Source of the DNA: Gammaproteobacteria bacterium
GTDB taxonomy: Bacteria > Pseudomonadota > Gammaproteobacteria > Burkholderiales > Sulfuricellaceae
Assembly (NCBI GenBank): GCA_018823025.1
Contig: JAHJJI010000024.1
Coordinates: 1 to 64,000 of the forward strand
Reading direction: 5' to 3'
DNA length: 64,000 nucleotides
The notes beneath the pieces are model-generated. The model was not told where the DNA came from, ran no database searches, and saw nothing but the letters and a program-made list of their open reading frames with translations. Within the stretch, counting starts at the first letter, position 1. Every line of letters begins with the position of its first letter. The translations under genes were made by a program, and so were the position numbers. Below are positions 1 through 64,000 of this stretch, one piece after another.

Positions 1-174
1 TGCGACACCGACATGAACGTGGTGATGACAGGCAAAGGTGGTTTTGTCGAAGTGCAGGGTACCGCTGAAGGCGCGCCGTTCAGCCGCTCCGAAATGGAAG
101 CCATGCTCGACCTCGCACAAAGCGGCATCGCTCAGCTGGTGGCCAAGCAGAAGGCGGCGTTGGGGCTCATCTAA
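1..174 (+). CDS. rph: Ribonuclease PH, C-terminal fragment (cut by window edge)
   Basis: This is the last 57 codons of an ORF open from base 1 and ending in TAA at 172-174; it is absent from the ORF track because its start lies outside the window. The translation ([20 protein letters not shown], then a helix rich in Ala and Gln) matches the C-terminal part of the phosphorolytic 3' exoribonuclease RNase PH, which trims tRNA 3' ends. In betaproteobacteria rph is commonly followed by rdgB and hemW. Here those genes appear 3.9 kb downstream, after a five-gene block on the opposite strand. Identification is from sequence memory of the family and is confident; only the N-terminus is unseen. Confidence 0.93.
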
Positions 175-218
175 TCGTTACGGGGGGCATAACAGCCGGG
201 TGTAGGAGAAGCGCGGCT

Positions 219-1214
219 TCATTTGTTTGAGAAGGCCGCGATGAACCGGTCCATCGCCGAGAACACGACTTCCACGCTATATCCTGCCAGGAAGGCCAGG
301 GCAAATGGGGAGAGTGTCCTGAAAATTTCTGCCGTTGAGGCGTCCGGCTGCAGGAACCAGATGGCGATCAAGCCGGCAAGAGCGCCCATGTGCATGCGCA
401 AGCGATAGTTGATGTCGGCTTCCGCTGTATAGGTCAGCGCTTTGATTTCCAATGCCAGGCTTCTCAGCACAAAGGTAATCGCACCGAGCAAGCCATAGAG
501 CAGCGGCAGGAGATAAAGTTGTATCGCGAGCAAGGCGAATTTCGCTGTTTCAAGCGCTTTCTTGAGCGCTGAATAATCCACTCTCTTCACGATTTCTGCC
601 TGTGCGCCAGGAAAAATCACTTTCCGCCACAACCCGTTCCATCTCTCCAGGTTGGAATAGTGAACGCTCATGTCGAGTTCCAGTGTTGCGCGCTTCGCCA
701 GTAATGATTGGTCATTTGGGTTGGCGCCGATCTTCTGCGTGATTTGGTCGGCCTCTTTCAGTACGCTGGGAATGTCTGTGGTAATCTGGGTGCCGATCAC
801 CCAATAAATCTGAAAGAACAGCAAGAGCAGCAACCAGAGCAACGCCCACAGCCTGATGCGGCGAACGGCAATGGTCGCAACCGATACTTTCTCCTTCTTT
901 CCCGTGATTTTCAGCTTGATGCTTCCCCACAGCGTCTGGTCATCTTCCTTTTGAGCTGTTGCCTTGAGGCTAAGGACGGTTACATTGCCAACCACCTTGG
1001 CCAAAGCTCCCCGGGCTTGCCAGAATTCCGCCTGCTTCTGGAAAGTGGTTGAATCAGCCGGGTCGCTGTTCAACAGGTTTTTTGATTCGACGATGGTCTT
1101 GGTAATCTCGTCCCCGACCTGTAGCCCGCGTTCTGCTGCGTAGGCGAGCAGCAACTCGGAATCCGCGACGACCTCGATCAAAGGGGAATACGTGTTTTTT
1201 ACTTCAGCGCTCAT
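219..1214 (-). CDS. Hypothetical multi-pass membrane protein
   Basis: A 331-residue protein I do not recognise. The first 120 residues are soluble and acidic. A strong hydrophobic segment follows (LWALLWLLLLLFF, about residues 123-142), then a roughly 80-residue polar loop that may be helical, and at least three more hydrophobic segments in the last 120 residues (around FALLAIQLYLLPLLYG, GALAGLIAIWFL and LSPFALAFLAGY). It is the last gene of a five-gene minus-strand run with gaps of 38 to 98 bases, so it is probably co-transcribed with the hydrolase and lipoprotein genes upstream. The start has an adjacent purine-rich GAGGCGAGACG stretch. Function is unknown; a membrane scaffold for the operon's exported proteins is only a guess. 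Confidence 0.7.
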   Translation of the reverse strand: MSAEVKNTYSPLIEVVADSELLLAYAAERGLQVGDEITKTIVESKNLLNSDPADSTTFQKQAEFWQARGALAKVVGNVTVLSLKATAQKEDDQTLWGSIKLKITGKKEKVSVATIAVRRIRLWALLWLLLLLFFQIYWVIGTQITTDIPSVLKEADQITQKIGANPNDQSLLAKRATLELDMSVHYSNLERWNGLWRKVIFPGAQAEIVKRVDYSALKKALETAKFALLAIQLYLLPLLYGLLGAITFVLRSLALEIKALTYTAEADINYRLRMHMGALAGLIAIWFLQPDASTAEIFRTLSPFALAFLAGYSVEVVFSAMDRFIAAFSNK

Positions 1215-1252
1215 CGTCTCGCCTCCATGTCAGCCTGCGTGTAACGAAAAGC

Positions 1253-1831
1253 TTATTCCACATTGATTAAGTATACGCACTGCTTGTGTTCCTCGCCGCA
1301 CAGCACAGGGCTGTTGTCGGCATATACAACCCTGACCTGCCACGTGCCGCGCTTTATCTTCTGCTTGACGCTCCAGGTACGCCAATCAAAAAAGCCGCGT
1401 TGGTCTATCTCTGTTTGCAACGAGTGAGCCAGGCTTTGTCGCGCCGCTGGGATTGCGATATCATCTATCATTTCCATTTCGGCCGACCCCTCGGGTAATA
1501 CGCCCAACAGACTTTCCCGGTACCACTGGTGCCGGATTGGCAGTTTGCCTTCGCTGGCCAGGCGGTCGAGCGCTCCTTGATGGGCTTTGATCCGCATCCA
1601 TAAATAAAGCGAGCTCGCTGGCGCCTGTTCCTGATATTTTCTGGCATATTGCCGGGTCGCCTTGTTCACCCCATCCGTCCAGACGGCATGGGTAATTTCG
1701 ATGAGCGCTTGCTCCGCGTGAACGCCGGGAGCGGAAAGCAAAGCCGATAGCAGAATCGCGCCGAAGAAAATCCTTCCGGTGTGGCTGCGTTCGCGAAGCG
1801 TGCGGGAAAAGCAGTGTTGTGGAATGGACAT
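1253..1831 (-). CDS. Exported protein with a DUF2914-like C-terminus
   Basis: A 192-residue protein with a basic N-region, a hydrophobic stretch (IFFGAILLSALLSAPG) and a signal peptidase I type VHA-EQ site near residue 40, so it is probably periplasmic. The C-terminal 55 residues (FFDWRTWSVKQKI, then GTWQVRVVYAD) resemble the DUF2914 pattern, in which a WRTWS motif is followed by GxWxVxVxxxDG. Two cysteines near the C-terminus could form a disulfide. It is the fourth gene of the five-gene minus-strand operon, 39 bases after the 109-residue gene. The DUF2914 resemblance is from memory and moderate. Biological role is unknown. Confidence 0.65.
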   Translation of the reverse strand: MSIPQHCFSRTLRERSHTGRIFFGAILLSALLSAPGVHAEQALIEITHAVWTDGVNKATRQYARKYQEQAPASSLYLWMRIKAHQGALDRLASEGKLPIRHQWYRESLLGVLPEGSAEMEMIDDIAIPAARQSLAHSLQTEIDQRGFFDWRTWSVKQKIKRGTWQVRVVYADNSPVLCGEEHKQCVYLINVE

Positions 1832-1870
1832 GATTTTCTCCTGACTGTTAAGCGGAACCCGCGCAAGACA

Positions 1871-2200
1871 CTAAAGCAGCGTCCAGCCCAGGGCGGTATT
1901 CACGCTACCTTTGACTGCGCCCAAGGCGGCATTGATTGCACCTTCCACCGCAAGAATGCCCAATCCTTCCACGGTCAGCATGACGGTGCGGGCGGTGTTC
2001 CTTTGAATGTCGAACAGCAGCTCTGCCTGACGTTCGGTGATTTTGTTTTCGGCGCGCATGGCGGCGATACTGAGCAGGCTTTCGCCCAATTTCTTGAACT
2101 CGGCATCGGCATAATCTTTGACGTCCGGCCACTTGTTGCCCAGTTCTTTCTGTGCTGCCGACAGCATTGGATTAAGTATTTCCTGCAGATTCAGGTTCAT
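1871..2200 (-). CDS. Small hypothetical protein, mostly helical
   Basis: A 109-residue protein of unrecognised family. It starts MNLNLQEILNPML and continues with charged helix-forming sequence (ELGNKWPDVKDYADAEFKKLGES, ITERQAELLFDIQRN). It ends with a glycine/alanine-rich, weakly hydrophobic segment (VEGLGILAVEGAINAALGAVKG) that could be an amphipathic or membrane-inserting helix. There is no signal peptide. It is the third gene of the five-gene minus-strand operon, between the lipoprotein and the DUF2914-like protein, with gaps of 50 and 39 bases. The position and C-terminal amphipathic region fit a small partner protein, but nothing in the sequence states a function. Confidence 0.6.
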   Translation of the reverse strand: MNLNLQEILNPMLSAAQKELGNKWPDVKDYADAEFKKLGESLLSIAAMRAENKITERQAELLFDIQRNTARTVMLTVEGLGILAVEGAINAALGAVKGSVNTALGWTLL

Positions 2201-2250
2201 GATGCCCCCATAGATGCTTCAAAACAGGTTCGGTACTCTCTGAAGATGGT

Positions 2251-2709
2251 TTACTCTCCGCGCTGTTTGGTCAGTTCCAGTTTGAGGATGGCGACGAAGG
2301 CCGTATTGAACTGGCCGCGCAGGTGCTCGACAAGTTTGCTGTCCCTAATGCCTTCCTTGTGGATTTCTTCCAGCTTGGAGAGGCTGTCGCGCAGAAGTTT
2401 GATTTGTTCCAGCGTGAGTTCGTTTCGCGGTTTGGCGGCCACCCTCACCTCGATCGCGGCGATGTCAACCTTGATGCGCTCATAAAAATCCCTGTGCCTG
2501 GAATAATCTGCTGCCGTCGTTCCCGCTGTGTTTGCCAGCTTGACGAAGAATGTTTCAACCTCCCGCTGCAAGGCGGTGACCGCCTTGTCGGTGGCCGCGT
2601 CGTAATCGGCAATCAGCCTGACGGTGCAGGCTGATGCGGAAAGCGCCAATACAAGAGCTAGCAGATAGCGCATCACATTTCGATAAATGGTTTGTTTTGC
2701 GGTTTCCAT
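2251..2709 (-). CDS. Putative lipoprotein
   Basis: A 152-residue protein with an N-terminal hydrophobic segment ending in a lipobox (LALSASAC, Cys28), so it should be lipidated and anchored in the inner or outer membrane. The mature part is charged and helical (ALQREVETFFVKLANT; LTLEQIKLLRDSLSKLEEIHKEG) with coiled-coil character. The start at 2709 is preferred over the internal Met at 2673 because GGGGAAGGGCA lies just upstream. It is the second gene of the five-gene minus-strand operon, after the alpha/beta hydrolase. Function unknown; no catalytic motif is visible. Confidence 0.65.
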   Translation of the reverse strand: METAKQTIYRNVMRYLLALVLALSASACTVRLIADYDAATDKAVTALQREVETFFVKLANTAGTTAADYSRHRDFYERIKVDIAAIEVRVAAKPRNELTLEQIKLLRDSLSKLEEIHKEGIRDSKLVEHLRGQFNTAFVAILKLELTKQRGE

Positions 2710-2807
2710 TGCCCTTCCCCTGTCGAATACAAATCAGCGTTAGTATGTCGTTTATTTCATACTTAAAATGCCAGACACGATCGGCATGCGGTCGACCTGG
2801 ATGAATC

Positions 2808-3788
2808 TTACTTCAGCACATGCACGCGTTGCTGCGGGTCATCCACATGCACCCGTCCGGTCGATACGGACTGGGCGATATGTTCGAACACCTTGCCCGG
2901 TTTTTCGCCGGAGGCATCGAAGGTGAAATAGCTGTGGCCCTTGGGTGAGTCGTACTTAGTATTGAGGTCATCGCAGTCGATGGAGTAGACGTTGCCTGGC
3001 ACCAGTTCCATGTTCTCCGGCCCGGTGTGGCCCAGTCGGCGTGAAGCGATTTTGTTTTTCAGGTTGGCCGCCTTGCTGGCGCGTAGCGCCAAGTCGTCGG
3101 AGGCGAAATAGACCGAGACGTTGCGCGCGCTCTGGCAAATGTATTCTCCCTCGCGACCGCGTTCCAGCGATTCATTGATAATGTCCGCCGCTACCAGGAA
3201 GACGTTCCTGAACAAAAGCGGCACTTCTCCGCCGCGGTCGTAGCTCGCCCAGGTTTCCATAGTCTGGCGGAGCACGCGGTTGCCCATGGAGTGGGCTAGC
3301 ACATTGATTCGCTTCAGGCATGGCGGTTCGTTGTCCTCTCCTTCGGCCTTGCTGCGCCATGCCAGAAACATCTCCAGTAGTCGGGCAAAAGCAAAGGCGC
3401 TGGCGTCGGCGGATTTCTGGTCGTCCCAATAATCCTTGATGATGCCTAGGTCGTTGTCGCACGGCCAGATAATAGGCACCACCTGCACCTGGTTTTCGTG
3501 CGGATCGTCGAACAATTTCTGCAATGCTTGTGCGCGCGGGAAAATGTCCGGTTCTGGTAAATTGGAATAGCCGTGGATGAAGATCAGCAATTGTTCCGCC
3601 TTGGAACGTTTAAGCTCGGCCATGAATTTATCGCTACCTAATTCGATGAAATTATTTGGCCCCGCGCGCCAGCAAAAATTGATTGATTGTCGCGCTAGAT
3701 TATTGCTCAGATCGAACGTGATTTTCCTGTCCTGATCCAGTCTCGCCAGTTCAACTTCGTTGATTGCACGATTGGTAATGAATAGCAT
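2808..3788 (-). CDS. Alpha/beta hydrolase of the DUF900 type
   Basis: A serine hydrolase-like protein of 326 residues. An oxyanion-type HGYSN motif follows a hydrophobic strand (LLIFIHGYSN), and the nucleophile elbow is AHSMG (LAHSMGNRVL). A late GHSYF supplies a candidate catalytic His, and an Asp is available in YFASDDLAL. These features fit the DUF900/lipase-like branch of alpha/beta hydrolases; the substrate cannot be read from the sequence. The ORF track extends to 3935, but the start at 3788 is chosen because GGGAGGAA sits 8 bases upstream and the extra 49 residues look non-coding. No signal peptide, so probably cytoplasmic. It is the first gene of the five-gene minus-strand operon, divergent from rdgB. 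Confidence 0.82.
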   Translation of the reverse strand: MLFITNRAINEVELARLDQDRKITFDLSNNLARQSINFCWRAGPNNFIELGSDKFMAELKRSKAEQLLIFIHGYSNLPEPDIFPRAQALQKLFDDPHENQVQVVPIIWPCDNDLGIIKDYWDDQKSADASAFAFARLLEMFLAWRSKAEGEDNEPPCLKRINVLAHSMGNRVLRQTMETWASYDRGGEVPLLFRNVFLVAADIINESLERGREGEYICQSARNVSVYFASDDLALRASKAANLKNKIASRRLGHTGPENMELVPGNVYSIDCDDLNTKYDSPKGHSYFTFDASGEKPGKVFEHIAQSVSTGRVHVDDPQQRVHVLK

Positions 3789-4079
3789 GATTCCTCCCGT
3801 TAAATGCCGAACTCTTCCAGTGCTATAGCGCATCCCGTGCACTATCCCTTGCCGCTTAGTGATCATGGATTGTGACCCACACATCTTTTGCCCCGCTCGG
3901 ATTGGTGTCGCCGCCGCGCCACGATCACAGCTCATAGTCTGCCGCCAGCTTTTATTAAGCCATGCCGATTATGATAGTTAAATATAGAGCATTGTTTTGT
4001 GGAGTCAAATGGCGGGTCAAGATTGCGTTGGCTGCGGCGAAGACGGATAATTCCAATCTAAACAGAATTTAGGTCTAAC

Positions 4080-4676
4080 ATGAAGAAAATCGTCATTGCC
4101 TCCAATAACGCCGGTAAGCTGCGCGAAATCAGCGCCATCCTGGCGCCACTGGATTTCGAGGTTTTCCCTCAATCCGCCTTCAACATCCCTGAAGCGGACG
4201 AGCCTTATTGCACCTTTATCGAGAACTGTCTGACCAAGGCGCGCCATGCCTCGGCGCATTCCGGGCTGCCTGCATTGGCAGACGATTCGGGAATCTGCGT
4301 TGATGCGCTGAACGGCGCGCCTGGCGTGTATTCCGCCCGCTTTGCCGGCGAGCCGAAATCGGATGAGCGCAACAACCAGAAGCTGATCGAGTCGCTGCAG
4401 GGACATGCCAACCGCAAGGCCCACTATTACTGCGTGATCGTGCTGGTGCGCTGGCCGGAAGATCCTCAGCCGATCATCGCCGAGGGCGCGATGTACGGCG
4501 AGATCATCGACACGCCGCGCGGCGCGGGCGGCTTCGGCTACGACCCTTATTTCCTCATTCCCGAACTGGGCCAGACCGGTGCGGAAATTCCGATGGAGCA
4601 GAAGAACAAGATCAGCCACCGCGGCAAGGCCCTGGCCGAACTGGTTGAAAAGCTCAAAAACAGTGCTGAGTTCTAG
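4080..4676 (+). CDS. rdgB: XTP/dITP diphosphatase (RdgB/HAM1 family)
   Basis: This 198-residue enzyme hydrolyses dITP, dXTP and related deaminated purine triphosphates to monophosphates, keeping them out of DNA. Family hallmarks are the N-terminal substrate loop IVIASNNAGKLREI, the ALADDSGICVDALNGAPGVYSARFAG block, and the C-terminal GGFGYDPYF and SHRGKAL motifs. An AGG precedes the ATG by about 8 bases. The last residues (NSAEF) and the TAG stop are encoded by the left arm of an intergenic heptamer repeat that continues into hemW, so the natural C-terminus appears to have been altered by that repeat. It is followed directly by hemW, a usual betaproteobacterial pairing. Confidence 0.96.
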   Translation: MKKIVIASNNAGKLREISAILAPLDFEVFPQSAFNIPEADEPYCTFIENCLTKARHASAHSGLPALADDSGICVDALNGAPGVYSARFAGEPKSDERNNQKLIESLQGHANRKAHYYCVIVLVRWPEDPQPIIAEGAMYGEIIDTPRGAGGFGYDPYFLIPELGQTGAEIPMEQKNKISHRGKALAELVEKLKNSAEF

Positions 4677-4747
4677 GTGCTGAGTCCTGAGGAAATGCAA
4701 AAAACCTCGATCCACTCAGAACTCGGCACTCAGGACTCAGGACTCGT
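4660..4747. repeat. Heptamer-based palindromic repeat (family R1, copy a)
   Basis: Tandem seven-base units of the form GTNCTGA (GTGCTGA GTTCTAG GTGCTGA GTCCTGA) on the left are answered by their reverse complement (ACTCAGAACTCGGCACTCAG and GACTCAGGACTC) on the right, about 25 bases later. The copy overlaps the last codons of rdgB and the first codons of hemW. Three further copies with the same period are at 34285, 37514 and 39290. Confidence 0.85.
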
Positions 4748-5882
4748 CTCCCCTCCGCTTTCCCTCTATATTCACCTTCCCTGGTGCGTCCGCAAGTGCC
4801 CCTACTGCGACTTCAGTTCTTTCGAGTCGCGCGAAGGGGTACCGGAACAGGAATACATCGCGGCACTGATCAAGGACCTGGAAGCTGCATTGCCGCTGGT
4901 GTGGGGGCGAAAAGTAGTGAGCATCTTCATGGGGGGCGGCACGCCCAGCCTGTTTTCGGCACGGGCGATCGACACGCTGTTGACTCAGGTGCGTACCCTG
5001 CTGCCGGTCGAAGCCCATGCCGAAATCACCCTGGAAGCCAATCCCGGTACGGCTGAGGCGCAGAAGTTCGCCGATTTCCGTAGTGCGGGGGTGAATCGTC
5101 TGTCGCTCGGTATCCAGAGTTTTAATCCGCGTCATCTGCAGGCGCTAGGCCGCGTCCACGACGACCGCGAGGCACGGTACGCAGTGGAACTGGCGCTGCG
5201 CAATTTCGACAACGTCAATCTCGACCTGATGTACGCCCTGCCGGAGCAGGTCATGGAGGAGGCGCTGTCCGATATCCGCGAGGCGGTGTCTTTCGGACCG
5301 CAACATATCTCTGCCTACCACCTCACTCTGGAACCCAATACGGTATTTTACAACAAGCCGCCGCCGCTGCCGGATGACGATATGTCGGCCGCGATGCAGG
5401 AAGCCATCGAGGCGGAACTGGCCGGGGCCGGCTACGAACATTACGAGACTTCGGCCTTTGCCAAAAAGCATCTGCGCTGCCGCCACAACCTCAATTACTG
5501 GTCGTTCGGGGATTACCTGGGGATCGGTGCAGGGGCGCACGGCAAGCTCACGCTGCATGACCAGATTTTGCGCCAGGTGCGCCATCGCCAGCCCAAGGCT
5601 TATATGGAGCGGGCGTTGGCGGGCAACGCGCTGGAAGAGGAACGTACCGTCTCTCAAGGCGAACAGCCGTTCGATTTCATGATGAACGCCCTGCGCCTGA
5701 CCGAGGGTTTTCCGGTCAGTCTGTTCTCCGCCAGAACCGGGCTGTCGCTGACCACAGCCCTGCCCATGCTGGAAGAGGCGCAGCGGCGTGGCCTGATCGA
5801 ACGCGACGCCTTGCATATCCGGCCGACCCTGCTTGGTCAGCGATTCCTGAACGAACTTCTACAGCTGTTTCTGGTGGAATAG
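4695..5882 (+). CDS. hemW: Radical SAM heme chaperone HemW
   Basis: HemW is a radical SAM protein that binds heme and delivers it to target enzymes; older annotations call it oxygen-independent coproporphyrinogen oxidase. The sequence has the IHLPWCVRKCPYCDF motif (CxxxCxxC), the GGGTPSL loop, the EANPGT and GVNRLSLGIQSF blocks, and the LNYWSFGDYLGIGAGAHGK region, all typical of HemW. The conserved core begins at PPLSLYIHLPW. Everything before it is encoded by a heptamer repeat, so initiation must occur inside the repeat, either at ATG 4695 (395 residues, chosen here) or at GTG 4677 directly after the rdgB stop (401 residues). The 3' end overlaps convergent mtnA by 24 bases. Confidence 0.93.
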   Translation: MQKTSIHSELGTQDSGLVSPPLSLYIHLPWCVRKCPYCDFSSFESREGVPEQEYIAALIKDLEAALPLVWGRKVVSIFMGGGTPSLFSARAIDTLLTQVRTLLPVEAHAEITLEANPGTAEAQKFADFRSAGVNRLSLGIQSFNPRHLQALGRVHDDREARYAVELALRNFDNVNLDLMYALPEQVMEEALSDIREAVSFGPQHISAYHLTLEPNTVFYNKPPPLPDDDMSAAMQEAIEAELAGAGYEHYETSAFAKKHLRCRHNLNYWSFGDYLGIGAGAHGKLTLHDQILRQVRHRQPKAYMERALAGNALEEERTVSQGEQPFDFMMNALRLTEGFPVSLFSARTGLSLTTALPMLEEAQRRGLIERDALHIRPTLLGQRFLNELLQLFLVE

Positions 5883-6908
5883 CGTCGCAATCTTTTCTCT
5901 GTTGGGTTCCCGTACCACGCCCCTTTCGGTGATCAATGCCGTGACCAGTTCGGCTGGGGTAACGTCGAAAGCCGGGTTGCGTATCTTGACTCCCGGTGCC
6001 GCCCACTGGCACTCGCGGAAACCGGTCACCTCTTCCGGGGCGCGTTCCTCGATCGGTATTTTCGCTCCCAATGCGATATTCAGATCGATGGTGGAAAGCG
6101 GGCAGGCGACGTAAAACGGGATGTTGTGGCGCCGTGCAAGCACCGCCACCATGTAGGTGCCGATCTTGTTGGCGACATCGCCGTTGGCCGCTACCCGGTC
6201 GGTGCCGACGATGACTGCGTCGACCTCGCCGTGCGCCATCAGGTGGCCGGCCATGTTGTCGGTAATCAGGGTCACGGGGATATTTTCCTGCACCATTTCC
6301 CACGCGGTGAGGCGCGCTCCTTGCAGGAATGGACGCGTCTCGTCGGCGATCACTGAAATCTTCTTGCCTGCCTCCACTGCTGAGCGGATCACTCCCAATG
6401 CCGTGCCCCATCCTGCCGTGGCGAGGGCGCCGGCGTTGCAGTGGGTGAGCACGCGCGCACCATCGGCGAGCAGCGCTGCACCGGCTGCGCCCATGGCGCG
6501 GTTGATGCGGATGTCTTCGGCATGGACTTCATGGGCCTCGTCCAGCAAGCGTTCAGCCACGACCGCCGGTGCGGCTGCGTTCATGCTTTCCCACACTTGG
6601 CGCATGCGTTGCAGCGCCCAGAACAGGTTGACCGCCGTAGGGCGGCTCTGCGCCAGGCGGGCAAACCCTTCTTCCATCCCGTTGCGGAAGGTCTCCGGGG
6701 CGGTTTCCTTTAGCCGCTGCGCTTCCAGCGCCACGCCGTAGGCGGCGGCACAGCCGATCGCCGGCGCCCCGCGCACCACCATGGCGCGGATGCCGTGGGC
6801 GACGCTGGTGGCGGAATCGTAGGAAAGATATTCGAAGCGCGCCGGCAACACGCGTTGGTCGATCATTTCCAGGTGGTGGTCTTGCCAGCGCAGGGTTTCG
6901 ATATTCAT
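5859..6908 (-). CDS. mtnA: S-methyl-5-thioribose-1-phosphate isomerase
   Basis: MtnA converts 5-methylthioribose-1-phosphate, from methylthioadenosine, to 5-methylthioribulose-1-phosphate. The 349-residue length and the blocks MVVRGAPAIGCAAAYG, VLTHCNAGALATAGWGTALG (with the catalytic Cys) and VIVGTDRVAANGDVANKIGTY (with the catalytic Asp) are those of the family. The start codon overlaps the stop of the upstream class II aldolase gene (ATGA), so the two are translationally coupled. No mtnB, mtnC or mtnD of the classical methionine salvage route is present here. The pairing suggests that the isomerase product goes to the aldolase (DHAP shunt). The 3' end overlaps hemW tail to tail. Confidence 0.95.
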   Translation of the reverse strand: MNIETLRWQDHHLEMIDQRVLPARFEYLSYDSATSVAHGIRAMVVRGAPAIGCAAAYGVALEAQRLKETAPETFRNGMEEGFARLAQSRPTAVNLFWALQRMRQVWESMNAAAPAVVAERLLDEAHEVHAEDIRINRAMGAAGAALLADGARVLTHCNAGALATAGWGTALGVIRSAVEAGKKISVIADETRPFLQGARLTAWEMVQENIPVTLITDNMAGHLMAHGEVDAVIVGTDRVAANGDVANKIGTYMVAVLARRHNIPFYVACPLSTIDLNIALGAKIPIEERAPEEVTGFRECQWAAPGVKIRNPAFDVTPAELVTALITERGVVREPNREKIATLFHQKQL

Positions 6909-8404
6909 GCGGTTTTCCTTAGAGAAGAGAGTTCAAGCAGCGGCTCACAGGCGGCTGCCAATGTCGGATTGTCGGTGATGAGCAGGTCGATGCCGCCGTA
7001 GCGGCGTACCGACTGCGCTAGCGCGGCTTCCATTTGAGCCGGGTTGTCCGGGTCGCAGCACAGGCCGAGATATTCCGGTTTAGTGTGGAGCGATTTGACG
7101 GCAGGGTCATGATCCAGCCCGATCACTGCTGCGCCCTTTGCGAGCAGTTCTTCCACCCTGGTCTGGTTGGATAGCGCCCAGTCCACCAGCGCGACCTGGC
7201 CGGCCAGCTCGTACTGGTTGCGCATAGTCTGCTCGAAGCCGCCATATTCGATCTCGGCGGCGAGCACTTCACGCGGCGGCAGGGAAGCATAAGCCTCCAG
7301 TGCTTCGGCACGGGACTGGATTTTCATGCTGTGGCGGTAAATCTCGGCGGCCGCGTCGGCGTAGAAGGCTGTGATGCCGACGGAAACCATCCCCCACTCC
7401 GGGTCGAGAACGATGCGGGGTGCGGGGTCAGGCAGGCGTTCTGCCTGCTCGGATGCGTTTTCTGCCAGATAGCGGCGGTAGGCAGCAGTGAAGGCGGCGA
7501 CGTCGCGTCCCAGCATCGGCACGCGTTTGGTGAACACGGCGTGCTGTGGAGTGGCCGGACCTCGCTGGGAGAGCGATTCCAGGTCGGGGCGGCGGGCGTA
7601 AGCCAGGCTCATCAGGTCGGATGAAAGCGTCATCACCAGGGGGAAGCCGGCGGCGTGAGAAATGTCTCGGCGCAGGGCGGAGAGTGCCAGCATCTCCTGA
7701 TCGCTGCTTGCCTGTGCGGGAGGAAAACGCAGCGGAATGTCCCAAATATTACGGCTTTTCAAATAGTCCTCGGCACGAGTAACCAGGGCGATCATACGTT
7801 CGTAGGATTCGCGTGCACTGGCGCCGAAGGCAAAGATACCGTGATGCATCAGCACCATGCCGATGGTTTTCGCAGTGGCTTCGCGGCTAAAAACATCGTG
7901 GCAGGCTTTCGCCAATTCGAAGCCGGAATGACGGTAGGGCACGATCATTACGCTATCGCCGAAGGCATCTTGAATATGGCGTTCGCCGTGGTCGGTGTTC
8001 GCCACTGCCAGCACCGCGTCGGCATGGGTGTGCTCCACCCACTTGAAGGGCAAGATGGCGTGGAGGATGCTTTCTATCGAGGGGCGCGGTGCCTGCGGGT
8101 CGGTCAGGGCGGCACGGAATTGCGCACCCATTTCCGCATTGCTTATGGTGTCGCGTTCGATCAGTGACCGTAACGCTGCCAGCCGTAGCGGTGCAAAGTC
8201 CTTTTCCGTGACGTGGGCAAGGTCGGCGCCCGAGCCCTTGACGTAAAGGATGTCTTCGCCATTTTCCTGCAGTTTGACCGAAGTGTTGCCGCCGCCATAC
8301 ATCACCAGCGCCTTTTCGCCGCCGAGCAGGCGCGAAGTATAGGTGCGCAGGGCAAGGTCATTTTTGAAACCGGCGGCTTCCCCATCGTTCCACAGACTTT
8401 TCAT
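6905..8404 (-). CDS. Class II aldolase with an extra C-terminal Rossmann-like segment
   Basis: A 499-residue protein. The N-terminal 350 residues carry class II aldolase/adducin features: YGGGNTSVKL, YVKGSGADLA, the metal-binding EHTHADAVLAV, and a second His site in VLMHHGIFAFG. The C-terminal 110 residues start like a short-chain dehydrogenase (GQVALVDWALS) and have strands such as GGIDLLITDN, but lack a TGxxxGIG dinucleotide motif and are far shorter than the roughly 680-residue aldolase/dehydrogenase fusions of the RhaD/YuxG type. Coupled to mtnA by a 4-base overlap, it is the likely methylthioribulose-1-phosphate aldolase giving DHAP and methylthioacetaldehyde. That role is inferred from context. 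A TATAAT box ends six bases before the ATG and no ribosome binding site is visible. Confidence 0.85.
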   Translation of the reverse strand: MKSLWNDGEAAGFKNDLALRTYTSRLLGGEKALVMYGGGNTSVKLQENGEDILYVKGSGADLAHVTEKDFAPLRLAALRSLIERDTISNAEMGAQFRAALTDPQAPRPSIESILHAILPFKWVEHTHADAVLAVANTDHGERHIQDAFGDSVMIVPYRHSGFELAKACHDVFSREATAKTIGMVLMHHGIFAFGASARESYERMIALVTRAEDYLKSRNIWDIPLRFPPAQASSDQEMLALSALRRDISHAAGFPLVMTLSSDLMSLAYARRPDLESLSQRGPATPQHAVFTKRVPMLGRDVAAFTAAYRRYLAENASEQAERLPDPAPRIVLDPEWGMVSVGITAFYADAAAEIYRHSMKIQSRAEALEAYASLPPREVLAAEIEYGGFEQTMRNQYELAGQVALVDWALSNQTRVEELLAKGAAVIGLDHDPAVKSLHTKPEYLGLCCDPDNPAQMEAALAQSVRRYGGIDLLITDNPTLAAACEPLLELSSLRKTA

Positions 8405-8410
8405 GTAAGT

Positions 8411-8416
8411 ATTATA
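8411..8416 (-). promoter_or_regulatory. Candidate -10 box for the aldolase-mtnA operon, possibly leaderless
   Basis: On the minus strand a perfect TATAAT is followed by ACTTAC and then the aldolase ATG. Transcription would begin at or within a base or two of the start codon, and no Shine-Dalgarno lies between. No good -35 is visible (AATCTA at 17 bases), so the promoter may be weak or activator-dependent. Confidence 0.45.
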
Positions 8417-8469
8417 CTGACTACCTTAATCCTTAGATTACAAATACCCGACCGGGCCTGCCTCATGAA

Positions 8470-8540
8470 TGTAGCCCTCACCCCAACCCTCTCCCGCAAG
8501 CGGGCGAGGGGGCGAACGTGAAGGGCGCTTGTTATGATCG
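8470..8540. repeat. C/T-rich hairpin repeat (family R3, copy a)
   Basis: TAGCCCTCACCCCAACCCTC is followed by a CTCCCGCAAGCGGGCGAG hairpin and ends GCGCTTGTTATGATC. A second, diverged copy at 34851-34937 shares the CTCTCCCC hairpin core and the GCGCTTGTTCTGATT end. It lies between the divergent aldolase and folE genes. Confidence 0.6.
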
Positions 8541-8568
8541 GCGGGATTGCAAACCAGGAGATGCACCA

Positions 8569-9207
8569 ATGTCTGACTGTTGTGACCATGACCACCCTGC
8601 ACCGCTGCCCGGCGGATTGGGGATACCCCGCATTGGCACGTTTGATGCCGTTGCCTTCGAACAAGCCATCACCGATCTGCTGCGCGCCTGTGGCGTCTCA
8701 CCGGATAGCACGCATACCGGCAGGACCGCGCGCCGCGTGCGCGAGTTGTGGGAAAAGCGCCTGCTTGGCGGTTACGACATGGACCCTGCAGAAGTGCTGG
8801 GCGAAGGCTTTGTCGATCTGCGCGAGGACATGGTGGTGATACGCGGCATCGCGGTGCATGGCGTCTGCCCGCACCACCTCGTGCCGTTTCGCGGCATCGC
8901 CCACGTCGCCTACATTCCTGGCGGCAGGCTGCACGGCTTCGGTCGCATTGCCCGGCTGGTGGATGCGATAGGCCATCGATTCACCTACCAGGAGTGGATG
9001 ACGCGCGATGTCGCCGAAGCGCTGGTGACCCACGGCAAGGCCAAAGGCGCTGCCTGCGTGATCGAGGCGGAGCAGCTTTGTCTGCTGCTGGGTGAGGACC
9101 GGCGCGGCGACGAGCGGGTTTACACCCAGGCTTTTGCCGGATGTTTCAATGATAGCGACCAGTTCCGCCAGGAATTCCTGCGCTCCATTAGTGGACGCAT
9201 GCCATAA
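8569..9207 (+). CDS. folE: GTP cyclohydrolase I family protein with altered active site
   Basis: A 212-residue protein with the FolE fold signatures: HTGRTARRVRELWEKRLL, VHGVCPHHLVPFRGIAHVAYIP, GFGRIARLVDAI and TYQEWMTRDVAEAL. FolE turns GTP into dihydroneopterin triphosphate for folate or related pterins. The zinc ligands Cys and His of GVCPHHLVPF and the later Cys (EQLC) are present. In the block that reads EAxHxCMxMRG in ordinary FolE, this protein reads EAEQLCLLLGED: the catalytic His is Gln and the following Arg-Gly is lost. It may be a sub-family with changed chemistry. The ATG at 8569 is chosen over 8518 because CAGGAG lies 8 bases upstream and the longer form runs through repeat DNA. 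Confidence 0.85.
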   Translation: MSDCCDHDHPAPLPGGLGIPRIGTFDAVAFEQAITDLLRACGVSPDSTHTGRTARRVRELWEKRLLGGYDMDPAEVLGEGFVDLREDMVVIRGIAVHGVCPHHLVPFRGIAHVAYIPGGRLHGFGRIARLVDAIGHRFTYQEWMTRDVAEALVTHGKAKGAACVIEAEQLCLLLGEDRRGDERVYTQAFAGCFNDSDQFRQEFLRSISGRMP

Positions 9208-9210
9208 AAT

Positions 9211-9732
9211 ATGATGAATACGGGACGCTTTCCTTGGGGGCACATCACGGCACTGGTCTTGTGGCTCATTCTTTTTGGAGCCATGTATTTGTTCCTTGAC
9301 GCCAAGATGCAGCCCCAGGTTGCCACCGTGACAAGCCTGGATATGGCACGAGGTGAAGTCATAATCCAGCGCTCGCGCGATGGTCACTATTACGTGGGTG
9401 GATCCATCAACGGGCGGCCCCTCACGTTCATGGTTGATACCGGTGCGAGCACCGTGGTTGTCAGTGCCGATCTGGCTGCCAGAATCGGCTTGACCAGAGG
9501 GGTGCCAACGCCGTTCAAAACAGCCGGGGGCATGGTATTGGGAGAGATGGTTTCAGACCAGACGATAGAAGCTGGAGGGATACAGCTTAAGGGCTTGCGT
9601 GTTGGCGTAGTGATGCAGATGGACCAGAGAGACTATGCCCTGCTCGGCCAGAATTTCTTGCGGCATATCGACGTGATCCAGTCTGGCGACCAGATGGTTC
9701 TCAAGATAAAGAGCGCATCTGAAGTAAATTAA
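9211..9732 (+). CDS. Retropepsin-like aspartic protease, TIGR02281 type, membrane-anchored
   Basis: A 173-residue protein with one N-terminal membrane segment (HITALVLWLILFGAMYLFL, about residues 11-29) and a periplasmic clan AA protease domain. The single active-site motif is FMVDTGASTVVVS, so the enzyme would work as a dimer. A second glycine-rich strand (LLGQNFLRHIDV) fits the retropepsin fold. The family is common in proteobacteria, but its substrates are not known to me. The gene starts 3 bases after folE, suggesting co-transcription, and ends at a strong intrinsic terminator. Confidence 0.85.
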   Translation: MMNTGRFPWGHITALVLWLILFGAMYLFLDAKMQPQVATVTSLDMARGEVIIQRSRDGHYYVGGSINGRPLTFMVDTGASTVVVSADLAARIGLTRGVPTPFKTAGGMVLGEMVSDQTIEAGGIQLKGLRVGVVMQMDQRDYALLGQNFLRHIDVIQSGDQMVLKIKSASEVN

Positions 9733-9757
9733 AAAACCCGCCGCGGCGGGTTTTTTT
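9731..9757. terminator. Intrinsic terminator, bidirectional
   Basis: AAAAAACCCGCCGCGGCGGG followed by a run of seven T. The perfect GC-rich palindrome has an A-run on one side and a T-run on the other, so it can stop both the folE-protease transcript and the convergent psiF-like gene. Confidence 0.93.
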
Positions 9758-9775
9758 GTTCTGCTTGAAGCGTTT

Positions 9776-10117
9776 TTACTTCATGTTTTCCGGGCCTTTG
9801 GCCTTCAGGCAGTCACTCATGAATTTCTTGCGCTCGTCGCCCTTCAGGGCTTTTTCGCCGGCAGCCTTGTTGCAGGTGGCCATGGGCGTCAGCTTTTCTT
9901 TCGGTGCAGCAGCTTCTTTTGCAGCATCGGGCGCTTTGGCCTTCAGGCAGTCACTCATGAATTTCTTGCGCTCGTCACCTTTCAGCGCTTTCTCGCCGGC
10001 TTCCTTGTTGCAGGTGCCCATCTTGCTCTGCTGAGCGGTCGGCGCTTTTTCATCGGCAGCGAAGGCTGGGGAAGCTAAACCGACAGCCAGGCATAGTGCG
10101 ATCAACAGTCTTTTCAT
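9776..10117 (-). CDS. Secreted PsiF-repeat protein
   Basis: A 113-residue exported protein with a clean signal peptide (MKRLLIALCLAVGLASPAFA-AD). Two near-identical copies of a PsiF repeat follow, each of the form CNKxAGEKALKGDERKKFMS DCLKAK, linked by an Ala/Lys-rich spacer. The repeat is also near-identical at DNA level, a recent internal duplication. Each repeat has two Cys that could form a disulfide. In E. coli PsiF is phosphate-starvation inducible, but no function is established. The start at 10117 follows AAGGAGTCGTC; the ORF track's extension to 10276 is not needed. Confidence 0.9.
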   Translation of the reverse strand: MKRLLIALCLAVGLASPAFAADEKAPTAQQSKMGTCNKEAGEKALKGDERKKFMSDCLKAKAPDAAKEAAAPKEKLTPMATCNKAAGEKALKGDERKKFMSDCLKAKGPENMK

Positions 10118-10263
10118 GACGACTCCTTTGGGTGGGTTGGAATGGCAGCCGTAATTTTCTGACGGCGCCTCCTGATTATAGCGCGAGCCTTTTAGTTTGG
10201 TAGGTTGAATAGCCCCAATTTTTTGTGGAACCGGGGCGTATGAATATTTCTGCAACAATATAC

Positions 10264-10291
10264 TTGACACATACATACCGGTTGGTATGTA
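10264..10291 (+). promoter_or_regulatory. TetR promoter with embedded operator
   Basis: TTGACA (10264-10269) and TATGTA (10286-10291) are 16 bases apart, and the palindrome ACATACCGGTTGGTATGT fills the spacer. A regulator bound here would block RNA polymerase, giving autorepression. The chosen ATG begins 8 bases after the -10, so the message would have almost no leader. Confidence 0.75.
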
Positions 10292-10299
10292 ATGAATTC

Positions 10300-10929
10300 A
10301 TGGATAGCAAACAACCAGATATAACCCGGGAAAAATTATTGATGTCCGCTTTCTGCGAAATCCATCGTCAGGGTTTTCAGGCGGCGAGCATCTCCAATAT
10401 CCTGCAGGACACCGGGCTGACCAAGGGGGCCTTGTACCACCATTTTCCTACCAAGCAGGCGCTGGGGCTGGCGGTGATCGACGAGGTGATCAAGGGGCGT
10501 TTGGAAGGGCTGATTTTCAAACGCTTGCGTGAGAGCGAGCAACCTGTCGAAACGCTGCTGGATATTATCGCCACCATCGACAAGAAAGTGCCCTCCGATT
10601 TTGTCATGCTGGGGTGTCCGCTGAATAACCTGATGCAGGAAATGAGCGCGCTGGATAAGCTTTTCCAGGAGCAGCTTGGCGGCGTGCTGGGTATCTGGCA
10701 GAAAACGGTAGAGGATGCGCTCAAGCGCGGACAGAAGCAGGGCGAGATTCGGGCGGACGTGAACTACAAGGCGGCGGCGTTGTTTATTGTTTCCGCCTGG
10801 GAAGGCTGTATCGGCGTGGCGAAGAATATGCAGTCGCCCAAAGCTTTCAGTATCTGCATGCAGCAGTTGCATGGCTATGTGCAGGGATTGATGCCGGCCA
10901 AGGTTGAGAAAGGTCGGAAAAAGAAATAG
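10300..10929 (+). CDS. TetR/AcrR family transcriptional repressor
   Basis: A 209-residue regulator. The N-terminal helix-turn-helix is standard for TetR (TREKLLMSAFCEIHRQGFQA, then DTGLTKGALYHHFPTKQAL). The C-terminal ligand domain contains a Cys (VMLGCPLNNL) that could sense electrophiles, as in NemR-like regulators; this is inference. The start at 10300 is preferred to the track's 10225, because the longer form would run through the promoter/operator. Related operator half-sites lie both in its own promoter and ahead of the next gene at 10953, so it probably controls itself and the AhpD-like/TusA/nitroreductase genes. Confidence 0.92.
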   Translation: MDSKQPDITREKLLMSAFCEIHRQGFQAASISNILQDTGLTKGALYHHFPTKQALGLAVIDEVIKGRLEGLIFKRLRESEQPVETLLDIIATIDKKVPSDFVMLGCPLNNLMQEMSALDKLFQEQLGGVLGIWQKTVEDALKRGQKQGEIRADVNYKAAALFIVSAWEGCIGVAKNMQSPKAFSICMQQLHGYVQGLMPAKVEKGRKKK

Positions 10930-10952
10930 CAGGGGTATTTTTTTAACTGGCA

Positions 10953-10974
10953 ACATACCGGACGGTCGGTATCT
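10953..10974 (+). promoter_or_regulatory. Second TetR-type operator
   Basis: ACATACCGGACGGTCGGTAT is an inverted repeat (ATACCG ... CGGTAT) sharing the ACATACC half-site with the operator in the tetR promoter, but with a wider centre (ATACC and GGTAT 8 instead of 4 bases apart). A possible promoter overlaps it (CTGGCA, 17 bases, TATCTA). Confidence 0.7.
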
Positions 10975-10986
10975 AAAGGAGAAGTC

Positions 10987-11520
10987 ATGAGTATTATTTC
11001 TACAGTTACACCAGAGCAGGCAGAAGGAAAAGTGGCTGAAATTTACGGTCAAATCCAGCAGATGATGGGGCGGGTGCCGAATGCATTTCAAATGTACAGT
11101 TCCAGTCCGGCTTTACTTGAGCAGCAGATGCAACAAATTTCCTACTTCATGCAACACCCTACCTTGAGCTTTCCGTTGCTTGCCATGGTGCGCATGCTGG
11201 TATCGCAGAATAACGATTGCCAGTATTGCATCGGCTTGAATGAAGGCATGCTGATACAGATGGCAGGCCTGACTGTGGAACAAGTGGCAGCAACCAGGCG
11301 CGATCCAGTGAGTGCTCCTATACCGGATAAAGACAAGGCCATGCTGTTGCTTGTGTTGAAGGCAACAAAAACGCCCAAACTGGTGGATAAATCCGATCTG
11401 GAACAATTACGTGCATTGGGCTGGTGTGATAGTGACATCATGGACGCCGTGAGTCATGGTGCGCGCAATGTGGCGGCAGATATTATTTTCAACACTTTCA
11501 AGATAGACATTGATTTTTGA
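10987..11520 (+). CDS. Carboxymuconolactone decarboxylase/AhpD-like protein
   Basis: A 177-residue all-helical protein of the carboxymuconolactone decarboxylase superfamily, to which peroxidase-coupled AhpD belongs. The core is VRMLVSQNNDCQYCIGLNEGML, with a redox-capable CxxC. The His that normally follows in AhpD (CxxCxxxH) is Asn here, so classical AhpD proton relay may be changed. The GGAG ribosome site lies 6 bases upstream of the ATG. It sits behind a TetR operator and is followed at 13 bases by tusA and then a nitroreductase, suggesting a redox or electrophile stress operon. Confidence 0.87.
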   Translation: MSIISTVTPEQAEGKVAEIYGQIQQMMGRVPNAFQMYSSSPALLEQQMQQISYFMQHPTLSFPLLAMVRMLVSQNNDCQYCIGLNEGMLIQMAGLTVEQVAATRRDPVSAPIPDKDKAMLLLVLKATKTPKLVDKSDLEQLRALGWCDSDIMDAVSHGARNVAADIIFNTFKIDIDF

Positions 11521-11533
11521 TAAGGAGATAGCC

Positions 11534-11761
11534 ATGAACTTTGATAAAGAACTTGATGCACGCGGCCTGAATTGTCCACTGCCGATCTTGCGTACCAAGA
11601 AAGCGCTGGCTGAAATCAGTGCCGGGCAAGTATTGAAAATTTCTGCCACCGATCCCGGTTCGGTAAAAGACATGCAGGCATTCGCCAAGCAAACAGGAAA
11701 CGAACTGGTGGCTACGTCGGAAACCGGCGGAGCATTTGAATTTTTTATGCGCAAGCATTAG
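11534..11761 (+). CDS. TusA-family sulfur carrier
   Basis: A 75-residue protein with the SirA/TusA fold: DARGLNCPLPILRTKKAL carries the CPxP sulfur-transfer cysteine, and GGAFEFFMRKH ends the chain. TusA-like proteins pass persulfide sulfur in tRNA thiolation or in sulfur-oxidation pathways. The gene is inside a TetR-controlled operon rather than beside tRNA or sulfur-oxidation genes, so its partner here may be a stress-related redox protein. The start at 11534 follows AAGGAG; the track's earlier Met at 11510 overlaps the preceding gene. Confidence 0.9.
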   Translation: MNFDKELDARGLNCPLPILRTKKALAEISAGQVLKISATDPGSVKDMQAFAKQTGNELVATSETGGAFEFFMRKH

Positions 11762-11771
11762 GAGGTAAGGC

Positions 11772-12377
11772 ATGGAAGTATCCAAGGCAATTGAGCAGCG
11801 CCGTTCAGTAAAGGCGTTTGATCCAGATCACAGCATAAGTGAAGCGGAAATCGAAAAATTGCTGTCGCTGGCGATCCTTGCGCCTACGGCTTTCAACATC
11901 CAGAACTGGCGGTTCGTGGTGGCGAGCGACCCGGCGTTGCGCAAGGAAATACGGCAGGCAGCGTGGGATCAGGCAAACGTCACCGATGCTTCGCTGCTGG
12001 TCGTGCTGTGCGCAGACCTCAAGGCGTGGGATAAGGAGCCAGGGCGGTACTGGGTGAATGCCCCGCAACCGGTGCAGGATTTGATGGTGCCCGCTATCGG
12101 CCAATATTATGCCGGAAAAGATCAGGTGCAACGCGATGAAGCCATGCGCTCATGCGGGATTGCGGCCATGACGCTGATGCTGGCGGCGCAGGAAATGGGC
12201 TACGATTCCTGCCCGATGGACGGCTTCGACTTCGACGCGGTGGGCAAGCTCGTCAACCTGCCGCAGGATCATGTGATCTCCATGTTTGTCGCCATCGGCA
12301 AGGGGATTCAGGAGCCGTGGCCACGCGGTGGGCAGCTACCGACAGGTGAGGTGGTGATACGGAACCGGTTCGGCTAG
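11772..12377 (+). CDS. Nitroreductase family flavoprotein
   Basis: A 201-residue FMN-dependent oxidoreductase. Family blocks are the N-terminal [13 protein letters not shown] (FMN phosphate contact), [15 protein letters not shown] and the C-terminal [15 protein letters not shown]. Such enzymes reduce nitro-compounds, quinones or related electrophiles with NAD(P)H. It is the last gene of the TetR-AhpD-TusA operon (10 bases after tusA, good AGGAGG site) and overlaps the convergent trmB by 4 bases. The substrate is not predictable from sequence. Confidence 0.92.
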
Positions 12378-13066
12378 ATTTTTCTGAACACGATGTCCCA
12401 TACCCCGTGGCCGAGTTTGATACCGCGCTGCTCGAATTTGGTCAGTGGGCGGTAGTCCGGCTTGGGAGCATAACCGGCAGCAGTATTGGCCAGTTTGGGC
12501 TCGGCAGCGAGTACGGCGAGGATGTGCTCGGCATATTCCTGCCAGTCGGTAGCGGCGTGCAGATAGCTGCCGGGCTTGAGTTTTTCGCACAGCAGCGCGA
12601 CCAATTCCGGCTGGATCAGGCGGCGCTTGTGGTGTTTGGTCTTGTGCCAGGGATCGGGGAAGAAAATGTGTATGCCATCGAGGCTGGCCGGCGCGATCAT
12701 TTGCTTGAGCACTTCCACTGCATCGTGCTGGATCACCCTCAGATTGGTCAGGCCCAGGGCTTCGATCTGGTTCAGCAGGCTGCCGACACCGGGGCCGTGA
12801 ACCTCGATGCCGAGATAGTCATTCTGTGGATGGGCGGATGCGATGGTTGCGGTGGAATCTCCCATGCCGAAACCGATTTCGAGTATCTTCGGCGCTGTCC
12901 TAGCAAAGGCAGAATCAAGATCGAGCAGGGTTTCCTGGTAAGTGATCCCCCAGCGTGGCATCAGGGTATCCAGTGCCCGGGTCTGGGCATTGGACATGCG
13001 GCCTTGGCGCAGGACGAAGCTGCGGATCGGGCGGTGCTTGGTTGTTGCGTCGTCAGTGTCGTTCAT
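12374..13066 (-). CDS. trmB: tRNA (guanine-N7-)-methyltransferase
   Basis: A 230-residue SAM-dependent methyltransferase that makes m7G46 in the tRNA variable loop. Recognised by [16 protein letters not shown] (SAM site), [32 protein letters not shown] (the TrmB signature) and the C-terminal [16 protein letters not shown]. The length is normal. It overlaps the nitroreductase by 4 bases tail to tail and is followed upstream, in its own direction, by thiS-thiG. Confidence 0.97.
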
Positions 13067-13101
13067 ATGAGCTGGGTGTGCCGCTCACCCCTATGGTTTG
13101 A

Positions 13102-13884
13102 TTACTTGCCTATCATGCCGGTAGTGGGTGAACTCGGGCTGGCGGAGTAGAGCTTTTTCGGCATGCGGCCGGCGAGAAAAGCTTCGCGCCCGGCCTGTAC
13201 CGCCTTTTTCATGGCCGAGGCCATTAGTACCGGGTTGCCGGCGCCGGCGATGGCGGTATTCATCAGCACGCCGTCGCAACCCAGTTCCATGGCAATGGCG
13301 GCATCTGAGGCCGTGCCCACGCCAGCATCGACGATCACCGGCACCTTGGCGTTGTCGATGATGATCTGCAGGTTCCACGGGTTGAGGATGCCCATGCCTG
13401 AACCGATCAGCGAGGCCAGCGGCATTACCGCGACGCAGCCGATTTCTTCAAGCTGCTTGGCGATAATCGGGTCGTCTGAAGTGTAGACCATCACCTTGAA
13501 GCCATCCTTGACCAGGACTTCCGCCGCCTTGAGGGTTTCCACCACGTTCGGATAGAGCGTTTTTGGGTCGCCCAGGACTTCGAGCTTGACCAGATCGTGG
13601 CCGTCCAGCAGTTCGCGCGCCAGGCGCAGGGTGCGAATGGCATCGTCGGCGCTATAGCAGCCGGCGGTGTTGGGCAGGTAGGTGTATTGCGAGGGCGGTA
13701 CGGCATCGAGCAGACTGGGCTCGCCAGCGTTCTGTCCGATGTTGGTGCGGCGGATCGCTACCGTTACTATTTGCGCGCCGCTTTCTTCGACCGCACGGCG
13801 GGTTTCGTCGAAATCTTTGTATTTTCCGGTGCCGATTAGCAGGCGTGAAGAATAGGCCTTGCCCGCGATGATTAGTTCATCCAT
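13102..13884 (-). CDS. thiG: Thiazole synthase ThiG
   Basis: ThiG forms the thiazole phosphate of thiamine from deoxyxylulose-5-phosphate, dehydroglycine and ThiS-thiocarboxylate. The 260-residue TIM barrel shows [34 protein letters not shown] (with the Schiff-base Lys region), [16 protein letters not shown] and [29 protein letters not shown]. The ATG at 13884 is supported by GGGGGAA upstream; the track's extra 29 residues overlap the thiS 3' region. It follows thiS by 43 bases. thiC, thiE and thiO are not in the window, and I see no TPP riboswitch ahead of thiS. Confidence 0.96.
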
Positions 13885-13927
13885 CTTGATTCCCCCAAAA
13901 TTATTGCTACAGAGCCTGGATAATGAA

Positions 13928-14128
13928 TTATCCGCCACCAACCGCGACGACGATTTCCAGTTGGTCCCCATCAGTCAGCACGGTCTCGCCGAACTGGCTG
14001 CGCGGAACGATTTCGCCGTTCCTTTCTACCGCCAGACGTTTTCCGGTGAGGTTCAGGGTTTCCAGCAACTGGGAGAGGTTCGGATTCTGCTCAAAGGAGT
14101 GAGGTGTGCCGTTGACCGTTAGCTGCAT
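13928..14128 (-). CDS. thiS: Sulfur carrier protein ThiS
   Basis: A 66-residue ubiquitin-like protein beginning [12 protein letters not shown] and ending in VAVGGG, so it has the C-terminal Gly-Gly required for adenylation and thiocarboxylate formation. It donates sulfur to ThiG, encoded immediately downstream. The start at 14128 gives the normal ThiS length; the track's earlier start adds an unlikely 15-residue extension. Confidence 0.94.
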
Positions 14129-14242
14129 CGCCTTCAATATTGCCGTGAGAAAAGTGGGATTGCATTCTACCATGCAGGCACAGCGCTATGGTAGAACGAA
14201 AGCCTCTAGGGTTGGCCGAAGCCAGAGGGGGAAGCCGTGTCG

Positions 14243-14977
14243 TCAGGTGCGAGCGTGGGGTGCGCGCATAGCGAGTTCGAGTTTGGTCACGTAGCGCTGC
14301 AACAGTGACTGCTCATGTTGCGGAAGATCGATAAACTGGCAGCCGTAACGCCTGGCGTGATTGCCGTTCCTGAGCGTAATATCGGCTGAACTGCAGATAC
14401 GGATGTCGGATGTCAGTTCGCCGAATCCAGGCAAGTCGATGTGGCAACCTCCAAACAGGGCGCCTTCCTTGAGCGTTGGGGAAGAAACTTTCGTCAACAT
14501 GCCGATGCCGCCTACGCTGATGTCAGAAAGCGGGTTACGGGCGATTTCGCCATTGTTGAGCGCGATTTCGCATAGAACCGGTTTGCCAATGGGTGTAGGT
14601 ACGCGGAAGAGTTCGCGACGCTGAGGCCAGCGTATGGCTGAAGGAATCGGAATGGAAAACGCGGCGGCGCCTTCGAAGAGGCAGTGCTCGATTTGTGAGG
14701 AAACAAAGCTCACCGGTACGCCGGCATATACCGAGCTGAAATGTAGCCGTGAACAGGCCAGGATGCGCTGGGATATCGCTTCGTCGGAGACATCATCCAG
14801 AATCACCGTATCTTTTCCGACCTCCAGCAGGCAGGTGGAAAAAATATGGTAGCTGTTGTCAAAATGGCCCGTCATATGGCTGCGTTTTTTCTGCAGCTTG
14901 TTCAATAATGCCCGGATATCCGCTTCGCTGTTCAGCAGAAAGCGACTTTCTTGTTTGTCATCGAGTTGTTCAGTCAC
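14243..14977 (-). CDS. PilZ-domain protein, YcgR flagellar-brake type
   Basis: A 244-residue protein with an N-terminal YcgR-like beta domain (about 1-115) and a C-terminal PilZ domain. The PilZ c-di-GMP-binding motifs are intact: RRELFR (RxxxR) and LSDISVGGIGM (D/NxSxxG). In enterobacteria YcgR binds the flagellar motor when c-di-GMP is high. No flagellar gene is in this window; the MSHA-type pilus 28 kb away is another possible target. A Thr/Gln-rich acidic N-terminus (MTEQLDDKQESRF) precedes the first domain. Confidence 0.9.
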   Translation of the reverse strand: MTEQLDDKQESRFLLNSEADIRALLNKLQKKRSHMTGHFDNSYHIFSTCLLEVGKDTVILDDVSDEAISQRILACSRLHFSSVYAGVPVSFVSSQIEHCLFEGAAAFSIPIPSAIRWPQRRELFRVPTPIGKPVLCEIALNNGEIARNPLSDISVGGIGMLTKVSSPTLKEGALFGGCHIDLPGFGELTSDIRICSSADITLRNGNHARRYGCQFIDLPQHEQSLLQRYVTKLELAMRAPHART

Positions 14978-15357
14978 TTCTCACTCCATCCCTGTGGGTG
15001 CTGTGGGGCGTCTTAAAATAATGCGCCCTGATTTTTTATGTGTTGAGATTATATCAACCTGATGAAAATGAAAAGATTAAAATTTCATTTTGTTGTTTCG
15101 GCCCCCTGGATTAACAGTGCCTATCGATCATCGCATTTGTAAAGCATGGCCTGAATTGAGCCTGTATAAAGTAATAAGCAATATTTATACCCAATATGGA
15201 CAGGCTATATTTATCATTACGTTGCGATTTTTTATCAGACAAACTTTAATGAAAAGTGTAAAAAAAATCGACACTTTATCGACCTGTTTCTAGTTGTTCA
15301 GCGCGAGTGCCTTCGAAGGTGGGTACGGCAACAAGGGGCTCACCTGCGGGCTAGTAG
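14978..15357. other. AT-rich intergenic region without a visible gene
   Basis: About 380 bases between the PilZ gene and the tRNA promoter. It is markedly more AT-rich than its surroundings, with several A- and T-runs (for example TGTAAAAAAAATCGACAC near 15260). No ORF with coding character, no RNA gene and no repeat was found; it presumably holds the PilZ gene's promoter. Confidence 0.6.
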
Positions 15358-15386
15358 TTGAGTAATGAGCTGAACCATCGTAAAAT
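15358..15386 (+). promoter_or_regulatory. Promoter of tRNA-Gly
   Basis: TTGAGT at 15358-15363 and TAAAAT at 15381-15386 are separated by exactly 17 bases, 10 bases before the tRNA 5' end. Confidence 0.8.
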
Positions 15387-15396
15387 CTGCCCTCTT

Positions 15397-15470
15397 GCGG
15401 GTGTAGTTCAATGGCAGAACGGCAGCTTCCCAAGCTGCATACGAGGGTTCGATTCCCTTCACCCGCTCCA
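15397..15470 (+). tRNA. tRNA-Gly, anticodon CCC
   Basis: A complete 74-base cloverleaf. The acceptor arms GCGGGTG and CACCCGC pair fully, and CCA is encoded after discriminator T. The anticodon stem is GCAGC/GCTGC with loop TTCCCAA, so positions 34-36 are CCC and the tRNA reads GGG. The T arm contains GGTTCGATTCC. It lies 28 bases ahead of asmA and may share a transcript with it, as no terminator is seen between them. Confidence 0.97.
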
Positions 15471-15498
15471 GTCTTATTCCCACCTCAGGATGATGCCA

Positions 15499-17604
15499 AT
15501 GAACAAAACCCTGAAATACGGATTGCTTTTCGTCGGCGCCATACTGGTTGTATTCCTTGCCCTTATCGCACTGGTCGCCGCCACCTTCAACCCGAACGAT
15601 TACAAACCGTTGATCGTCAAGCTGGTGCAAGAGAAAAAACAGCGCACACTGAAGCTCGAAGGTGACATCAAGCTGACTTTTTTCCCCCGTATCGGCGCCG
15701 ATCTCGGCAAGCTTTCCTTAAGCGATCACGGTAGCGACAAGGAGTTCGCTGCCATCGACAGCGCTCGAGTTTCCCTCGCGCTGTTGCCGCTACTGAAGAA
15801 GCAACTGGTGGTGGATCGTATCCGGATAGACGGCGTCCGGGCCAGGCTGGTGCGCTACCCTGACGGCAGTACCAGCATCGACGATCTGTTAAAGAAGGAG
15901 GAGGAAGAGTCAGAGCAGTTCAAGTTCGACATCGAAGGCGTCAGCATCACCCGTGCAGCATTTTCTTTCGATGACCGGATGGCCGGACGGAAGCTGGATA
16001 TTTCCGGCCTGGAATTTGAATCCGGACGGCTGGCCAACAATCAGCCCGGCAAGATCGACCTCAAATTTACCTTGCAGGGCGACAAGCCGAAGATCAATGC
16101 TCAGGTGGCGATAACTAGCGGCCTGCTGTTCGACATCGAGGCCAAGGCCGTCGCCCTGGATGGTCTGACGGTTTCCCTGGCTGGCAAGCGTGGTGACGAT
16201 GGCATGGAGATTAGTCTGATCTCGCCGAAATTCGAATTGGGGCCTGAGCGTGTTGCCGGCAAGCTTGATCTGACCGCAAAGATGACGCAGGCCAAGGGTA
16301 ACCTGAATCTGGCACTGAGTGTCCCTGCGCTGACCGGCAAAGGTAACGTTTTTAGAGCCGAAACAATCACCTTGGACGTCATCGGCCAGCAAGGCGAGAA
16401 CACCATCAAGAGCCGGATCGCCAGCCCATTCAGCGCCAATCTTGATACGCGTCAGTTCAGTCTGGACAAACTCGTGGCTAGCTTTGATCTCAGCGGTCCG
16501 GCCATGACTAAAGCCCTCGACGTGAATCTGGGTGGTGTGGCCAGGATCGATCTGGACAAGCAGGATGTGCGTCTGGACCTGTCCGGCAAACTCGACGAAA
16601 GCAAACTCAAGGTCAAGCTCGGCATCAGCCATTTCGATGCGCCGGCCTATGATTTCGATATCGCTATCGACCAGCTCGATATCGACCGCTATTTGCCGCC
16701 GGGCAAGCCGGAAGATAAGGCCAGGCAACCTGAGAAGCCGCTGGATTTCGGCTTCCTGAAAAATCTCAACGCCAATGGTCGGCTCAGCATCGGCGCGCTC
16801 AAGGTCGCCAACATCAAGTCCTCCAACATCAAGCTCAACGTCAAGGCGGATGGAGGCAATCTGAACGTCGCGCCGATTTCGGCGAATTTCTACCAGGGGA
16901 CATTGAATGGCGCGATCTCCCTGCATGGCGCCGGAACGCCCCGCGTGGCGTTGAAGCAGAACCTAGTAGGGGTCAGCGTCGGACCGATGCTGAAAGACGC
17001 GGCCAATGTCGACATGCTGGAAGGGCATGGCAACGTGGCACTCGACGTCAGCGGCCAAGGCACCACCGTCAGCGCCATGAAGAAAGCGCTGCAGGGCAGT
17101 GCCGCGCTCAATCTGCACGACGGCGCGCTGAAAGGCGTCAACATCGCCGGCGCAATCCGCAATGCTCAAGCCAAGTTCGGTTCGCTTCAGGGGGTAAGCA
17201 ACCAGACCTCCAACGCCGCCGACAAGACCGATTTTTCCGAGCTGAAAGCCAGTTTCCGGATCAACAACGGCGTTGCCCACAACGAGGATCTTTCCGCCAA
17301 ATCGCCGTTGCTGCGCCTGGCCGGCAATGGTGACGTGAACATCGGCGAGAGCTCGATGAATTATCTCGCCAAGGCAACGGTGGTCGCTTCATTGGAGGGC
17401 CAGGGCGGCAAGGAGCTGACCGCGCTCAAGGGTATGACCGTGCCGGTGCGCATCACCGGACCTTTCGCCGGGCTGAAATATAGTCTGGATTTCAATGCCA
17501 TGGCCTCTGAGGCGGTGAAGCAGAAGGTCGAACAGAAGAAAGAAGAAATCAAATCGCGCCTTGGCGAAGAACTGAAGAGCGGTCTCAAGGGGCTGTTCAA
17601 GTAA
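15499..17604 (+). CDS. AsmA family protein
   Basis: A 701-residue protein of the AsmA/bridge-like lipid transfer superfamily. It has one N-terminal membrane anchor (LLFVGAILVVFLALIALVAA) followed by FNPNDYKPLIVKLVQEKKQRTLKLEGDIKL, the usual AsmA start, then long periplasmic beta-rich sequence. The C-terminus has the AsmA-like ANVDMLEGHGNVALDVSGQG and repeated GVAHNEDLSAKSPLLRLAGNGDV blocks. These proteins are thought to support lipid traffic to the outer membrane. The track ORF begins upstream of the tRNA; the ATG at 15499 is chosen because AGG precedes it at a suitable distance (15490 and 15493 are alternatives). It ends in a lysine-rich helix. Confidence 0.92.
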   Translation: MNKTLKYGLLFVGAILVVFLALIALVAATFNPNDYKPLIVKLVQEKKQRTLKLEGDIKLTFFPRIGADLGKLSLSDHGSDKEFAAIDSARVSLALLPLLKKQLVVDRIRIDGVRARLVRYPDGSTSIDDLLKKEEEESEQFKFDIEGVSITRAAFSFDDRMAGRKLDISGLEFESGRLANNQPGKIDLKFTLQGDKPKINAQVAITSGLLFDIEAKAVALDGLTVSLAGKRGDDGMEISLISPKFELGPERVAGKLDLTAKMTQAKGNLNLALSVPALTGKGNVFRAETITLDVIGQQGENTIKSRIASPFSANLDTRQFSLDKLVASFDLSGPAMTKALDVNLGGVARIDLDKQDVRLDLSGKLDESKLKVKLGISHFDAPAYDFDIAIDQLDIDRYLPPGKPEDKARQPEKPLDFGFLKNLNANGRLSIGALKVANIKSSNIKLNVKADGGNLNVAPISANFYQGTLNGAISLHGAGTPRVALKQNLVGVSVGPMLKDAANVDMLEGHGNVALDVSGQGTTVSAMKKALQGSAALNLHDGALKGVNIAGAIRNAQAKFGSLQGVSNQTSNAADKTDFSELKASFRINNGVAHNEDLSAKSPLLRLAGNGDVNIGESSMNYLAKATVVASLEGQGGKELTALKGMTVPVRITGPFAGLKYSLDFNAMASEAVKQKVEQKKEEIKSRLGEELKSGLKGLFK

Positions 17605-17615
17605 GCCAAGAGTCC

Positions 17616-18638
17616 ATGAAGGATTTCTCACAGCGCCTGATCGAGTGGCAGAAACATCATGGCCGGCATGGCCTGCCTTGGCAGCAGACTCGTGATCCTT
17701 ACTCGGTGTGGCTGTCGGAAATCATGCTGCAGCAGACCCAGGTTAGCAGCGTCATCCCCTATTACCAGCGCTTTCTGGCGCGATTTCCCGATATTTCTAC
17801 CCTCGCTGCCGCCTCTCAGGACGAGGTGCTTGCCCACTGGAGCGGGCTAGGATATTACGCTCGAGGACGCAACCTGCACCGTGCCGCGCAGGTCGTGGTG
17901 GCGCAGCATGGCGGCATTTTTCCGTCTGATCCTGAGTGGGTCGTGGCCTTGCCCGGCATCGGTCGCTCCACCGCTGCCGCGATCCTGGCTTTTTCCTTCG
18001 GCCAGCGCCGAGCCATTCTGGATGGCAACGTCAAGCGCGTGCTGGCGCGCTGTTTCGGCATCGCCGGCTATCCCGGCACCAAGGCGGTGGAGAACCGGTT
18101 GTGGCAGCAGGCCGATGCACTGTTGCCTGAATCCGGCATCGAAACCTATACCCAGGCCTTGATGGATCTGGGCGCCACGGTGTGCACCCGCAAACCTTCC
18201 TGTGCCGATTGCCCTCTTGGTTCCGTCTGTGTCGCCTACAATGAAAAGCGGGTGGCAGAACTGCCGGAAACCAAACCGCGCAAGCCGCTGCCGCAGAAGG
18301 AAACCGCCATGCTGGTCCTGCTGCGCCAGGGCGAGGTTTACCTGGAAAAGCGGCCATCCACCGGCATCTGGGGCGGCATGTGGAGTTTGCCTGAGGCACC
18401 GGTCATGGAGACAGATTCGCTGGCTCGTCTCGGCATGGTCGGTGCGGAAGTCAGTCCGCTACCTGAACGGCAACATACCTTCACCCATTTTCGTCTGCAT
18501 ATCGTGCCGCGGGTATTCGAGGTGACGGCGCTGCAGCCCGGCTTGCACGAGCCGGGCGGGCTGTGGCTCACGCTAGCCGATGCGATGGGTGCGGCGCTAC
18601 CCAAGCCGGTGCGGGAGATTTTGACAGGGCTTGTCTAA
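17616..18638 (+). CDS. mutY: A/G-specific adenine glycosylase MutY
   Basis: MutY removes adenine mispaired with 8-oxoguanine. This 340-residue enzyme has the N-terminal LPWQQTRDPYSVWLSEIMLQQTQV block, the helix-hairpin-helix LPGIGRSTAAAILAF, the catalytic ILDGNVKRVLAR and a C-terminal NUDIX-like domain (TAMLVLLRQGEVYLEKRPSTGIWGGMWSLPE). The iron-sulfur cysteines are CTRKPSCADCPLGSVC: the first spacing is five residues instead of the common six. It begins 11 bases after asmA and ends just before a nonamer repeat. Confidence 0.95.
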   Translation: MKDFSQRLIEWQKHHGRHGLPWQQTRDPYSVWLSEIMLQQTQVSSVIPYYQRFLARFPDISTLAAASQDEVLAHWSGLGYYARGRNLHRAAQVVVAQHGGIFPSDPEWVVALPGIGRSTAAAILAFSFGQRRAILDGNVKRVLARCFGIAGYPGTKAVENRLWQQADALLPESGIETYTQALMDLGATVCTRKPSCADCPLGSVCVAYNEKRVAELPETKPRKPLPQKETAMLVLLRQGEVYLEKRPSTGIWGGMWSLPEAPVMETDSLARLGMVGAEVSPLPERQHTFTHFRLHIVPRVFEVTALQPGLHEPGGLWLTLADAMGAALPKPVREILTGLV

Positions 18639-18651
18639 GGGCTAAAGCTTT

Positions 18652-18730
18652 TGAACCGCAGAGACGCCGAGTAACCGCGTGGTTTTTCGGGTTTTTTCTC
18701 GGCGTCTCCGCGCCTCTGCGGTGAACCGTT
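18652..18730. repeat. Nonamer-type inverted repeat (family R2, copy a)
   Basis: AACCGCAGAGACGCCGAGTAA on the left is answered by CGGCGTCTCCGCGCCTCTGCGGT on the right across a short loop. It is related to copies at 21459, 31937 and 63850. It lies between mutY and the P-type ATPase gene and could act as a hairpin in the transcript. Confidence 0.8.
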
Positions 18731-18750
18731 TTTTTAGAGTTAAAGCATAT

Positions 18751-21459
18751 ATGACCGAACCGACCATATCCTTGCTGGAAAAGCACTGGCATCACCTGTC
18801 GTCCAACGAGGTCGCCGAGCTGCTTGACAGTGATCTGGTGCACGGCCTGAATGCCGATGAAGTACGGCGGCGGAGAGAGTCCTTCGGCGCCAACCTGCTT
18901 ACCCCCAAGGCAGGCAAGTCGGCCTGGCTGCGTTTCCTGCTCCAGTTCCACCAGCCCCTGATTTATATCCTGCTTGCCGCCGCCGCGATTACCGCCTTTC
19001 TTCATGAATGGGTGGATTCCGGCGTGATTTTCGGCGTGGTGCTGATCAATGCGGTGATCGGTTTTATCCAGGAATCCAGGGCAGAGGATGCGATTGCAGC
19101 GCTGGCTCGGATGGCGGCGAGCGCTACCATAGTGTTGCGTGACGGCATCAAGCAACCGCTGCCTGCTGCCGAGCTGGTACCTGGTGATATCGTGCTGCTC
19201 GCCCCCGGCGACAAGGTGCCGGCCGATCTGCGCCTGTTCCATGCACGCGAACTGATGACTGACGAGTCGGCGCTGACCGGGGAATCCCTGCCGGTGCTTA
19301 AGCATACTGCGCACATTGAGAAGGATGCTGTTCTGGCTGATCGCGCCAATATGGCTTATGCGGGCACATTGGTCACCAGCGGACATGGGGCGGGGATCGT
19401 GGTGGCGACCGGAGACATCACCGAGACCGGCCGCATTTCGCGCCTGATCGCCCATGCCACGGACTTGTCCACGCCGCTGACGCGCAAGATGAAGCATTTC
19501 AGCGCGGTCATGATGGTGGCGATTCTCGGCCTGGCGGCATTCACCTTTGCCGTCGGCACCTGGCGCGGCGAACCGCCGGTGGAAATGCTGATGGCTGCGG
19601 TTGCGCTGGCGGTGGGCGCGATTCCCGAGGGTCTGCCGGCGGCAATCACCATCACCCTGGCCATCGGCGTGTCGCGCATGGCGCGGCGCCGCGCCATCAT
19701 TCGCAAGCTGCCGGCGGTGGAAACGCTGGGCGGTGCGACGGTGATCTGCTCCGACAAGACCGGCACGCTCACCGAGAACCAGATGACAGTGCAGGAAATC
19801 CATGCAGGCGGAGAGATTTTTCGCGTGAGCGGCAGTGGCTATGCGGCAACGGGGGAGATTAGCCACAACGGAGAAAGAGTGGAAACGCGGGGCGTTCTGC
19901 GTGAATGCCTGCTCGCCGGGGTGCTGTGCAACGATGCGGCACTGGTCGAGCGCGATGGCCGCCGCGAGGTTGCCGGCGATCCGACCGAGGGCGCCTTGCT
20001 GGTGGCGGCGGAAAAGGGCGGTCTGGCGCTGGGCGAAATACATGCGGATTATCCGCGCCGCGATGAGCTGCCCTTCGATTCGCGCTACCAGTACATGGCG
20101 ACGCTGCACGAAGTACGGGATGGCGGGCAGGTCATCTACGTCAAGGGGGCGATGGAAAAGATCCTTGAGCGCGCCGTTGCCATGCTCGACGCGGATGGGA
20201 TTGAAGTTGTGCTCGACTCGGTTCAGATCGAGACTCACGCGCATGCCATGGCCTCGCGCGGGCTGCGTGTGCTGGCGCTGGCCAAGGGCGTTGCAGAAGA
20301 GGGGCAGGCGCTCAAGCATAGTCATCTCGACCGGCTGGTATTCATTGGCTTGCAGGGCATGATCGACCCGCCTCGACCGGAGGCGATTGCGGCGGTGAAG
20401 GCGTGCCACAACGCGGGCATCGCGGTAAAGATGATTACCGGCGACCATGCGGTCACTGCCGCTGCCATCGCGGTTCACCTGGGTCTGCGTCAAAAGGAAG
20501 GAGGGCTGCCGCTGACCGGCCGGCAGATCGCCGATCTCTCCGATGAAGAACTGCGTAGCGCAGTGCTGAAAACCACGGTGTTTGCCCGAGTGGAGCCGGA
20601 ACAGAAGCTGCGCCTGGTCGAGGCTCTGCAAGCCGGAGGTCAGATCGTGGCGATGACCGGCGACGGCGTCAACGATGCACCCGCCCTGAAGCAGGCGGAT
20701 ATCGGAATCGCCATGGGTCTCTCCGGCACCGAGGTGGCGAAAGAGGCCGCCGACATGCTGCTCACCGACGACAATTTTGCCTCGATCGAGGCCGCGGTGG
20801 AAGAAGGGCGCGGGGTGTTCGACAACCTCATCAAGTTCATTACCTGGACCCTGCCGACCAATTTCGGCGAGGGCCTGGTCATCCTGACCGCGATCGTCTT
20901 CGGCGCCACCCTGCCGATTACGCCGCTGCAAATTTTGTGGATCAACATGACCACCGCTGGCGTGCTGGGCCTGATGCTGGCCTTCGAGCCCATCGACAAA
21001 AACATCATGCAACGCCCGCCGCGCCACCCTGCGGCACCGATCCTGACCACCGAATTGATGTGGCGCATTTTGCTGGTCAGCCTGCTGCTGCTGGGCGGGG
21101 CTTACGGTTTGTTCCTGTGGGAGCTTGAAACCGGTGCAAGCCTGGAGCAGGCCCGCACCGTGGCGGTGAACGTGTTTGTGATGGGCGAGCTGTTCTATCT
21201 GTTCAACTGCCGTTCGATGACCCATTCGCCCTTCCATGTCGGCTTTTTTTCCAACCCTTTGCTGTGGTTCGGCGTGATAGGCATGATAACGTTGCAGCTG
21301 TTTTTTACCTATGCGCCGGTGATGAACCATTTGTTCGCCAGCGCGCCGATCGGCCTGGACGATTGGGCGCGGATCGTGGCGGTCGGGCTGATTATCTATT
21401 TCGTCATCGAGGTGGAAAAAGCCTGGCGGCGGGGTAAACTTAAACCTATAAAAAGTTGA
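18751..21459 (+). CDS. P-type cation-transporting ATPase, P2 (calcium-pump-like) type
   Basis: A 902-residue pump. An N-terminal cation-ATPase domain (HHLSSNEVAELLDSDLVHGL) leads to the actuator TGES motif (DESALTGESLPV). The transmembrane PEGLP motif of P2-type pumps is in AIPEGLPAAITITLAIGVSRM, phosphorylation occurs at CSDKTGTLTENQMTV (Asp about 335), and the hinge is MTGDGVNDAPALKQADIGIAMG. There are four hydrophobic hairpins plus a C-terminal group of helices. Ca2+ is the most likely ion from the PEGLP motif and overall style, but Mn2+, Mg2+ or Na+ cannot be excluded. The start at 18751 fits the family; the track's extra 24 residues come from repeat R2a. Repeats of the same family flank the gene on both sides. 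Confidence 0.92.
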   Translation: MTEPTISLLEKHWHHLSSNEVAELLDSDLVHGLNADEVRRRRESFGANLLTPKAGKSAWLRFLLQFHQPLIYILLAAAAITAFLHEWVDSGVIFGVVLINAVIGFIQESRAEDAIAALARMAASATIVLRDGIKQPLPAAELVPGDIVLLAPGDKVPADLRLFHARELMTDESALTGESLPVLKHTAHIEKDAVLADRANMAYAGTLVTSGHGAGIVVATGDITETGRISRLIAHATDLSTPLTRKMKHFSAVMMVAILGLAAFTFAVGTWRGEPPVEMLMAAVALAVGAIPEGLPAAITITLAIGVSRMARRRAIIRKLPAVETLGGATVICSDKTGTLTENQMTVQEIHAGGEIFRVSGSGYAATGEISHNGERVETRGVLRECLLAGVLCNDAALVERDGRREVAGDPTEGALLVAAEKGGLALGEIHADYPRRDELPFDSRYQYMATLHEVRDGGQVIYVKGAMEKILERAVAMLDADGIEVVLDSVQIETHAHAMASRGLRVLALAKGVAEEGQALKHSHLDRLVFIGLQGMIDPPRPEAIAAVKACHNAGIAVKMITGDHAVTAAAIAVHLGLRQKEGGLPLTGRQIADLSDEELRSAVLKTTVFARVEPEQKLRLVEALQAGGQIVAMTGDGVNDAPALKQADIGIAMGLSGTEVAKEAADMLLTDDNFASIEAAVEEGRGVFDNLIKFITWTLPTNFGEGLVILTAIVFGATLPITPLQILWINMTTAGVLGLMLAFEPIDKNIMQRPPRHPAAPILTTELMWRILLVSLLLLGGAYGLFLWELETGASLEQARTVAVNVFVMGELFYLFNCRSMTHSPFHVGFFSNPLLWFGVIGMITLQLFFTYAPVMNHLFASAPIGLDDWARIVAVGLIIYFVIEVEKAWRRGKLKPIKS

Positions 21460-21593
21460 ACCGCAAAGGACGCAAGGGACGCGAAGGAATTCAAAGGCTT
21501 GAACAACTTAATCTCTATTTTCCCGATGGGTAATGCATCGCAATCTATTAAGCCATTGTTTTACCTTGCGAACCTTCGCGTCCTTTGCGGTGA
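21459..21593. repeat. Nonamer-type inverted repeat (family R2, copy b)
   Basis: The left arm has three nine-base units (CCGCAAAGG ACGCAAGGG ACGCGAAGG). The right arm is their complement (CGAACCTTCGCGTCCTTTGCGG), with about 75 bases of AT-richer loop between. It is directly after the ATPase stop codon and before tatD. Confidence 0.85.
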
Positions 21594-21612
21594 AATGCCG
21601 TTTTCAGGTTAA

Positions 21613-22380
21613 ATGATGCTGATCGACACTCACTGCCATCTTGATGCTGCCGAATTCGACGCCGACCGCGACGACGTAGCGGCACGCGCACACGCTGCGG
21701 GGGTCGAGGCAATCGTGGTTCCTGGCGTGGAGCGCGCCGGTTTCGCCAAGTTGCTGGCGACGTGCGCGCGCTACCCCGGCTGCGTCCCGGCGCTGGGCAT
21801 ACATCCGATGTACGTGGATGGCGCGCAGCCCGAAGATCTGACGACTCTGCGCGAGATGATCGTTATGCACCACCCGGTTGCTATCGGTGAAATCGGCCTG
21901 GATTTTTTTGTCCCGGATTACGACCGTGAACGTCAGGAATTTTACTTCACCGAGCAGCTGAAAATCGCACGGGAATTCGACCTGCCGGTGCTGCTGCACA
22001 TTCGCCGGGCGCAGGATACGGTGCTGAAATTTCTGCGCCTTGCCAAGGTGAAAGGCGGTATCGCCCATGCCTTCAACGGCAGCCACCAGCAGGCGGAGGA
22101 ATTCATCAAACTGGGATTCAAGCTCGGCTTCGGCGGTGCCATGACTTACGATCGCGCCACCAAACTGCGCGAGCTTGCCGCTACACTGCCGCTGGACAGT
22201 ATCGTGCTCGAAACCGATGCGCCAGACATTCCGCCAGCGTTCATCGGCAAGGCGCGCAACAGCCCGGAATATTTGCCGCGCATCGCCGAGACTCTGGCGG
22301 AATTGCGCGGGATGCCCGTCGCCGAGGTAGTGGAGGCGACTACGGCCAATGCCAAGGCAATCCTGAAAGGTCTGGCGTGA
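21613..22380 (+). CDS. TatD-family metal-dependent hydrolase
   Basis: A 255-residue TIM-barrel hydrolase with the N-terminal metal site IDTHCHLDAAEF, then PALGIHPMYV, AIGEIGLDFF, LLHIRRAQDT, HAFNGSHQQAEEFI and the closing LETDAPDIPP. TatD proteins have 3'-5' DNA exonuclease activity in E. coli; this sequence is closer to the YjjV/TatD branch, and its true substrate is uncertain. The cation efflux gene downstream starts within its stop codon. Confidence 0.92.
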   Translation: MMLIDTHCHLDAAEFDADRDDVAARAHAAGVEAIVVPGVERAGFAKLLATCARYPGCVPALGIHPMYVDGAQPEDLTTLREMIVMHHPVAIGEIGLDFFVPDYDRERQEFYFTEQLKIAREFDLPVLLHIRRAQDTVLKFLRLAKVKGGIAHAFNGSHQQAEEFIKLGFKLGFGGAMTYDRATKLRELAATLPLDSIVLETDAPDIPPAFIGKARNSPEYLPRIAETLAELRGMPVAEVVEATTANAKAILKGLA

Positions 22381-23258
22381 GGAAAGAAGCCACCCTGCGC
22401 ATGGCGTATTTGTCGATCGCGACCTCGATCGCGACGATGGCACTGAAATTCGGCGCTTTTTTTCTCACCGGTTCGGTGAGCCTGCTCTCCGATGCCGTCG
22501 AATCGCTGGTCAACCTTGCTGCCGGCCTGATTGCTCTGGCGGCGCTGATCATTGCTTCCCGTCCCGCAGATGTCGATCACGCCTACGGTCACGACAAGGC
22601 GGAATACTTTTCCAGTGGTGCCGAAGGCGCACTGATCCTGGTTGCGGCGGTATCAATAATCTATGCGGCGGTAGGTCGCTTCCTGCATCCTGTTGCGCTG
22701 GAAAACCTCGGCCTCGGCCTGACGGTCTCGTTGCTTGCGGCAGTGCTCAATTTTGCCACGGCACGGGCCATGTTGAAGGTGGCAACCCAGTACGACAGCA
22801 TCACGCTGGAAGCGGATGCCAAACACCTGATGACCGACGTCTGGACCTCGGTAGGCGTAGTGGCGGGTCTGGGTGTGGTGATGTTTGCGCCACCATCGTG
22901 GCAGATCCTCGATCCGCTGATGGCGGTGGCGGTGGGGCTCAACATCATCTTCACCGGGTTCCATCTGTTGCGGCGTTCCTGGAGCGGATTGATGGATGCT
23001 GCACTGCCCGTTGATGAAATAGGTCAGATCGAGACAGAGATCGGTAAATTATTGCCCAGTGGCGCCTCCTTTCACGACCTGCGTACACGTAAATCCGGTT
23101 CGCGCCGTTTCATCGATTTTCACCTGCTGGTGCCGGGCGCAAGTACGGTGAACGAGGCACATGCCCTGTGCGACCGGATCGAAGAAGCACTCGAGCGTAC
23201 CCTACCCAACACCGCAGTGACGATCCATGTCGAGCCGCTGGAAACGCATCAACAATAA
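22377..23258 (+). CDS. Cation diffusion facilitator family transporter
   Basis: A 293-residue inner-membrane divalent-metal/proton antiporter. The first metal-site helix reads LLSDAVESLVNLAAG, the second LEADAKHLMTDVWTS, with the HxxxD and DxxxD pairs typical of CDF proteins (also VDHAYGHDKAEYFSSG). Six hydrophobic segments are followed by a cytoplasmic CDF C-terminal domain ending VTIHVEPLE. The GTG start overlaps the tatD TGA by 4 bases, so the two are coupled. The metal is not predictable here; Zn2+, Fe2+ or Mn2+ are usual. Confidence 0.93.
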   Translation: MRKEATLRMAYLSIATSIATMALKFGAFFLTGSVSLLSDAVESLVNLAAGLIALAALIIASRPADVDHAYGHDKAEYFSSGAEGALILVAAVSIIYAAVGRFLHPVALENLGLGLTVSLLAAVLNFATARAMLKVATQYDSITLEADAKHLMTDVWTSVGVVAGLGVVMFAPPSWQILDPLMAVAVGLNIIFTGFHLLRRSWSGLMDAALPVDEIGQIETEIGKLLPSGASFHDLRTRKSGSRRFIDFHLLVPGASTVNEAHALCDRIEEALERTLPNTAVTIHVEPLETHQQ

Positions 23259-23267
23259 TGGAATCTC

Positions 23268-24029
23268 ATGCAAAACCTGCAACCCCAATTTGAACGCACC
23301 CATATCCTGATCGGCGATGAAGGTATCGCCAGATTGGCATCCAAACACGTGTTCGTTGCCGGTCTCGGCGGCGTCGGCTCCTACTGTGCTGAAGCGCTGG
23401 CGCGCGCCGGCATCGGCCGTTTGACCCTGCTCGACCACGACGTGGTGGGGGCTTCCAACATCAACCGCCAACTGCCGGCCTTGCTCTCCACCGTGGGCCA
23501 ATTCAAGGCGGAACTGATGGCGGCACGCATCCGCGATATCAATCCTGAGTGCCAGGTGACGGTCATCCGGCAGTTCCTCAATACCGAAAACGTCAACGAC
23601 CTGGTGCCGGGAGACTGCGATTACGTGGTGGATGCGATCGATTCGCTGGCTTGCAAGGTAGCACTGGTTGCGGAAAGCCTGAAGCGCGGCCTGAAGGTGG
23701 TATCCAGCATGGGGGCGGGCAATCGCCTTGACCCGAGCAAGATCAAGCTCGCCGATATCAGCAAGACCGAAATGTGCCCGCTCGCGCGCCAGATGAGGAA
23801 GCGCCTGCAGCGCCACGGCATCCGCAAGGGGCTGTTGACGGTGTTTTCCGACGAGCAGCCCAGCGCGCCGCTGCCGCCCCAGCCGGTGGAAGGGTCGGGG
23901 CGTCCGCGCGCGGTCAACGGGACGATCAGCTACATGCCGCCGCTGTTTGGGTATATGCTGGCGGGGGCGGTGATACAGAAGCTGCTTGAGTCCGAAGGGC
24001 TGGAACAAGGGGTTGTTTCAAGCCAGTAG
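23268..24029 (+). CDS. tcdA: tRNA threonylcarbamoyladenosine dehydratase TcdA
   Basis: TcdA (CsdL) is an E1-like enzyme that uses ATP to cyclise t6A37 of tRNA to ct6A. The 253-residue protein has the nucleotide motif VAGLGGVGSYCAEALARAGIG, the LLDHDVVGASNINRQLPA block, YVVDAIDSLACKVAL and KVVSSMGAGNRLDPSKIKLADIS, all characteristic. The C-terminus ends in a hydrophobic helix (GYMLAGAVIQKLL). It is 9 bases after the CDF gene and convergent with the EamA transporter gene. Confidence 0.95.
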   Translation: MQNLQPQFERTHILIGDEGIARLASKHVFVAGLGGVGSYCAEALARAGIGRLTLLDHDVVGASNINRQLPALLSTVGQFKAELMAARIRDINPECQVTVIRQFLNTENVNDLVPGDCDYVVDAIDSLACKVALVAESLKRGLKVVSSMGAGNRLDPSKIKLADISKTEMCPLARQMRKRLQRHGIRKGLLTVFSDEQPSAPLPPQPVEGSGRPRAVNGTISYMPPLFGYMLAGAVIQKLLESEGLEQGVVSSQ

Positions 24030-24059
24030 CGGGAGTCTTCTTGTTGGCGCCCTGCTGAG

Positions 24060-24956
24060 CTATTTTCCGCCCGCCCGCACCCACATGACCGCAAGCCGCC
24101 CCATGCCCCAGCGGTGCAAGCCCAGCCCAAGCAGGATAAACGCGGCGCCGAACCAGACTTGCGGCAGCACCGCTTCGTTGTTCAGAAGGTGGCCCAGCAA
24201 CAGCGCCATGACCGGCGTGATGAGCGTGATCAGTGCCACGTGCCCGGCTTCCATGTGCTTGATCATGTAGAAATACAGCATGAAGCCCAGCACCGAGCCG
24301 AACACCCCGAGGTACACGGTGGCAATCAGCGCCTGCTGCGGCAGCGCTGCGGGCAAGCTCCCGTCCGTCCACCACCATGCCGCAAAAAACAGCGGCAGCC
24401 CTACTGCCAGCGTACCCAGCGTCATCGCCAGCGGATGGCTGTCGTCCCCGATGCGCTTGATCCACACCAGGCCGAGCGACTGCGTCGCCACCGCGCACAG
24501 CAGTGCCAGGATGCCCAGCAGAGCGCCCGGCCCCAGTTCCAGTCCGCCCTGGAACACCAGCCCCAGTCCGACCATCCCGAGCGCCATGCCGAGTATCTTG
24601 TTGGCGGTCAGCTCCTCCTCCACCAGCCACAACACCGCTCCCAGGCTGGTAATCAGCGGCGACAGCCCGAACAGCACCGAGATCAGCCCGGAAGAAACGT
24701 ATTGCGCCGACCAGTAGGTGAGCGACATGGCGCCGAACAGGCTCAGCCCGCTGGCCAGATAGGCCTGCCGCGCCTTGCGGTGCAGCGGGACGCGAATACG
24801 CAAGGCCGCAAGCAGGAGCACGCACAGCAGCGTGCCGATCGCCATGCGTGAAAATACCGCAAAGCTGAATCCCACCCCCAGCGCGCTCCACTTGATGGCG
24901 AGCGGCGTGGTGGACCAGATCAGGATCACCGATACGAACGCGAGCGGCAGCGACAT
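24060..24956 (-). CDS. EamA/DMT-superfamily transporter
   Basis: A 298-residue protein with ten hydrophobic segments in two repeated halves, each an EamA domain (FVSVILIWSTTPLAIKWSALG at the N-terminus; VYLGVFGSVLGFMLYFYMIKHMEA in the second half). Such proteins export amino acids, nucleosides or other small metabolites; the substrate is not visible. The start at 24956 is preferred because GAGGAGAAGGGA lies immediately upstream, and the track's longer N-terminus would be coded by the attenuator tail. The gene is preceded by a terminator hairpin, a short leader ORF and a strong promoter, so it is probably controlled by attenuation. Confidence 0.92.
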   Translation of the reverse strand: MSLPLAFVSVILIWSTTPLAIKWSALGVGFSFAVFSRMAIGTLLCVLLLAALRIRVPLHRKARQAYLASGLSLFGAMSLTYWSAQYVSSGLISVLFGLSPLITSLGAVLWLVEEELTANKILGMALGMVGLGLVFQGGLELGPGALLGILALLCAVATQSLGLVWIKRIGDDSHPLAMTLGTLAVGLPLFFAAWWWTDGSLPAALPQQALIATVYLGVFGSVLGFMLYFYMIKHMEAGHVALITLITPVMALLLGHLLNNEAVLPQVWFGAAFILLGLGLHRWGMGRLAVMWVRAGGK

Positions 24957-24976
24957 TCCCTTCTCCTCAAAGACGA

Positions 24977-25015
24977 CAAAAAACAAAAAGGCCACGGAGA
25001 TCGTCCGTGGCCTTT
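24977..25015 (-). terminator. Attenuator hairpin ahead of the EamA transporter gene
   Basis: Read on the minus strand: AAAGGCCACGGA, loop CGATC, TCCGTGGCCTTT, then TTGTTTTTTG. The 12-base-pair perfect stem and the U-rich tail make a standard intrinsic terminator 21 bases before the transporter's ATG. Its 5' arm can alternatively pair with a copy of TCCGTGGCC inside the leader ORF upstream (25059-25067), which would prevent the terminator from forming. Confidence 0.88.
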
Positions 25016-25041
25016 GGAAAAACTGCTGAAACTAAAACTGG

Positions 25042-25140
25042 TTAACGCTGACTCTCCCGGCCACGGAACGAGGAGCGGCACGCCATCTGCAGGCGGGCGG
25101 CTGGGCGGACTCGGACTAGGGTTAGAGATGGGGAATTCAT
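25042..25140 (-). CDS. Leader peptide ORF (32 codons) of an attenuator
   Basis: A short ORF missing from the track: ATG at 25140-25138, 32 sense codons, TAA at 25044-25042. The product begins MNSPSLTLVRVRPAARL and ends CRSSFRGRESQR; 8 of 32 residues are Arg and there is one Cys. The ATG is six bases after the -10 box, so the message would be leaderless. Codons 25-28 (TTC CGT GGC CGG) contain the TCCGTGGCC sequence that can pair with the terminator's 5' arm. A ribosome finishing at the TAA would cover it and let the terminator form, while one stalled earlier would leave it free. The arrangement is that of a translation-controlled attenuator; the sensed signal is unknown. Confidence 0.72.
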   Translation of the reverse strand: MNSPSLTLVRVRPAARLQMACRSSFRGRESQR

Positions 25141-25146
25141 GGGGGG

Positions 25147-25176
25147 ATTATCGGGGGAGGGGTGGAGAAGTGTCAA
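25147..25176 (-). promoter_or_regulatory. Promoter of the leader peptide/EamA transcript
   Basis: On the minus strand, TTGACA (25176-25171) and GATAAT (25152-25147) are 18 bases apart, with a C-rich spacer. The expected start point is the A of the leader ATG at 25140. Confidence 0.82.
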
Positions 25177-25281
25177 GCCTGAAATGACAGAATCATGTTT
25201 CTGATTAACTTTGAACGTAAAGTTGAGGGGCGCCGCGCTTCTGCGGCGTCCCGCTCGAACGCAAGGTTAGATTGCATTGGT

Positions 25282-25842
25282 TTATTTACCCGTATGGCCG
25301 CCAATCATGAACGCACTTTTGATCTTGTCGAAGTCCGGGCGAGCAGCCTCGTTTTCAACCTCGATCCTATAGCGACCCTTTGGCAATTCCACTAGATCAA
25401 TGATTTGATGCTTCGTGCTTTTGAGATCATGGCCTGCTCTACAAATTGATGCATATGTGCGGTTAACGATAATCTGTTTATCGGCAATTTTAGAAATACG
25501 TATGTGCAGGCGTATGGGCTTTCCTAGAGATTTTTGTTGTGATTCATTGAAATCTTCGATTTTCTTTGCCTTTGGCCCATAGCACTCAAAGTCATATTGT
25601 GCGCCAACGAGAGTATCTGCGAGGCGATCTTCTAGCGAAGGGAACGTGTGATTTAGGTACAAAAAATAACGAATGGGCACTGGGTATTCTGGAGCTTCGA
25701 ATTCAGCAATAAGTATCTGTCCTGGTTTAGAAAAATCAACTGGTACGGGCGGCAGAAGCGCGGGGATGCTGCAATAGCCTGAGAGCCAAAGAACGGCGCC
25801 AAGAATTGGCTTTGAGCATGCTGAATAAAGGATCGGGCTCAT
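25282..25842 (-). CDS. Putative lipoprotein, possibly DUF5625-like, AT-rich
   Basis: A 186-residue protein from the Met at 25842, with a hydrophobic N-terminal segment ending in a lipobox-like LSGYC. The mature part (VDFSKPGQILIAEFEAPEYPVPIRYFLYLNH, later KPIRLHIRISKI and LPKGRYRIEVENEAARPDF) looks like a beta-sandwich and recalls the DUF5625 family; that link is from memory and weak. The track ORF extends to 26016, but the extra part has no signal and reads as non-coding. Base composition is clearly more AT-rich than neighbouring genes and no ribosome site is evident, which suggests acquisition. It abuts the repeat element at 26024. Confidence 0.55.
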   Translation of the reverse strand: MSPILYSACSKPILGAVLWLSGYCSIPALLPPVPVDFSKPGQILIAEFEAPEYPVPIRYFLYLNHTFPSLEDRLADTLVGAQYDFECYGPKAKKIEDFNESQQKSLGKPIRLHIRISKIADKQIIVNRTYASICRAGHDLKSTKHQIIDLVELPKGRYRIEVENEAARPDFDKIKSAFMIGGHTGK

Positions 25843-26023
25843 TTGCAATCTAACAGTTAATATACGGACGTTTGCGCCCGGACATTTTTTAATAATACGG
25901 ACACCCATAATGCCATCGTAATTGGTTGATGTGCAATGAATTTGAAATTTTGCGACCGTATAATAATCAATATCACTGACAACACCAGCACAGAGTATTT
26001 TATAAAGCATTCGCACATGTTGG

Positions 26024-26601
26024 GTTTTGTGCGCTACGCGCGCATGTTTAGATGCCGGGGGCTGCCCGGCAGCAGGTTACTTTATTTTGCTTGTCCAAAA
26101 TACAAGTAACCAAACAAAAAGACACCCTGCCGCGCCGGCCCTGCGGGCTACCTTCGGTTTGATGGTCAAATTGGGCGGCTGCGCAACTCGCCCTAGCGGG
26201 GTGCACACCCCGCACCCCACTGCGGAGCTCGAACAGTGCTCGCCTTCATCCCAGTTTGACCGTCAAACCGAAGCGGCGCAGAAGGGGATTTAGGTTTTGT
26301 GGGCGGAGCCCGTGTTTTGGGTGCTCTCCCCGCAGGGGAGAGCGGGGTTGGTTTTGTTTTGCTTTTTTGGTCCCCTTTGGCCGCCGCCGAGTAGCGCAGC
26401 CAAGCTGGGGGATTTCTGCGAGGACTGTTTGAGCGCGTAGCGCGAGTTCCGCAGCAGCCCGGCTTGGCGAGCAACGCAGGGAACCCCGAAGGGGCGGTGG
26501 AGAGGGGCGGCTTTCTTTGGTTCCTTTCTTTGGCCGTTTAAAGAAAGGGACTAGCCCGCCGGGCTACCCCCGGCAACCAAACACCCGCGTAGCGCACAAA
26601 C
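26024..26601. repeat. 0.58-kb element with terminal inverted repeats and nested hairpins
   Basis: The left end (TTTTGTGCGCTACGCG, then GATGCCGGGGGCTGCCCGG) recurs inverted at the right end (CCGGGCTACCCCCGGCAACC, then CGCGTAGCGCACAAAC), giving imperfect terminal inverted repeats of about 60 bases. Inside are a hairpin GGTTACTT/AAGTAACC (26075-26111), a 24-base inverted repeat differing at two positions (26152-26175 with 26250-26273, CTTCGGTTTGATGGTCAAAT) and a hairpin CCTTTCTTT/AAAGAAAGG (26523-26548). No transposase is encoded, and the small ORFs on both strands look accidental. Similar sequence (GCCGCCGAGTAGCGCAG, TTTCTTTGGTT) is familiar to me from intergenic DNA of beta- and gammaproteobacteria. 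It resembles a non-autonomous mobile element. Confidence 0.75.
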
Positions 26602-26707
26602 CCCCATCCAGGAAACAGCAAACCTGCCCCGCTTCATCCATCCTCGTTCTGGTCTATGCTGTAGAAATTATTAAGGGTTTCCACATCGTTTTCGGCTGGA
26701 GGATCAA

Positions 26708-27811
26708 ATGAATAAGCATGCCTTGCACATTGCCCTGGTTACCGCATTTGCCAGTTATCTTCCGTCTGCGATTGCAGCGCCAGTCAATTACGAAATGAAC
26801 CTGCGCACCTATTCTGGACTAGGTGCGGGAGGCGCCACCGGCATGATGTCGGCGATGTTCGGCGGCAAGGGGAATATTTCCAGGCAGATGGATCTGCGGC
26901 TGGCCAATCCTGCGGATATTCCTGGCGGCTATAGTGCCGAGCACATCGTGCCAGAGGGCATGCGTATCGGCCCATCGCTGCCGCTGAAGGGCGAGCGGCG
27001 CGGCACGGGGAGTGGCGGCAGCTCGGAGTCCGAGCAGCCCGAAGGCAAGGTGTTGATCTATTGGGGATGCAGCGAGACCGTGCCGAAAGGGCAGCCGGAA
27101 GTGATCGACCTGAAGGCCATGAGTAGCCGCCTGTCGCCGGAAGTGGCTGCGATGGCCCAGCAGAGCCGCAAGCGTAAAGGCGGCGGCGATGGCGGTGAAA
27201 CTCTGCCGCCGCGCACGCTGTGGTGGCCGTATGGCGACAACGCTTTCAGCGGAATTCCCACCGAAGCCTCTGTGGTCGGCGAGCATGTGGTGAAGGCCAG
27301 CTTCATGCAGCAGGAGATTCGCTATGCCCTGGACAAGGACATGGATTTTCTCGAAGCGCTCAACTTCAAGTCCGGCAGTTCCGATCTCAAGGCGGCGATT
27401 CCCCTGAAATGGGATCAGCTTTCCCGTGCCAAAGGCTATAACCTGAATGCCGTTGGTGCAGTCGGCGATAATGAAGTCATCATCTGGATGGCGGCCAGGA
27501 ACAAGAATCCGATGCTGCCGGGCAGCCAGAGTAGCTGCACCATTCCGGCCGGCATTTTCCAGAAGACATCAGGCGCCATGGCAATGGCGGAGGCAGTCGG
27601 GCCGACCAGGGGATTTGCCTATCCGCCGCTCAAGCCCGGCGAGAAGAAACCGCTGATCTGGACCGCGAAAGTGCGGGTGAACGGGTTCGATAATCTGATG
27701 CTCGGGATGGGGGACGTCGCCAGGGATGCGGCCACCGATGCGGCTGCGGATTCAGTGGTGCCGGGCGGAGGCAGCGTGCTCAAGTCGCTCAAGGGCCTGT
27801 TCGGAAACTGA
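26708..27811 (+). CDS. Hypothetical exported protein
   Basis: A 367-residue protein with a signal peptide (LHIALVTAFASYLPSAIAAPVNYE; cleavage after AIA). The mature chain contains glycine- and methionine-rich segments (GLGAGGATGMMSAMFGGKG), a GKVLIYWGCSETVPKGQPEVIDL strand region, the aromatic PRTLWWPYGDN motif and a C-terminal Ala/Asp-rich stretch (MGDVARDAATDAAADSVVPGGG). I do not recognise the family. AGGATC lies 5 bases before the ATG. It stands alone after the repeat element and convergent with the next minus-strand gene. It is probably periplasmic or surface-exposed. Confidence 0.72.
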   Translation: MNKHALHIALVTAFASYLPSAIAAPVNYEMNLRTYSGLGAGGATGMMSAMFGGKGNISRQMDLRLANPADIPGGYSAEHIVPEGMRIGPSLPLKGERRGTGSGGSSESEQPEGKVLIYWGCSETVPKGQPEVIDLKAMSSRLSPEVAAMAQQSRKRKGGGDGGETLPPRTLWWPYGDNAFSGIPTEASVVGEHVVKASFMQQEIRYALDKDMDFLEALNFKSGSSDLKAAIPLKWDQLSRAKGYNLNAVGAVGDNEVIIWMAARNKNPMLPGSQSSCTIPAGIFQKTSGAMAMAEAVGPTRGFAYPPLKPGEKKPLIWTAKVRVNGFDNLMLGMGDVARDAATDAAADSVVPGGGSVLKSLKGLFGN

Positions 27812-27858
27812 CAGGGCTCACTTCTCAAAAAAATTATCTGTCGTCGAAGCGAACCAGC

Positions 27859-28212
27859 TCAATCCGGTTTCTGCGCAACCAGCAATGCTTCCGGAACCAG
27901 GCGCTGAATCGAGGTGACCAGATCCAGAATGATTCCCGGTCGGCAATTGACCGAAACCCACAGCACATTGATCTTCAGGTTGAGATTGACGAAGACGACT
28001 TCGCTGTACTGTTCCAGCGCCTTCTGGAGATTGTTCAGGGTGGTGTTGATGGCGTGCTGGGGGCGGCTACGCAACCCGGGGATCAGCATCATGAAATCTG
28101 CCAGTGGGCGTCCGTCCTCACCATGCGTTGGAACGATCTGCCACAAAGGTGTGCCGGGTTCGATCGCTACCCCCGAAAAAGGAAGATTGTTGCGAAACTT
28201 GACGAGGCTCAT
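27859..28212 (-). CDS. Conserved-looking hypothetical protein
   Basis: A 117-residue cytoplasmic protein with mixed alpha/beta character (MSLVKFRNNLPFSGVAIEPG; FVNLNLKINVLWVSVNCRPG; a C-terminal LVTSIQRLVPEALLVAQ). No motif allows a functional call. A strong GGGAGGAAC ribosome site precedes the ATG, supporting translation. It is 62 bases after the 185-residue gene on the same strand and probably forms an operon with it. Confidence 0.62.
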   Translation of the reverse strand: MSLVKFRNNLPFSGVAIEPGTPLWQIVPTHGEDGRPLADFMMLIPGLRSRPQHAINTTLNNLQKALEQYSEVVFVNLNLKINVLWVSVNCRPGIILDLVTSIQRLVPEALLVAQKPD

Positions 28213-28274
28213 GTTCCTCCCTCAGGGTGTCCAGCGACAGCAAAGGCAGCGCCATCAATCGATCGGGCACGGCA

Positions 28275-28832
28275 TTAATGTCTGGCCAGCTTGCCCAGTT
28301 CAGTCAGTATCGAATACACCAGTTCTTGCCCCTGCACGGTCATGCCTTTGGCCAGCTTGTCGGCATCCCGTTCACCGCCCACGAGTTTTCGCATCATGCC
28401 GCCCAGTTTGGCCATGTCGCCACCAGCCCGCACCATCTGTTCAGCCATGTTGGACAGCATATGCAATGCTTCCGGGCTGCCTTTCCCCGCTGCATCGATC
28501 ATGGCGGCGAGTCCCGGCGCGGCCAGGCTGGCATCAGGCTTGGCATTGGGGTCAGGCAAGGTGGAAGGATCTTGAATCCCGCACAGAATGGCTTCGATAA
28601 TGGTGCTGTCCTCTTCATCCAGTCCCAATAGCACACTGGCATCCCGTTTGCCGTTGATAACCTGGCGGATCACCGTCACCAAGGCACCCCAGCCGCTCTT
28701 GGCGGTCATTTCCAGCATCTGTTCCAGTTGGGGCAGGAGAGCCCGGTTATTGCAGGCCATTACCACGTGATTAATCAGGGCCGCATGGAATTGCACGATT
28801 TGCTGTTTTTGCTCGGAGAGTAGTTTGGACAC
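28275..28832 (-). CDS. Hypothetical helical protein
   Basis: A 185-residue, almost entirely helical cytoplasmic protein (IVQFHAALINHVVMACNN; ALVTVIRQVINGKRDASVLLGLDEED; EALHMLSNMAEQMVRAGGDMAKLGGMMRKLVGGERD). The Met-rich C-terminal half suggests a helical bundle for protein interaction. A GTG start is used, with GAGG about 9 bases upstream. I do not recognise it. It lies upstream of the 117-residue gene in the same direction. A short GCATGC inverted repeat lies in the gap before it (about 28862-28880). Confidence 0.62.
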   Translation of the reverse strand: MSKLLSEQKQQIVQFHAALINHVVMACNNRALLPQLEQMLEMTAKSGWGALVTVIRQVINGKRDASVLLGLDEEDSTIIEAILCGIQDPSTLPDPNAKPDASLAAPGLAAMIDAAGKGSPEALHMLSNMAEQMVRAGGDMAKLGGMMRKLVGGERDADKLAKGMTVQGQELVYSILTELGKLARH

Positions 28833-29015
28833 TTCGTCGATACCTCGAAATTTTTCAGGGCATGCTTCAAGGCATGCAGGTTAATCATATCAAAATGGGG
28901 CTGAAATTAAATAGCCATCGCCATATGCGCCGACACATGCGGGAATTCCGGGTCTATTCAGGCAGGCATAAAACGACTGTGTGAAGGAGAGATCGTCCGG
29001 AGGAATGTGCTGCGT

Positions 29016-29372
29016 TTATTCTGCCAGCAGAGCTACCGTCGTCTCGGCTGTTATTTTGTTGATCTCAAGCTGCACTGCACAGTATTCAGCCTGTTCTTCG
29101 ACAGGTGTGGGGTCGTCCGCACAACTGCAGCCGGCAATAATCCCCGAATAAAATATGCCGACCTTGGTGCGTATTAAACCGGCTTCTTCGGAAACATGGA
29201 TAACCCGCACATAGAGTTTGTCATCCAGGGCATAGCTGCTGGTGGATAATCCCTGCTGCAAGGGTAGCTGGTCAGCACCCAGTTGCTCAATTTCGGACTT
29301 GAGGATGTCCTTGAAATCAGGGGTTCCCCAGGCGGCTAATGATTTGCTTAGTCGAATCATTGGGCTATTCAT
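29016..29372 (-). CDS. Hypothetical protein with a CSCADDPTP motif
   Basis: A 118-residue protein: a helical N-terminus (LAAWGTPDFKDILKSEIEQLGADQLPLQQGL), a central strand region (YALDDKLYVRVIHVSEE), then GIFYSGIIAGCSCADDPTPVEEQAEYCAVQLEIN, with three Cys close together that might bind metal or form a disulfide. I have a weak memory of similar small proteins in other environmental proteobacteria but cannot name a family. It starts 24 bases after the upstream end of the lipoprotein gene on the same strand. Confidence 0.65.
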   Translation of the reverse strand: MNSPMIRLSKSLAAWGTPDFKDILKSEIEQLGADQLPLQQGLSTSSYALDDKLYVRVIHVSEEAGLIRTKVGIFYSGIIAGCSCADDPTPVEEQAEYCAVQLEINKITAETTVALLAE

Positions 29373-29395
29373 TTTCAGGCCAGGGAAGTCTGCAC

Positions 29396-29623
29396 TTAGT
29401 AGCCGGTGGATTTTTCGGTGGATTCTTTCTGTTCCTGGCTCGCCCGCTCGAGTGTCTTTGCCACGCCTTTGGCCTTATCCAGCGCTTCACGCTGCGGCTC
29501 GAACAGTTTGGTGGCAGATTTGTCGGGTTCAGTGTGAGGCACTGGCGCCTTGTAGGGCTTTTCCTCGCAGGCGGTGAGCAGCGCCGTGGCAAGCAGTAAA
29601 ACGATCAGTCCGATGTGTTTCAT
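29396..29623 (-). CDS. Small lipoprotein
   Basis: A 75-residue precursor with a short basic N-terminus, a hydrophobic core and a lipobox (LIVLLLATALLTAC, Cys19). The mature peptide is charged and helical (KLFEPQREALDKAKGVAKTLERASQEQKESTEK) and would form an amphipathic helix at the membrane. The ATG follows AAGGAAAACATC. It is 12 bases after the PNPOx-like gene, so part of the same transcript. Function unknown. Confidence 0.78.
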   Translation of the reverse strand: MKHIGLIVLLLATALLTACEEKPYKAPVPHTEPDKSATKLFEPQREALDKAKGVAKTLERASQEQKESTEKSTGY

Positions 29624-29635
29624 GATGTTTTCCTT

Positions 29636-30172
29636 CTAAAGTCCAGTTGGCAGGCCATCTATGCTGACTCGGTTCTTTTCGAGCTGGTAGTCGCGCACAC
29701 CCTGTTCGCCCTTCTTTTCCACCCAGTGCAGCAACTCCTCTCGTTCTCCAGTATAGGTGTAGAGGGGCACGCCTGCGCCGCAGGAGGTTTGCAGCGATTC
29801 GATGTCGAGCAGGATGATCTGGCGCGTGCCGGGCAGGGTAGGGAATTGCGCTGCGAGCATTGCCCATTCGGAATCGCCTGGCTGGATAGCGCGCCCCTGG
29901 CCATACAGGCGCAGGATCAGGTGGTCGCCTTCAAAGGCGCAGAACATCAGCGTCATGCGGCCATCTGCCAGCAGGTGGGCGGCAGTTTCGTTGCCGCTGC
30001 CAGTGAGGTCGAGATAGGCCACGCGCTTGTCGTTCAGTACCCGCAAGCCATCCAGCCCTTTGGGCGAGAGGTTGATGCGTCCGTCAGCAGGTGCGGTGGC
30101 GACGAAGAAGAGATGCTGCCGTGCGATGAAGGCTTTGAGGTTATCGTTTAGCGCCGGATAAAATTTGGCCAT
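29636..30172 (-). CDS. Pyridoxamine 5'-phosphate oxidase-like FMN protein
   Basis: A 178-residue split-beta-barrel protein of the PNPOx-like superfamily: LKAFIARQHLFFVATAPADGRINLSPKG at the N-terminus, VAYLDLTGSGNETAAHLLADGRMTLMFCAF in the flavin-binding barrel, and LRLYGQGRAIQPG. This family includes general FMN/F420-binding oxidoreductases rather than the true vitamin B6 enzyme. Its ATG overlaps the ubiX stop (TAATG), so the two are translationally coupled; this is interesting because UbiX makes prenylated FMN. No direct functional link can be read from the sequence. Confidence 0.86.
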   Translation of the reverse strand: MAKFYPALNDNLKAFIARQHLFFVATAPADGRINLSPKGLDGLRVLNDKRVAYLDLTGSGNETAAHLLADGRMTLMFCAFEGDHLILRLYGQGRAIQPGDSEWAMLAAQFPTLPGTRQIILLDIESLQTSCGAGVPLYTYTGEREELLHWVEKKGEQGVRDYQLEKNRVSIDGLPTGL

Positions 30173-30789
30173 TATTCGCCGTCACCCCAGCGCGCCATCA
30201 GCTGGTGTTCGACGCCGAGATGATCGAGGATGCGCGCCACGATGAAGTCCACCACTTCGTCCACGCTCTGGGGGTGGTGGTAGAAGCCGGGATTCGCGGG
30301 GAGGATGACGGCGCCGGCGCGGGCCAGTTTCAGCATGTTTTCCAGGTGGATGACGGAGAACGGCGCTTCGCGCGGTACGATGATGAGCTTGCGGCATTCC
30401 TTCAGCATCACGTCGGCGGCGCGTTCGATCAGGTTGTCGGACAGCCCTGCTGCAATCGAGCCGAGCGTGCCCATGGTGCAGGGGCAAATCACCATGGCGT
30501 CGGCCGGGTTGGTGCCGGAAGCCACCGGGGCGAACCATTCGTCGCGGCCGAATACCTTGAGTTGTTCGGGTGAGACGTTGTAGCGTTCGCACAGCATTTG
30601 CTGCGCCTCCTGAGGGCGCGAAGGCAGGGTCAGATCCATTTCCTGTTTCGCCACAATCTGAGCTGCCTGGGAATACAGCAGGTAGACCCGGCTGCCGCTT
30701 TCCAGCAGGCATTGCAACAGGCGCAGGGCGTAGGGCATACCGGAAGCGCCGGTCAGCGCCAGGGTGATAGTCTTGTTTTGGGTTTTCAT
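30172..30789 (-). CDS. ubiX: Flavin prenyltransferase UbiX
   Basis: UbiX makes the prenylated FMN cofactor required by UbiD-type decarboxylases, as in ubiquinone synthesis. The 205-residue protein shows LALTGASGMPYALRLLQCLL, the DEWFAPVASGTNPADAMVICPCTMGTLGSIAAGLSDNLIERAADV block with the conserved Ser/Gly flavin site, and LIIVPREAPFSVIHLENMLKLARAGAVILPANPGFYHHP. The ATG at 30789 replaces the track's 30825, which would overlap the upstream gene. It is in a run of minus-strand genes from rapZ downward. ubiD is not in the window. Confidence 0.96.
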   Translation of the reverse strand: MKTQNKTITLALTGASGMPYALRLLQCLLESGSRVYLLYSQAAQIVAKQEMDLTLPSRPQEAQQMLCERYNVSPEQLKVFGRDEWFAPVASGTNPADAMVICPCTMGTLGSIAAGLSDNLIERAADVMLKECRKLIIVPREAPFSVIHLENMLKLARAGAVILPANPGFYHHPQSVDEVVDFIVARILDHLGVEHQLMARWGDGE

Positions 30790-30821
30790 GGTTCTGATTG
30801 TAGGCCAGGAGCGCGGCAGGC

Positions 30822-31385
30822 TCAATGCTGCGGCGCAGAAGCGTCGGGCGGGGGTGCCGCAGGCTGTGGCGTAATGGCTGCGGCCGCCTCCGCTTCAGCC
30901 TTGAGTCTGGCCTTTTCCTCGGCTTCAATTTTTTCCGCAGCCTCTGCTTTTGCTTTGGCCTCGGCCTTTTGCCGGTTCTCCTCATGCTTTAGTCGGACCA
31001 GCGTGCAGAGGTTTTTTTCGAATACGTCGCCGAGGCTGTCCGGAATGATCGGGGCGGGGTCATCTTCCTTGGTCGGGGCGTATTCGAAGAGTTCTCCCGT
31101 CGGGGTGTAGAGCAGGTAGCTGATCAGCTTGAGGGTGTGCTCGGTGCAGTGGATGCGCTCGCGGTACAAGGCGCTGGCAATGAGCTTGTCCTTGAAGGGT
31201 TGTGGCGATGTGAAAACCACTTTCTTCCAGTAGGTGATCTCGTTGTCATTCAGGAACAGCTTGGAACGGTCGTAAAAATACAGGTTTGGATCGGTTGCGG
31301 TGTGGATCTTCACCCATTCTGCCGCGATCGTGACAGACGGTGCGGTGGCCAGGCAGGTAAGAATCAGCAGGAGCGCGCGCTTCAT
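30822..31385 (-). CDS. Exported surface-adhesin-E-like protein with charged tail
   Basis: A 187-residue protein with signal peptide (MKRALLLILTCLATAPSVTIA-AEW). The domain that follows (WVKIHTATDPNLYFYDRSKLFLNDNEITYWKKVVF) matches the short surface-adhesin-E-like domain often found in betaproteobacteria. After residue 130 there is a strongly charged Ala/Glu/Lys repeat (RQKAEAKAKAEAAEKIEAEEKARLKAEAEAAAA), a likely coiled coil, and a Pro/Ala-rich end. Its ATG overlaps the stop of the Gx-transporter gene (4 bases). The function is not established; the adhesin name reflects homology only. Confidence 0.72.
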   Translation of the reverse strand: MKRALLLILTCLATAPSVTIAAEWVKIHTATDPNLYFYDRSKLFLNDNEITYWKKVVFTSPQPFKDKLIASALYRERIHCTEHTLKLISYLLYTPTGELFEYAPTKEDDPAPIIPDSLGDVFEKNLCTLVRLKHEENRQKAEAKAKAEAAEKIEAEEKARLKAEAEAAAAITPQPAAPPPDASAPQH

Positions 31386-31936
31386 GGCTGGGTTTTCGGT
31401 GTCCGGGCGGGGATGGTGTTTTCACCATCGGCCAGGAGCTTGGCGGTGATCAGCCCGTTCACGGTGCCGAACAGCAGCGCGGCGGCAGCGAAAATCGGGG
31501 CGAGATAGAGAATGCCGGCATGCGGGATCAGCCACAGGTAAACCACGGCCATTTGCCCGGCGATGTGGACGAAGGCGGCGATGATGCTGAGTGAAATGGC
31601 ACCGAACCAGCTTCTCGGCAGATGTCGCGCCAGCGCCAGCGCGGCGAGGCTGGCGGCTGCACCGGAAAAGCTCAGGACGAATGAAGGGGAAAGAAAGGTG
31701 CCGAGAATCAGGCTGCCCGCCACTACCCGCAGCAGCGATACCCACACCGCAGCGCGCAGGCCGAAACGCTCCAGTACCAGCAGGGTGACGATGTTCGCCA
31801 GCCCCGGCTTGATGCCGGGCAACGGCGAGGGGATGACGGCTTCCATCACGGAAAGACCAATGGCGAACGCAGACAGCTGTGCGATGCGGTGGTCTTCGGG
31901 AGTGGTCTGGATGGATACCTGCATTTTTTCGGACAT
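31382..31936 (-). CDS. Gx transporter family membrane protein
   Basis: A 184-residue inner-membrane protein with five to six hydrophobic helices. The sequence IAQLSAFAIGLSVMEAVIPSPLPGIKPGLANIVTLLVLERFG is the signature of the Gx transporter family, often mislabelled heptaprenyl diphosphate synthase component I; it resembles ECF-type substrate-binding subunits. The track ORF starts at 32047, but its first 37 residues ([11 protein letters not shown]...) are translated repeat DNA; the ATG at 31936 is taken instead, leaving no strong ribosome site. It is downstream of a NusG_II gene, a pairing seen elsewhere, where such genes lie near flavinylation or quinone-related genes. Confidence 0.85.
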   Translation of the reverse strand: MSEKMQVSIQTTPEDHRIAQLSAFAIGLSVMEAVIPSPLPGIKPGLANIVTLLVLERFGLRAAVWVSLLRVVAGSLILGTFLSPSFVLSFSGAAASLAALALARHLPRSWFGAISLSIIAAFVHIAGQMAVVYLWLIPHAGILYLAPIFAAAALLFGTVNGLITAKLLADGENTIPARTPKTQP

Positions 31937-32020
31937 TTTTACCGCAAAGGACGCAAAGGTTCGCAATGGAAAACCAATCCATGATTTACCTCGCGTTCCT
32001 TTGCGTCCTTTGCGGTGTAA
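31937..32020. repeat. Nonamer-type inverted repeat (family R2, copy c)
   Basis: TTACCGCAAAGGACGCAAAG on the left faces CGTTCCTTTGCGTCCTTTGCGG on the right, with about 30 bases between. It separates the NusG_II gene from the Gx transporter gene and touches the latter's start. Confidence 0.85.
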
Positions 32021-32071
32021 TGTTTTTTGAATGGCATTATTGAACACCCTGCGGCATACAAACCTTTGTGC

Positions 32072-32440
32072 TTAATAACTAAGCGAATCATACAGCTTCT
32101 TCGCACCGGTCAGCTCCAGGCTGATCTGGTTGGGCAGGCATAGTGCGGCTTCCCCGGCTTGGCTCAGCCAGCCCTGTTTGACGCAGTACTGTCGGGGGCT
32201 GGGGTCTTCGGCTACGCGGGCACGGCGGTTGCGGATTTCTATCCGGCTGGTGCCGAGCGGGCCGCGGGCGAGGAAGCTGCGGTTTTCAGACAGGCTGAGT
32301 TCGGCTACCACCTTGCCACCGCTGCGTACTACCGCTTTGTCTGCAGCATGGCCTTGCCACAGAGTGGCAAACAGCCAGGCCGTGAAAATCATGCCGGCAA
32401 ACAGGATCAGCCAGTCACCGGTTTTTATCAGTTGTAGCAT
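32072..32440 (-). CDS. NusG domain II-containing membrane-anchored protein
   Basis: A 122-residue protein with one N-terminal membrane helix (GDWLILFAGMIFTAWLFATLW) and an extracytoplasmic NusG_II beta domain (AVVRSGGKVVAELSLSENRSF ... IEIRNRRARVAEDPSPRQYCVKQGWLSQAGEAALCLPNQISLEL). The two Cys in RQYCVKQGW and AALCLPN are typical of this family. The name refers only to the fold; it is not the transcription factor NusG. It overlaps the rapZ stop by one base (TGATG). Role uncertain; the pairing with a Gx transporter points to a shared membrane process. Confidence 0.86.
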   Translation of the reverse strand: MLQLIKTGDWLILFAGMIFTAWLFATLWQGHAADKAVVRSGGKVVAELSLSENRSFLARGPLGTSRIEIRNRRARVAEDPSPRQYCVKQGWLSQAGEAALCLPNQISLELTGAKKLYDSLSY

Positions 32441-33279
32441 CAGCTCAGTTCGCGGTGGCGCACCATGGCCTGCTGTCCTTCAGTGCGAAAATGTGCAGTC
32501 AGTTTTTCAGCGAAATACACCGAGCGGTGCTGCCCACCCGTGCAGCCCAGGGCGACGGTAAGGTAGTTGCGGTTATCGCGGATGAAGCAGGGCAGCCAGT
32601 CTTCCACGAAATGGCGGATGTCGCCCAGCATTTTTCGCACACTGGCATCGCTCTCCAGAAAGGCGGCAACCGCGGCATCCTTGCCGTTGAGCGGCCGCAG
32701 CAAAGGGTCGTAATGGGGATTGGGCAGGCAGCGCACGTCGAAGACGAAGTCGGCATCCAGCGGAATGCCGTGCTTGAAGCCGAAGGACTGGAACAGCAGT
32801 GTCAGCCGTGAACGGTCGAAACCCACAAAATCCTTGATCCAGGTACGCAGGGAGTTGGCGTTGAGGTCGCTGGTGTCGATGCGGTGGCCGAGGGCGCTGA
32901 TCGGTTCGAGCAGGTCGCGCTCGATCTGGATGCATTCCTTCAGGGTGAGCCGGTCGTTGCTCAGCGGGTGGCGCCGCCGCGTTTCGCTGAAGCGTTTGAC
33001 CAGGGTGTCGGTTTTTGCTTCCAGAAACAGCAGACGCAGATCCAGCCCCTGCGCTTTGAGGTGCTCGATGATGTCGGGCAATTGGCTGATTTGGTCGCCG
33101 CTGCGCACGTCAACGCTGATGGCAATGCGCGTGTGGCCGGCCTGGTCAAGGAAGCCGGTGATGTTGGGCAAGAGCTGCGCCGGCAGATTGTCCACACAGT
33201 AAAAGCCGCTGTCTTCCAGCACGTTGAGCGCAATGCTTTTGCCGGAGCCGGAGAGGCCGCTGATCAGGATGACTTGCAT
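32440..33279 (-). CDS. rapZ: RNase adapter protein RapZ
   Basis: RapZ binds the glucosamine-6-phosphate regulatory RNA system in E. coli and guides RNase E, controlling amino-sugar supply for the envelope; in betaproteobacteria the RNA partners are unclear. The 279-residue protein has the P-loop [29 protein letters not shown], the ETRRRHPL block, [32 protein letters not shown], and the C-terminal [12 protein letters not shown]-like segment ([18 protein letters not shown]). It is adjacent to hprK, as usual in this group, and upstream of the NusG_II gene. Confidence 0.97.
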
Positions 33280-33322
33280 ATTCAGGGTAAGGGGTGATGA
33301 GTGAGGAGTGGGGGTATATTGT

Positions 33323-34273
33323 TCATTCTTCTTCTCTCGCGCCTGCCATCAGGCGTTCGTGCCGCTCGATAAATTCACGCGTGCTGCTGATCCCGCGTTT
33401 GCGCAGGATGTGGTTGCGTACCGCGACCTCCACCATCACTGCAATGTTGCGGCCACCCGCAACGGGGATGCGTACCTTGGGAATTTCCACGTCAAGGATG
33501 TTCTGGCTGAGTTCCTCGATTTGCAGCCGGTCCTGCGACGAAATTGTAAGCTCGGACAATTTGATCAGGTTGACGATCAGTTTGATATTTTTCTTTGGTT
33601 TTACCGAGGTCTCGCCAAACAGCATCCGGATGTTCAGCACGCCCAGGCCGCGAACCTCCATGAAATCCTGCAGCAGCGCTGGGCAGCGTCCTTCCACCGT
33701 ATCTGGCGAAACCAGGTAGAAGTCCACGATGTCGTCGGCGATCAGGCGGTGGCCGCGAGTGACCAGTTCCAGCGCCAGCTCGCTTTTGCCGATACCGCTA
33801 TCTCCCGTGATCAGCACCCCCATGCCTTGCACTTCCAGAAAAACGCCGTGCAGGGAAACGGACTCGGCCAATACCTGGGTGAGGTAGTGGTTGAGCACGT
33901 TCATCAGGTAGGGGCTGGGTTGCGGCGAGGTAAACAGCGGCGTCTGGTTCTGGTTGGCGGCATCGAGCAGTACCTCAGGTACGGGCTCCTTGTTGGCGAC
34001 GATGATTGCGGCAAGCTCGGTGGAGAACAGGTGGTTGATCGCTTGAGCCAGTGCTGCCTGATCCAGGCTGCGCAGGTAGTCCATTTCCGCGCAGCCGAGC
34101 ACCTGTACCCGGTTGGGATGAACCAGATTAAGGTGACCAATCAGTGCCAGGGTCGGTTTTTGCACGATTTCGCCGGTGAGTTGGCGGGCTCCGCCCTCTA
34201 TGCCTGCGACCCAGATGATTCCCAGCTTGTCGTGGGTTTCGTCGAACAGCTGCTTTACGCTTATCTGTGACAT
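33323..34273 (-). CDS. hprK: HPr kinase/phosphorylase
   Basis: A 316-residue bifunctional enzyme that phosphorylates and dephosphorylates Ser46 of HPr. Walker A is [14 protein letters not shown] (residues about 157-170), followed by [12 protein letters not shown] and the family signature [16 protein letters not shown]. The N-terminal DRTG-like regulatory half ([18 protein letters not shown]) is present. In betaproteobacteria the enzyme belongs to an incomplete regulatory PTS with ptsN nearby. The genes for HPr and enzyme I are not in this window. A heptamer repeat lies between ptsN and this gene. Confidence 0.96.
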
Positions 34274-34284
34274 TTGAATAAGTC

Positions 34285-34385
34285 TCGAGTCCTGAGTCCT
34301 GAGTCCCGAGTGTTGCGTCCTGAGGAGAAAATATCGCGAAGCGATTCAACACTCAGGACTTTTAACTCAGGACTCAGCACTGTTT
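34285..34385. repeat. Heptamer-based palindromic repeat (family R1, copy b)
   Basis: GAGTCCT GAGTCCT GAGTCCC GAGTGTT in tandem on the left; on the right AACACTCAGGACTTTTAACTCAGGACTCAGCACTG, complementary to it. It occupies the whole gap between ptsN and hprK and begins right after the ptsN stop. Confidence 0.88.
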
Positions 34386-34838
34386 TTAGCGCCATTCGGT
34401 TAGCAGACGATGAATTTCGGTCGGATCGCAGCTCGCCTGCAACTGCTCGCGCAACTGGCGATTGCTGAACATCTGCGCCAGTTCGCCGAGGATTTGCAGG
34501 TGCAGGTCGGTGGCCTGATCCGGCACCAGCAGGATGAACAACATGCTGACCGGCTGTCCGTCGGGCGCATCGAAGGGAATCGGTGTTTTCAGCTTGAAGA
34601 AGGCGCCAGTGGCCTCGCGCAGGCTCTTCATACGACCATGCGGGATGGCGAATCCGTAGCCGAGTCCTGTGGAGCCGAGCTTTTCACGTGTGGCGAGGCT
34701 GTCGATCACCTTCTTGTGCGGTAGCTGCAGGTTGTTTTCGAACAGCCGGCCGGCTTCTTCGAATAGCTGTGCCTTGCTGCCTACGTCGAGGCCGCAGAGA
34801 ATGTTGCCCGGCGGTAGTATTTTGGTGATGAGGGTCAT
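34386..34838 (-). CDS. ptsN: Nitrogen-PTS EIIA protein PtsN
   Basis: A 150-residue EIIA-Ntr/fructose-type domain. The phosphorylated residue is His67 in GYGFAIPHGRMKSLREATG, and further family blocks are VIDSLATREKLGSTGLG and LFILLVPDQATDLHLQILGELAQMF. PtsN couples nitrogen/carbon status and potassium homeostasis in other proteobacteria. It is downstream of rpoN and hpf in the order rpoN-hpf-ptsN-hprK-rapZ, which is widely conserved. Confidence 0.97.
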   Translation of the reverse strand: MTLITKILPPGNILCGLDVGSKAQLFEEAGRLFENNLQLPHKKVIDSLATREKLGSTGLGYGFAIPHGRMKSLREATGAFFKLKTPIPFDAPDGQPVSMLFILLVPDQATDLHLQILGELAQMFSNRQLREQLQASCDPTEIHRLLTEWR

Positions 34839-34850
34839 ATTAAAACAAGC

Positions 34851-34937
34851 AAATCAAAACAAGCTCAGCCCTTTACCATTGCTCCTTCTCCCCTTGGGGA
34901 GAGGAGGCAAACGAGAAAAGCGCTTGTTCTGATTTGA
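34851..34937. repeat. C/T-rich hairpin repeat (family R3, copy b)
   Basis: An outer inverted repeat AAATCAAAACAAGC ... GCTTGTTCTGATTT (one mismatch) encloses an inner hairpin CTCCTTCTCCCC/GGGGAGAGGAG. It lies between hpf and ptsN and could fold as a long hairpin in their shared transcript. Related to copy a at 8470. Confidence 0.7.
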
Positions 34938-34938
34938 C

Positions 34939-35265
34939 TTACTCGGCGATTGGTTGGTGCTTGCCGCCGCTACCGCGACTGGGGCCGCCGTTCATTTCCT
35001 TGTGCTTGACGATCTGGCGATCGAGCTTGTCCACCAGACTGTCGATGGCGGCGTACATGTCGGCATCCTCGGATTTGACGAAAATGTCCTTGCCGCTGAC
35101 GTGAACGTTTACTTCAGCCTTCTGGGCCAGCTTTTCGATAGAGAGAATGACGTTGACGTCAATCACATGGTCGAAGTGACGAGTAACCCTGCCGAGCTTG
35201 TCGGTGACGTAATCGCGGATGGCGGGGGTCACTTCAACGTGGTGGCCGGTAACATTGAGGTTCAT
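34939..35265 (-). CDS. hpf: Ribosome hibernation promoting factor
   Basis: A 108-residue protein that binds the small ribosomal subunit and promotes inactive ribosome dimers in slow growth. It starts MNLNVTGHHVEVTPAIRDYVTDKLGRVTRHFDHVIDVNVIL and continues KAEVNVHVSGKDIFVKSEDADMYAAIDSLVDKLDRQIVKHKE, a textbook short HPF. GGAG is placed well ahead of the ATG. It directly follows rpoN, 26 bases away. Confidence 0.97.
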   Translation of the reverse strand: MNLNVTGHHVEVTPAIRDYVTDKLGRVTRHFDHVIDVNVILSIEKLAQKAEVNVHVSGKDIFVKSEDADMYAAIDSLVDKLDRQIVKHKEMNGGPSRGSGGKHQPIAE

Positions 35266-35291
35266 TTGAGGCTCCTTCGGGTTGATGTTGA

Positions 35292-36734
35292 TTAAAGGGT
35301 TTTTCGGAAACTGACCGCGGGAATTTGCATGGACTCGCGGTACTTTGCTACGGTGCGCCGGGCGACGACTATGCCCTGTTTTGCCAGAATATCAGCGATC
35401 TGGCTGTCAGAAAGGGGTTTTTGCGGGGTTTCCGCTGCCACCAGTTGTTTTATTAGCGCACGGATGGCGGTGGAGGAGCAAGCGCCACCGGTTTCCGTGG
35501 CGCAGGAACTGCCGAAAAAATACTTGAGTTCGAAAATGCCGCGCGGGGTGAACATATATTTCTGCGTGGTGACACGAGAAATGGTGGATTCATGCAGTTC
35601 GACGGCCTCGGCGATCTCCCTCAACACCAGGGGGCGCATGGCCACTGCTCCGTGTTCGAAGAAATTCCGCTGGCGTTCGACGATGGCCTGGGAAACACGC
35701 AGGATGGTCTCGAAGCGCTGCTGGATGTTCTTGATCATCCATTTTGCTTCCTGCATCTGACTCGACAGGTGCTGCCCGCTGCTTTCGCGGTTGCGCCGCA
35801 GAATATCGGCGTACATGCGATTTATGCGCAGCTTGGGCATGACATCCGGGTTCAGGGTGGCGACCCATTGCCCCTTGACCTTCTTTACCTCGACGTCGTG
35901 CTGAATGTAGCGCGTGTCCAGGTTGGCGAAGGCGGCGCCGGGGCGCGGGTTGAGGCTGGTAATCAGGCTCTGGGTGGCACGCAGACCGTCGTCGTCGAGG
36001 CGCAGCAATTTCTTCAGTTTGGTAAAATCGTGCGCCGCCAGCAGGTTAAGGTGGTGCTTCGACAAGGAAAGAGCTTGCTCCCGATAGGGGGTATCAGAAG
36101 GAAGGATTTCGAGTTGCAAGGCCAGACACTCCCCCAGATTCCGTGCGCCGACACCGGGTGGATCGAGATTTTGCAGGTGGCATAGCGCAGTGTGCAGCTC
36201 GATCGGTTCGATTTCCAGTTCGGGCGGTAACATCGCGGCGAGCTCATCCAGGTTCTGGGTGAGATAGCCGTCTTCGTCGAGGGCGTCGATCAGCAAGGCG
36301 ACGATTCGCTTGTCGTGCTCGGACAGCGAAGTGAGTCCTAATTGCCAGTTGAGGTGGTCGCGCAGATCCACCGCTTCGGCGCGTTGCGAAGAGTAGTCGT
36401 TGTCCTCATCATCGTCTTGCGCAGTCCAGGGACTATCCTGATCCCAATCGTTTTCTGAAAGGGGTGCTGGTTCGGCGGGTGTTTCATCGGCTGTGCTGCT
36501 GGAGGTGGGCTGCGTGGAGAACTCGTCCGGCTTGCTGCCGCCGGCCTCTGCGGTTTCCTCGTTATCCGTATCACCCGTGCTTTCCACGCGTTCGAGGAAT
36601 GGATTTTCCTGTGTGAAAGTGTCGAGTTCCTGGTCAAGCTCCAGCGTCGACAGTTGTAGCAGCCGGATGGACTGCTGCAGCTGAGGCGTCAGGGTCAGGT
36701 GTTGCGAAAGTTTGAGTTGTAGGCTGTGCTTCAT
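35292..36734 (-). CDS. rpoN: RNA polymerase sigma-54 factor
   Basis: A 480-residue sigma factor. The N-terminal activator-interacting region (MKHSLQLKLSQHLTLTPQLQQSIRLLQLSTLELDQELD) is Gln/Leu-rich as expected. An acidic linker follows (DQDSPWTAQDDDEDNDYSSQ), then the core-binding part, the helix-turn-helix (PLVLREIAEAVELHESTISRVTTQKYMFTPRGIFELKYFF) and the C-terminal RpoN box (VVARRTVAKYRESMQIP). It recognises -24/-12 promoters and needs enhancer-binding activators. It lies after lptB in the same direction. Confidence 0.98.
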   Translation of the reverse strand: MKHSLQLKLSQHLTLTPQLQQSIRLLQLSTLELDQELDTFTQENPFLERVESTGDTDNEETAEAGGSKPDEFSTQPTSSSTADETPAEPAPLSENDWDQDSPWTAQDDDEDNDYSSQRAEAVDLRDHLNWQLGLTSLSEHDKRIVALLIDALDEDGYLTQNLDELAAMLPPELEIEPIELHTALCHLQNLDPPGVGARNLGECLALQLEILPSDTPYREQALSLSKHHLNLLAAHDFTKLKKLLRLDDDGLRATQSLITSLNPRPGAAFANLDTRYIQHDVEVKKVKGQWVATLNPDVMPKLRINRMYADILRRNRESSGQHLSSQMQEAKWMIKNIQQRFETILRVSQAIVERQRNFFEHGAVAMRPLVLREIAEAVELHESTISRVTTQKYMFTPRGIFELKYFFGSSCATETGGACSSTAIRALIKQLVAAETPQKPLSDSQIADILAKQGIVVARRTVAKYRESMQIPAVSFRKTL

Positions 36735-36784
36735 ATTTTTGTTCCCGGGAGAGTGCAGGCACGGTGCCTGGAGCGGGTTCGCCG

Positions 36785-37507
36785 CTACATCCGGAAGTGT
36801 TCTCCCAGGTAAACTTTTCTTACATTTTCATTATAAACGATTTCATCGGGATTTCCGCTGGCCAGCACTTCGCCGTCGTTGATAATGTAGGCGCGGTCGC
36901 AAATTCCCAGGGTTTCCCGCACGTTGTGGTCGGTGATCAGCACACCGATGTTCTGAGAGGTGAGGAAGCGGATAATTTTCTGGATATCGATCACGGCAAT
37001 AGGGTCAACCCCGGCGAAGGGCTCGTCCAGCAGGATGAAGCGCGGCTGGGTGGCGAGTGCACGGGCGATTTCCACCCGTCGGCGTTCGCCGCCGGAAAGG
37101 GAAAGCGCCGGGTTGTTGCGCAGGTGGTTGATATGCAGCTCGTGCAGCAGATCGTCCAGGCGCTGTTCAAGCTGCCCCGGTTCCAGCGTTTGCAGTTCGA
37201 GGATCGCCCGGATATTTTCGGATACCGTCAGCTTGCGGAAGATCGACGCTTCCTGGGGCAGATAGCTCAAGCCCAGCCGGGAGCGGCGGTGGATAGGCAG
37301 GCGGCTCAGCTCTTCACCGTCCAGGCGGATGCTGCCGCCATCCAGCGGCACCAGCCCCACCATCATGTAGAAGCTGGTGGTCTTGCCCGCGCCATTGGGT
37401 CCGAGCAAGCCGACTACCTCGCCGCTGGAAACCTCCAGCGAAACGTTTTTCACTACCTGGCGCGATTTGTAGCGCTTTTTCAGGCCTTGGACAATCAGTT
37501 TACTCAT
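36785..37507 (-). CDS. lptB: LPS export ABC transporter ATPase LptB
   Basis: A 240-residue ATPase powering lipopolysaccharide extraction from the inner membrane. Walker A is [21 protein letters not shown], the signature is [19 protein letters not shown], and Walker B is [32 protein letters not shown] and [12 protein letters not shown] are LptB-specific blocks. The ATG is preceded by T-rich DNA from repeat R1c and no ribosome site is visible, unusual for an essential gene. It is downstream of lptA and upstream of rpoN. Confidence 0.97.
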
Positions 37508-37513
37508 AAAAAA

Positions 37514-37571
37514 ACAGTCCTGAGTCCTGAAGTGTTGAGTCCCGATGCTTTTCCCAGGGATTCAGCACTTG
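37514..37571. repeat. Heptamer-based repeat (family R1, copy c)
   Basis: GTCCTGA GTCCTGA AGTGTTGA GTCCCGA is followed by TTCAGCACTTGCTACTC. This shorter copy fills the gap between lptA and lptB and reaches the lptB start codon. Confidence 0.75.
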
Positions 37572-38174
37572 CTACTCTTGTCGTGGATTGGCGATGCTTT
37601 CGGCAGGTTTCAGCACGGAAGGTTTGGCATCTGGAGCGGCGGTTTTCTGTTTCGGTTGTATCACCGTGCGAACTCGGCCACGCGGGTTGCTGGCCGTGGC
37701 GGTTTCCTTGCCGCCGATTACCTGGAAGAATTCGGTCTTGCCGTCATAGGAAATATAGTTTCCCTGTGCCTCATCCAGGCCGCGTTTCATGCGTGCCTGG
37801 CTGAAAAGTTGCACCAGGTCCTTCCTCTGGTCGTATTCAATACGCAGGGCAAAGCCTTCGATATATTCGTCGTAGCCTTCGCGCTTCTGTCTGAAGCTGG
37901 CCAGGTTGCCATAAGCGGTCCCGAGCTGGAAACCGTCGGCATCTTCCTTGACTACCAGCTTGTTGGCGCGGATTTGCAGCGTGCCCTGGGTGAGGATGAC
38001 ATTGCCTTCGTAAATGCTGATTTTCTTGGCATCGTCAACAGTGGCGGTATCCGCCTCCAGGTTAATCGGCTTGTCCCGATCCGCTTTTTCCGCATGAGCC
38101 CAAGGCGCGGCTACCAGCAATAACGCTGTCCACAGGCAGATGAGGGGCGAAAGTTTAACGGTTGGGGTTTTCAT
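37572..38174 (-). CDS. lptA: LPS transport periplasmic protein LptA
   Basis: A 200-residue precursor with signal peptide (LSPLICLWTALLLVAAPWAHA-EKADRD) and an OstA-like beta-jellyroll domain: KPINLEADTATVDDAKKISIYEGNVILTQGTLQIRANKLVVKEDADGFQ. LptA polymerises into the bridge carrying LPS across the periplasm. The tail is rich in Pro/Ala/Lys. It overlaps lptC by 20 bases. Confidence 0.96.
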   Translation of the reverse strand: MKTPTVKLSPLICLWTALLLVAAPWAHAEKADRDKPINLEADTATVDDAKKISIYEGNVILTQGTLQIRANKLVVKEDADGFQLGTAYGNLASFRQKREGYDEYIEGFALRIEYDQRKDLVQLFSQARMKRGLDEAQGNYISYDGKTEFFQVIGGKETATASNPRGRVRTVIQPKQKTAAPDAKPSVLKPAESIANPRQE

Positions 38175-38730
38175 AACGGCCTTTGACGCGTGAAAACAAT
38201 TTCATCACGTGGGTTTTGTTGTTCAATTCTAAACCAACAGCGTCGACATTGGTATGTGCATCCCTAATGTTAACAGGCTTATCGGTCAGCGCCAGATCCT
38301 TGTCCGGAATAACATGCAGGTAGCTGGTCGTGAGCTTCAAGGTGCTTTTGCCGTCGAAAGCTTCGCGCGTGACCACGACGTTGCCGGTAAAGTGGGCGTG
38401 CTCCCCTTCCTTCGACAGTAGTCCCTTGGTCGACTGGACGTGCATTGGGGCCGCTCCGCGCTCGAAGCGGGTGAAATGCGGTTTGTCGAGATGGGTGCTG
38501 TCGTCATCCGGGTAATGCACCATCCTGGCTGCGGTCAGGGTATGGTGCGGCAATCCGTCTATGCCCATGCGGGTGGCGCTGAAATTATCCACGGTATAGT
38601 CGGGGTCATGCCGGCTGCTGCCGTCATTTTTCGGCTGAGGCGGCTGCACGGTGCGGTCGAGCCAGAACGACAGCATCGCCAGCAGCACCAGCAGACCGGC
38701 CGGGAACCAGAGTGTGAGGCGGTCGCGCAT
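38155..38730 (-). CDS. lptC: LPS export protein LptC
   Basis: A 191-residue bitopic inner-membrane protein: short cytoplasmic N-terminus, membrane helix LWFPAGLLVLLAMLSFWLD, then a periplasmic LptC domain (DPDYTVDNFSATRMGIDGLPHHTLTAARMVHYPDDDSTHLDKPHFTRF). It links the LptBFG extractor to LptA. It is 31 bases downstream of kdsC and overlaps lptA. Confidence 0.95.
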   Translation of the reverse strand: MRDRLTLWFPAGLLVLLAMLSFWLDRTVQPPQPKNDGSSRHDPDYTVDNFSATRMGIDGLPHHTLTAARMVHYPDDDSTHLDKPHFTRFERGAAPMHVQSTKGLLSKEGEHAHFTGNVVVTREAFDGKSTLKLTTSYLHVIPDKDLALTDKPVNIRDAHTNVDAVGLELNNKTHVMKLFSRVKGRYENPNR

Positions 38731-38761
38731 CAGCCTGGTTGGAAAAATCGAGTCAGAAAGA

Positions 38762-39283
38762 TCATTTCAGATAAGGCGCCAACTGCATATCGAAAGTTCC
38801 CTGTGCCTGCATGATCAGCTCGCATAATTCGCGCACGGCGCCGCCGCCGCCTGGCAGTTGGGTGATGTAATGAGAGTGCTGCTTGACCAGTGCCGGGGCG
38901 GCGGGAACGCAAACAGCCAGGCCGCAGCGGCGCATTACCGGCAAGTCCACCACATCATCTCCCATGTAGGCGCATTCGGCCGGGTCGAGGCCGGATTTCT
39001 CCAACAGTTCGAGAAAGGCACTTAGTTTGTCCTCCGCACCCTGATAGAGATGGGTCACGCCCAGGTTGATGGCGCGCAGCGCTACCAGCTGCGAGGTTCG
39101 GCCGGTGATGATCGCCAGTTCGACACCGGAGCGTTTCAGCATTTTCATGCCGTGGCCGTCGAGAGAGTTGAATGCCTTGAATTCCTGGCCGTCGTCGGCC
39201 AGGTAGAGGCTGCCGTCGGTCATCACGCCATCCACGTCGAAGATGGCAAGCTTGATTTTTTTTGCGTGTTCGAAAGCGTCCAT
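38762..39283 (-). CDS. kdsC: 3-deoxy-D-manno-octulosonate 8-phosphate phosphatase
   Basis: A 173-residue HAD-family phosphatase (short C0 form) giving free Kdo for lipid A-core synthesis. The nucleophile motif is LAIFDVDGVMTDGSLYL, motif II is ELAIITGRTSQLVALRA and the acidic motif is AYMGDDVVDLPVMRRCGLAVCVP. It is downstream of kdsD across a heptamer repeat. Confidence 0.97.
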   Translation of the reverse strand: MDAFEHAKKIKLAIFDVDGVMTDGSLYLADDGQEFKAFNSLDGHGMKMLKRSGVELAIITGRTSQLVALRAINLGVTHLYQGAEDKLSAFLELLEKSGLDPAECAYMGDDVVDLPVMRRCGLAVCVPAAPALVKQHSHYITQLPGGGGAVRELCELIMQAQGTFDMQLAPYLK

Positions 39284-39289
39284 TGTCTT

Positions 39290-39353
39290 CAGTCCTGAGT
39301 TCCGAGTGCTGAGTCCCGAGTGGGGGAGGTTTTACTTGGCACTCAGCACTGTT
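39290..39353. repeat. Heptamer-based palindromic repeat (family R1, copy d)
   Basis: GTCCTGA GTTCCGA GTGCTGA GTCCCGA on the left, GGCACTCAGCACTG on the right. It lies between kdsD and kdsC, reaching close to the kdsD stop. Confidence 0.83.
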
Positions 39354-39354
39354 C

Positions 39355-40344
39355 TTAAACCACCCCTGCCCGCAGCAGGTCGTGCATATTGAGAGCGCCG
39401 ACCAGCCGGCCATCCGTGTCCACTACCAGCAGTCCGTTGATCTTGTGATGATCCATCATTTGCACCGCTTCCGCCGCCAGCTTTTCCGGGCCGATAGTGC
39501 GCGGGTTGCGGGTCATTACCTCGGCCACCCTGGCGGCGCGGATGTCGAACGTATGGTCGAGCGCGCGGCGCAGATCACCGTCGGTAAATAGCCCGAGCAG
39601 GCGATCTGCGTCGCCCACTATCGCGGTCATGCCCAGGCCTTTGCGCGACATTTCCAGCAACGCCTCGGTGAGCAGCGCTGTTTCCGGCACTTTGGGCAGA
39701 GCATCGCCGCTGTGCATCAGGTCGCCGACATGGACCAGCAGGCGCCGACCAAGGGCGCCGCCCGGATGGGATCGGGCGAAATCCTCGGCACCAAAGCCGC
39801 GCACGTCGAGCAGTGCGATCGCCAGTGCATCCCCCAGCGCCAGTGCCGCGGTGGTGCTGGCCGTCGGTGCCAGCCCCAAGGGGCAGGCTTCCTGCGCCAC
39901 GCTGACGTCGAGGTGTACGTCTGCCTCGCGCGCCATCGTGGAAACAGGATTGCCAGTCATGGTGATGAGTTTCGCCCCTCTGCGCTTGATGATCGGCAAG
40001 ATGGTGAGCAGTTCAGGACTCTCGCCGGAATTGGACAGGGCGATCAGCACGTCATCCGCCGTGATCATGCCAAGGTCGCCGTGGCTGGCCTCGCCCGGAT
40101 GGACGAAGAAGGCCGGCGTGCCGGTGCTGGCCATGGTTGAGGCGATCTTGCGCGCGATGTGACCGGATTTGCCCATGCCGCTCACCACAACCCTTCCTTG
40201 GCAGTGTAGAATCAATTCTAGTGCGCTGGTGAATTTGTCGTCCAGTCTGCCTATCAACGCCTCTACTGCTTTGGCTTCGATAGAGAGTACTTGGCGCGCG
40301 AGATCGAGAGCGTTGCGGTTGGATATCGTTTCAGTTGCATTCAT
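39355..40344 (-). CDS. kdsD: Arabinose-5-phosphate isomerase KdsD
   Basis: A 329-residue enzyme converting ribulose-5-phosphate to arabinose-5-phosphate, the first step of Kdo synthesis. It has a SIS domain (CQGRVVVSGMGKSGHIARKIASTMASTGTPAFFVHPGEASHGDLGMI, then ALSNSGESPELL) followed by two CBS domains (GMTAIVGDADRLLGLFTDGDLRRAL; INGLLVVDTDGRLVGALNMHDLLRAGVV). Full length. It is divergent from the Kef-type antiporter gene, with 58 bases between start codons. Confidence 0.97.
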   Translation of the reverse strand: MNATETISNRNALDLARQVLSIEAKAVEALIGRLDDKFTSALELILHCQGRVVVSGMGKSGHIARKIASTMASTGTPAFFVHPGEASHGDLGMITADDVLIALSNSGESPELLTILPIIKRRGAKLITMTGNPVSTMAREADVHLDVSVAQEACPLGLAPTASTTAALALGDALAIALLDVRGFGAEDFARSHPGGALGRRLLVHVGDLMHSGDALPKVPETALLTEALLEMSRKGLGMTAIVGDADRLLGLFTDGDLRRALDHTFDIRAARVAEVMTRNPRTIGPEKLAAEAVQMMDHHKINGLLVVDTDGRLVGALNMHDLLRAGVV

Positions 40345-40402
40345 CCGCGCAAGTATACTAAACCATACCGGCTATTGCCTATCGTCCATTTCCTGATTCT
40401 TT

Positions 40403-42484
40403 ATGCATAACACCCTGCAACTTGTCCTGATCCTGCTTGCTGCCGCCGTGCTGGTGGTGGCTTTGTTTCGCTCGTTGCGTCTGCCCCCCTTGCTCGCTTA
40501 CCTGCTGGTAGGCATGGTGATCGGCCCCCATGCGTTGGGGTGGTTGCCAGAAAGTAGCGAAACCAGCTACCTGGCCGAATTCGGGGTGGTATTCCTGATG
40601 TTCAGCATCGGTCTCGAATTCAGTCTGCCGCAATTGAAGGCCATGCAGAGGATCGTGTTCGGTCTGGGCGGCGCGCAGGTGCTGCTGACCTTGGCGCTGG
40701 TACTGGCGGCGTGCATGTTCATGGGTTTGAGCTGGCAGGCAGGCGTGGCGCTGGGCGGCATTCTGGCAATGTCCTCAACCGCTATCGTCAGCAAGCTGCT
40801 GGCCGAGAAGGTGGAACTGCATTCCCGCCACGGCCGCGAAATTGTCGGCGTACTGTTGTTCCAGGACTTGGCGGTGGTGCCACTGCTGGTTCTGATTCCC
40901 GCCCTGGCTGCCGGCGATCACAACCTGGGCTGGACGATGGCGGAAGCCTTCATCAAGGCAGCAGTGCTGCTGGCGGTGCTGCTGGTTTTCGGTCAGCGCC
41001 TCCTGCGTCCGTGGTTTCATCTCGTTGCCGGGCACAAAACCTCCGAACTGTTCATGCTCAACGTATTGCTGGTAACCCTCGGCCTCGCCTACCTGACCGA
41101 GCTTGCCGGTTTGTCGATGGCGCTGGGTGCCTTTCTTGCCGGGATCCTGATTTCAGAGACCGAATATCGCTATCAGGTGGAGGCCGATATCCAGCCTTTC
41201 CGCGATGTGCTGCTCGGCCTGTTCTTTGTCACCATCGGCATGCAGCTTGACCTCTCCGCGGTGGCTGACAATTTCGTTTGGGTGATGGCGCTGCTGTTCC
41301 TGCTGGTAGTTGGCAAGGCGCTGCTGATCGGCATCCTGAGTCGCTTTTCCGGCAGCGAGCTTTCAGTTTCCATTCGTACCGGGCTGGCGCTGGCCCAGGG
41401 AGGTGAATTCGGCTTTGTTCTGCTGACCTTGGCCGGAGGCGTGCATCTGATTGACGGGCCTGTCATGCAGGTAACCCTCTCGGCCATGCTGCTTTCGATG
41501 CTGGCGGCGCCATTCATCATTCAATATAGCGAAGCCATCGTGCAGAAGGTGTGCGGCGGTGAATGGGTGAATCGCGCCCGCGAATTGCATGAAGTCGCAG
41601 TGCGCAGTGCGGCCAGCGACCAGCATGTTATTGTCTGCGGTTATGGCCGTAGCGGGCAGAATCTGGCGCGTTTTCTGGAGCAGGAAAATATTTCGTTCAT
41701 TGCCCTGGATCAGGATGCACAGCGCGTCAAGGCAGCGGCGGTGGCGGGCGAAAGCGTGGTCTACGGCGATGCGAGCCGGCGCGAAGTATTGATGGCGGCC
41801 GGGTTGAACCGCGCCAAGGCGCTGGTAGTGACCTACGCCGATGTGAAATCATCGCTGCGGGTGCTGCAGCATGCCCATGAAATGCGCCCTGACCTGGCTG
41901 TGATTGTGCGCACGCTGGATGATACGGATCTGGAAAAGCTGCGGGATGCCGGTGCTACCGAAGTCGTGCCGGAAGTGCTGGAAGGCAGCCTGATGCTGGC
42001 GTCTCACACCCTGATGCTGCTTGGCGTACCTCTGTCGCGCGTAGTCAGACGCGTGCGCCAGATTCGGGAGGCACGCTACAACCTGCTGCGCGGCTTCTTT
42101 CACGGCGCCACCGACCAGGATGATGAGTTGAGCGAAAAAATGCAGCCGCGCCTGCATACCGTCGCCCTCGGCGAAGGGGGCGCGGCGGTGGGGAAAACGC
42201 TCGCCGATCTGGATCTGGACAGCCTGCTGGTGCAGGTGACAGCGGTCCGGCGACGCAATATCCGCGCACTGGAGCCGCAGCCGGAAACCATGCTGCAGGC
42301 GGGCGACGTAGTGGTGCTGCTGGGAGCGCCGGAGAACTTGGCAGCGGCTGAGCTCAGGCTGTTGCAGGGGCAGGCTGATGCCCTTTCCGGCGTGAATTTG
42401 AATGGCGTTACTGAGTTAAAAATAAATCAGCTCTGCCCCCGGTTCCCCCTGACGTCCCATTGTTCTACAGCCATAAATAGATAA
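40403..42484 (+). CDS. CPA2-family cation:proton antiporter with RCK domains (Kef/YbaL type)
   Basis: A 693-residue protein. About twelve hydrophobic segments form the antiporter (LILLAAAVLVVALFRSLRLPPLLAYLLVGMVIGPHAL at the N-terminus). A TrkA-N/RCK domain with the dinucleotide motif VIVCGYGRSGQNLARFLEQENISFIALDQD comes next, and finally a TrkA-C domain (LHTVALGEGGAAVGKTLADLDLD). K+ or another monovalent cation is likely exchanged for H+. The last about 24 residues (ELKINQLCPRFPLTSHCSTAINR) do not resemble the family and come from DNA similar to repeat-like intergenic sequence, so the natural C-terminus may have been replaced. It ends at a clear terminator. Confidence 0.9.
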   Translation: MHNTLQLVLILLAAAVLVVALFRSLRLPPLLAYLLVGMVIGPHALGWLPESSETSYLAEFGVVFLMFSIGLEFSLPQLKAMQRIVFGLGGAQVLLTLALVLAACMFMGLSWQAGVALGGILAMSSTAIVSKLLAEKVELHSRHGREIVGVLLFQDLAVVPLLVLIPALAAGDHNLGWTMAEAFIKAAVLLAVLLVFGQRLLRPWFHLVAGHKTSELFMLNVLLVTLGLAYLTELAGLSMALGAFLAGILISETEYRYQVEADIQPFRDVLLGLFFVTIGMQLDLSAVADNFVWVMALLFLLVVGKALLIGILSRFSGSELSVSIRTGLALAQGGEFGFVLLTLAGGVHLIDGPVMQVTLSAMLLSMLAAPFIIQYSEAIVQKVCGGEWVNRARELHEVAVRSAASDQHVIVCGYGRSGQNLARFLEQENISFIALDQDAQRVKAAAVAGESVVYGDASRREVLMAAGLNRAKALVVTYADVKSSLRVLQHAHEMRPDLAVIVRTLDDTDLEKLRDAGATEVVPEVLEGSLMLASHTLMLLGVPLSRVVRRVRQIREARYNLLRGFFHGATDQDDELSEKMQPRLHTVALGEGGAAVGKTLADLDLDSLLVQVTAVRRRNIRALEPQPETMLQAGDVVVLLGAPENLAAAELRLLQGQADALSGVNLNGVTELKINQLCPRFPLTSHCSTAINR

Positions 42485-42507
42485 AGCCCGCCGGAAGCGG
42501 GCTTTAT
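42481..42507 (+). terminator. Intrinsic terminator
   Basis: ATAAAGCCCGC, loop CGGAA, GCGGGCTTTAT: a perfect 11-base-pair stem followed by a short T-containing tail (CTTTGG). It lies between the convergent antiporter and pilin genes and probably serves both. Confidence 0.88.
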
Positions 42508-42525
42508 CTTTGGCTATTCCCTGAG

Positions 42526-43179
42526 TTACATCGCTTTGCAGACGGTGTACTGGTTAGCTTCGCTATAAGTTGCTGCAGCTGCGCCGGGAGCCGTGTTAAC
42601 GCCGGCGGCACCCAGTGTGGCGAGGACGCTGCCCTGGTTAGGAAGGCCGTCGTCAAATTGGGTGTCGATAGCACGCGCTGCCTTGCCTGGCACCTGTGAC
42701 AGGCATACGGAGAACACGGCGGTGCCGGTGGCCGGGGTAACGCCGGTGCCGACGCCGGTCAAGGCGTTGAATGCGTTGCGGGGCAGGGCAGCCACTCCGA
42801 TATCAGCTGGGTTGCCGGAGATGAAGCCGGCTGCCTTGAGGGCTTGCCAGAAAGCGACGGACTCGCCGCCAGCGGTGAAGGTGTTGGCCTGTGTGATCGT
42901 GATTATGCCGTTATTGTTGCCGCCGGCAGTGATGTTTGCCCAGGGGCCGCCGCGTGCCCGCAACGTGGCGAGGTTCCCGTCGTCGCCTGGCAATCTGCGG
43001 AAGCGATCGATATAGGAGTTGTAGGCTGCGGTGACACCGTTCATGTCATTGACGGCGTTTTTGATCTTGGCGTTCTCGATCATCTCTTGCCCCTTCAGCA
43101 CGCCGCCCAGCAACAGGCCTATGATCACCAGCACAATGGCGATTTCCACCAGGGTAAAACCAGATTGGGCTTTTTTCAT
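42526..43179 (-). CDS. Type IV prepilin, MSHA-like major pilin candidate
   Basis: A 217-residue prepilin with a short basic leader and class III cleavage site (MKKAQSG^FTLVEIAIVLVIIG; Gly -1, Phe +1, Glu +5), followed by the N-terminal helix. The globular domain ends with two Cys (VFSVCLSQVPG and QYTVCKAM) placed to form the C-terminal disulfide loop. The start at 43179 follows AGAGGA; the track's longer start is a TTG. It is the last gene of the pilus operon, after a 238-base AT-rich gap that probably has its own promoter, which suits a major pilin expressed above the machinery. Confidence 0.88.
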   Translation of the reverse strand: MKKAQSGFTLVEIAIVLVIIGLLLGGVLKGQEMIENAKIKNAVNDMNGVTAAYNSYIDRFRRLPGDDGNLATLRARGGPWANITAGGNNNGIITITQANTFTAGGESVAFWQALKAAGFISGNPADIGVAALPRNAFNALTGVGTGVTPATGTAVFSVCLSQVPGKAARAIDTQFDDGLPNQGSVLATLGAAGVNTAPGAAAATYSEANQYTVCKAM

Positions 43180-43438
43180 TTCGATCCTCTTAATGTTCAA
43201 TCATCAGATAGGTTGGTCAGGGATAGGCTTGTTATTTTAATTATCGGTTATTTTAACGGTAAGTTTAGGTAAATTACTTGGTAAGGTCTAGTGGAATTTG
43301 CTGATTAACCGATTTTGTTAATGTGATACTTCAAGTTGTAAGGTATTTGTTTCGCTTCCGGCGCCTTTGATCCGCTCTCGAAAAAAGGGTTACGTGTGAA
43401 GTTGCTTGCGACATTTGAGGTGTTGCTCTTGATCCATC

Positions 43439-44200
43439 TCAGGGCAGCTTGCCGGCGGTGACCATGCGGTTGAACAGGATGTTGGGGGAGAGCCAGATGA
43501 CGATATCGTCGAAAGTAGCCGTCGGTGTTTTGCTGACAAAATTGGCATTGGCTGTGGCTGTTCCGGCGGTTATCAACTGGTTGTCTTGTTCATCCACATC
43601 GGTGCCGAGAGGTAATTGGGTTCCTTGGGGGTAATAGGCACCGTTGCCGTTCTTGCCGTGAGAAATGACCACGACGGGGACAGTGCTGGAAAGGATGCTT
43701 CCCCCTCCCGTGCTGAGCAGGGTCATGTCTCCTTGCGAACACAGTGCAAAGGCGGCAAGTGTAGGGTTGGATGGGGGCGGGACAGCGCAACTGGCGAAGG
43801 TGATTTGCGGGATAGTGCGTGTGAATTCCCTTGTTACCCTGTAGGTGTATCGCTTTCCCCATGCATCGGTTTCATTGACTCCCAGCGTTGCCCACGGGAG
43901 TGCCCCGGCAACATTGGTACAGCCTGCCGCAACAAAGGGTGCGGGTTCGAGGCCCGCGCCAGTTGCGCCGGTCTGAATAGTTGCCGATGCGGGGCACGGC
44001 AGGCGCCCATTGGCAATGGCGAAACCAATCAGCGCTTCCTTGATCTCTTCCAGCGCTTTCTGGGTCTCGCCGATTCGGCGCTGCTCGACCTGTGCGGCAA
44101 GCGGCATCAGCAGACCGCCAAGCAGCAAGCCAACAATCACCAGAACAATGGCCATCTCGACTAAAGTAAAGCCGGATGATTTATGGAGGTATGACTTCAT
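43439..44200 (-). CDS. Type IV prepilin-like protein (minor pilin)
   Basis: A 253-residue prepilin: SSG^FTLVEMAIVLVIVGLLLGGLLMPLAAQVEQRR. The globular part contains EEIKEALIGFAIANGRLPCPASATI, then GALPWATLGVNETDAWGKRYTYRVT. The same layout (KEAL-GFA, LPCP, LPW-TLG) is found in the adjacent lectin-tailed protein, so the two share a pilin-like ectodomain. It has a clear hydrophobic helix with Glu+5. It lies between the lectin-tailed gene and the major pilin gene in the pilus operon. Probably a minor pilin near the tip. Confidence 0.87.
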   Translation of the reverse strand: MKSYLHKSSGFTLVEMAIVLVIVGLLLGGLLMPLAAQVEQRRIGETQKALEEIKEALIGFAIANGRLPCPASATIQTGATGAGLEPAPFVAAGCTNVAGALPWATLGVNETDAWGKRYTYRVTREFTRTIPQITFASCAVPPPSNPTLAAFALCSQGDMTLLSTGGGSILSSTVPVVVISHGKNGNGAYYPQGTQLPLGTDVDEQDNQLITAGTATANANFVSKTPTATFDDIVIWLSPNILFNRMVTAGKLP

Positions 44201-44254
44201 GGCTATGCCTTGATTAGAGGGCGAGATGTTTATGGCTGTTAATCCTTAATTTAG

Positions 44255-46285
44255 TCATTCGCTACGCAGCTGGAAATTTCGTAGAGTGACACCCTGGGCA
44301 GCAGTCCCGGAACGGAAGCCGCCGGTGAAGCCAAAATAAACCGAGTTCAAAGGGGTGTCGAGGATGATGCAGCGGTTGATGGTGGGCGTTTTCGCGGCAC
44401 GATTCAGATCAACGACGACATCGTCGCAGTCCGTGCAATCCACCCAGGTGGTGATGCGGGCGTAGGTATTGGGTGCTACATGATTTGCCGGGTTGCAGAT
44501 GGAACAACCGGCATTGCAGCCGGTGTGAATTTCGATGCGCTGGTTGTGGAGCAGGGGACTCGACTCCTCGAACTTGTTGGCCGGACTGTGGCGGCAACCC
44601 GCAGCGGTGCCATTACAGGCGGAGGTGGGGTTGCCGTTGGTGAGTGAGTGATCGAGGTTGCCGTGGGCCATGATGGCGGTGTGGTTTTCGCTTGGGTCGG
44701 CATTGCCCGCATCCTTGTGCACATCGGTTTCGATAATGAATGAAAGAGTGCCCCACATATCCCCGGGTGCGGCGCCGAGGGCCAGTGCTCCCATGTCAGC
44801 CCCGCGTCCGCAGACGGCAGTCGGGGCGCCAATGTCGTTGCGCACCATCTGGAAGGTGAAACCGTTACCCCGGTCGGTACCGGTTCCGGTGAGCGCGTAG
44901 GTGTCGGCAGTGGAAAACTGGTAGTCATAATAGGCGCGCAGGACCTTGCCGGCGAGCGGGATGGTGCTGGGGAACCAGAAGCAGCCGCCCGAAGTGCCAA
45001 CGGCGTTGGTAACGGTTACCGTCTTGTCGGTGGCATTGGTGGTGACGCCGACACCGGCTGCGACGAAGCTGGCAAAGTTGCTGGCAAATGACTTCTGCGT
45101 GGCCCCTGCGGGCAGGCCTTTGATGCAGCGGGCGACGTCGGCGCTCGCGGAAGTGTAGTTGAAGTGTGTGGCGCCAGTGTAGGCTCCGCTGGCCGGGAAG
45201 ATAGTCGCATTGGCGCCTTCGAGATAATTGGCTATAACCAGTTTTTCGGCGGCGGTGGCCCGGCTCTGGCTGGTGGTACGCTCGCCGCTGAAAAACAGTA
45301 CGGCACTACAGCCGGTGGTGCCATTCACCGTCGCTGCGGTAGCGGGCTTGGCGTAGAGCAGATTGTCTTTCCAGTGATTGCGTACATTAATGTCTGAGAC
45401 CGGGATGGTGATAATGTTGTCCACACCTTTGTTGCCGACCGAGGCGGTGGGCAAGGTGGCCGGCGACAAGTTGTTGAGGTAGTTGGCCAAGTCTCCCATC
45501 AGGGTGTCTATGTCTTTCTTGAAATCGCTGCGTTTTTTTACACGGTCGAAAATATCCCTGTTGGCAATCCAGATGGCCTGGTCGTTGTTGGTGCCGTTGG
45601 CGAAGCTGGCGGCAGTACTGAGTGTGATGGTGCTGGTGACACCAACGATTGCCGAGATGGGTGCATTTTCCAGATAGTCGGTGGACGTATTGCTGCCACC
45701 GCATTCGGAAGCGCCAGCGGGTGTTCGGGTTTGGCCGCCAATGGCGGATCGCGGGGCGAATATCACGGCTAATGGACGTTCGTGGGGAGTAGCGCCAGCC
45801 ACGATGGTTCCGCCAGCATCCTGGACAATGAATTGCCCCGTGGCATCCCAGTTGAAGTTGGTGGTCTTGGGGTTGTCCTTGCCGCGTCCGGAAATGGCGT
45901 ACCAAAGGCATTCGCCACCACTGTCGCGCAATGCGGGCAGGCCCAGGGTTCTCCACGGCAGCCGACCGATGACTGACACGTCGGTCGCTCCACAAGATGG
46001 TTCGGCTATGCCGTCATTGTTTGTGTCGGGGCAGGGAAGAAAGCCGAATACTGTATTGGCATGCGTATCACGGTAGGTGGCTGCAAAACCGACCAGCGCT
46101 TCCTTCGCCTGTGCCAGTGCTGCCGTAGTAATTTTGTCGCGATCGAGTTGCTGATTCGATTTATTGAGTGCGTTGACCAGCAGGAATGCAGCACCGATCC
46201 CGATAAGGGTCAGAATAATCAGAATGGCTGAACCATGCTGACTCTTACGGCTGGACGTGCAATTGGGAAGAGGGCGTATCCGCAT
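44255..46285 (-). CDS. Pilin-like protein with C-terminal L-type-lectin-like domain (candidate pilus tip adhesin)
   Basis: A 676-residue protein. One N-terminal hydrophobic helix (GSAILIILTLIGIGAAFLLVNAL) lacks the Glu+5 of classical prepilins. Residues about 45-130 copy the pattern of the neighbouring minor pilin: AKEALVGFAATYRD, FGFLPCPDTNNDG, GRLPWRTLGLPALRDSGG. A middle region follows, then from about residue 430 a concanavalin-A-like fold: LRAYYDYQFSTADTY, GNGFTFQMVRND, LSFIIETDVHKDAGNADPSENHTAIM (like the metal-binding DxxxN region of legume lectins) and VYFGFTGGFRSGTAAQGVTLRNFQL. Many Cys are present. A tip adhesin that binds sugars is the best reading, by position and domains; it occupies the place of MshQ-like proteins. 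Confidence 0.82.
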   Translation of the reverse strand: MRIRPLPNCTSSRKSQHGSAILIILTLIGIGAAFLLVNALNKSNQQLDRDKITTAALAQAKEALVGFAATYRDTHANTVFGFLPCPDTNNDGIAEPSCGATDVSVIGRLPWRTLGLPALRDSGGECLWYAISGRGKDNPKTTNFNWDATGQFIVQDAGGTIVAGATPHERPLAVIFAPRSAIGGQTRTPAGASECGGSNTSTDYLENAPISAIVGVTSTITLSTAASFANGTNNDQAIWIANRDIFDRVKKRSDFKKDIDTLMGDLANYLNNLSPATLPTASVGNKGVDNIITIPVSDINVRNHWKDNLLYAKPATAATVNGTTGCSAVLFFSGERTTSQSRATAAEKLVIANYLEGANATIFPASGAYTGATHFNYTSASADVARCIKGLPAGATQKSFASNFASFVAAGVGVTTNATDKTVTVTNAVGTSGGCFWFPSTIPLAGKVLRAYYDYQFSTADTYALTGTGTDRGNGFTFQMVRNDIGAPTAVCGRGADMGALALGAAPGDMWGTLSFIIETDVHKDAGNADPSENHTAIMAHGNLDHSLTNGNPTSACNGTAAGCRHSPANKFEESSPLLHNQRIEIHTGCNAGCSICNPANHVAPNTYARITTWVDCTDCDDVVVDLNRAAKTPTINRCIILDTPLNSVYFGFTGGFRSGTAAQGVTLRNFQLRSE

Positions 46286-46295
46286 GGCTTTGCCT

Positions 46296-46778
46296 CTATT
46301 TTGCGGTTCCCGAAGACGCGGAGCCGTTAGCTTCTTCGAAGCCCTCGCGTACTTTGCCTTTGGTGGTGTCGAACGTCTGCCCCACCTTTAAATTGACCTG
46401 CCTGCTCGAAGGCAGTATCAGCAGGGCGGAAGGTTTGGATGTCTGCCCCTGTTGTACGGCTATGCCTTGGGGGGTTTCGTTCTCATTCTGTGGGAATTGG
46501 TTGATCCAGGCAGTGTTTTTTCCGCTGCTGCGCCGGACAATGCCATTCAGGGTGATTTGTTCAGTCGTACTGAGCGTGCTGCTTCCGCCACTTTTTTGAC
46601 GTAGCCGGTCGAGCATGGCTCGCTCATCGGGGCTGAAAAACAATCGGCCGATTTTATTTGATTCCATAGAGGCTTCAGTTCGTAGCTGGTCAGGATCCTC
46701 GCGTGGAGGCTCCGTGCCGGCACAGACGGCATGGCCAGACAGGGAAGTAATCATCAGCAGAAATATCAGGCGTGCCAT
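46296..46778 (-). CDS. MshK-like pilus biogenesis protein
   Basis: A 160-residue exported protein (signal MARLIFLLMITSLSGHAVCA) with IGRLFFSPDERAMLDRLRQ and ITLNGIVRRSSGKNTAWINQ, the arrangement seen in MshK/PilP-type periplasmic components. The C-terminal PSSRQVNLKVGQTFDTTKGKVREGF fits the short beta domain. It is expected to link the inner-membrane platform to the secretin. It lies between the MshJ-like gene and the lectin-tailed protein gene. Confidence 0.75.
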   Translation of the reverse strand: MARLIFLLMITSLSGHAVCAGTEPPREDPDQLRTEASMESNKIGRLFFSPDERAMLDRLRQKSGGSSTLSTTEQITLNGIVRRSSGKNTAWINQFPQNENETPQGIAVQQGQTSKPSALLILPSSRQVNLKVGQTFDTTKGKVREGFEEANGSASSGTAK

Positions 46779-46790
46779 GTTTGTTCGCTT

Positions 46791-47468
46791 TTATTGCGGT
46801 ATTCGTTCTGGGCTGTCTGCATGTTCGCCGAGGGTCAGCCAATAAATGCTGCATTCTGCGATTAGCGGCAAATGCGCGCTTTCAGGCTCCAGGCCGGCTC
46901 GTTTGACCATGCATTCCTGGGCAGTATAAAACCCTTTGTGCTTCAAATCACCCAGGAAATTGAGCAGATCGCCTTCATGCAGGAGCTTCATCTGGAATAT
47001 CATTTTGCTGCCGCGCAGTTCCAGACCGCCGATCGGGACCTCCTGGTCAACTTGAAAAACCTGCTGGGCGGAAATTTCATAAGTAATTGGCAAGAGTTTG
47101 CGGCTTTCCCTGATGTGCTGGATATGTTCTATCCAGTCCAGGCGTCTTTCTTCCCCAACGAATCCTCGATCGCGTAAGGACACGAATTTGGGTTGGTAGT
47201 CTTGAATTTCCTGCTTGTCGTTTTCGGCCTGACGGTGTTTGTTGTTGGCATCGTTACGTTGCCCTTGTGTCTGAGTCATATCGTCCTGCTGCTTGGTCAG
47301 TATGGATCTGCCGGCAATAACCAGTGCGGTGCTTAACAACAGGCTTGCGATGAGGACGATGAGTGCTTTTTGGATCAGCGGAAAATCGTCCTTAATGAAA
47401 GATCGCTTGGCCGGAATATTTTTTCCCTTGGCCTGATCCTGCTTGGGGTTGGTTGTGTTTTGGGCCAT
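46791..47468 (-). CDS. MshJ/PilO-like pilus platform protein
   Basis: A 225-residue bitopic protein: basic cytoplasmic tail, one membrane helix (ALIVLIASLLLSTALVIAGRSIL), a coiled-coil stretch (QQDDMTQTQGQRNDANNKHRQAENDKQEIQDY) and a C-terminal ferredoxin-like domain (ELRGSKMIFQMKLLHEGDLLNFLGDLKHKGFYTAQECMV), as in PilO/MshJ. Nested directly after the MshI-like gene (2 bases apart). Confidence 0.82.
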   Translation of the reverse strand: MAQNTTNPKQDQAKGKNIPAKRSFIKDDFPLIQKALIVLIASLLLSTALVIAGRSILTKQQDDMTQTQGQRNDANNKHRQAENDKQEIQDYQPKFVSLRDRGFVGEERRLDWIEHIQHIRESRKLLPITYEISAQQVFQVDQEVPIGGLELRGSKMIFQMKLLHEGDLLNFLGDLKHKGFYTAQECMVKRAGLEPESAHLPLIAECSIYWLTLGEHADSPERIPQ

Positions 47469-47470
47469 GT

Positions 47471-49057
47471 TCAGCTTTCCGGCCGCAATGTCAATTTCAT
47501 GATGAATCGGGTTTTTGTGTCTGTGTCTTCGACTCCCGCATTTCCCGTCAATTTGACGGTGGGTTTGATGTCAAGTGGTGGGCGGGTGATTTCTGCCCGC
47601 AACAACGTGTTTTTGCCAAGCTCGGCGGCGAAAAGGTGCACGCTTTCCAGTGCTGTTCGGTAGTCTTGTCTGAGAGATACTACTTCGCCTTCGATCAGTA
47701 GTATCTGGTTGGGCTTTTTGGGGATGCCGATCAGCACAGCGGCAGGCGCTGGTTCAGCAACGCCTGAAACAGGTTGGTGCTGTTGTGAGTCGGCGGGATT
47801 GTCTGTGGTTTCGGCCTCAGTGCTGACACGCCAATGCAACTGGTCGATTCGTATTTGCGGCAGGATATCGAGTGTGCGACTGACAATACCAAGTAGCTGC
47901 GTGGGTGCTGGCGCATTGCGAGAAATCATCTGCTCGATGTTGACAGCGGCTTTCATGTCTTGCGGGCTGGCAGCGGTGTGGGGCAGGCTACGGACTATGG
48001 CCTGGTATTGAGATTGGGCCAGGCTGGTTTCTACGGCTATTTGCCGGCTTTGCTGATAATGCTGCAGAGCCTCCAGGCCGTTCGCTCCCGCGGACAACAG
48101 CGCTCCCGTCACAACGCCGGCACTCAGGATGTAGAGGACGAGCCGGGCTTGCCACAGGCTGAAATAACGGGTTTGTTCTGCCTGCGCATAATGGCTGACA
48201 GGGGTGGTGCCGAGCAGGGATAAAAATAGCGGGTCGCATAGTGAAACGGAGTCGGATTTTTTTAGTCCTAGTCGGGCGGCGGCATCTGTCACATCGAGGA
48301 AGCGGTGAGCCATGGCAGGCGTGTCCTGACATGCCGACTGGAGCCGCTGCAAGCTTTCCCCGTGTGCCAGGATCACGGCATCCAGAGTTTTTCCGCGCGG
48401 CAGCAGTCTGGCACTTGCCAGAAATTGCTGGGTATTAGCCGTTTCACGTGCGGTTGTGTCGGCAACGGTATCCGGATTATGGTCGGGCAGCGTTGTCAGG
48501 CGGCTGAATTTGAGGGCAGACCCTTGGAAAAAACTTTGGCGTAAACCACTTGACTGGTGTGTAACCAGCAGCAGATTGTCGCTGACAAGGTCAAGCTTCT
48601 TGATCAGGGTGGCGCTCAACAGTGCTGGCGAGTAAATGCCGGTAAGCGGCACTTTCTGCTTCATGAGTGCGTTCAGCCAGGGCTTCAGCAACTCCACGTT
48701 GGTCAGGGCGCTGAACAGCATCTGGTCGTCCTTGCGCCCAAATTCTTCCCGACCCTGCTGGATTGCTTGGCGATAGGGGGTGTCGCGGTAAAGCTGGCCG
48801 AGGCGACGCTGGATCAGCGCCCGTCTGGATCTGCCCAGCACGTGAGGCAGACTGTCGAGTTGAAAGTCTTCCTCGATCAGGTCGGCCAACAGGTAAGTTG
48901 GGGTGTTTTGCGAACCAGCAAGATGGCGGGAGAAGGCTTCCCAACCGGCTTCGTTGTTAGGGAAGCTGAGACCGGCGGAATGTCCGCCCTTCTCCCCCTG
49001 GTAGGTGGTGAGCTGGTCGTTGGTCAGATAGAACAACTGTTTGCGGAATGCACCCAT
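47471..49057 (-). CDS. MshI-like pilus platform protein (PilM plus PilN character)
   Basis: A 528-residue protein. The first 300 residues resemble the divergent actin-like PilM/MshI domain (QLFYLTNDQLTTYQGEKGG at the start; NLLLVTHQSSGLRQSFFQGSALKFSRL in the middle). A membrane helix follows (LVLYILSAGVVTGALLSAG, about 310-330), then a PilN-like periplasmic part with ALQHYQQSRQIAVETSLAQSQYQAI coiled coil and a C-terminal beta domain. Fusing the PilM-like and PilN-like roles in one chain is compatible with the MSHA family, though this is longer than classic MshI. It is in the middle of the pilus operon. Confidence 0.75.
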   Translation of the reverse strand: MGAFRKQLFYLTNDQLTTYQGEKGGHSAGLSFPNNEAGWEAFSRHLAGSQNTPTYLLADLIEEDFQLDSLPHVLGRSRRALIQRRLGQLYRDTPYRQAIQQGREEFGRKDDQMLFSALTNVELLKPWLNALMKQKVPLTGIYSPALLSATLIKKLDLVSDNLLLVTHQSSGLRQSFFQGSALKFSRLTTLPDHNPDTVADTTARETANTQQFLASARLLPRGKTLDAVILAHGESLQRLQSACQDTPAMAHRFLDVTDAAARLGLKKSDSVSLCDPLFLSLLGTTPVSHYAQAEQTRYFSLWQARLVLYILSAGVVTGALLSAGANGLEALQHYQQSRQIAVETSLAQSQYQAIVRSLPHTAASPQDMKAAVNIEQMISRNAPAPTQLLGIVSRTLDILPQIRIDQLHWRVSTEAETTDNPADSQQHQPVSGVAEPAPAAVLIGIPKKPNQILLIEGEVVSLRQDYRTALESVHLFAAELGKNTLLRAEITRPPLDIKPTVKLTGNAGVEDTDTKTRFIMKLTLRPES

Positions 49058-49070
49058 TCTTGAATTCTCG

Positions 49071-50276
49071 TCAGGCCTTGATCTTGCTGATGGTGTCGTA
49101 AATCGGACCGAGCACAGACAGCATGATCCAGCCCAGAATCGCGCCGAGAATGACGGTCATGATGGGTTCGATCATGGTCTGGACTTTCTCGATCGATTCC
49201 TTGACTTCGCGGTTATAGAAATAGCTGACATTGCGTAGCGCCTTATCCAGGGAGCCGGTGCTTTCACCTACCTTGAGCATGCGCACGACCAGGGGCGGAA
49301 AGATGCCGACATTCTGAAAGCTGGTAGTGACGTTCTGCCCCTCGGAAATAAGCAGCCCGGCCCGATGCAGGCCAGCTTCGATGACTTTGTTGGCGACGAT
49401 CTGTTCTGACAACCGGATGCATTCGAGAATGGTGACGCCCGATGCGTACATCAGCGCGAAAAAAGTGGCGAAGCGGGCAAGGATGATTTTATGCAGGATA
49501 GGCCCGATCATCCACACCCGCAGCAAGTAATCGTCGGCCATGTAGCGTGCGCGTGGATTGGTCCTGATCAGAAAGGTAAGGCCAGCGCCTGCCAGCAATG
49601 GAATGGCGATGATCAGATACCAGTAATTAATGAAGATGCCGGAGACGAAAATCAGCGCCTTGGTATGAAATGGCAGCTCCTGTCCCATGTTCTTGATGAA
49701 TCCGGTGAGCTGTGGCACCAGGTAAATCATCAGGAAGAAGGTGACGCCGAGCACGATGGTGCCGACGAAAGCCGGGTACATCAGGATTTTTTTTGTCTGT
49801 GAGGCAAGCTCGTCCTGCCATTTCAGCGTCTCGGTCAGATTGAGGAACACCTCGGCGATCTTGCCGCTGTGTTCGCCTGCCGCGATCAGACTGATGAAAG
49901 TCGAGTCGAAGGTGTCGGGATGCTTTTCCATCGCCTGTGAGAGTTGCAGACCGCCTTCGATGCTTTCGATCAGGTCGGCAACGATTTCGCGGAAGCGAGG
50001 ATGATCGAGGCTGTCGCGCAGGTCGGCCAAAGTTTCCAGCATCGGAACACCGGCGCCGCTGAGTTGTTCCATGTAGAAACAGAAGTTGATCAGATCCGAG
50101 CGCTTTACCTGACGTTTGCGCAAAGCCAGGGTTTGTCGCTCCACCTCCTTGCAATCGATCAGATCCAGTTCCATGCGCTTCAGGCGCAGTTCCAGGTCGG
50201 AGATATTGGAGGCATCCATGTTGCCGCGGAGGAATTTGCCTTCGACATCCATGGCCTGGTAAACAAATTGGGTCAT
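49071..50276 (-). CDS. mshG: MSHA-type inner-membrane platform protein MshG (GspF/PilC family)
   Basis: A 401-residue member of the GspF/PilC family, with two T2SSF domains. Signs are FCFYMEQLSGAGVPMLETLADLRDSLDHPRFREIVADLIESIEGG, three membrane segments (VGTIVLGVTFFLMIYLVPQL; YLIIAIPLLAGAGLTFL; TVILGAILGWIMLSVLGPIYDTI) and FATFFALMYASGVTILECIRL. It anchors the ATPase MshE and rotates pilin into the fibre. It directly follows mshE. Confidence 0.92.
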   Translation of the reverse strand: MTQFVYQAMDVEGKFLRGNMDASNISDLELRLKRMELDLIDCKEVERQTLALRKRQVKRSDLINFCFYMEQLSGAGVPMLETLADLRDSLDHPRFREIVADLIESIEGGLQLSQAMEKHPDTFDSTFISLIAAGEHSGKIAEVFLNLTETLKWQDELASQTKKILMYPAFVGTIVLGVTFFLMIYLVPQLTGFIKNMGQELPFHTKALIFVSGIFINYWYLIIAIPLLAGAGLTFLIRTNPRARYMADDYLLRVWMIGPILHKIILARFATFFALMYASGVTILECIRLSEQIVANKVIEAGLHRAGLLISEGQNVTTSFQNVGIFPPLVVRMLKVGESTGSLDKALRNVSYFYNREVKESIEKVQTMIEPIMTVILGAILGWIMLSVLGPIYDTISKIKA

Positions 50277-50285
50277 CGTGTGATC

Positions 50286-52016
50286 TTATGGGTTGGATCG
50301 GTTGCGAGCGAAACTTCTAACCTTGTCGGTCAGATCCACCACGCGCGCAACCTCTTCGAGCGAGGTGGAACCATCCAGTACACGGCGGATGCCATCTTCG
50401 GCCAGGGTAATGAAGCCTTTGGACAAGGCCATGGCTCTGACTTCGATGGCAGGCGCACGCCTTGCAATCAGCTCATCCAGATCCGAGTCCAGCTTGAGCA
50501 GTTCCATGATTGCGATACGTCCTTTGTAGCCCTGATAGTTGCAATGTTCACACCCGGTTGCCTGGTAGATCGTGATGTTCAGTTTGTCTTTTTCGAGCCC
50601 CAGAAGACGGCCTTCCATTACTTCCGGCTGGTACGGTTGCTTGCAATGGGGGCAGAGTTTGCGCATCAGGCGCTGGGCGATAATACCGATAATATTCCCG
50701 GCGATAATGTCGGGCAATACACCGATGTCCAGCAGCCGTGGAATCGCCCCGATTGCCGAGTTGGTGTGCAGGGTGGAATACACCTGGTGGCCGGTCATAG
50801 CGGCGCGGAAAGCCATTTCTGCCGTATCCGCATCGCGAATTTCGCCGATCAGGATGACGTCTGGATCCTGTCGCATCATCGACCGGATGCCGTTGGCAAA
50901 ATCCATTTTGGCCGCTTCATTGACCGAGGTCTGGCGGATCATGTTCATCGGGTATTCGACCGGATCTTCCAGCGTCATGATGTTGACGCTTTCGGTATTG
51001 ATGTGATTCAGGATGGAATAGAGTGTAGTGGTTTTTCCGCTGCCGGTAGGGCCGGTCACCAGGATGATTCCATCCGGCCGGGCCAGCATCAGCTTGAGCA
51101 GTGTCAGCTCATTTTCCTCCAGGCCGAGTTTGTCCAGGGCCACGATCCCTTTTTGCCGGTCGAGGATGCGCAGCACGATGTTTTCGCCATGCGCAGTGGG
51201 CTGGGCAGAAACGCGAAAATCGATTGGCCGCCCCGAAAAAGTGATGGAAATACGGCCATCCTGAGGGGCGCGTGTTTCGGCGATATTCATGCTGCTCATC
51301 ACCTTGAGGCGCACGGCCATGGCAGCCCAGTAGGTTTTGTGCAGGCTGCGGATCTGGCGCAGCACGCCGTCGATGCGGTAGCGAATGCGCAGGAAAAACT
51401 GCTCCGGCTCGAAGTGGATGTCGGAGGCGCCGTGCTGTACCGCATCGGCGAGCAGAGCATCGATCAGGCGGACCAGCGGCTGGCTGTATTCGTCGGATAC
51501 GGTTTGCAGGCTCTGGTAATCGATTTCCCCGGTTTCGATTTCGTGCAGGATGCCGTCAATCGACAGCTCGAAGCCGAAATACTGGTCGATCGCCCGCATG
51601 ATTTCGGAATCGCCGGCGAGTATCGGGGTGACGATGACATCTTTGCCAAGCATGGCGCGGATCTGGTCGAGTGCGACAATATTGTTGGTGTCGGACATCG
51701 CCAGCTTCAGCGTGAGGCTTGGCTTGTCGAAGTCCAGCGGGAAGACGTGGTAACGCTTGGCGATGTCCTTTGAAATGAGCTTGAGCGAGGAAGGGTCCAC
51801 CACCATGTGGGACAAATCCGCACTCTGCTGATTCAGGTTTTCGCTCAGCGCTTCACGCACCGTGGCTTCCGTGACGAAGCCGAGATTGGTGAGCAGTTTT
51901 CCCAGCGGCAGGCTGGAATGCTTTTGCTCGAGCAGGGCAATGCGTAACTGGTCGTCGCTGATGACGCCCTTCAGAACCAGCAGTTTGCCTAAGGGAAGTT
52001 TTGGTTGTTCGGCCAT
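50286..52016 (-). CDS. mshE: Pilus assembly ATPase MshE with MshEN-like N-terminus
   Basis: A 576-residue GspE/PilB-type ATPase. Walker A is VTGPTGSGKTTTLY (about 320-330), the Asp box contains LEDPVEYP, Walker B is VILIGEIRDADTAEMA, and a four-Cys zinc site is seen (KLCPHCKQ, GCEHCNYQ). The N-terminal 60 residues carry two MshEN-type copies of LGKLL...G.....L..AL (PLGKLLVLKGVISDDQLRIALLEQ; PLGKLLTNLGFVTEATVREALSE). The Arg of the usual RLG start is Pro in both copies, so c-di-GMP binding is possible but weakened. It powers pilus extension. No retraction ATPase (PilT-like) is encoded here. Confidence 0.93.
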   Translation of the reverse strand: MAEQPKLPLGKLLVLKGVISDDQLRIALLEQKHSSLPLGKLLTNLGFVTEATVREALSENLNQQSADLSHMVVDPSSLKLISKDIAKRYHVFPLDFDKPSLTLKLAMSDTNNIVALDQIRAMLGKDVIVTPILAGDSEIMRAIDQYFGFELSIDGILHEIETGEIDYQSLQTVSDEYSQPLVRLIDALLADAVQHGASDIHFEPEQFFLRIRYRIDGVLRQIRSLHKTYWAAMAVRLKVMSSMNIAETRAPQDGRISITFSGRPIDFRVSAQPTAHGENIVLRILDRQKGIVALDKLGLEENELTLLKLMLARPDGIILVTGPTGSGKTTTLYSILNHINTESVNIMTLEDPVEYPMNMIRQTSVNEAAKMDFANGIRSMMRQDPDVILIGEIRDADTAEMAFRAAMTGHQVYSTLHTNSAIGAIPRLLDIGVLPDIIAGNIIGIIAQRLMRKLCPHCKQPYQPEVMEGRLLGLEKDKLNITIYQATGCEHCNYQGYKGRIAIMELLKLDSDLDELIARRAPAIEVRAMALSKGFITLAEDGIRRVLDGSTSLEEVARVVDLTDKVRSFARNRSNP

Positions 52017-52018
52017 GG

Positions 52019-53515
52019 CTAGTTGCCTGCCGGTTGCAGCAGTTCCTTGATGCGAATCTGAACTGAGGGTCTGTCGAAGTTTGCCGGGCCGGGCAGAGCA
52101 AGGGCGCGCTGGTAATAGTCGAGCGCCAGCTTGCCCTGATTCAGATGGTCCAGGCTAACGGCGAGGTTGAAGGCATAGTCGGCGTTGCCGGGTACGCTGC
52201 TGTAGGCGCGGAAATGGGACTGCTGTGCCTCGGCCCAGCGCGATTGCTGAGCGTACAGATTCCCCAGGGCAAAATGGGCCGCGTCAGCCTGCGGGTTTTG
52301 CATCAGAACTTTCTTTAAACGGCTTTCGCTTTGCGCCGGGTCGGATTGCCCTTGCAGACCGATCAGCCCTGCCAGTGCATCAGGGTCAGCCGGGTCGAGG
52401 TCGAGCAGCTTGCCATAATAGGCTGCTGCCTGGCCGGACTGCTTATGCTTCAGTGAGATGGCCGCCATGCCCAGCAGTGCATCGCGGTTGTTCGGCTCCT
52501 GTTGCAGTGCCTTGTGATATAGCTGCTGCGCCGTTCCGGTGTCGCCGGCGAGGAAAGATTGGTAGGCCTTGCCTAGCGTCGGGTTGAGCTGGCTGGTAGC
52601 CGCGCTTTGCCGGATTCGGATGGCTGGATTTTCCTTGAAGGGTTCTGAACCACTACGAGTTTCTGTCCGCGCTGGTTCGTATGCGGCGGGTGCTGATGGA
52701 GGGTTGGCCTGTGCCGACGCGGGGGTGGGGCCTTCGGCCGTGCTCAGGATGGGTTTGTCGATAGAATTATGTGCTGACGCGACAGGTGGTTGCTGCAGCA
52801 GCGCTGCTGCATCGACAGGGGTGGCGGGTGCTGCAGCGCTGGTCGGCTGGGGTGCGCTGGTCGGGAGGAACATGGTGCTGGTCGACGTAATTTGCCAGTA
52901 GTAAACCCCGAAGCCGACCAGTCCGAGTACGATCGCAACGGCAGCTCCGGTGAGCAGCAGGGTCCGATTGTGGGTGGGTTGCTTGGCGGAGAAGACTGTT
53001 TTGGCTTTCTGCTGCGCTGCGGCGATAGCCCTGATGTCTTGTGGTTGGGTTTTGCGGGGGGCTTTGACGGGGTGTGCTGGTGGAATGTTGGCGCCGGATT
53101 TGGAACTTGTTGCTGCTTGTGGTTGTACCTCTGGTTCAACGCTCGGCGTTGCCGTCGGGGCCGGACTCGCGAGTTCCCCTCTGGGGAGCGGAGTCTCTGA
53201 CAGGGTGAGTTCCAGTGTGGAAACGGTCGGTTCGACACGGGTCGGCGTAGTGTTCTGATCCGCGATAGACAGAGGCGTTAAATCCGGTATGGAAGGGGGT
53301 GGCTCTGAGGGGGTGGCAACAGAGGGGGAGTCGCTGTTACCTGTCATGCCGACGCGCCCTGCAGCTCCTTCCAGAGAAAGCAGAGAAAGTTCTGGGCTTG
53401 GTGCCGTGACCGAACCCGGGGTCTCCGCTGAACCATCAGGGCGCTCTGCGTTTGGCGCTGTTTGCCCCTGTTTGGCGCGCTCAGCCTTTTTCAGCGCCTC
53501 CATCAGTAAGCTCAT
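52019..53515 (-). CDS. MshN-like TPR protein
   Basis: A 498-residue protein starting MSLLMEALKKAERAKQ, the conserved MshN/GspB-like amphipathic start. It has a long Pro/Ser/Thr-rich cytoplasmic linker, one membrane helix (TLLLTGAAVAIVLGLVGFGVYYWQI) and then periplasmic tetratricopeptide repeats (AQQLYHKALQQEPNNRDALLGMAA; AAYYGKLLDLDPADPDALAGL; KLALDYYQRALALPG). It probably helps assemble or position the MshL secretin. It overlaps the mshL stop by 4 bases. Confidence 0.84.
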   Translation of the reverse strand: MSLLMEALKKAERAKQGQTAPNAERPDGSAETPGSVTAPSPELSLLSLEGAAGRVGMTGNSDSPSVATPSEPPPSIPDLTPLSIADQNTTPTRVEPTVSTLELTLSETPLPRGELASPAPTATPSVEPEVQPQAATSSKSGANIPPAHPVKAPRKTQPQDIRAIAAAQQKAKTVFSAKQPTHNRTLLLTGAAVAIVLGLVGFGVYYWQITSTSTMFLPTSAPQPTSAAAPATPVDAAALLQQPPVASAHNSIDKPILSTAEGPTPASAQANPPSAPAAYEPARTETRSGSEPFKENPAIRIRQSAATSQLNPTLGKAYQSFLAGDTGTAQQLYHKALQQEPNNRDALLGMAAISLKHKQSGQAAAYYGKLLDLDPADPDALAGLIGLQGQSDPAQSESRLKKVLMQNPQADAAHFALGNLYAQQSRWAEAQQSHFRAYSSVPGNADYAFNLAVSLDHLNQGKLALDYYQRALALPGPANFDRPSVQIRIKELLQPAGN

Positions 53516-55377
53516 GGTCGAGCGGTCCCCACTTTGGCTGATTCGATCAGGGGATTTTCGGCGTCATTTGGATCCTTGGCCGTGTCTTTGTTGGGCAGGA
53601 AGTTGCGGTAGGCCTTGAAATCACCGTCCAGGCTCGCTTCCTTGATGACGATCGGGCGCAGGAAGATCACCAGTTCGGACTTGGTGCTGGTTTCATTGCG
53701 GTAGGCAAAGGCGTCGCCGATAAAGGGCAGTTTGGATAAGCCGGGAATGGCGTCCTTAAGATTGTCGACGGAGTCCTGCATCAGTCCGCCCATGACTGCG
53801 ACTTGGCCGCTACCCACCTTGAGGATGGATTCCATCTCGCGGGTCTGGATTTCCGGAATTTTGCTCCCCACGCCCCCGGTAGAGGTTTTCAAATCAGGGT
53901 TAGGGTCATCGACATAGCCGGTGATCCGGGAGATGGTGGGCCTCACATTGATGGTGACCATGTCGGTATCGTCGATCTGGGGGGTGACGCTCATCACGAA
54001 CCCCACCGGTACGGAATTGACGGTGGTGGTATAAACGACCAGCGGGGATCCCCCTGCCACCGTGGATGGCGTGACTGTTGCCGAGGTGGTGAAGTAAATC
54101 TTGTTGTCCACCACCTTGAGCAGAGCGGTTTGATTATTCAGTACGCTGATCTTCGGACTGGACAATACTTTGACATTGCCGAAAGATTCCAGAAGCTGGA
54201 TGGTGGCGGCGATATTGCCGATAACCGAGTTCGGGTTAGCATAGCCGAGCGTGAAAATTCCGGGCGAGACGCCAGGATTCACGCCTGATGGTAGGGGGCC
54301 GGGATTCACGACCGAGGGTGCGGTGCCGAGGCCTTGGGTGAGGTTGAGGCCGGTGCTGTCATTGCGCAGGCTGGACCAGTTGATGCCTTGTTGGTACTGG
54401 TCGGAAAGTCGTACCTCGACCACTGTCGCCTCGATGAGGACCTGGCGTTTTGCGCTGGTCATTATCTGATCGATGAATTCCCGGATTTTTTCATGCTGGC
54501 GACCGGTGGCGCGCACGCTGAGAAGGCCGTTTTCCGGGTTGGCGATAACGGAGGCGGCCTCGCGGAAGGTGGTGCGCCGCGTTACGGTGGTGTTGTCGGT
54601 AACCAGCGTGGCTGAGTTAGGGCTGCCGGCCAGATTGGTCGGCGCCGCACTGGTGCGGCTGCTGGACTGCCTCGCCGTTGCGGTGGCGCCCGTGCCGGAG
54701 GTGCTCTGGTTGCCGGCCTGTTCCGTGGTGGTTTCAGAAGAGCCTTCGGGAAGGACTTTGTCGGTTTCCCGCAGGATGTCCTTGATATTTTGCACCAGGG
54801 TTTCCCAGAAGCGGTTGTTGGATTTGTTGGTGACAGAGGTAGTGGAGTTGTTGTTGCCCGTGCCGCCGCCGGTGGCAGCAGCCCCGGTGCCGGTAGTGGC
54901 GATCTGGGTGGCAATGCTGATGTTGCTGGTGGCCTCCCGCGACATGTTGAGGTAATCCACCTTGTAGTTGCGCAGGAACGGGGAGTCCGGCATTACAACC
55001 AGGTTAGGACCATCCAGTTCATAGCGCATATCCACCTGTTTGGCGATACGGGTAAGCAACTGCGGCAGGGTCTGGTTAAGCGCGTTGAGCGTGACGCTAC
55101 CCTCGATGCCGGGGTGAACGTCGACATTGACTCTGGCGTCTCGCGCCAGCGCGAACAGCAGTTCCTGCACCGGAACATTGTTGACGACGACGCTATAGGT
55201 TTCCGCCTTGAGAGCGGGTTTGGGCGGCGGCAACAGCGCGGCCTGTTGCACCGGTTTCGGGATGTTCCCGGCGGCGCGCGGTTCATCCTTGATGTGGCCC
55301 GCAGAGGGCGTGATGGGCTGCGTGCCGCACGCGGCAAGAAGCAGGCTACCGGTAAGAGCGATCAAGGTGTTCTTCAT
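53512..55377 (-). CDS. mshL: Pilus secretin MshL
   Basis: A 621-residue outer-membrane secretin lipoprotein. The signal sequence ends in a lipobox (LIALTGSLLLAAC). An N-terminal STN/secretin-N region follows (VPVQELLFALARDARVNVDVHPGIEGSVTLNALNQTLPQLLTRIAKQ), then a Gly/Ser/Thr-rich low-complexity linker, and the secretin core (KRQVLIEATVVEVRLSDQYQQGINW; VAVMGGLMQDSVDNLKDAIPGLSKLPFIGDAFAYRNETSTKSELVIFLRPIVI). The start at 55377 is chosen from the signal peptide; the track's 29 extra residues are intergenic. It forms the pore through which the pilus passes. Confidence 0.94.
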   Translation of the reverse strand: MKNTLIALTGSLLLAACGTQPITPSAGHIKDEPRAAGNIPKPVQQAALLPPPKPALKAETYSVVVNNVPVQELLFALARDARVNVDVHPGIEGSVTLNALNQTLPQLLTRIAKQVDMRYELDGPNLVVMPDSPFLRNYKVDYLNMSREATSNISIATQIATTGTGAAATGGGTGNNNSTTSVTNKSNNRFWETLVQNIKDILRETDKVLPEGSSETTTEQAGNQSTSGTGATATARQSSSRTSAAPTNLAGSPNSATLVTDNTTVTRRTTFREAASVIANPENGLLSVRATGRQHEKIREFIDQIMTSAKRQVLIEATVVEVRLSDQYQQGINWSSLRNDSTGLNLTQGLGTAPSVVNPGPLPSGVNPGVSPGIFTLGYANPNSVIGNIAATIQLLESFGNVKVLSSPKISVLNNQTALLKVVDNKIYFTTSATVTPSTVAGGSPLVVYTTTVNSVPVGFVMSVTPQIDDTDMVTINVRPTISRITGYVDDPNPDLKTSTGGVGSKIPEIQTREMESILKVGSGQVAVMGGLMQDSVDNLKDAIPGLSKLPFIGDAFAYRNETSTKSELVIFLRPIVIKEASLDGDFKAYRNFLPNKDTAKDPNDAENPLIESAKVGTARP

Positions 55378-55463
55378 GCGCGAAAGATTACCACTCTGTG
55401 TTTTAACAATCAATAGGTTATAAACGTTATTTAATTCTAAATATTGACAAAGGGCTGTCGGCA

Positions 55464-56864
55464 CTATTTTTGTTTGGCCATTTCATCCTGGATGCCTTTA
55501 ACAGTTCGCAGCATTGGGCGGTTTGCCTTGTAGTCGCGGGGGAGTTTGTCGATCGATGCCTGTGCCTCGTTGCGCGTGGAAAAACTGCCCACGGTGATGC
55601 CAAATTGGTGCTTGGCAGTAATGCTGGTGGGGTAGACGTATATCTGTCTGAGGTCAATCTCGCGACTGATTTTTACGAGAATCTGCTCCATCCTGGCGGT
55701 GGCATCACTATCGGTCAGCATCAGTTGCACGGTGTGCTGTCCGCCCTCGGTGCCGGCAAGCCAGGCCCGGGTGGCTTCAAGGCGCTGTTGCAGCAGAGTG
55801 GTGGAAGTCGGTGCGGCATACTGTTGCGCTGAAGGAATAGCGTTTGCTGGCGCCGGATTTTCCTCGGCGACAGGTGATGGAGGAGCCGTCATGGGGGTGA
55901 GTGCTGTAACCGGCTGTGGCGTGGGTGCCACTGTTGTTTTTTCGGGTTGGCGGGGTTGGTCGCCGGTCAGATGCTGCCAGCCGGCGCCGAGCGCAACGCC
56001 GACGCTGATCAGCGCGGCGGCGATGACGATTTTTTTTAGCCGCCCGGAACTGGCAGACGGCGCAAATTCGCTGTCTTCAATCGCAGCCTTGATGTGCTTG
56101 GGCAGGATGTTGTGGGTGTTTTCCGAGAACGCCGCCAATAGCGCCTTGTCGGCAAGCACGTTGATGCGCCGCGTGATGCCCTGAGAGGCGGAGGTGATCA
56201 GTTTGATGGCGCCGGTACTGAAGACGTTTGGCCCGTGGTACCCGGCTGCACGCATGCGGAACATCAGGTATTCCGGGATGTCCTTATGGTCGAGCGGCGG
56301 CACCTTGAAACCGTGGGTGATGCGTTCCTTGAGCTGACGCATTTGCGGCAGATTGAGGTGATCGTCCAGTTCGGGCTGGCCGAACAGAACGATTTGCAGC
56401 AGCTTGTGGTGGGCGGTTTCCAGGTTGGATAGCAGGCGGATTTCTTCCAGGGTGTCTAGGGGCATGGCCTGAGCCTCCTCGACCAGCAACACTACCTGCT
56501 TGCTGGTAGCGTGTTTTTCGATCAGGCAATTCTGCATCAGGCGCATGATTTCGCCGCCGCGCTTGCTGTCGGTGGCAAGGCCCAATTCGCCTGCGATGGC
56601 GTGGAACACCTCGTCCCGGTTCAGGCTGGGGTTGGCCAGGTAGATCGCTTCCACATTGCCCGGCAGCATGCTCTCCAGCATCCGGCACAGCATTGTTTTG
56701 CCGCTACCGATCTCGCCGGTGACTTTGACAATGCCTTCGCCGTGGGTGATGGCATAGAGCAGCGCGTCCAGAATGGCACCACGGTTGCCGCCAGTATAGA
56801 AAAACTCGGTGTTCGGAGTGATCTTGAAGGGGGGCTGGTTAAGGCCGAAGTGGTCTAGATACAT
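55464..56864 (-). CDS. MshM-like AAA ATPase with C-terminal SPOR-like domain
   Basis: A 466-residue protein of the ExeA/GspA class. The cytoplasmic AAA domain has MYLDHFGLNQPPFKITPNTEFFYTGGNR, Walker A VTGEIGSGKTMLCRML (about 50-60) and Walker B VVLLVEEAQAMP; a membrane helix (IVIAAALISVGVALGAGW) and a periplasmic tail follow. The tail ends in a SPOR-type peptidoglycan-binding domain (FGITVGSFSTRNEAQASIDKLPRDYKANRPMLRTVKG). MshM/ExeA-type proteins open the peptidoglycan for secretin insertion. It is the first gene of the pilus operon, divergent from mlaF. Confidence 0.88.
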   Translation of the reverse strand: MYLDHFGLNQPPFKITPNTEFFYTGGNRGAILDALLYAITHGEGIVKVTGEIGSGKTMLCRMLESMLPGNVEAIYLANPSLNRDEVFHAIAGELGLATDSKRGGEIMRLMQNCLIEKHATSKQVVLLVEEAQAMPLDTLEEIRLLSNLETAHHKLLQIVLFGQPELDDHLNLPQMRQLKERITHGFKVPPLDHKDIPEYLMFRMRAAGYHGPNVFSTGAIKLITSASQGITRRINVLADKALLAAFSENTHNILPKHIKAAIEDSEFAPSASSGRLKKIVIAAALISVGVALGAGWQHLTGDQPRQPEKTTVAPTPQPVTALTPMTAPPSPVAEENPAPANAIPSAQQYAAPTSTTLLQQRLEATRAWLAGTEGGQHTVQLMLTDSDATARMEQILVKISREIDLRQIYVYPTSITAKHQFGITVGSFSTRNEAQASIDKLPRDYKANRPMLRTVKGIQDEMAKQK

Positions 56865-57176
56865 TCAGAATGAGCCGGATAAGGTATTGAATTATTGTGC
56901 CACAATCCATTACTACAGAACAGGGGAAATCCCTGGCCGCCACTATTCCTGGGTCGGGGCCGCCCAGAGCCAGAGTTGATCTATAGTGCTTGGTGAGTAC
57001 CGGAATTGTAAGGGCTGGTGGTCGAATGGCGAGGCTGAATTGATAATTGAGTTGGTATAATGCCAGTCGATGGAAAAATCGGCAAATCACTTGTTTTATA
57101 TAGGCGGCGCGGGTTGACTGCATCCGCAATGGAAGACCGCTTCTACTGAAGATCCTGTTGAAATTATGAGGGTTGA
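56865..57176. other. Divergent regulatory region between the pilus and mla operons
   Basis: About 310 bases with no gene-like ORF. It must contain the promoter of the pilus operon (minus strand) and of the mla operon (plus strand). A perfect TATAAT is present at 57056-57061 on the plus strand with a poor -35. On the minus strand, TGGCAC at 56903-56898 resembles a sigma-54 -24 element, but the -12 GC is missing. No repeat or RNA gene was seen. Confidence 0.6.
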
Positions 57177-58052
57177 TTGTTGCCTGAACCAAGCTGGTTT
57201 AGAATGCGTGCTTCGCATATAAAAGAACAAATTCTCGTGCCTGCTGAAAATCTGGTTGAAATCAGCGATCTGAACTTCACTTACGGCAAACGTCCGATCT
57301 TGAAGGGGATCAATATGAAGATCCCCAAGGGCAAACTTGTCGCTATCATGGGGCTATCCGGCTGCGGCAAGACCACCACGCTGCGCCTGATCGGCGGGGC
57401 GCTCAAGCCCACTACCGGCAGTGTCAAGGTTGCGGGAAAAGAAGTGAGCGGGCTGGATAAGGAAGCGCTATATAAAATGCGCCGCAAGATGGGCATGCTG
57501 TTCCAGTTCGGGGCGCTGTTTACCGACCTTTCCGTTTACGAGAATGTGGCTTTTCAGATGCGCGAGCATACCGATTTGCCTGAAACCGTGATCCGGGATC
57601 TGGTCATGATGAAGCTCCATGCCGTGGGTCTGCGCGGTGCGCACAAGCTGTTGCCATCCGAGCTGTCCGGGGGCATGGCGCGCCGCGTGGCGCTGGCTCG
57701 GGCAATTGCCCTGGATCCGATGCTGATGATGTACGATGAGCCGTTTGCCGGACTCGACCCGATTTCGCTGTCGGTGATCGGCAACCTGATCCGGCATTTG
57801 AATGATGCCTTGGGGGCAACTTCAATCATTGTGACTCACGACATCCAGGAATCCCTGAAGATTGTGGACTACGTGTATTTCATGGCGGATGGAGTGGTTG
57901 TCGCCGAAGGTTCCGCTGAGGACATCAAGGCGAGCAAGCTGCCTTACGTGCATCAGTTCGTGTGGGGCGAGATCGACGGGCCGGTATCCTTTCATTACCC
58001 CAGCCCGCCTTACCGGAAAGATTTGCTGTTGGAGTCCGTAAATGCCGCATAG
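57177..58052 (+). CDS. mlaF: Phospholipid ABC transporter ATPase MlaF
   Basis: A 291-residue ATPase (264-291 depending on start) of the Mla system, which maintains outer-membrane lipid asymmetry. It has [39 protein letters not shown] (Walker A), [66 protein letters not shown] (signature and Walker B). The track start is a TTG with GAGGG nearby; ATG 57204 and internal Met codons are alternatives. It overlaps mlaE by 11 bases. Confidence 0.95.
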
Positions 58053-58839
58053 AAAAGTCGGTTTTGGTTTGCGTAGCATCGGGGCCACCGTGGTCAATGG
58101 TGTGTGGCGCCTGGGATACGCAAGTCGCTTCTTCATGATGACTTTGATCAGCTCCGGTGCGAGCTTTCGGCGCATTCACCTGACCATTCGAGAAATCTAT
58201 TTCACGGGGGTGATGTCGCTGATCATTATCCTGGTTTCCGGCTTGTTCGTCGGCATGGTGCTGGGGCTGCAGGGTTATGAAACCCTGCAGAAGTATGGTT
58301 CCGAGTCGGCGCTGGGCTCGCTGGTGGCGCTGTCGCTGGTGCGCGAACTGGGGCCGGTGCTGGCTGCTTTGCTTTTCGCTAGTCGTGCCGGCTCCGCCAT
58401 CACCGCCGAAATTGGTCTGATGAAAGCGACCGAGCAGCTCTCGGCGATGGAGATGATGGCGGTCGATCCCATTTCCCGCGTGGTGGCGCCGCGTTTCTGG
58501 GCCGGAGTGATCTCCATGCCATTGCTGGCCGCGATGTTTTCCGCTATCGGTGTATTCGGCGGCTACCTGGTCGGAGTGGTTTTTATCGGCGTGGACGAGG
58601 GGTCGTTCTGGTCGCAGATGCAGGCGGCGGTCGATTTCAGGCAAGACATCGTTAATGGGGTGATCAAGAGCGTCGTGTTCGGTATCGCGGTGACCGCGAT
58701 CGCGCTGTTCGAGGGCTATGATGCCCCACCCACGGCGGAGGGCGTATCGCATGCCACTACCCGTACCGTGGTGACTTCGGCGCTGGTGGTGTTGGGCCTG
58801 GATTTTATTTTAACGGTATTCATGTTTCGGGGAGTGTAG
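58042..58839 (+). CDS. mlaE: Phospholipid ABC transporter permease MlaE
   Basis: A 265-residue membrane protein with the MlaE/permease fold: [97 protein letters not shown], which is the family signature. There are five to six hydrophobic segments. It forms the core of the MlaFEDB complex in the inner membrane. Translation overlaps mlaF and is followed after 4 bases by mlaD. Confidence 0.97.
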
Positions 58840-58843
58840 GTTT

Positions 58844-59353
58844 ATGGAACGGACGACACTGGATATGTGGGTGGGGGCCTTCGTGGTAGGCGGCCTCATC
58901 GCGCTGCTGATTCTGGCTTTCAAGGTGGGGAACCTCAGCGGCTATGATGGGTCGGAGACTTACAAGGTGTACGGCGAATTCGAAAACATCGGTGGACTCA
59001 AAATCAAGGCGCCGGTGAAAAGCTCCGGTGTGGTGGTCGGCCGGGTGTCGGATATCCAGTTTGACAACAAATCCTTTCTGGCGCACGTGGAAATACGCCT
59101 CAGTAAAAACTATCAGTTTCCCAAGGATACCAGCGCATCGATCCTGACTTCCGGTCTGTTGGGCGAGCAGTATATTGGCCTGGAAGCCGGAGGGGATGAG
59201 AAAAATCTTAAAAACGGCGATAAATTTATACTGACCCAGTCGGCGATGGTGATGGAGCAGTTGATCGGCCAATTCCTTTTCAGCAAAGCGAATGATGAGG
59301 GCGGTGACAAAAAGACAGCCCAAGGCGGCAACAAAAAAGCCGTAGTACAATAA
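58844..59353 (+). CDS. mlaD: MCE-domain lipid-binding protein MlaD
   Basis: A 169-residue bitopic protein: N-terminal membrane helix (LDMWVGAFVVGGLIALLILAFKVG), then one MCE domain (YKVYGEFENIGGLKIKAPVKSSGVVVGRVSDIQFD; AHVEIRLSKNYQFPKDTSASILTSGLLGEQYIGLEAGG). It forms the hexameric periplasmic ring of the Mla complex. The C-terminal Lys/Gly-rich tail is species-variable. Confidence 0.97.
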   Translation: MERTTLDMWVGAFVVGGLIALLILAFKVGNLSGYDGSETYKVYGEFENIGGLKIKAPVKSSGVVVGRVSDIQFDNKSFLAHVEIRLSKNYQFPKDTSASILTSGLLGEQYIGLEAGGDEKNLKNGDKFILTQSAMVMEQLIGQFLFSKANDEGGDKKTAQGGNKKAVVQ

Positions 59354-59370
59354 CTATTTTGGAGCACATG

Positions 59371-60003
59371 ATGAAAAAATCGTTTTGCCATGTTTTGTTT
59401 CTTGCAACGGCGCTCTATTTTGCGACGGCAACGGCGGTCGCAGCGGAAATGGCGCCGGAAGCGCTGATCAAGGAGACCTCCCAGGATGTCCTGGAGATCG
59501 TCAAGAAGGATAAGGATATCCAGGCAGGGAACAAGCAAAAAATCTACGCGCTGGTCGATGCCAAGGTGCTGCCCCATTTTGATTTCAAGCGCATGACCCA
59601 GCTCGCAGTGGGAAAATACTGGCGTCAGGCCACGCCGGCACAGCAGGACTTGCTGATCAAGGAGTTCCGCACCTTGCTGGTACGGACATATTCTATTTCG
59701 CTGAGTACTTACAAAAACCAGACTATTGACTACAAGCCGGTAAGGATGCAGGCCGGCGACACCGATGTGACGGTAAGGACCATGGTCAACCAGCCTGGCG
59801 GGCTGCCCATTCCCATCGACTATGGTTTGCAGAAAAATGCGGACGGCTGGAAAGTCTACGATGTCGTGGTAGACAATATCAGTCTGGTCACCAATTACCG
59901 TGGCTCTTTCGCCAGCGAGATTCGTCAGTCCGGCATCGACGGCCTGCTCAAGGTTCTGGTCGACAAGAACCGCGCGGCCGAAACTTCGGGCGCCAAGGGC
60001 TGA
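59371..60003 (+). CDS. mlaC: Periplasmic phospholipid-binding protein MlaC
   Basis: A 210-residue protein with signal peptide (VLFLATALYFATATAVAAE) and an MlaC/Ttg2D domain (AGNKQKIYALVDAKVLPHFDFKRMTQLAVGKYWRQATPAQQDLLIKEFRTLLVRTYSISLSTYKNQTIDYKPVR). It shuttles phospholipids between the outer-membrane MlaA complex and MlaD. GGAG lies 7 bases before the ATG at 59371; an adjacent ATG at 59368 is equally possible. MlaA is not in this window. Confidence 0.95.
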   Translation: MKKSFCHVLFLATALYFATATAVAAEMAPEALIKETSQDVLEIVKKDKDIQAGNKQKIYALVDAKVLPHFDFKRMTQLAVGKYWRQATPAQQDLLIKEFRTLLVRTYSISLSTYKNQTIDYKPVRMQAGDTDVTVRTMVNQPGGLPIPIDYGLQKNADGWKVYDVVVDNISLVTNYRGSFASEIRQSGIDGLLKVLVDKNRAAETSGAKG

Positions 60004-60011
60004 ATCGGTCT

Positions 60012-60323
60012 GTGAATGGATACGGCGTGGACATGATCGTACCGGACGGCGACAATTTCAGGATTCAGGGCCGGATCACCATCGATAACGCCCATACGGT
60101 ATTAATGGAGGGCTTGAAGCTGTTCGACCGTGATGGTCTGGTGGTAGATCTGTCGCAACTGGAGGAAGTGGACTCCTCGGCGGTCAGCCTGGTGCTGGAG
60201 TGGTTGCGCGAGGCCCAGCGCAATCAACGCAAACTCAGTTTCACCCACCTTCCCGATAATCTGAAGAGCCTGGCGACCCTGTACAGCGTACTCGATTTGA
60301 TCCAGCCGGCCGAGGCTGGCTGA
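60012..60323 (+). CDS. mlaB: STAS-domain protein MlaB
   Basis: A 103-residue STAS protein (FRIQGRITIDNAHTVLMEGLKLFDRDGLVVDLSQLEEVDSSAVSLVLEWLREAQRN). The DSSAVSL strand-helix switch is conserved. MlaB binds MlaF and is required for activity of the complex. The start is GTG at 60012 or ATG at 60033. It closes the mlaFEDCB order and is followed 17 bases later by the ABC exporter genes. Confidence 0.92.
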   Translation: MNGYGVDMIVPDGDNFRIQGRITIDNAHTVLMEGLKLFDRDGLVVDLSQLEEVDSSAVSLVLEWLREAQRNQRKLSFTHLPDNLKSLATLYSVLDLIQPAEAG

Positions 60324-60339
60324 CCCGCCTTTATCCACC

Positions 60340-61257
60340 GTGATCCCCGCGATCGAATTTTGCGAAGTGCACAAGCGCTTCGGCAGCCTGCATGCTTTAC
60401 GCGGCATCGATCTGACGGTGGAGCGGGGCGAGTTTTTTGCGTTGCTCGGCCCCAACGGCGCCGGGAAAACCACCCTGATCAACATCCTCGCCGGGCTTTC
60501 CCGCGCTACGCAAGGCTGCAGCCGGGTGATGGGCCACGATGTGGTGGTCGACTACCGTGATGCGCGGCGCGTCCTTGGCGTGGTGCCTCAGGAGCTGGTT
60601 TACGATGCCTTCTTTACCGTGCGTGAAATGCTGCGCTTTCAGTCCGGCTATTTTGGCCTGCGCAAGAACGATGCCTGGATCGATGAACTGCTCCACAACC
60701 TGGGTCTGACCGACAAGGCAGATATCTATACCCGCCTGCTGTCCGGCGGCATGAAACGACGCGTGCTGGTGGCTCAGGCACTGGTGCACAAGCCACCGGT
60801 GATCGTGCTCGACGAACCGACGGCTGGGGTGGACGTGGAACTGCGCCAGAATTTGTGGGAGTTTATCCGGCGTTTGAACCGCGACGGTCACACCATTGTG
60901 CTCACCACTCATTACCTGGAAGAGGCGGAAACCCTGTGCAGTCGTATCGCCATGCTGAAGCAGGGGCGGGTCATCGCGCTCGACACTACGCATAACCTGC
61001 TCAGCGCCCACGCTGCAGTCCAGGTTAGACTCAAGCTCAATCCGAACCGCTTGCCAGACGTGTTGCGACCGCTGCTTGCCGCAGAGAAAGCGGGTTGCTT
61101 TAATCTGGTGCTGAATGACTACAGTGGACTGGAGGTCGTGCTGGCAACCCTGCGTGAGGCAAGCGTGGTGGTGGATGTGCTCGAGGTGTCGAAGCCGGAT
61201 CTGGAGGAGGTGTTTTTGCGGATCATGGGCCAAGCTGGCAAGGAAGCCGCAAGATGA
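60340..61257 (+). CDS. ABC exporter ATP-binding subunit (YadG type)
   Basis: A 305-residue ATPase. Walker A is [20 protein letters not shown], the signature is LLSGGMKRRVLVAQALV, and Walker B is VIVLDEPTAGVDVE; H-loop TTHYLEEAETL. The C-terminal segment ends VSKPDLEEVFLRIMG as in YadG/CcmA-like exporters. The GTG start at 60340 seems right. It overlaps its permease gene by 4 bases (ATGA). The genes sit between mla and ibaG-murA, a widespread betaproteobacterial order; the exported substrate is unknown. Confidence 0.94.
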   Translation: MIPAIEFCEVHKRFGSLHALRGIDLTVERGEFFALLGPNGAGKTTLINILAGLSRATQGCSRVMGHDVVVDYRDARRVLGVVPQELVYDAFFTVREMLRFQSGYFGLRKNDAWIDELLHNLGLTDKADIYTRLLSGGMKRRVLVAQALVHKPPVIVLDEPTAGVDVELRQNLWEFIRRLNRDGHTIVLTTHYLEEAETLCSRIAMLKQGRVIALDTTHNLLSAHAAVQVRLKLNPNRLPDVLRPLLAAEKAGCFNLVLNDYSGLEVVLATLREASVVVDVLEVSKPDLEEVFLRIMGQAGKEAAR

Positions 61258-62009
61258 CAGGCCTGTGGACGCTTTTTTACAAGGAGCTGCTGCGTTTCTG
61301 GAAGGTCGGCCTGCAGACCATATTGTCGCCGTTGGTGACGACATTGCTCTACCTGCTGATTTTTTCCCATGTAATGGAATCTCATGTCCAGGTTTATCCG
61401 GGTGTCGGTTATACCGCCTTCCTGGTTCCGGGGCTGGTGATGATGTCCATGCTGCAGAACGCTTTCGCCAACAGCTCTTCCAGCCTGATTCAGTCGAAAA
61501 TGTCAGGCAATGTCGTATTCCTGTTGCTGCCGCCGCTGGCCTACTGGGAATTTTTTGCAGCCTACGTGGCTGCTGCCATCGTGCGGGGTCTGGTGGTTGG
61601 CGTCGGGGTAGGGCTGGCCGGATTGTGGTTTACGCCGGTGACGCTGGCTCATCCCCTGTGGATGATGGCATTCGCGCTGGCGGGTTGCGCCATGCTGGGG
61701 GCGATGGGCATTATTACGGCGCTATGGGCGAGCGGTTACGATCAGATGGCGGCGGTGCAAAATTTCATTATCATGCCGCTGACTTTCCTGTCCGGGGTGT
61801 TCTACTCGATTCACTCTCTGCCGCCCTTCTGGCAGGCGTTGTCGCATTACAACCCGTTTTTCTATCTGATCGACGGGTTCCGTTATGGCTTCTTCGGCGT
61901 TTCGGATGTTTCTCCTGAATTGGGGTTATTGATTGTCGGCACCTGCTTTTTGGCATTATCATTAGCGACTTTGGCTCTACTCAAGAGCGGTTATAAATTA
62001 CGGAATTGA
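61254..62009 (+). CDS. ABC exporter permease (YadH type, ABC-2)
   Basis: A 251-residue membrane protein with six hydrophobic segments and the ABC-2 family pattern: LWTLFYKELLRFWKVGLQTILSPLVTTLLYLLIF at the N-terminus and AAVQNFIIMPLTFLSGVFYSIHSLPPFWQALSHYNPFFYLIDGFRYGFFG near the C-terminus. It pairs with the ATPase encoded just upstream. Substrate unknown. Confidence 0.94.
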   Translation: MTGLWTLFYKELLRFWKVGLQTILSPLVTTLLYLLIFSHVMESHVQVYPGVGYTAFLVPGLVMMSMLQNAFANSSSSLIQSKMSGNVVFLLLPPLAYWEFFAAYVAAAIVRGLVVGVGVGLAGLWFTPVTLAHPLWMMAFALAGCAMLGAMGIITALWASGYDQMAAVQNFIIMPLTFLSGVFYSIHSLPPFWQALSHYNPFFYLIDGFRYGFFGVSDVSPELGLLIVGTCFLALSLATLALLKSGYKLRN

Positions 62010-62010
62010 C

Positions 62011-62250
62011 ATGCCCACACCTGAAAACGTTAAAACATATATTGAACAAGGCCTGGAGTGTACCCATATAGAGGTACAAGGCGATGGTCGTCATTTTGAG
62101 GCGGTCATCGTCAGTCCAGCTTTTGAGGGCAAGGGGATGGTGCAGCAGCACCAGCTTGTCTACAAGGCGCTGGGCGACAGGATGCATGAAGAAGTTCATG
62201 CATTATCGATGAAGACTTTTAGCCCCGAAGAGTGGGCGAAACAAATTTAA
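62011..62250 (+). CDS. ibaG: BolA-family protein IbaG
   Basis: A 79-residue BolA/IbaG protein: MPTPENVKTYIEQGLECTHIEVQGDGRHFEAVIVSPAFEGKGMVQQHQLVYKALGDRM, with the conserved His in MVQQHQLVYKALG that serves as a cluster ligand when paired with a monothiol glutaredoxin. The glutaredoxin gene follows at once, and murA after it, matching the wider ibaG-murA neighbourhood. Confidence 0.94.
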   Translation: MPTPENVKTYIEQGLECTHIEVQGDGRHFEAVIVSPAFEGKGMVQQHQLVYKALGDRMHEEVHALSMKTFSPEEWAKQI

Positions 62251-62267
62251 TATTTATTGGAGTGGAT

Positions 62268-62591
62268 ATGGATCAGAACGCATTGAACAACATTCGTAAA
62301 ACCGTGACCGAGAACCCGATCGTGCTTTACATGAAGGGCACCCCGCAGTTCCCACAGTGCGGGTTTTCCGGGCTTGCAGCCCAAGTTCTGAAGGCCTGCG
62401 GCGTGACCGAATATGTTTCGGTCAATGTGCTGGCTGATGCGGAAGTCTATGAAAACCTGAAGTATTATGCCAATTGGCCGACTTTCCCCCAGCTCTATAT
62501 CAAAGGGGAGCTGATCGGCGGGTCCGATATCATGAAAGATCTGTACGAAAAGGGTGAGATGCAGAAACTGGTGGAAAGCGCAAAGGCGTAA
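62268..62591 (+). CDS. grxD: Monothiol glutaredoxin GrxD
   Basis: A 107-residue monothiol glutaredoxin with the CGFS active site (MKGTPQFPQCGFSGLAAQVL), YANWPTFPQLYIKGELIGGSDIMKDLYEKGEM as expected. It binds a [2Fe-2S] cluster and forms hetero-complexes with BolA proteins such as the adjacent IbaG. GGAGTGG precedes the ATG at 62268; the track's longer start overlaps ibaG. Confidence 0.97.
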   Translation: MDQNALNNIRKTVTENPIVLYMKGTPQFPQCGFSGLAAQVLKACGVTEYVSVNVLADAEVYENLKYYANWPTFPQLYIKGELIGGSDIMKDLYEKGEMQKLVESAKA

Positions 62592-63848
<1,257 letters not shown>

Positions 63849-63849
63849 T

Positions 63850-63981
63850 TTTACCGCTAAGGACGCAAAGGTACGCGAGGTAAATCAAAAACCTTGAAAG
63901 GTCGGTGGCAAGGTAAAGGTTTTCGTAGCTGGGTTGGGCTAGGTTTTCCTTTGCGAAACTTTGCGTCCTTAGCGGTTAATG
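63850..63981. repeat. Nonamer-type inverted repeat (family R2, copy d)
   Basis: TTTTACCGCTAAGGACGCAAAG on the left is matched by CTTTGCGTCCTTAGCGGTTAA on the right, with a roughly 85-base loop. It follows the murA stop codon directly. The arms carry the same compensatory change (CTAAGG / CCTTAG) relative to other copies, so pairing has been preserved. Confidence 0.87.
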
Positions 63982-64000
63982 TTTTTGAAGGAAGTTGAAT

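Follow-up and report, generated by a model that had tools for sequence, protein, structure and literature searches.

We found that an EamA (DMT) transporter gene in the window (the whole 64-kb stretch of DNA that was analyzed) is preceded by a promoter, a short open reading frame, and two mutually exclusive RNA pairings, and that the same arrangement recurs upstream of orthologous transporters in Beta- and Gammaproteobacteria. With a probability of roughly two in three, we read these modules as a family of ribosome-mediated transcription attenuators that would respond to tryptophan limitation. The window copy, in which the key tryptophan codon has become a cysteine codon, is an atypical member that probably reports leader translation in general, or cysteine decoding. 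If this reading is right, an attenuator family spanning two proteobacterial classes joins the short list of leader-peptide systems that control transporters, and an uncharacterized EamA transporter gains a clue to its substrate, in tryptophan or aromatic metabolism. The family would also supply many natural leader ORFs whose translation is predicted to begin at a leaderless start codon, and lineages in which the Trp codon is gone would be natural controls, showing to what the remaining parts of the switch respond.

The module in the window

All parts of the module lie on the minus strand. The sigma-70-type promoter TTGACA-N18-GATAAT (25147-25176), with 11 of 12 consensus matches, consists of a -35 box at 25176-25171 and a -10 box at 25152-25147 separated by a spacer of 18. 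Six nucleotides after the -10 box, an ATG (25140-25138) opens a putatively leaderless ORF of 32 codons, MNSPSLTLVRVRPAARLQMACRSSFRGRESQR (25042-25140), which ends in TAA at 25044-25042 and whose frame is kept in relatives. Within this ORF lie a Cys codon, TGC (25078-25080), placed by the leader alignment at the site of the family Trp codon TGG, and the 5' arm of an antiterminator, TCCGTGGCC (25059-25067), hereafter copy 1. A conserved purine block, GGAGAG (25052-25057), extends this arm and has UUUUCC (25016-25021) as its antiterminator partner. The shared arm 3, AAAGGCCACGGA (25004-25015), can pair either with copy 1 or with arm 4, TCCGTGGCCTTT (24998-24987); with arm 3 it forms 12 pairs around a loop of 5, and arm 4 together with the T-run (24978-24998) completes an intrinsic terminator. 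Next come GAGGAG (24963-24968), which by its sequence is a Shine-Dalgarno-like motif of the transporter gene, and the gene itself, P0001 (24060-24956, ATG at 24956), encoding an EamA/DMT transporter of 298 aa (PF00892, 6.5e-35).

An earlier note on this DNA had placed promoter, 32-codon leaderless ORF, duplicated arm, and terminator at these positions, and we could confirm each of them base for base. The antiterminator is a long helix, longer than that note had stated: when the segment ending at arm 3 is folded, GGAGAG and UUUUCC pair as well. The observation exceeds chance expectation by the clustering of the 9-mer, by a shuffle z-score, and by a control scan for the promoter and ORF. A count of TCCGTGGCC and its complement over the 64 kb gives three occurrences, against 0.82 expected, and all three fall inside 81 bp here. 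Folded by itself, as it would be before arm 4 is transcribed, the window RNA that begins just 5' of copy 1 and runs to the end of arm 3 has these two arms fully paired (-26.8 kcal/mol; z -3.78, with 0 of 200 shuffles equally good), and the full-length window RNA folds into the terminator, not the antiterminator. A promoter-plus-leaderless-ORF score of at least 11 was reached at 76 of 77 related loci compared with 4 of 602 control positions in the same scan.

Distribution of the family

The family was collected in three ways. A DNA search of 61 related genomes recovered the region in close relatives; transporter orthologs were gathered at the level of the taxonomic family, among 399 genomes of the order, and in a named collection; and a covariance model, R1, built from the segment running from the Trp codon to the terminator, was run on the 399 order genomes, 92 loci, and 274 class genomes. 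Since R1 includes the Trp codon and was trained mostly on Trp leaders, it somewhat favors such leaders, and Trp-less ones were also found.

These searches, among them the covariance-model search that the earlier note had put forward as a check, show that the module recurs before EamA in both classes: it lies 5' of EamA orthologs in 77 distinct betaproteobacterial leaders (from Sulfuricella, Gallionella, Sideroxydans, Nitrotoga, Thiobacillus, Dechloromonas, and others) and in 12 gammaproteobacterial genomes. The recurring plan runs from the -35 box through 17-18 nt, the -10 box, 5-8 nt, and the ATG into an ORF of about 28-40 codons, followed by copy 1, GGAGAG, stop, linker, UUUCC, arm 3, arm 4, T-run, and transporter. 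In the relative G011, the leader is 93% identical to that of the window and the transporter protein 95%. Among the 399 order genomes, all strong R1 matches (E<1e-9) lie 5' of EamA, directly or across a chorismate mutase gene, with the exception of one locus (L058), and all 12 gammaproteobacterial matches below 1e-6 lie 5' of an EamA ortholog of 44-52% identity.

Weak R1 matches (E 1e-7 to 1e-3) that we sampled were of another kind, three being bare terminators (L068-L070) and one a different leader before an argD-like gene (L065). The many weak matches indicate that GGCCAC-type terminators are common in these genomes, as would suit an explanation by a chance ORF and a fortuitous terminator of the upstream unit, with no regulation involved. 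We consider this explanation extremely improbable, given that one gene family, in two classes, is preceded by the promoter, the leaderless ORF, the Trp codon, copy 1, and their spacing, all conserved together.

Promoter and predicted leaderless start

Among the 77 distinct beta leaders, 76 have five or six of six matches in the -35 box, and the spacer is 18 in 67 and 17 in 10. The distance from the end of the -10 box to the ATG is 5 nt in one leader, 6 in 51, 7 in 16, and 8 in 9. Because this gap measures 5-8 nt in 77 of 77, transcription is predicted to start at or next to the leader ATG and so to give a leaderless mRNA. A Shine-Dalgarno-like motif, sought in the 9 nt before the ATG, is absent in 74 of the 77 beta leaders. 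The gamma leaders also have TTGACA-type -35 boxes, with the start codon close 3' of the -10 box.

Just 5' of the -35 box (window 25176-25205), the sequence AACATGxTTTTGTCATTT is kept in four close relatives (G011, G005, G014, and G020) and may be a regulator site.

Transporter and neighboring genes

P0001 is an EamA (DMT) transporter by its PF00892 domains and its DMT fold. The predicted structure matches 5i20, which we take to be a YddG-type exporter, with TM scores of 0.77-0.84 (full-length chains), and the LicB choline importer 7paf with 0.76-0.81; a search by sequence for a solved structure of P0001 returned none. These matches to a predicted model reflect the DMT fold in general and give no transport direction. 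NCBIfam finds P0001 weakly similar to the aromatic exporter YddG. In some loci (e.g. L037 and L066), a chorismate mutase gene (PF01817) stands between leader and EamA, and its presence in the same unit points to aromatic metabolism. Among ORFs around EamA at 13 loci, inspection by eye showed no apparent recurrent neighbor, chorismate mutase having been seen in other loci. The window organism's own trpE, also inspected, has no evident leader.

A conserved tryptophan codon

By the leader alignments, the most conserved codon of the family is a single in-frame Trp codon. In the leader peptide alignment, TGG is present in 71 of the 76 beta leaders that could be anchored (L028 being the one that could not) and in 11 of 12 gamma leaders. 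Beta leaders mostly carry one Trp codon (63 of 77), with two in 9 and none in 5. Between nt 40 and 72, 69 of 77 leaders have TGG in frame, 25 have it in the +1 frame, and 1 has it in the +2 frame. Two leaders recovered by promoter and ORF, without model R1, are also Trp leaders (L142 and L149). The replacement by TGC is confined to the window and Sulfuricella sp. T08, a close relative; where these two read TGC CGC, G005 reads TGG TGC. Three further leaders (L087, L095, and L102) have one-off replacements by Gly, Val, and Leu codons. A 41-codon in-frame insertion in the leader ORF of L008 (G020:C239) gives a 74-codon leader in which the frame to the Trp codon is kept.

From the Arg-rich leader with its one Cys, the earlier note had tentatively read a signal of amino-acid shortage or ribosome-targeting stress. 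For the family, this reading gives way to the conserved Trp codon: it was drawn from an atypical copy, as no leaders other than those of the window and T08 have Cys there. In the window, whose copy lacks Trp, a response to a general failure of translation may apply. Arg makes up 12.8% of leader residues, the best single Arg position (W-3) has R in 47 of 76 leaders, and no Arg codon is as conserved as the Trp codon.

Close pairs of leaders differ at 48, 56, and 80 sites at codon positions 1, 2, and 3 from the ATG to the Trp codon (390 sites each), and at 46, 38, and 43 from the Trp codon to the stop (206 sites each). Across the family, copy 1 falls in all three frames relative to the ATG. Together, these patterns indicate that the 5' part of the leader and the Trp codon are read and that the last part is kept as RNA; coding constraint appears weak and mild before Trp and absent after it.

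Such weak constraint before Trp, with moderate conservation of Pro at W-8 and Arg at W-3, would also be expected if Trp and an upstream P..LR stalled the ribosome by nascent-peptide arrest on a small molecule such as free tryptophan, so that an exporter was induced when its substrate was abundant. In TnaC (tnaCAB), one functionally important Trp lies in a short leader and a transporter is among the regulated genes. The fold match to 5i20 and the weak similarity to YddG are in keeping with an exporter. Compared with TnaC, the leaders here have a variable Trp-to-stop distance (4 to 20 codons after Trp), an unconserved C-terminus free of codon constraint, and an intrinsic terminator with a competing antiterminator, and they do not qualify as TnaC-type arrest peptides. 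The variable C-terminus and the different frames of copy 1 make stop-codon arrest of fixed geometry unlikely, and the spacing described below suits Trp in the A site. Several points weigh against the tryptophan-limitation reading: most leaders have a single Trp codon, compared with two or more in classical trp leaders; the Trp codon has been lost in several lineages, the window among them, with the rest retained; the organism's own trpE shows no leader; and chorismate mutase made during Trp shortage would be metabolically odd. As inducing chorismate mutase on Trp shortage is not obviously useful, arrest on abundant tryptophan keeps some weight as an explanation, though we judge it unlikely.

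Spacing and alternative pairing

Limitation for tryptophan, our preferred signal, makes a prediction about distance. In toeprints, the leading edge of the ribosome falls some 15-16 nt from the first base of the P site, and a ribosome with Trp in the A site should extend to about 9-10 nt past TGG, so that copy 1 is only just uncovered. In 56 of the 61 leaders with both elements assigned, 9-10 or 14-15 nt separate TGG from copy 1, a count based on choosing copy 1 by complementarity, which misplaced it in some leaders (e.g. L018, L126, and L136); copy 1 was later reassigned from its distance to Trp. In most members, a ribosome that has reached the stop codon would mask copy 1 or GGAGAG.

The alternative pairing is conserved along with the leader frame, in line with what the earlier note had expected of related genomes. 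Of 69 segments, 68 have a minimum-energy fold in which copy 1 is paired with arm 3, and further pairs form inside. In a structure-guided alignment, 81.6% of cells are paired compared with 40-52% in slid registers, and changes on both sides occur in 23 cells, against 11.9 +/- 2.8 in shuffles (0 of 500). A structure-blind alignment agrees, with 80.5% of cells paired. A first covariation shuffle on 9-mers was weak (p only about 0.05), and covariation in the core of copy 1 and arm 3 is modest because most columns are invariant. RNAalifold on a MAFFT alignment returned only three pairs, owing to misplaced gaps, and the structure-guided realignment was used instead.

We simulated a stall by masking the RNA up to the ribosome edge, which gave a mean probability of 0.92 for copy 1 with arm 3 (above 0.8 in 66 of 69). 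With no ribosome, the mean is 0.63 and the pairing is dominant in 44 of 69 leaders, reaching 1.00 in the window. The no-ribosome values are what one would expect of a general translation sensor, in which any failure of leader translation, whether by shortage of several amino acids, ribosome inhibition, or poor leaderless initiation, frees copy 1 and turns the transporter on, the Trp codon merely tuning the response. The Arg content of the leaders and the retention of everything other than Trp in the window and T08 also fit this explanation. As an account of the family it is rather unlikely, since the Trp codon is far ahead of other codons in conservation and since in part of the family the untranslated copy 1 is hidden by upstream pairing (mean probability 0.26). 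General translation sensing may be the main behavior of the Trp-less window copy.

Proposed mechanism

The comparative evidence strongly supports the earlier note's proposal of attenuation by a leader peptide, encoded in a leaderless ORF and acting through a shared arm. Terminator and antiterminator are mutually exclusive and share one arm, and in the family a conserved control codon lies at stall distance in an ORF that overlaps the antiterminator arm; the window retains the ORF and the spacing, with TGC as the codon. From the observed promoter, leaderless ORF, terminator, alternative antiterminator, and conservation, we infer a start site, translation, stall, and regulation as follows. RNA polymerase would start at or beside the A of the leader ATG, and a ribosome would initiate at the 5' AUG without a Shine-Dalgarno site. 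On reaching the stop codon, this ribosome would cover copy 1 and GGAGAG, so that arm 3 would pair with arm 4 and transcription would stop. When tRNA-Trp is poorly charged, the ribosome would wait at the Trp codon with its front edge just short of copy 1; free copy 1 and GGAGAG would then pair with arm 3 and UUUUCC, no terminator would form, and the transporter would be made. The usual signal would be tryptophan limitation and the gene an aromatic-amino-acid-related transporter. For an untranslated leader, the predicted default is antitermination.

In the lineage of the window, where the Trp codon became Cys, the switch is kept and control by Trp should be lost; the copy would respond to a general failure of leader translation or to slow decoding at Cys. 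A more tentative idea, which we hold to be possible though doubtful, is that a deeply conserved leaderless leader, with antitermination as its untranslated default, couples the transporter both to Trp-tRNA charging and to the capacity for 5'-AUG initiation, and that some lineages, the window's among them, dropped the Trp codon and keep only the sensor of initiation and translation.

Relation to known systems

A classical trp leader carries at least two neighboring Trp codons and precedes genes of trp biosynthesis. With one Trp codon in most members and EamA as the downstream gene, the present leaders are not classical trp leaders, and the evidence supports their working like one. As in E. coli trpL (Rfam Trp_leader), a short ORF with a Trp codon precedes an exclusive antiterminator and terminator and the position of the ribosome decides between them (general knowledge and PMC7298713); the differences are that here there is usually one Trp codon, that the last part of the ORF contains the antiterminator arm, and that a DMT transporter takes the place of trpE.

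The nearest analog is trpL of Sinorhizobium meliloti, whose RNA (rnTrpL) begins with the ATG of the leader ORF and is thus leaderless, and whose Trp codons are read (PMC7298713); the present module resembles it in its leaderless start, here predicted. The S. meliloti system differs in having a 14-codon peptide before trpE(G), in belonging to an alphaproteobacterium, and in lacking a transporter. The products of that attenuator, rnTrpL and peTrpL, act in trans (PMC7298713), and a small RNA or peptide could likewise be released here, with cis attenuation playing part of the role. This would be compatible with tryptophan-responsive attenuation; we think it improbable, as the C-terminus of the peptide is not conserved as protein and the switch accounts for the sequence conservation. 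Another likeness is to drug-transporter attenuators under leader-peptide control, such as that of B. subtilis bmrCD, described as ribosome-mediated transcription attenuation of a transporter gene; the genes and the phylum differ (PMC4191407).

The family is apparently undescribed, in agreement with the earlier note, which had recognized no described family in the leader. A Rfam scan of the window yielded only a tRNA, and no Rfam family matches the module at the gathering threshold; Trp_leader is absent among matches at E up to 10. Matches to ncS54 (19.6 bits against a threshold of 43) and BcKCsr7 (19.4 bits against 59) are largely to the terminator hairpin and were rejected, as were SAM-II and P6, far under threshold and mostly terminator hairpin. 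A search of open-licence PMC full text found no description of this leader, which does not prove that there is none. The main text of a 2010 survey of premature terminators (PMC2965389) mentions neither EamA nor DUF6.

Degenerate copies and a second leader

The one strong R1 match lying apart from EamA (L058, G171:C14) is a decaying copy left after transporter loss: an orphan leader and terminator with a weakened -35 box and a mutated copy 1, in which c-type-cytochrome-like ORFs replace EamA. L014 (G009:C9), some 150 nt ahead of EamA, has a deletion of the leader ORF that brings the -10 box almost up to the terminator hairpin; by its sequence, this transporter would sit behind a bare terminator.

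A second leaderless, Arg-rich leader, e.g. MNACRLPLPQQRRAAARARAWAGRGASWTGRE.. and MNAIQHISIKAIWARRAPAGRGAF.., with a GGGCCACGG terminator, occurs in relatives (L065/L167, L168, L169, and L170; family f5). It lies directly 5' of an acetylornithine-aminotransferase-like ORF, named by eye, in four genomes of two genera, and is a candidate arginine attenuator.

Follow-up and report, generated by a model that had tools for sequence, protein, structure and literature searches.

The window analysed here, a stretch of 64,000 nucleotides from a Sulfuricella-type genome (G000), holds a real 0.58-kb non-coding element whose best boundaries, at about 26023–26600, follow from its inverted repeats, from its copies in the same genome and from the alignment of copies; it has no strand and represents the short, cargo-free form of the repeat. 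Outside it lie an A+T-rich lipoprotein-like gene assigned to DUF5625 by Pfam (25282–26016, minus strand), which differs in the two closest relatives, and, behind this gene, an attC-like site (25200–25265, minus strand) resembling an attC of the integron in G011; gene and site likely form an integron gene cassette beside the element. Downstream of the element, a conserved 367-aa gene (26708–27811, plus strand) matches nothing in Pfam or NCBIfam with a meaningful score. The window copy occupies the same site in G000, G005 and G011, three species, and therefore gives no sign of a recent move; the gene between it and what we take to be an EamA-like gene differs among the three (the names EamA and, below, folB are our own reading of translations and alignments, with no family search behind them).

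An intact integron integrase (IntI) with attC-like sites is encoded in the same genome (L388/L394; G000:C99:57002–57943), and N-terminal integrase remnants abut several copies of the element (L396, L053, L061, L397, L369), including, weakly, the G011 copy at the window locus. The element seems to lie within or next to a decayed integron, and its arrival may have disrupted the integrase gene.

Architecture of the element

The first-pass annotation had described imperfect inverted ends, an internal 24-base inverted repeat and a hairpin close to each end, all of which are present. The left terminal inverted repeat (GGTTTTGTGCGCTACGCG..GATGCCGGGGGCTGCCCGGC; 26022–26070, plus strand) and the right one (26558–26604, minus strand), both delimited by inverted repeats and copy alignment, pair in two blocks that sum to about 50 bp, an outer one with 95% complementarity (26022–26040/26586–26604) and a second with 81% (26039–26070/26558–26589); the inner 24-nt repeat (26152–26175/26250–26273) matches at 92%. 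The AT-rich hairpins lie at 26075–26111 on the plus strand (GGTTACTTTATTTTG..CAAAATACAAGTAACC, recognised by eye and in the fold of the element) and at 26520–26551 on the minus strand (arms 26520–26531/26540–26551). On the plus strand the element folds to −315.5 kcal/mol, where dinucleotide shuffles average −247.8 ± 7.1 (z = −9.55) and none of 100 folds as well; the opposite strand gives z = −9.11.

These features belong to a simpler plan, namely two inverted copies of one structured unit of 205–270 nt around a 75-nt spacer, the left and right halves being 78% identical over 218 aligned positions. The left unit (26053–26294, plus strand) runs from a TGCCGGGGG start through the AT-rich hairpin, a AAAGACACCC stretch and a large hairpin formed by the 24-nt repeat (26152–26273, plus strand) to a CAGAAGGGGA end; the large hairpin holds a conserved internal loop, AACTC (26185–26189) facing CTCGAACA (26228–26235), on the plus strand. 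The right unit (26370–26580, minus strand) is the inverted copy, with its loop motif at 26426–26448 (minus strand; TGTTTGAG..GAGTT when read on the plus strand). The spacer (26295–26369, no strand) contains two G+C hairpins (26298–26314 and 26322–26344) and occupies the position at which related elements carry a gene, and a GTGCGC..GCGCA hairpin lies outside the unit pair. Three small ORFs within the element (88, 93 and 64 aa), already said to be devoid of coding character, match no family in Pfam or NCBIfam. Of 19 full copies, only 9, 3 and 0, respectively, keep them open over 90% or more of their length, so that a protein-coding reading was rejected.

Conserved pairing within the unit

The unit was defined by aligning 20 full copies with their flanks and then treating the halves as separate units. 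From the outside inward, it comprises TGCCGGGGGYWGCCCGGC, the AT-rich hairpin, an A-rich stretch ending in CACCC or GACCC, a short G+C hairpin and the large hairpin, in whose internal loop AACTC faces CTC[AG][AG]ACA, and it ends near CAGAAGGGGA. The loop motif is present in 59 of 59 non-redundant units. This constancy is partly circular, as the motif was part of the pattern by which many of the loci were retrieved; partner units and Sulfuricella copies were obtained independently of it.

With unit types mixed in the full alignment, RNAalifold yielded a poor consensus, and the stems were therefore tested directly, as counts of pairing rather than probabilities, given that shuffling arms between units ignores their relatedness. 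Across the 59 units, the stem outside the loop keeps 5.05 of 7 positions paired versus 4.45 with shuffled arms (0 of 500 shuffles as good), and the inner stem 3.73 of 4 versus 2.98 (0 of 1000; when 7 distinct pair types are considered, 1 of 1000 shuffles does as well), while the AT-rich hairpin has a perfect stem of at least 9 bp in 49 of 59 units and in 0 of 59 after shuffling. The hairpins hence keep pairing while their sequences change, that is, their stems covary. Such pairing would result alike from folded RNA, from single-stranded DNA folded on itself and from cruciform DNA. As regards known RNA families, the window element has no Rfam match at the gathering score and the best cmscan matches are chance ones, e.g. 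to microRNA models; the covarying hairpins keep a structured non-coding RNA, the other proposal of the first-pass annotation, in play as an improbable alternative.

Dispersal

Copies of the element are scattered over chromosomes. Its own genome contains 28 matches at about 13 places; many of them lie at contig ends, as is usual for a repeat, and the best other copy is 93% identical over 573 nt. The earlier proposal, which the lack of any second copy would have refuted, withstands this check. Matches were found in 11 of 11 congeners and in 29 of the 61 genomes searched in all. An exact scan for the motif gave, among the matches listed, Gallionella, Sideroxydans, Ferrigenium, Thauera, Azoarcus, Aquabacterium and Silvimonas, together with records titled Gammaproteobacteria or Moraxellaceae, which agrees with the initial impression that parts of the element are familiar from intergenic DNA of these groups; the folded repeat occurs in numerous Betaproteobacteria and in some Gammaproteobacteria. 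The loci come from pattern matches and from the nearest genomes, a sample that is not exhaustive, and many records are metagenome assemblies. Plasmid and phage collections returned no match to the element, and a phage or plasmid origin was rejected, and a literature search that covered few subscription journals returned nothing matching the element sequence or the gene cassettes described next.

Unit pairs and their gene cargo

Pairs were counted at the loci named in the motif scan and in stretches from six genomes of Gallionellaceae, which are iron-oxidising relatives, with units less than 4 kb apart. Among 72 neighbouring pairs, 64 are in the +− arrangement with terminal repeats outward, 6 are −− and 2 are −+, and the gap between paired units is bimodal, measuring either 80–280 nt or 627–3783 nt. 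The long-gap class usually brackets one accessory gene and sometimes two. This cargo has a median GC content of 43.5% versus 59.8% for the flanks, being lower in 38 of 38 cases, and the 42 cargo proteins scanned are mutually unrelated. Their Pfam matches include Mrr, RloB, AAA_21, HNH, DUF3800, DUF4145, RelA_SpoT and TIR/SEFIR, one matches GapS1 in NCBIfam (3.3e-132), and PADLOC recognises AbiLi with AbiLii, bSEFIR, a type IV restriction enzyme and several candidate systems. PADLOC models match at least 9 of the 42 cargo proteins versus at most 6 of 42 control flank proteins, which is suggestive of an enrichment in defence functions. No transposase occurs among the 42 apart from an IS110-family protein, the same at both loci, nested in cassettes L116 and L204. 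An attC-like site is found in 0 of 39 Gallionellaceae cargo cassettes, and their reading as integron cassettes was rejected; this concerns the cargo cassettes and leaves aside the DUF5625 gene next to the window copy.

The cargo cassettes share an inner frame, made up of an A-rich linker next to the unit, a hairpin of the GGTGGGCAACAAGTTGCCCACC type and GATAGCCAAAACAATTCGACTCCGGTACATTGG, the latter usually 5' of the gene, with unrelated genes starting shortly after. The shared AATTCGACTCCGGTACATT motif was considered as a recombination site and rejected, its TACCTT variant being found also in loci that have no units. The AATTCGACTCCGGTACCTT variant lies away from units at L310–L338, as an inverted pair in some (L321, L327).

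REP-type palindromes stand outside the units. Those of the CCGTTCG type, which rather than GTAG make up the majority of the outer REPs at cargo cassettes, point outward on 36 sides and are inverted on none; GTAG heads point outward on 19 sides and are inverted on 1. GTAG REPs with heads outward at both ends mark 4 of 32 cargo cassettes and 0 of 44 short forms, and the window copy has no GTAG head.

Empty sites

Queries made of joined flanks were searched against relatives, and insertion-free orthologous sites were found for three cassettes, L123 (in several genomes), L162 (in four) and L128 (in one), the missing block including the outer REPs. Of target-site duplications, a check suggested in the first-pass annotation, none is clear at these three sites, where flanks only about 75–90% identical preclude defining exact ends or a duplication. 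A site lacking the short form exists in G005, where the two flanks of a G011 site are retained (92% and 97%); the block absent there comprises 1.2 kb of accessory DNA besides the element. The sister copy in G011 starts at ..TTTGTGCGCTTCGCG, right on the last codon of the neighbouring gene (L373 versus L361).

The folB site carries a cassette in one relative (L119), a half cassette with other cargo in another (L376) and, at L379:490–545, a footprint consisting of an outer REP and two joined tips, the interior being lost. Accessory genes are also present there in the company of no units at all (L377, L378); the folB site is a general gene-gain hotspot. No movement within one species was observed in the sampled loci.

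RAYT genes

Most of the genomes searched encode RAYTs, several of which have REPs of their own, and in several genomes they form REPtrons with outward GTAG REPs on both sides (REPtron-type loci are L080 and L088 in G000, and L093, L101 and L293). One REP beside a RAYT of the window's own genome shares 21 identical nt with the right end of a sister copy in a congener. None of 60 RAYT loci has a unit at a significant E-value, and a unit-flanked RAYT as the autonomous form was rejected on this basis; G005, G111 and G150 have no Y1_Tnp match though the element or cassettes are present in them. An autonomous partner transposon with these ends was not found among the 42 cargo proteins or in the plasmid and phage collections, a search that was not exhaustive.

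Discussion

We consider, with a probability of roughly 60%, that the window element is a non-autonomous chromosomal mobile element whose unit pair can carry single-gene cassettes, here present in its short form with no cargo. The earlier suggestion of a non-autonomous mobile element is supported by dispersed intergenic copies, inverted ends, the lack of coding content and the insertion-free orthologous sites; what that annotation did not see is the pair of units and the gene-carrying pairs elsewhere. The anatomy of the unit, its inverted and conserved pairing, the two size classes, the gene cargo between units in Gallionellaceae and the orientation of the outer REPs give the proposal its present shape. 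An enzyme acting in trans, possibly a RAYT-type HUH transposase, would recognise folded single strands of the units and mobilise the unit pair as one object; a gene between the units would travel along with the pair, and insertion would leave no evident target duplication. The likeliest class of enzyme would be an HUH Y1 transposase of the RAYT/TIRYT type, which we put forward tentatively, since no RAYT is bracketed by units and three genomes have no Y1_Tnp match. Further points in favour of the proposal are the low GC of the cargo, the RAYT genes bracketed alike by outward GTAG REPs and the REP that shares 21 nt with a sister copy; further points against it are that no movement was observed within a species, that the identity of the empty sites is too low to give ends or a target duplication, that most outer REPs are of the CCGTTCG type, that 1.2 kb of accessory DNA is missing together with the short-form element, and that the window copy keeps its site in three species.

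A more far-reaching and rather doubtful version would see in the units recombination ends dedicated to a single-gene cassette system not described so far, in which REP, unit, inner hairpin and promoter-proximal motif form a folded-DNA frame, unrelated and often defence-like genes are exchanged as in integron cassettes but with neither attC nor IntI, and the window element is an empty cassette.

That the element is a classic MITE or mobile insertion cassette, whose ends are the terminal inverted repeats of a DDE transposase acting in trans and whose hairpins are incidental, seems unlikely to us. It is short and non-coding, has inverted terminal repeats of about 50 bp and several dispersed copies, and passenger genes lie between such ends; against this, no target duplication was seen at the empty sites (with flanks about 75–90% identical), the 42 cargo proteins include no transposase with these ends, nested IS110 excepted, and the inverted ends are unusually long (200+ nt), internally structured and built of covarying stems. 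It is similarly unlikely that dedicated mobility is lacking altogether, and that the dispersed repeats serve homologous or illegitimate recombination as points of entry, with foreign genes accumulating beside them at gene-gain hotspots. The folB site, which gained genes with no unit (L377, L378), and the window copy, which stays while the genes beside it change between species, speak for this account; the inverted orientation of 64 of 72 pairs, the two size classes and the common inner frame beside unrelated genes are left unexplained by it.

We regard as improbable that the units act primarily as RNA, be it as terminators, insulators or a trans-acting RNA, with dispersal as a secondary matter. 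The stems covarying around the internal loop, six terminator-like sites versus 1.7 expected and a shared motif upstream of many cargo starts are in its favour; yet Rfam gave no match, a search for a promoter-like site found none, and the hairpins are near-symmetric, folded DNA explaining the covariation equally well. It is very unlikely that the folded unit is an attC-like substrate of the integron integrase, despite the intact IntI, the abutting integrase remnants and the attC-like site at 25200–25265, as that site type is absent from the cargo cassettes (0 of 39) and the unit ends have no RYYYAAC/GTTRRRY boxes in their sequence.

If the preferred reading of a mobile unit pair is right, intergenic repeats that are usually passed over as junk would, in environmental proteobacteria, form a frame that delivers accessory genes one at a time, antiphage genes among them; looking between unit pairs would then be a simple route to new defence and accessory genes, and the element would be a tractable system in which to ask whether transposases of the REP type move palindromes alone or genes too.

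Among known systems, REPINs and BIMEs are likewise non-autonomous, intergenic and made of two inverted palindromic modules. REPINs usually measure roughly 0.1 kb, whereas the present element measures about 0.6 kb and its modules are longer than 200 nt and may have a gene between them. Integron gene cassettes also hold one gene each, A+T-rich and mostly unknown or defence-like, within a common frame, but unit cassettes have no attC (0 of 39), carry inverted units on both sides and are dispersed rather than arrayed; MITEs flanking integrons have been described in Acinetobacter (PMC10969869). MITEs and mobile insertion cassettes, the latter already described (PMC5444012, PMC6304161), share with the element inverted ends, the absence of a transposase and passenger genes between the ends, and differ from it in that its ends are very long and structured, with no target duplication seen and no partner IS found. 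In REPtrons and TIRtrons, REPs or long terminal inverted repeats stand on both sides of a RAYT or TIRYT gene (PMC3733652). The cassettes differ from these in that their cargo is an accessory gene, not a transposase, and in that no RAYT among 60 loci was seen to have the 200-nt unit around it; they resemble them in that one gene lies between inverted palindromic repeats belonging to dispersed families, and in that the outer GTAG heads point outward, as they do in the RAYT loci of these same genomes.
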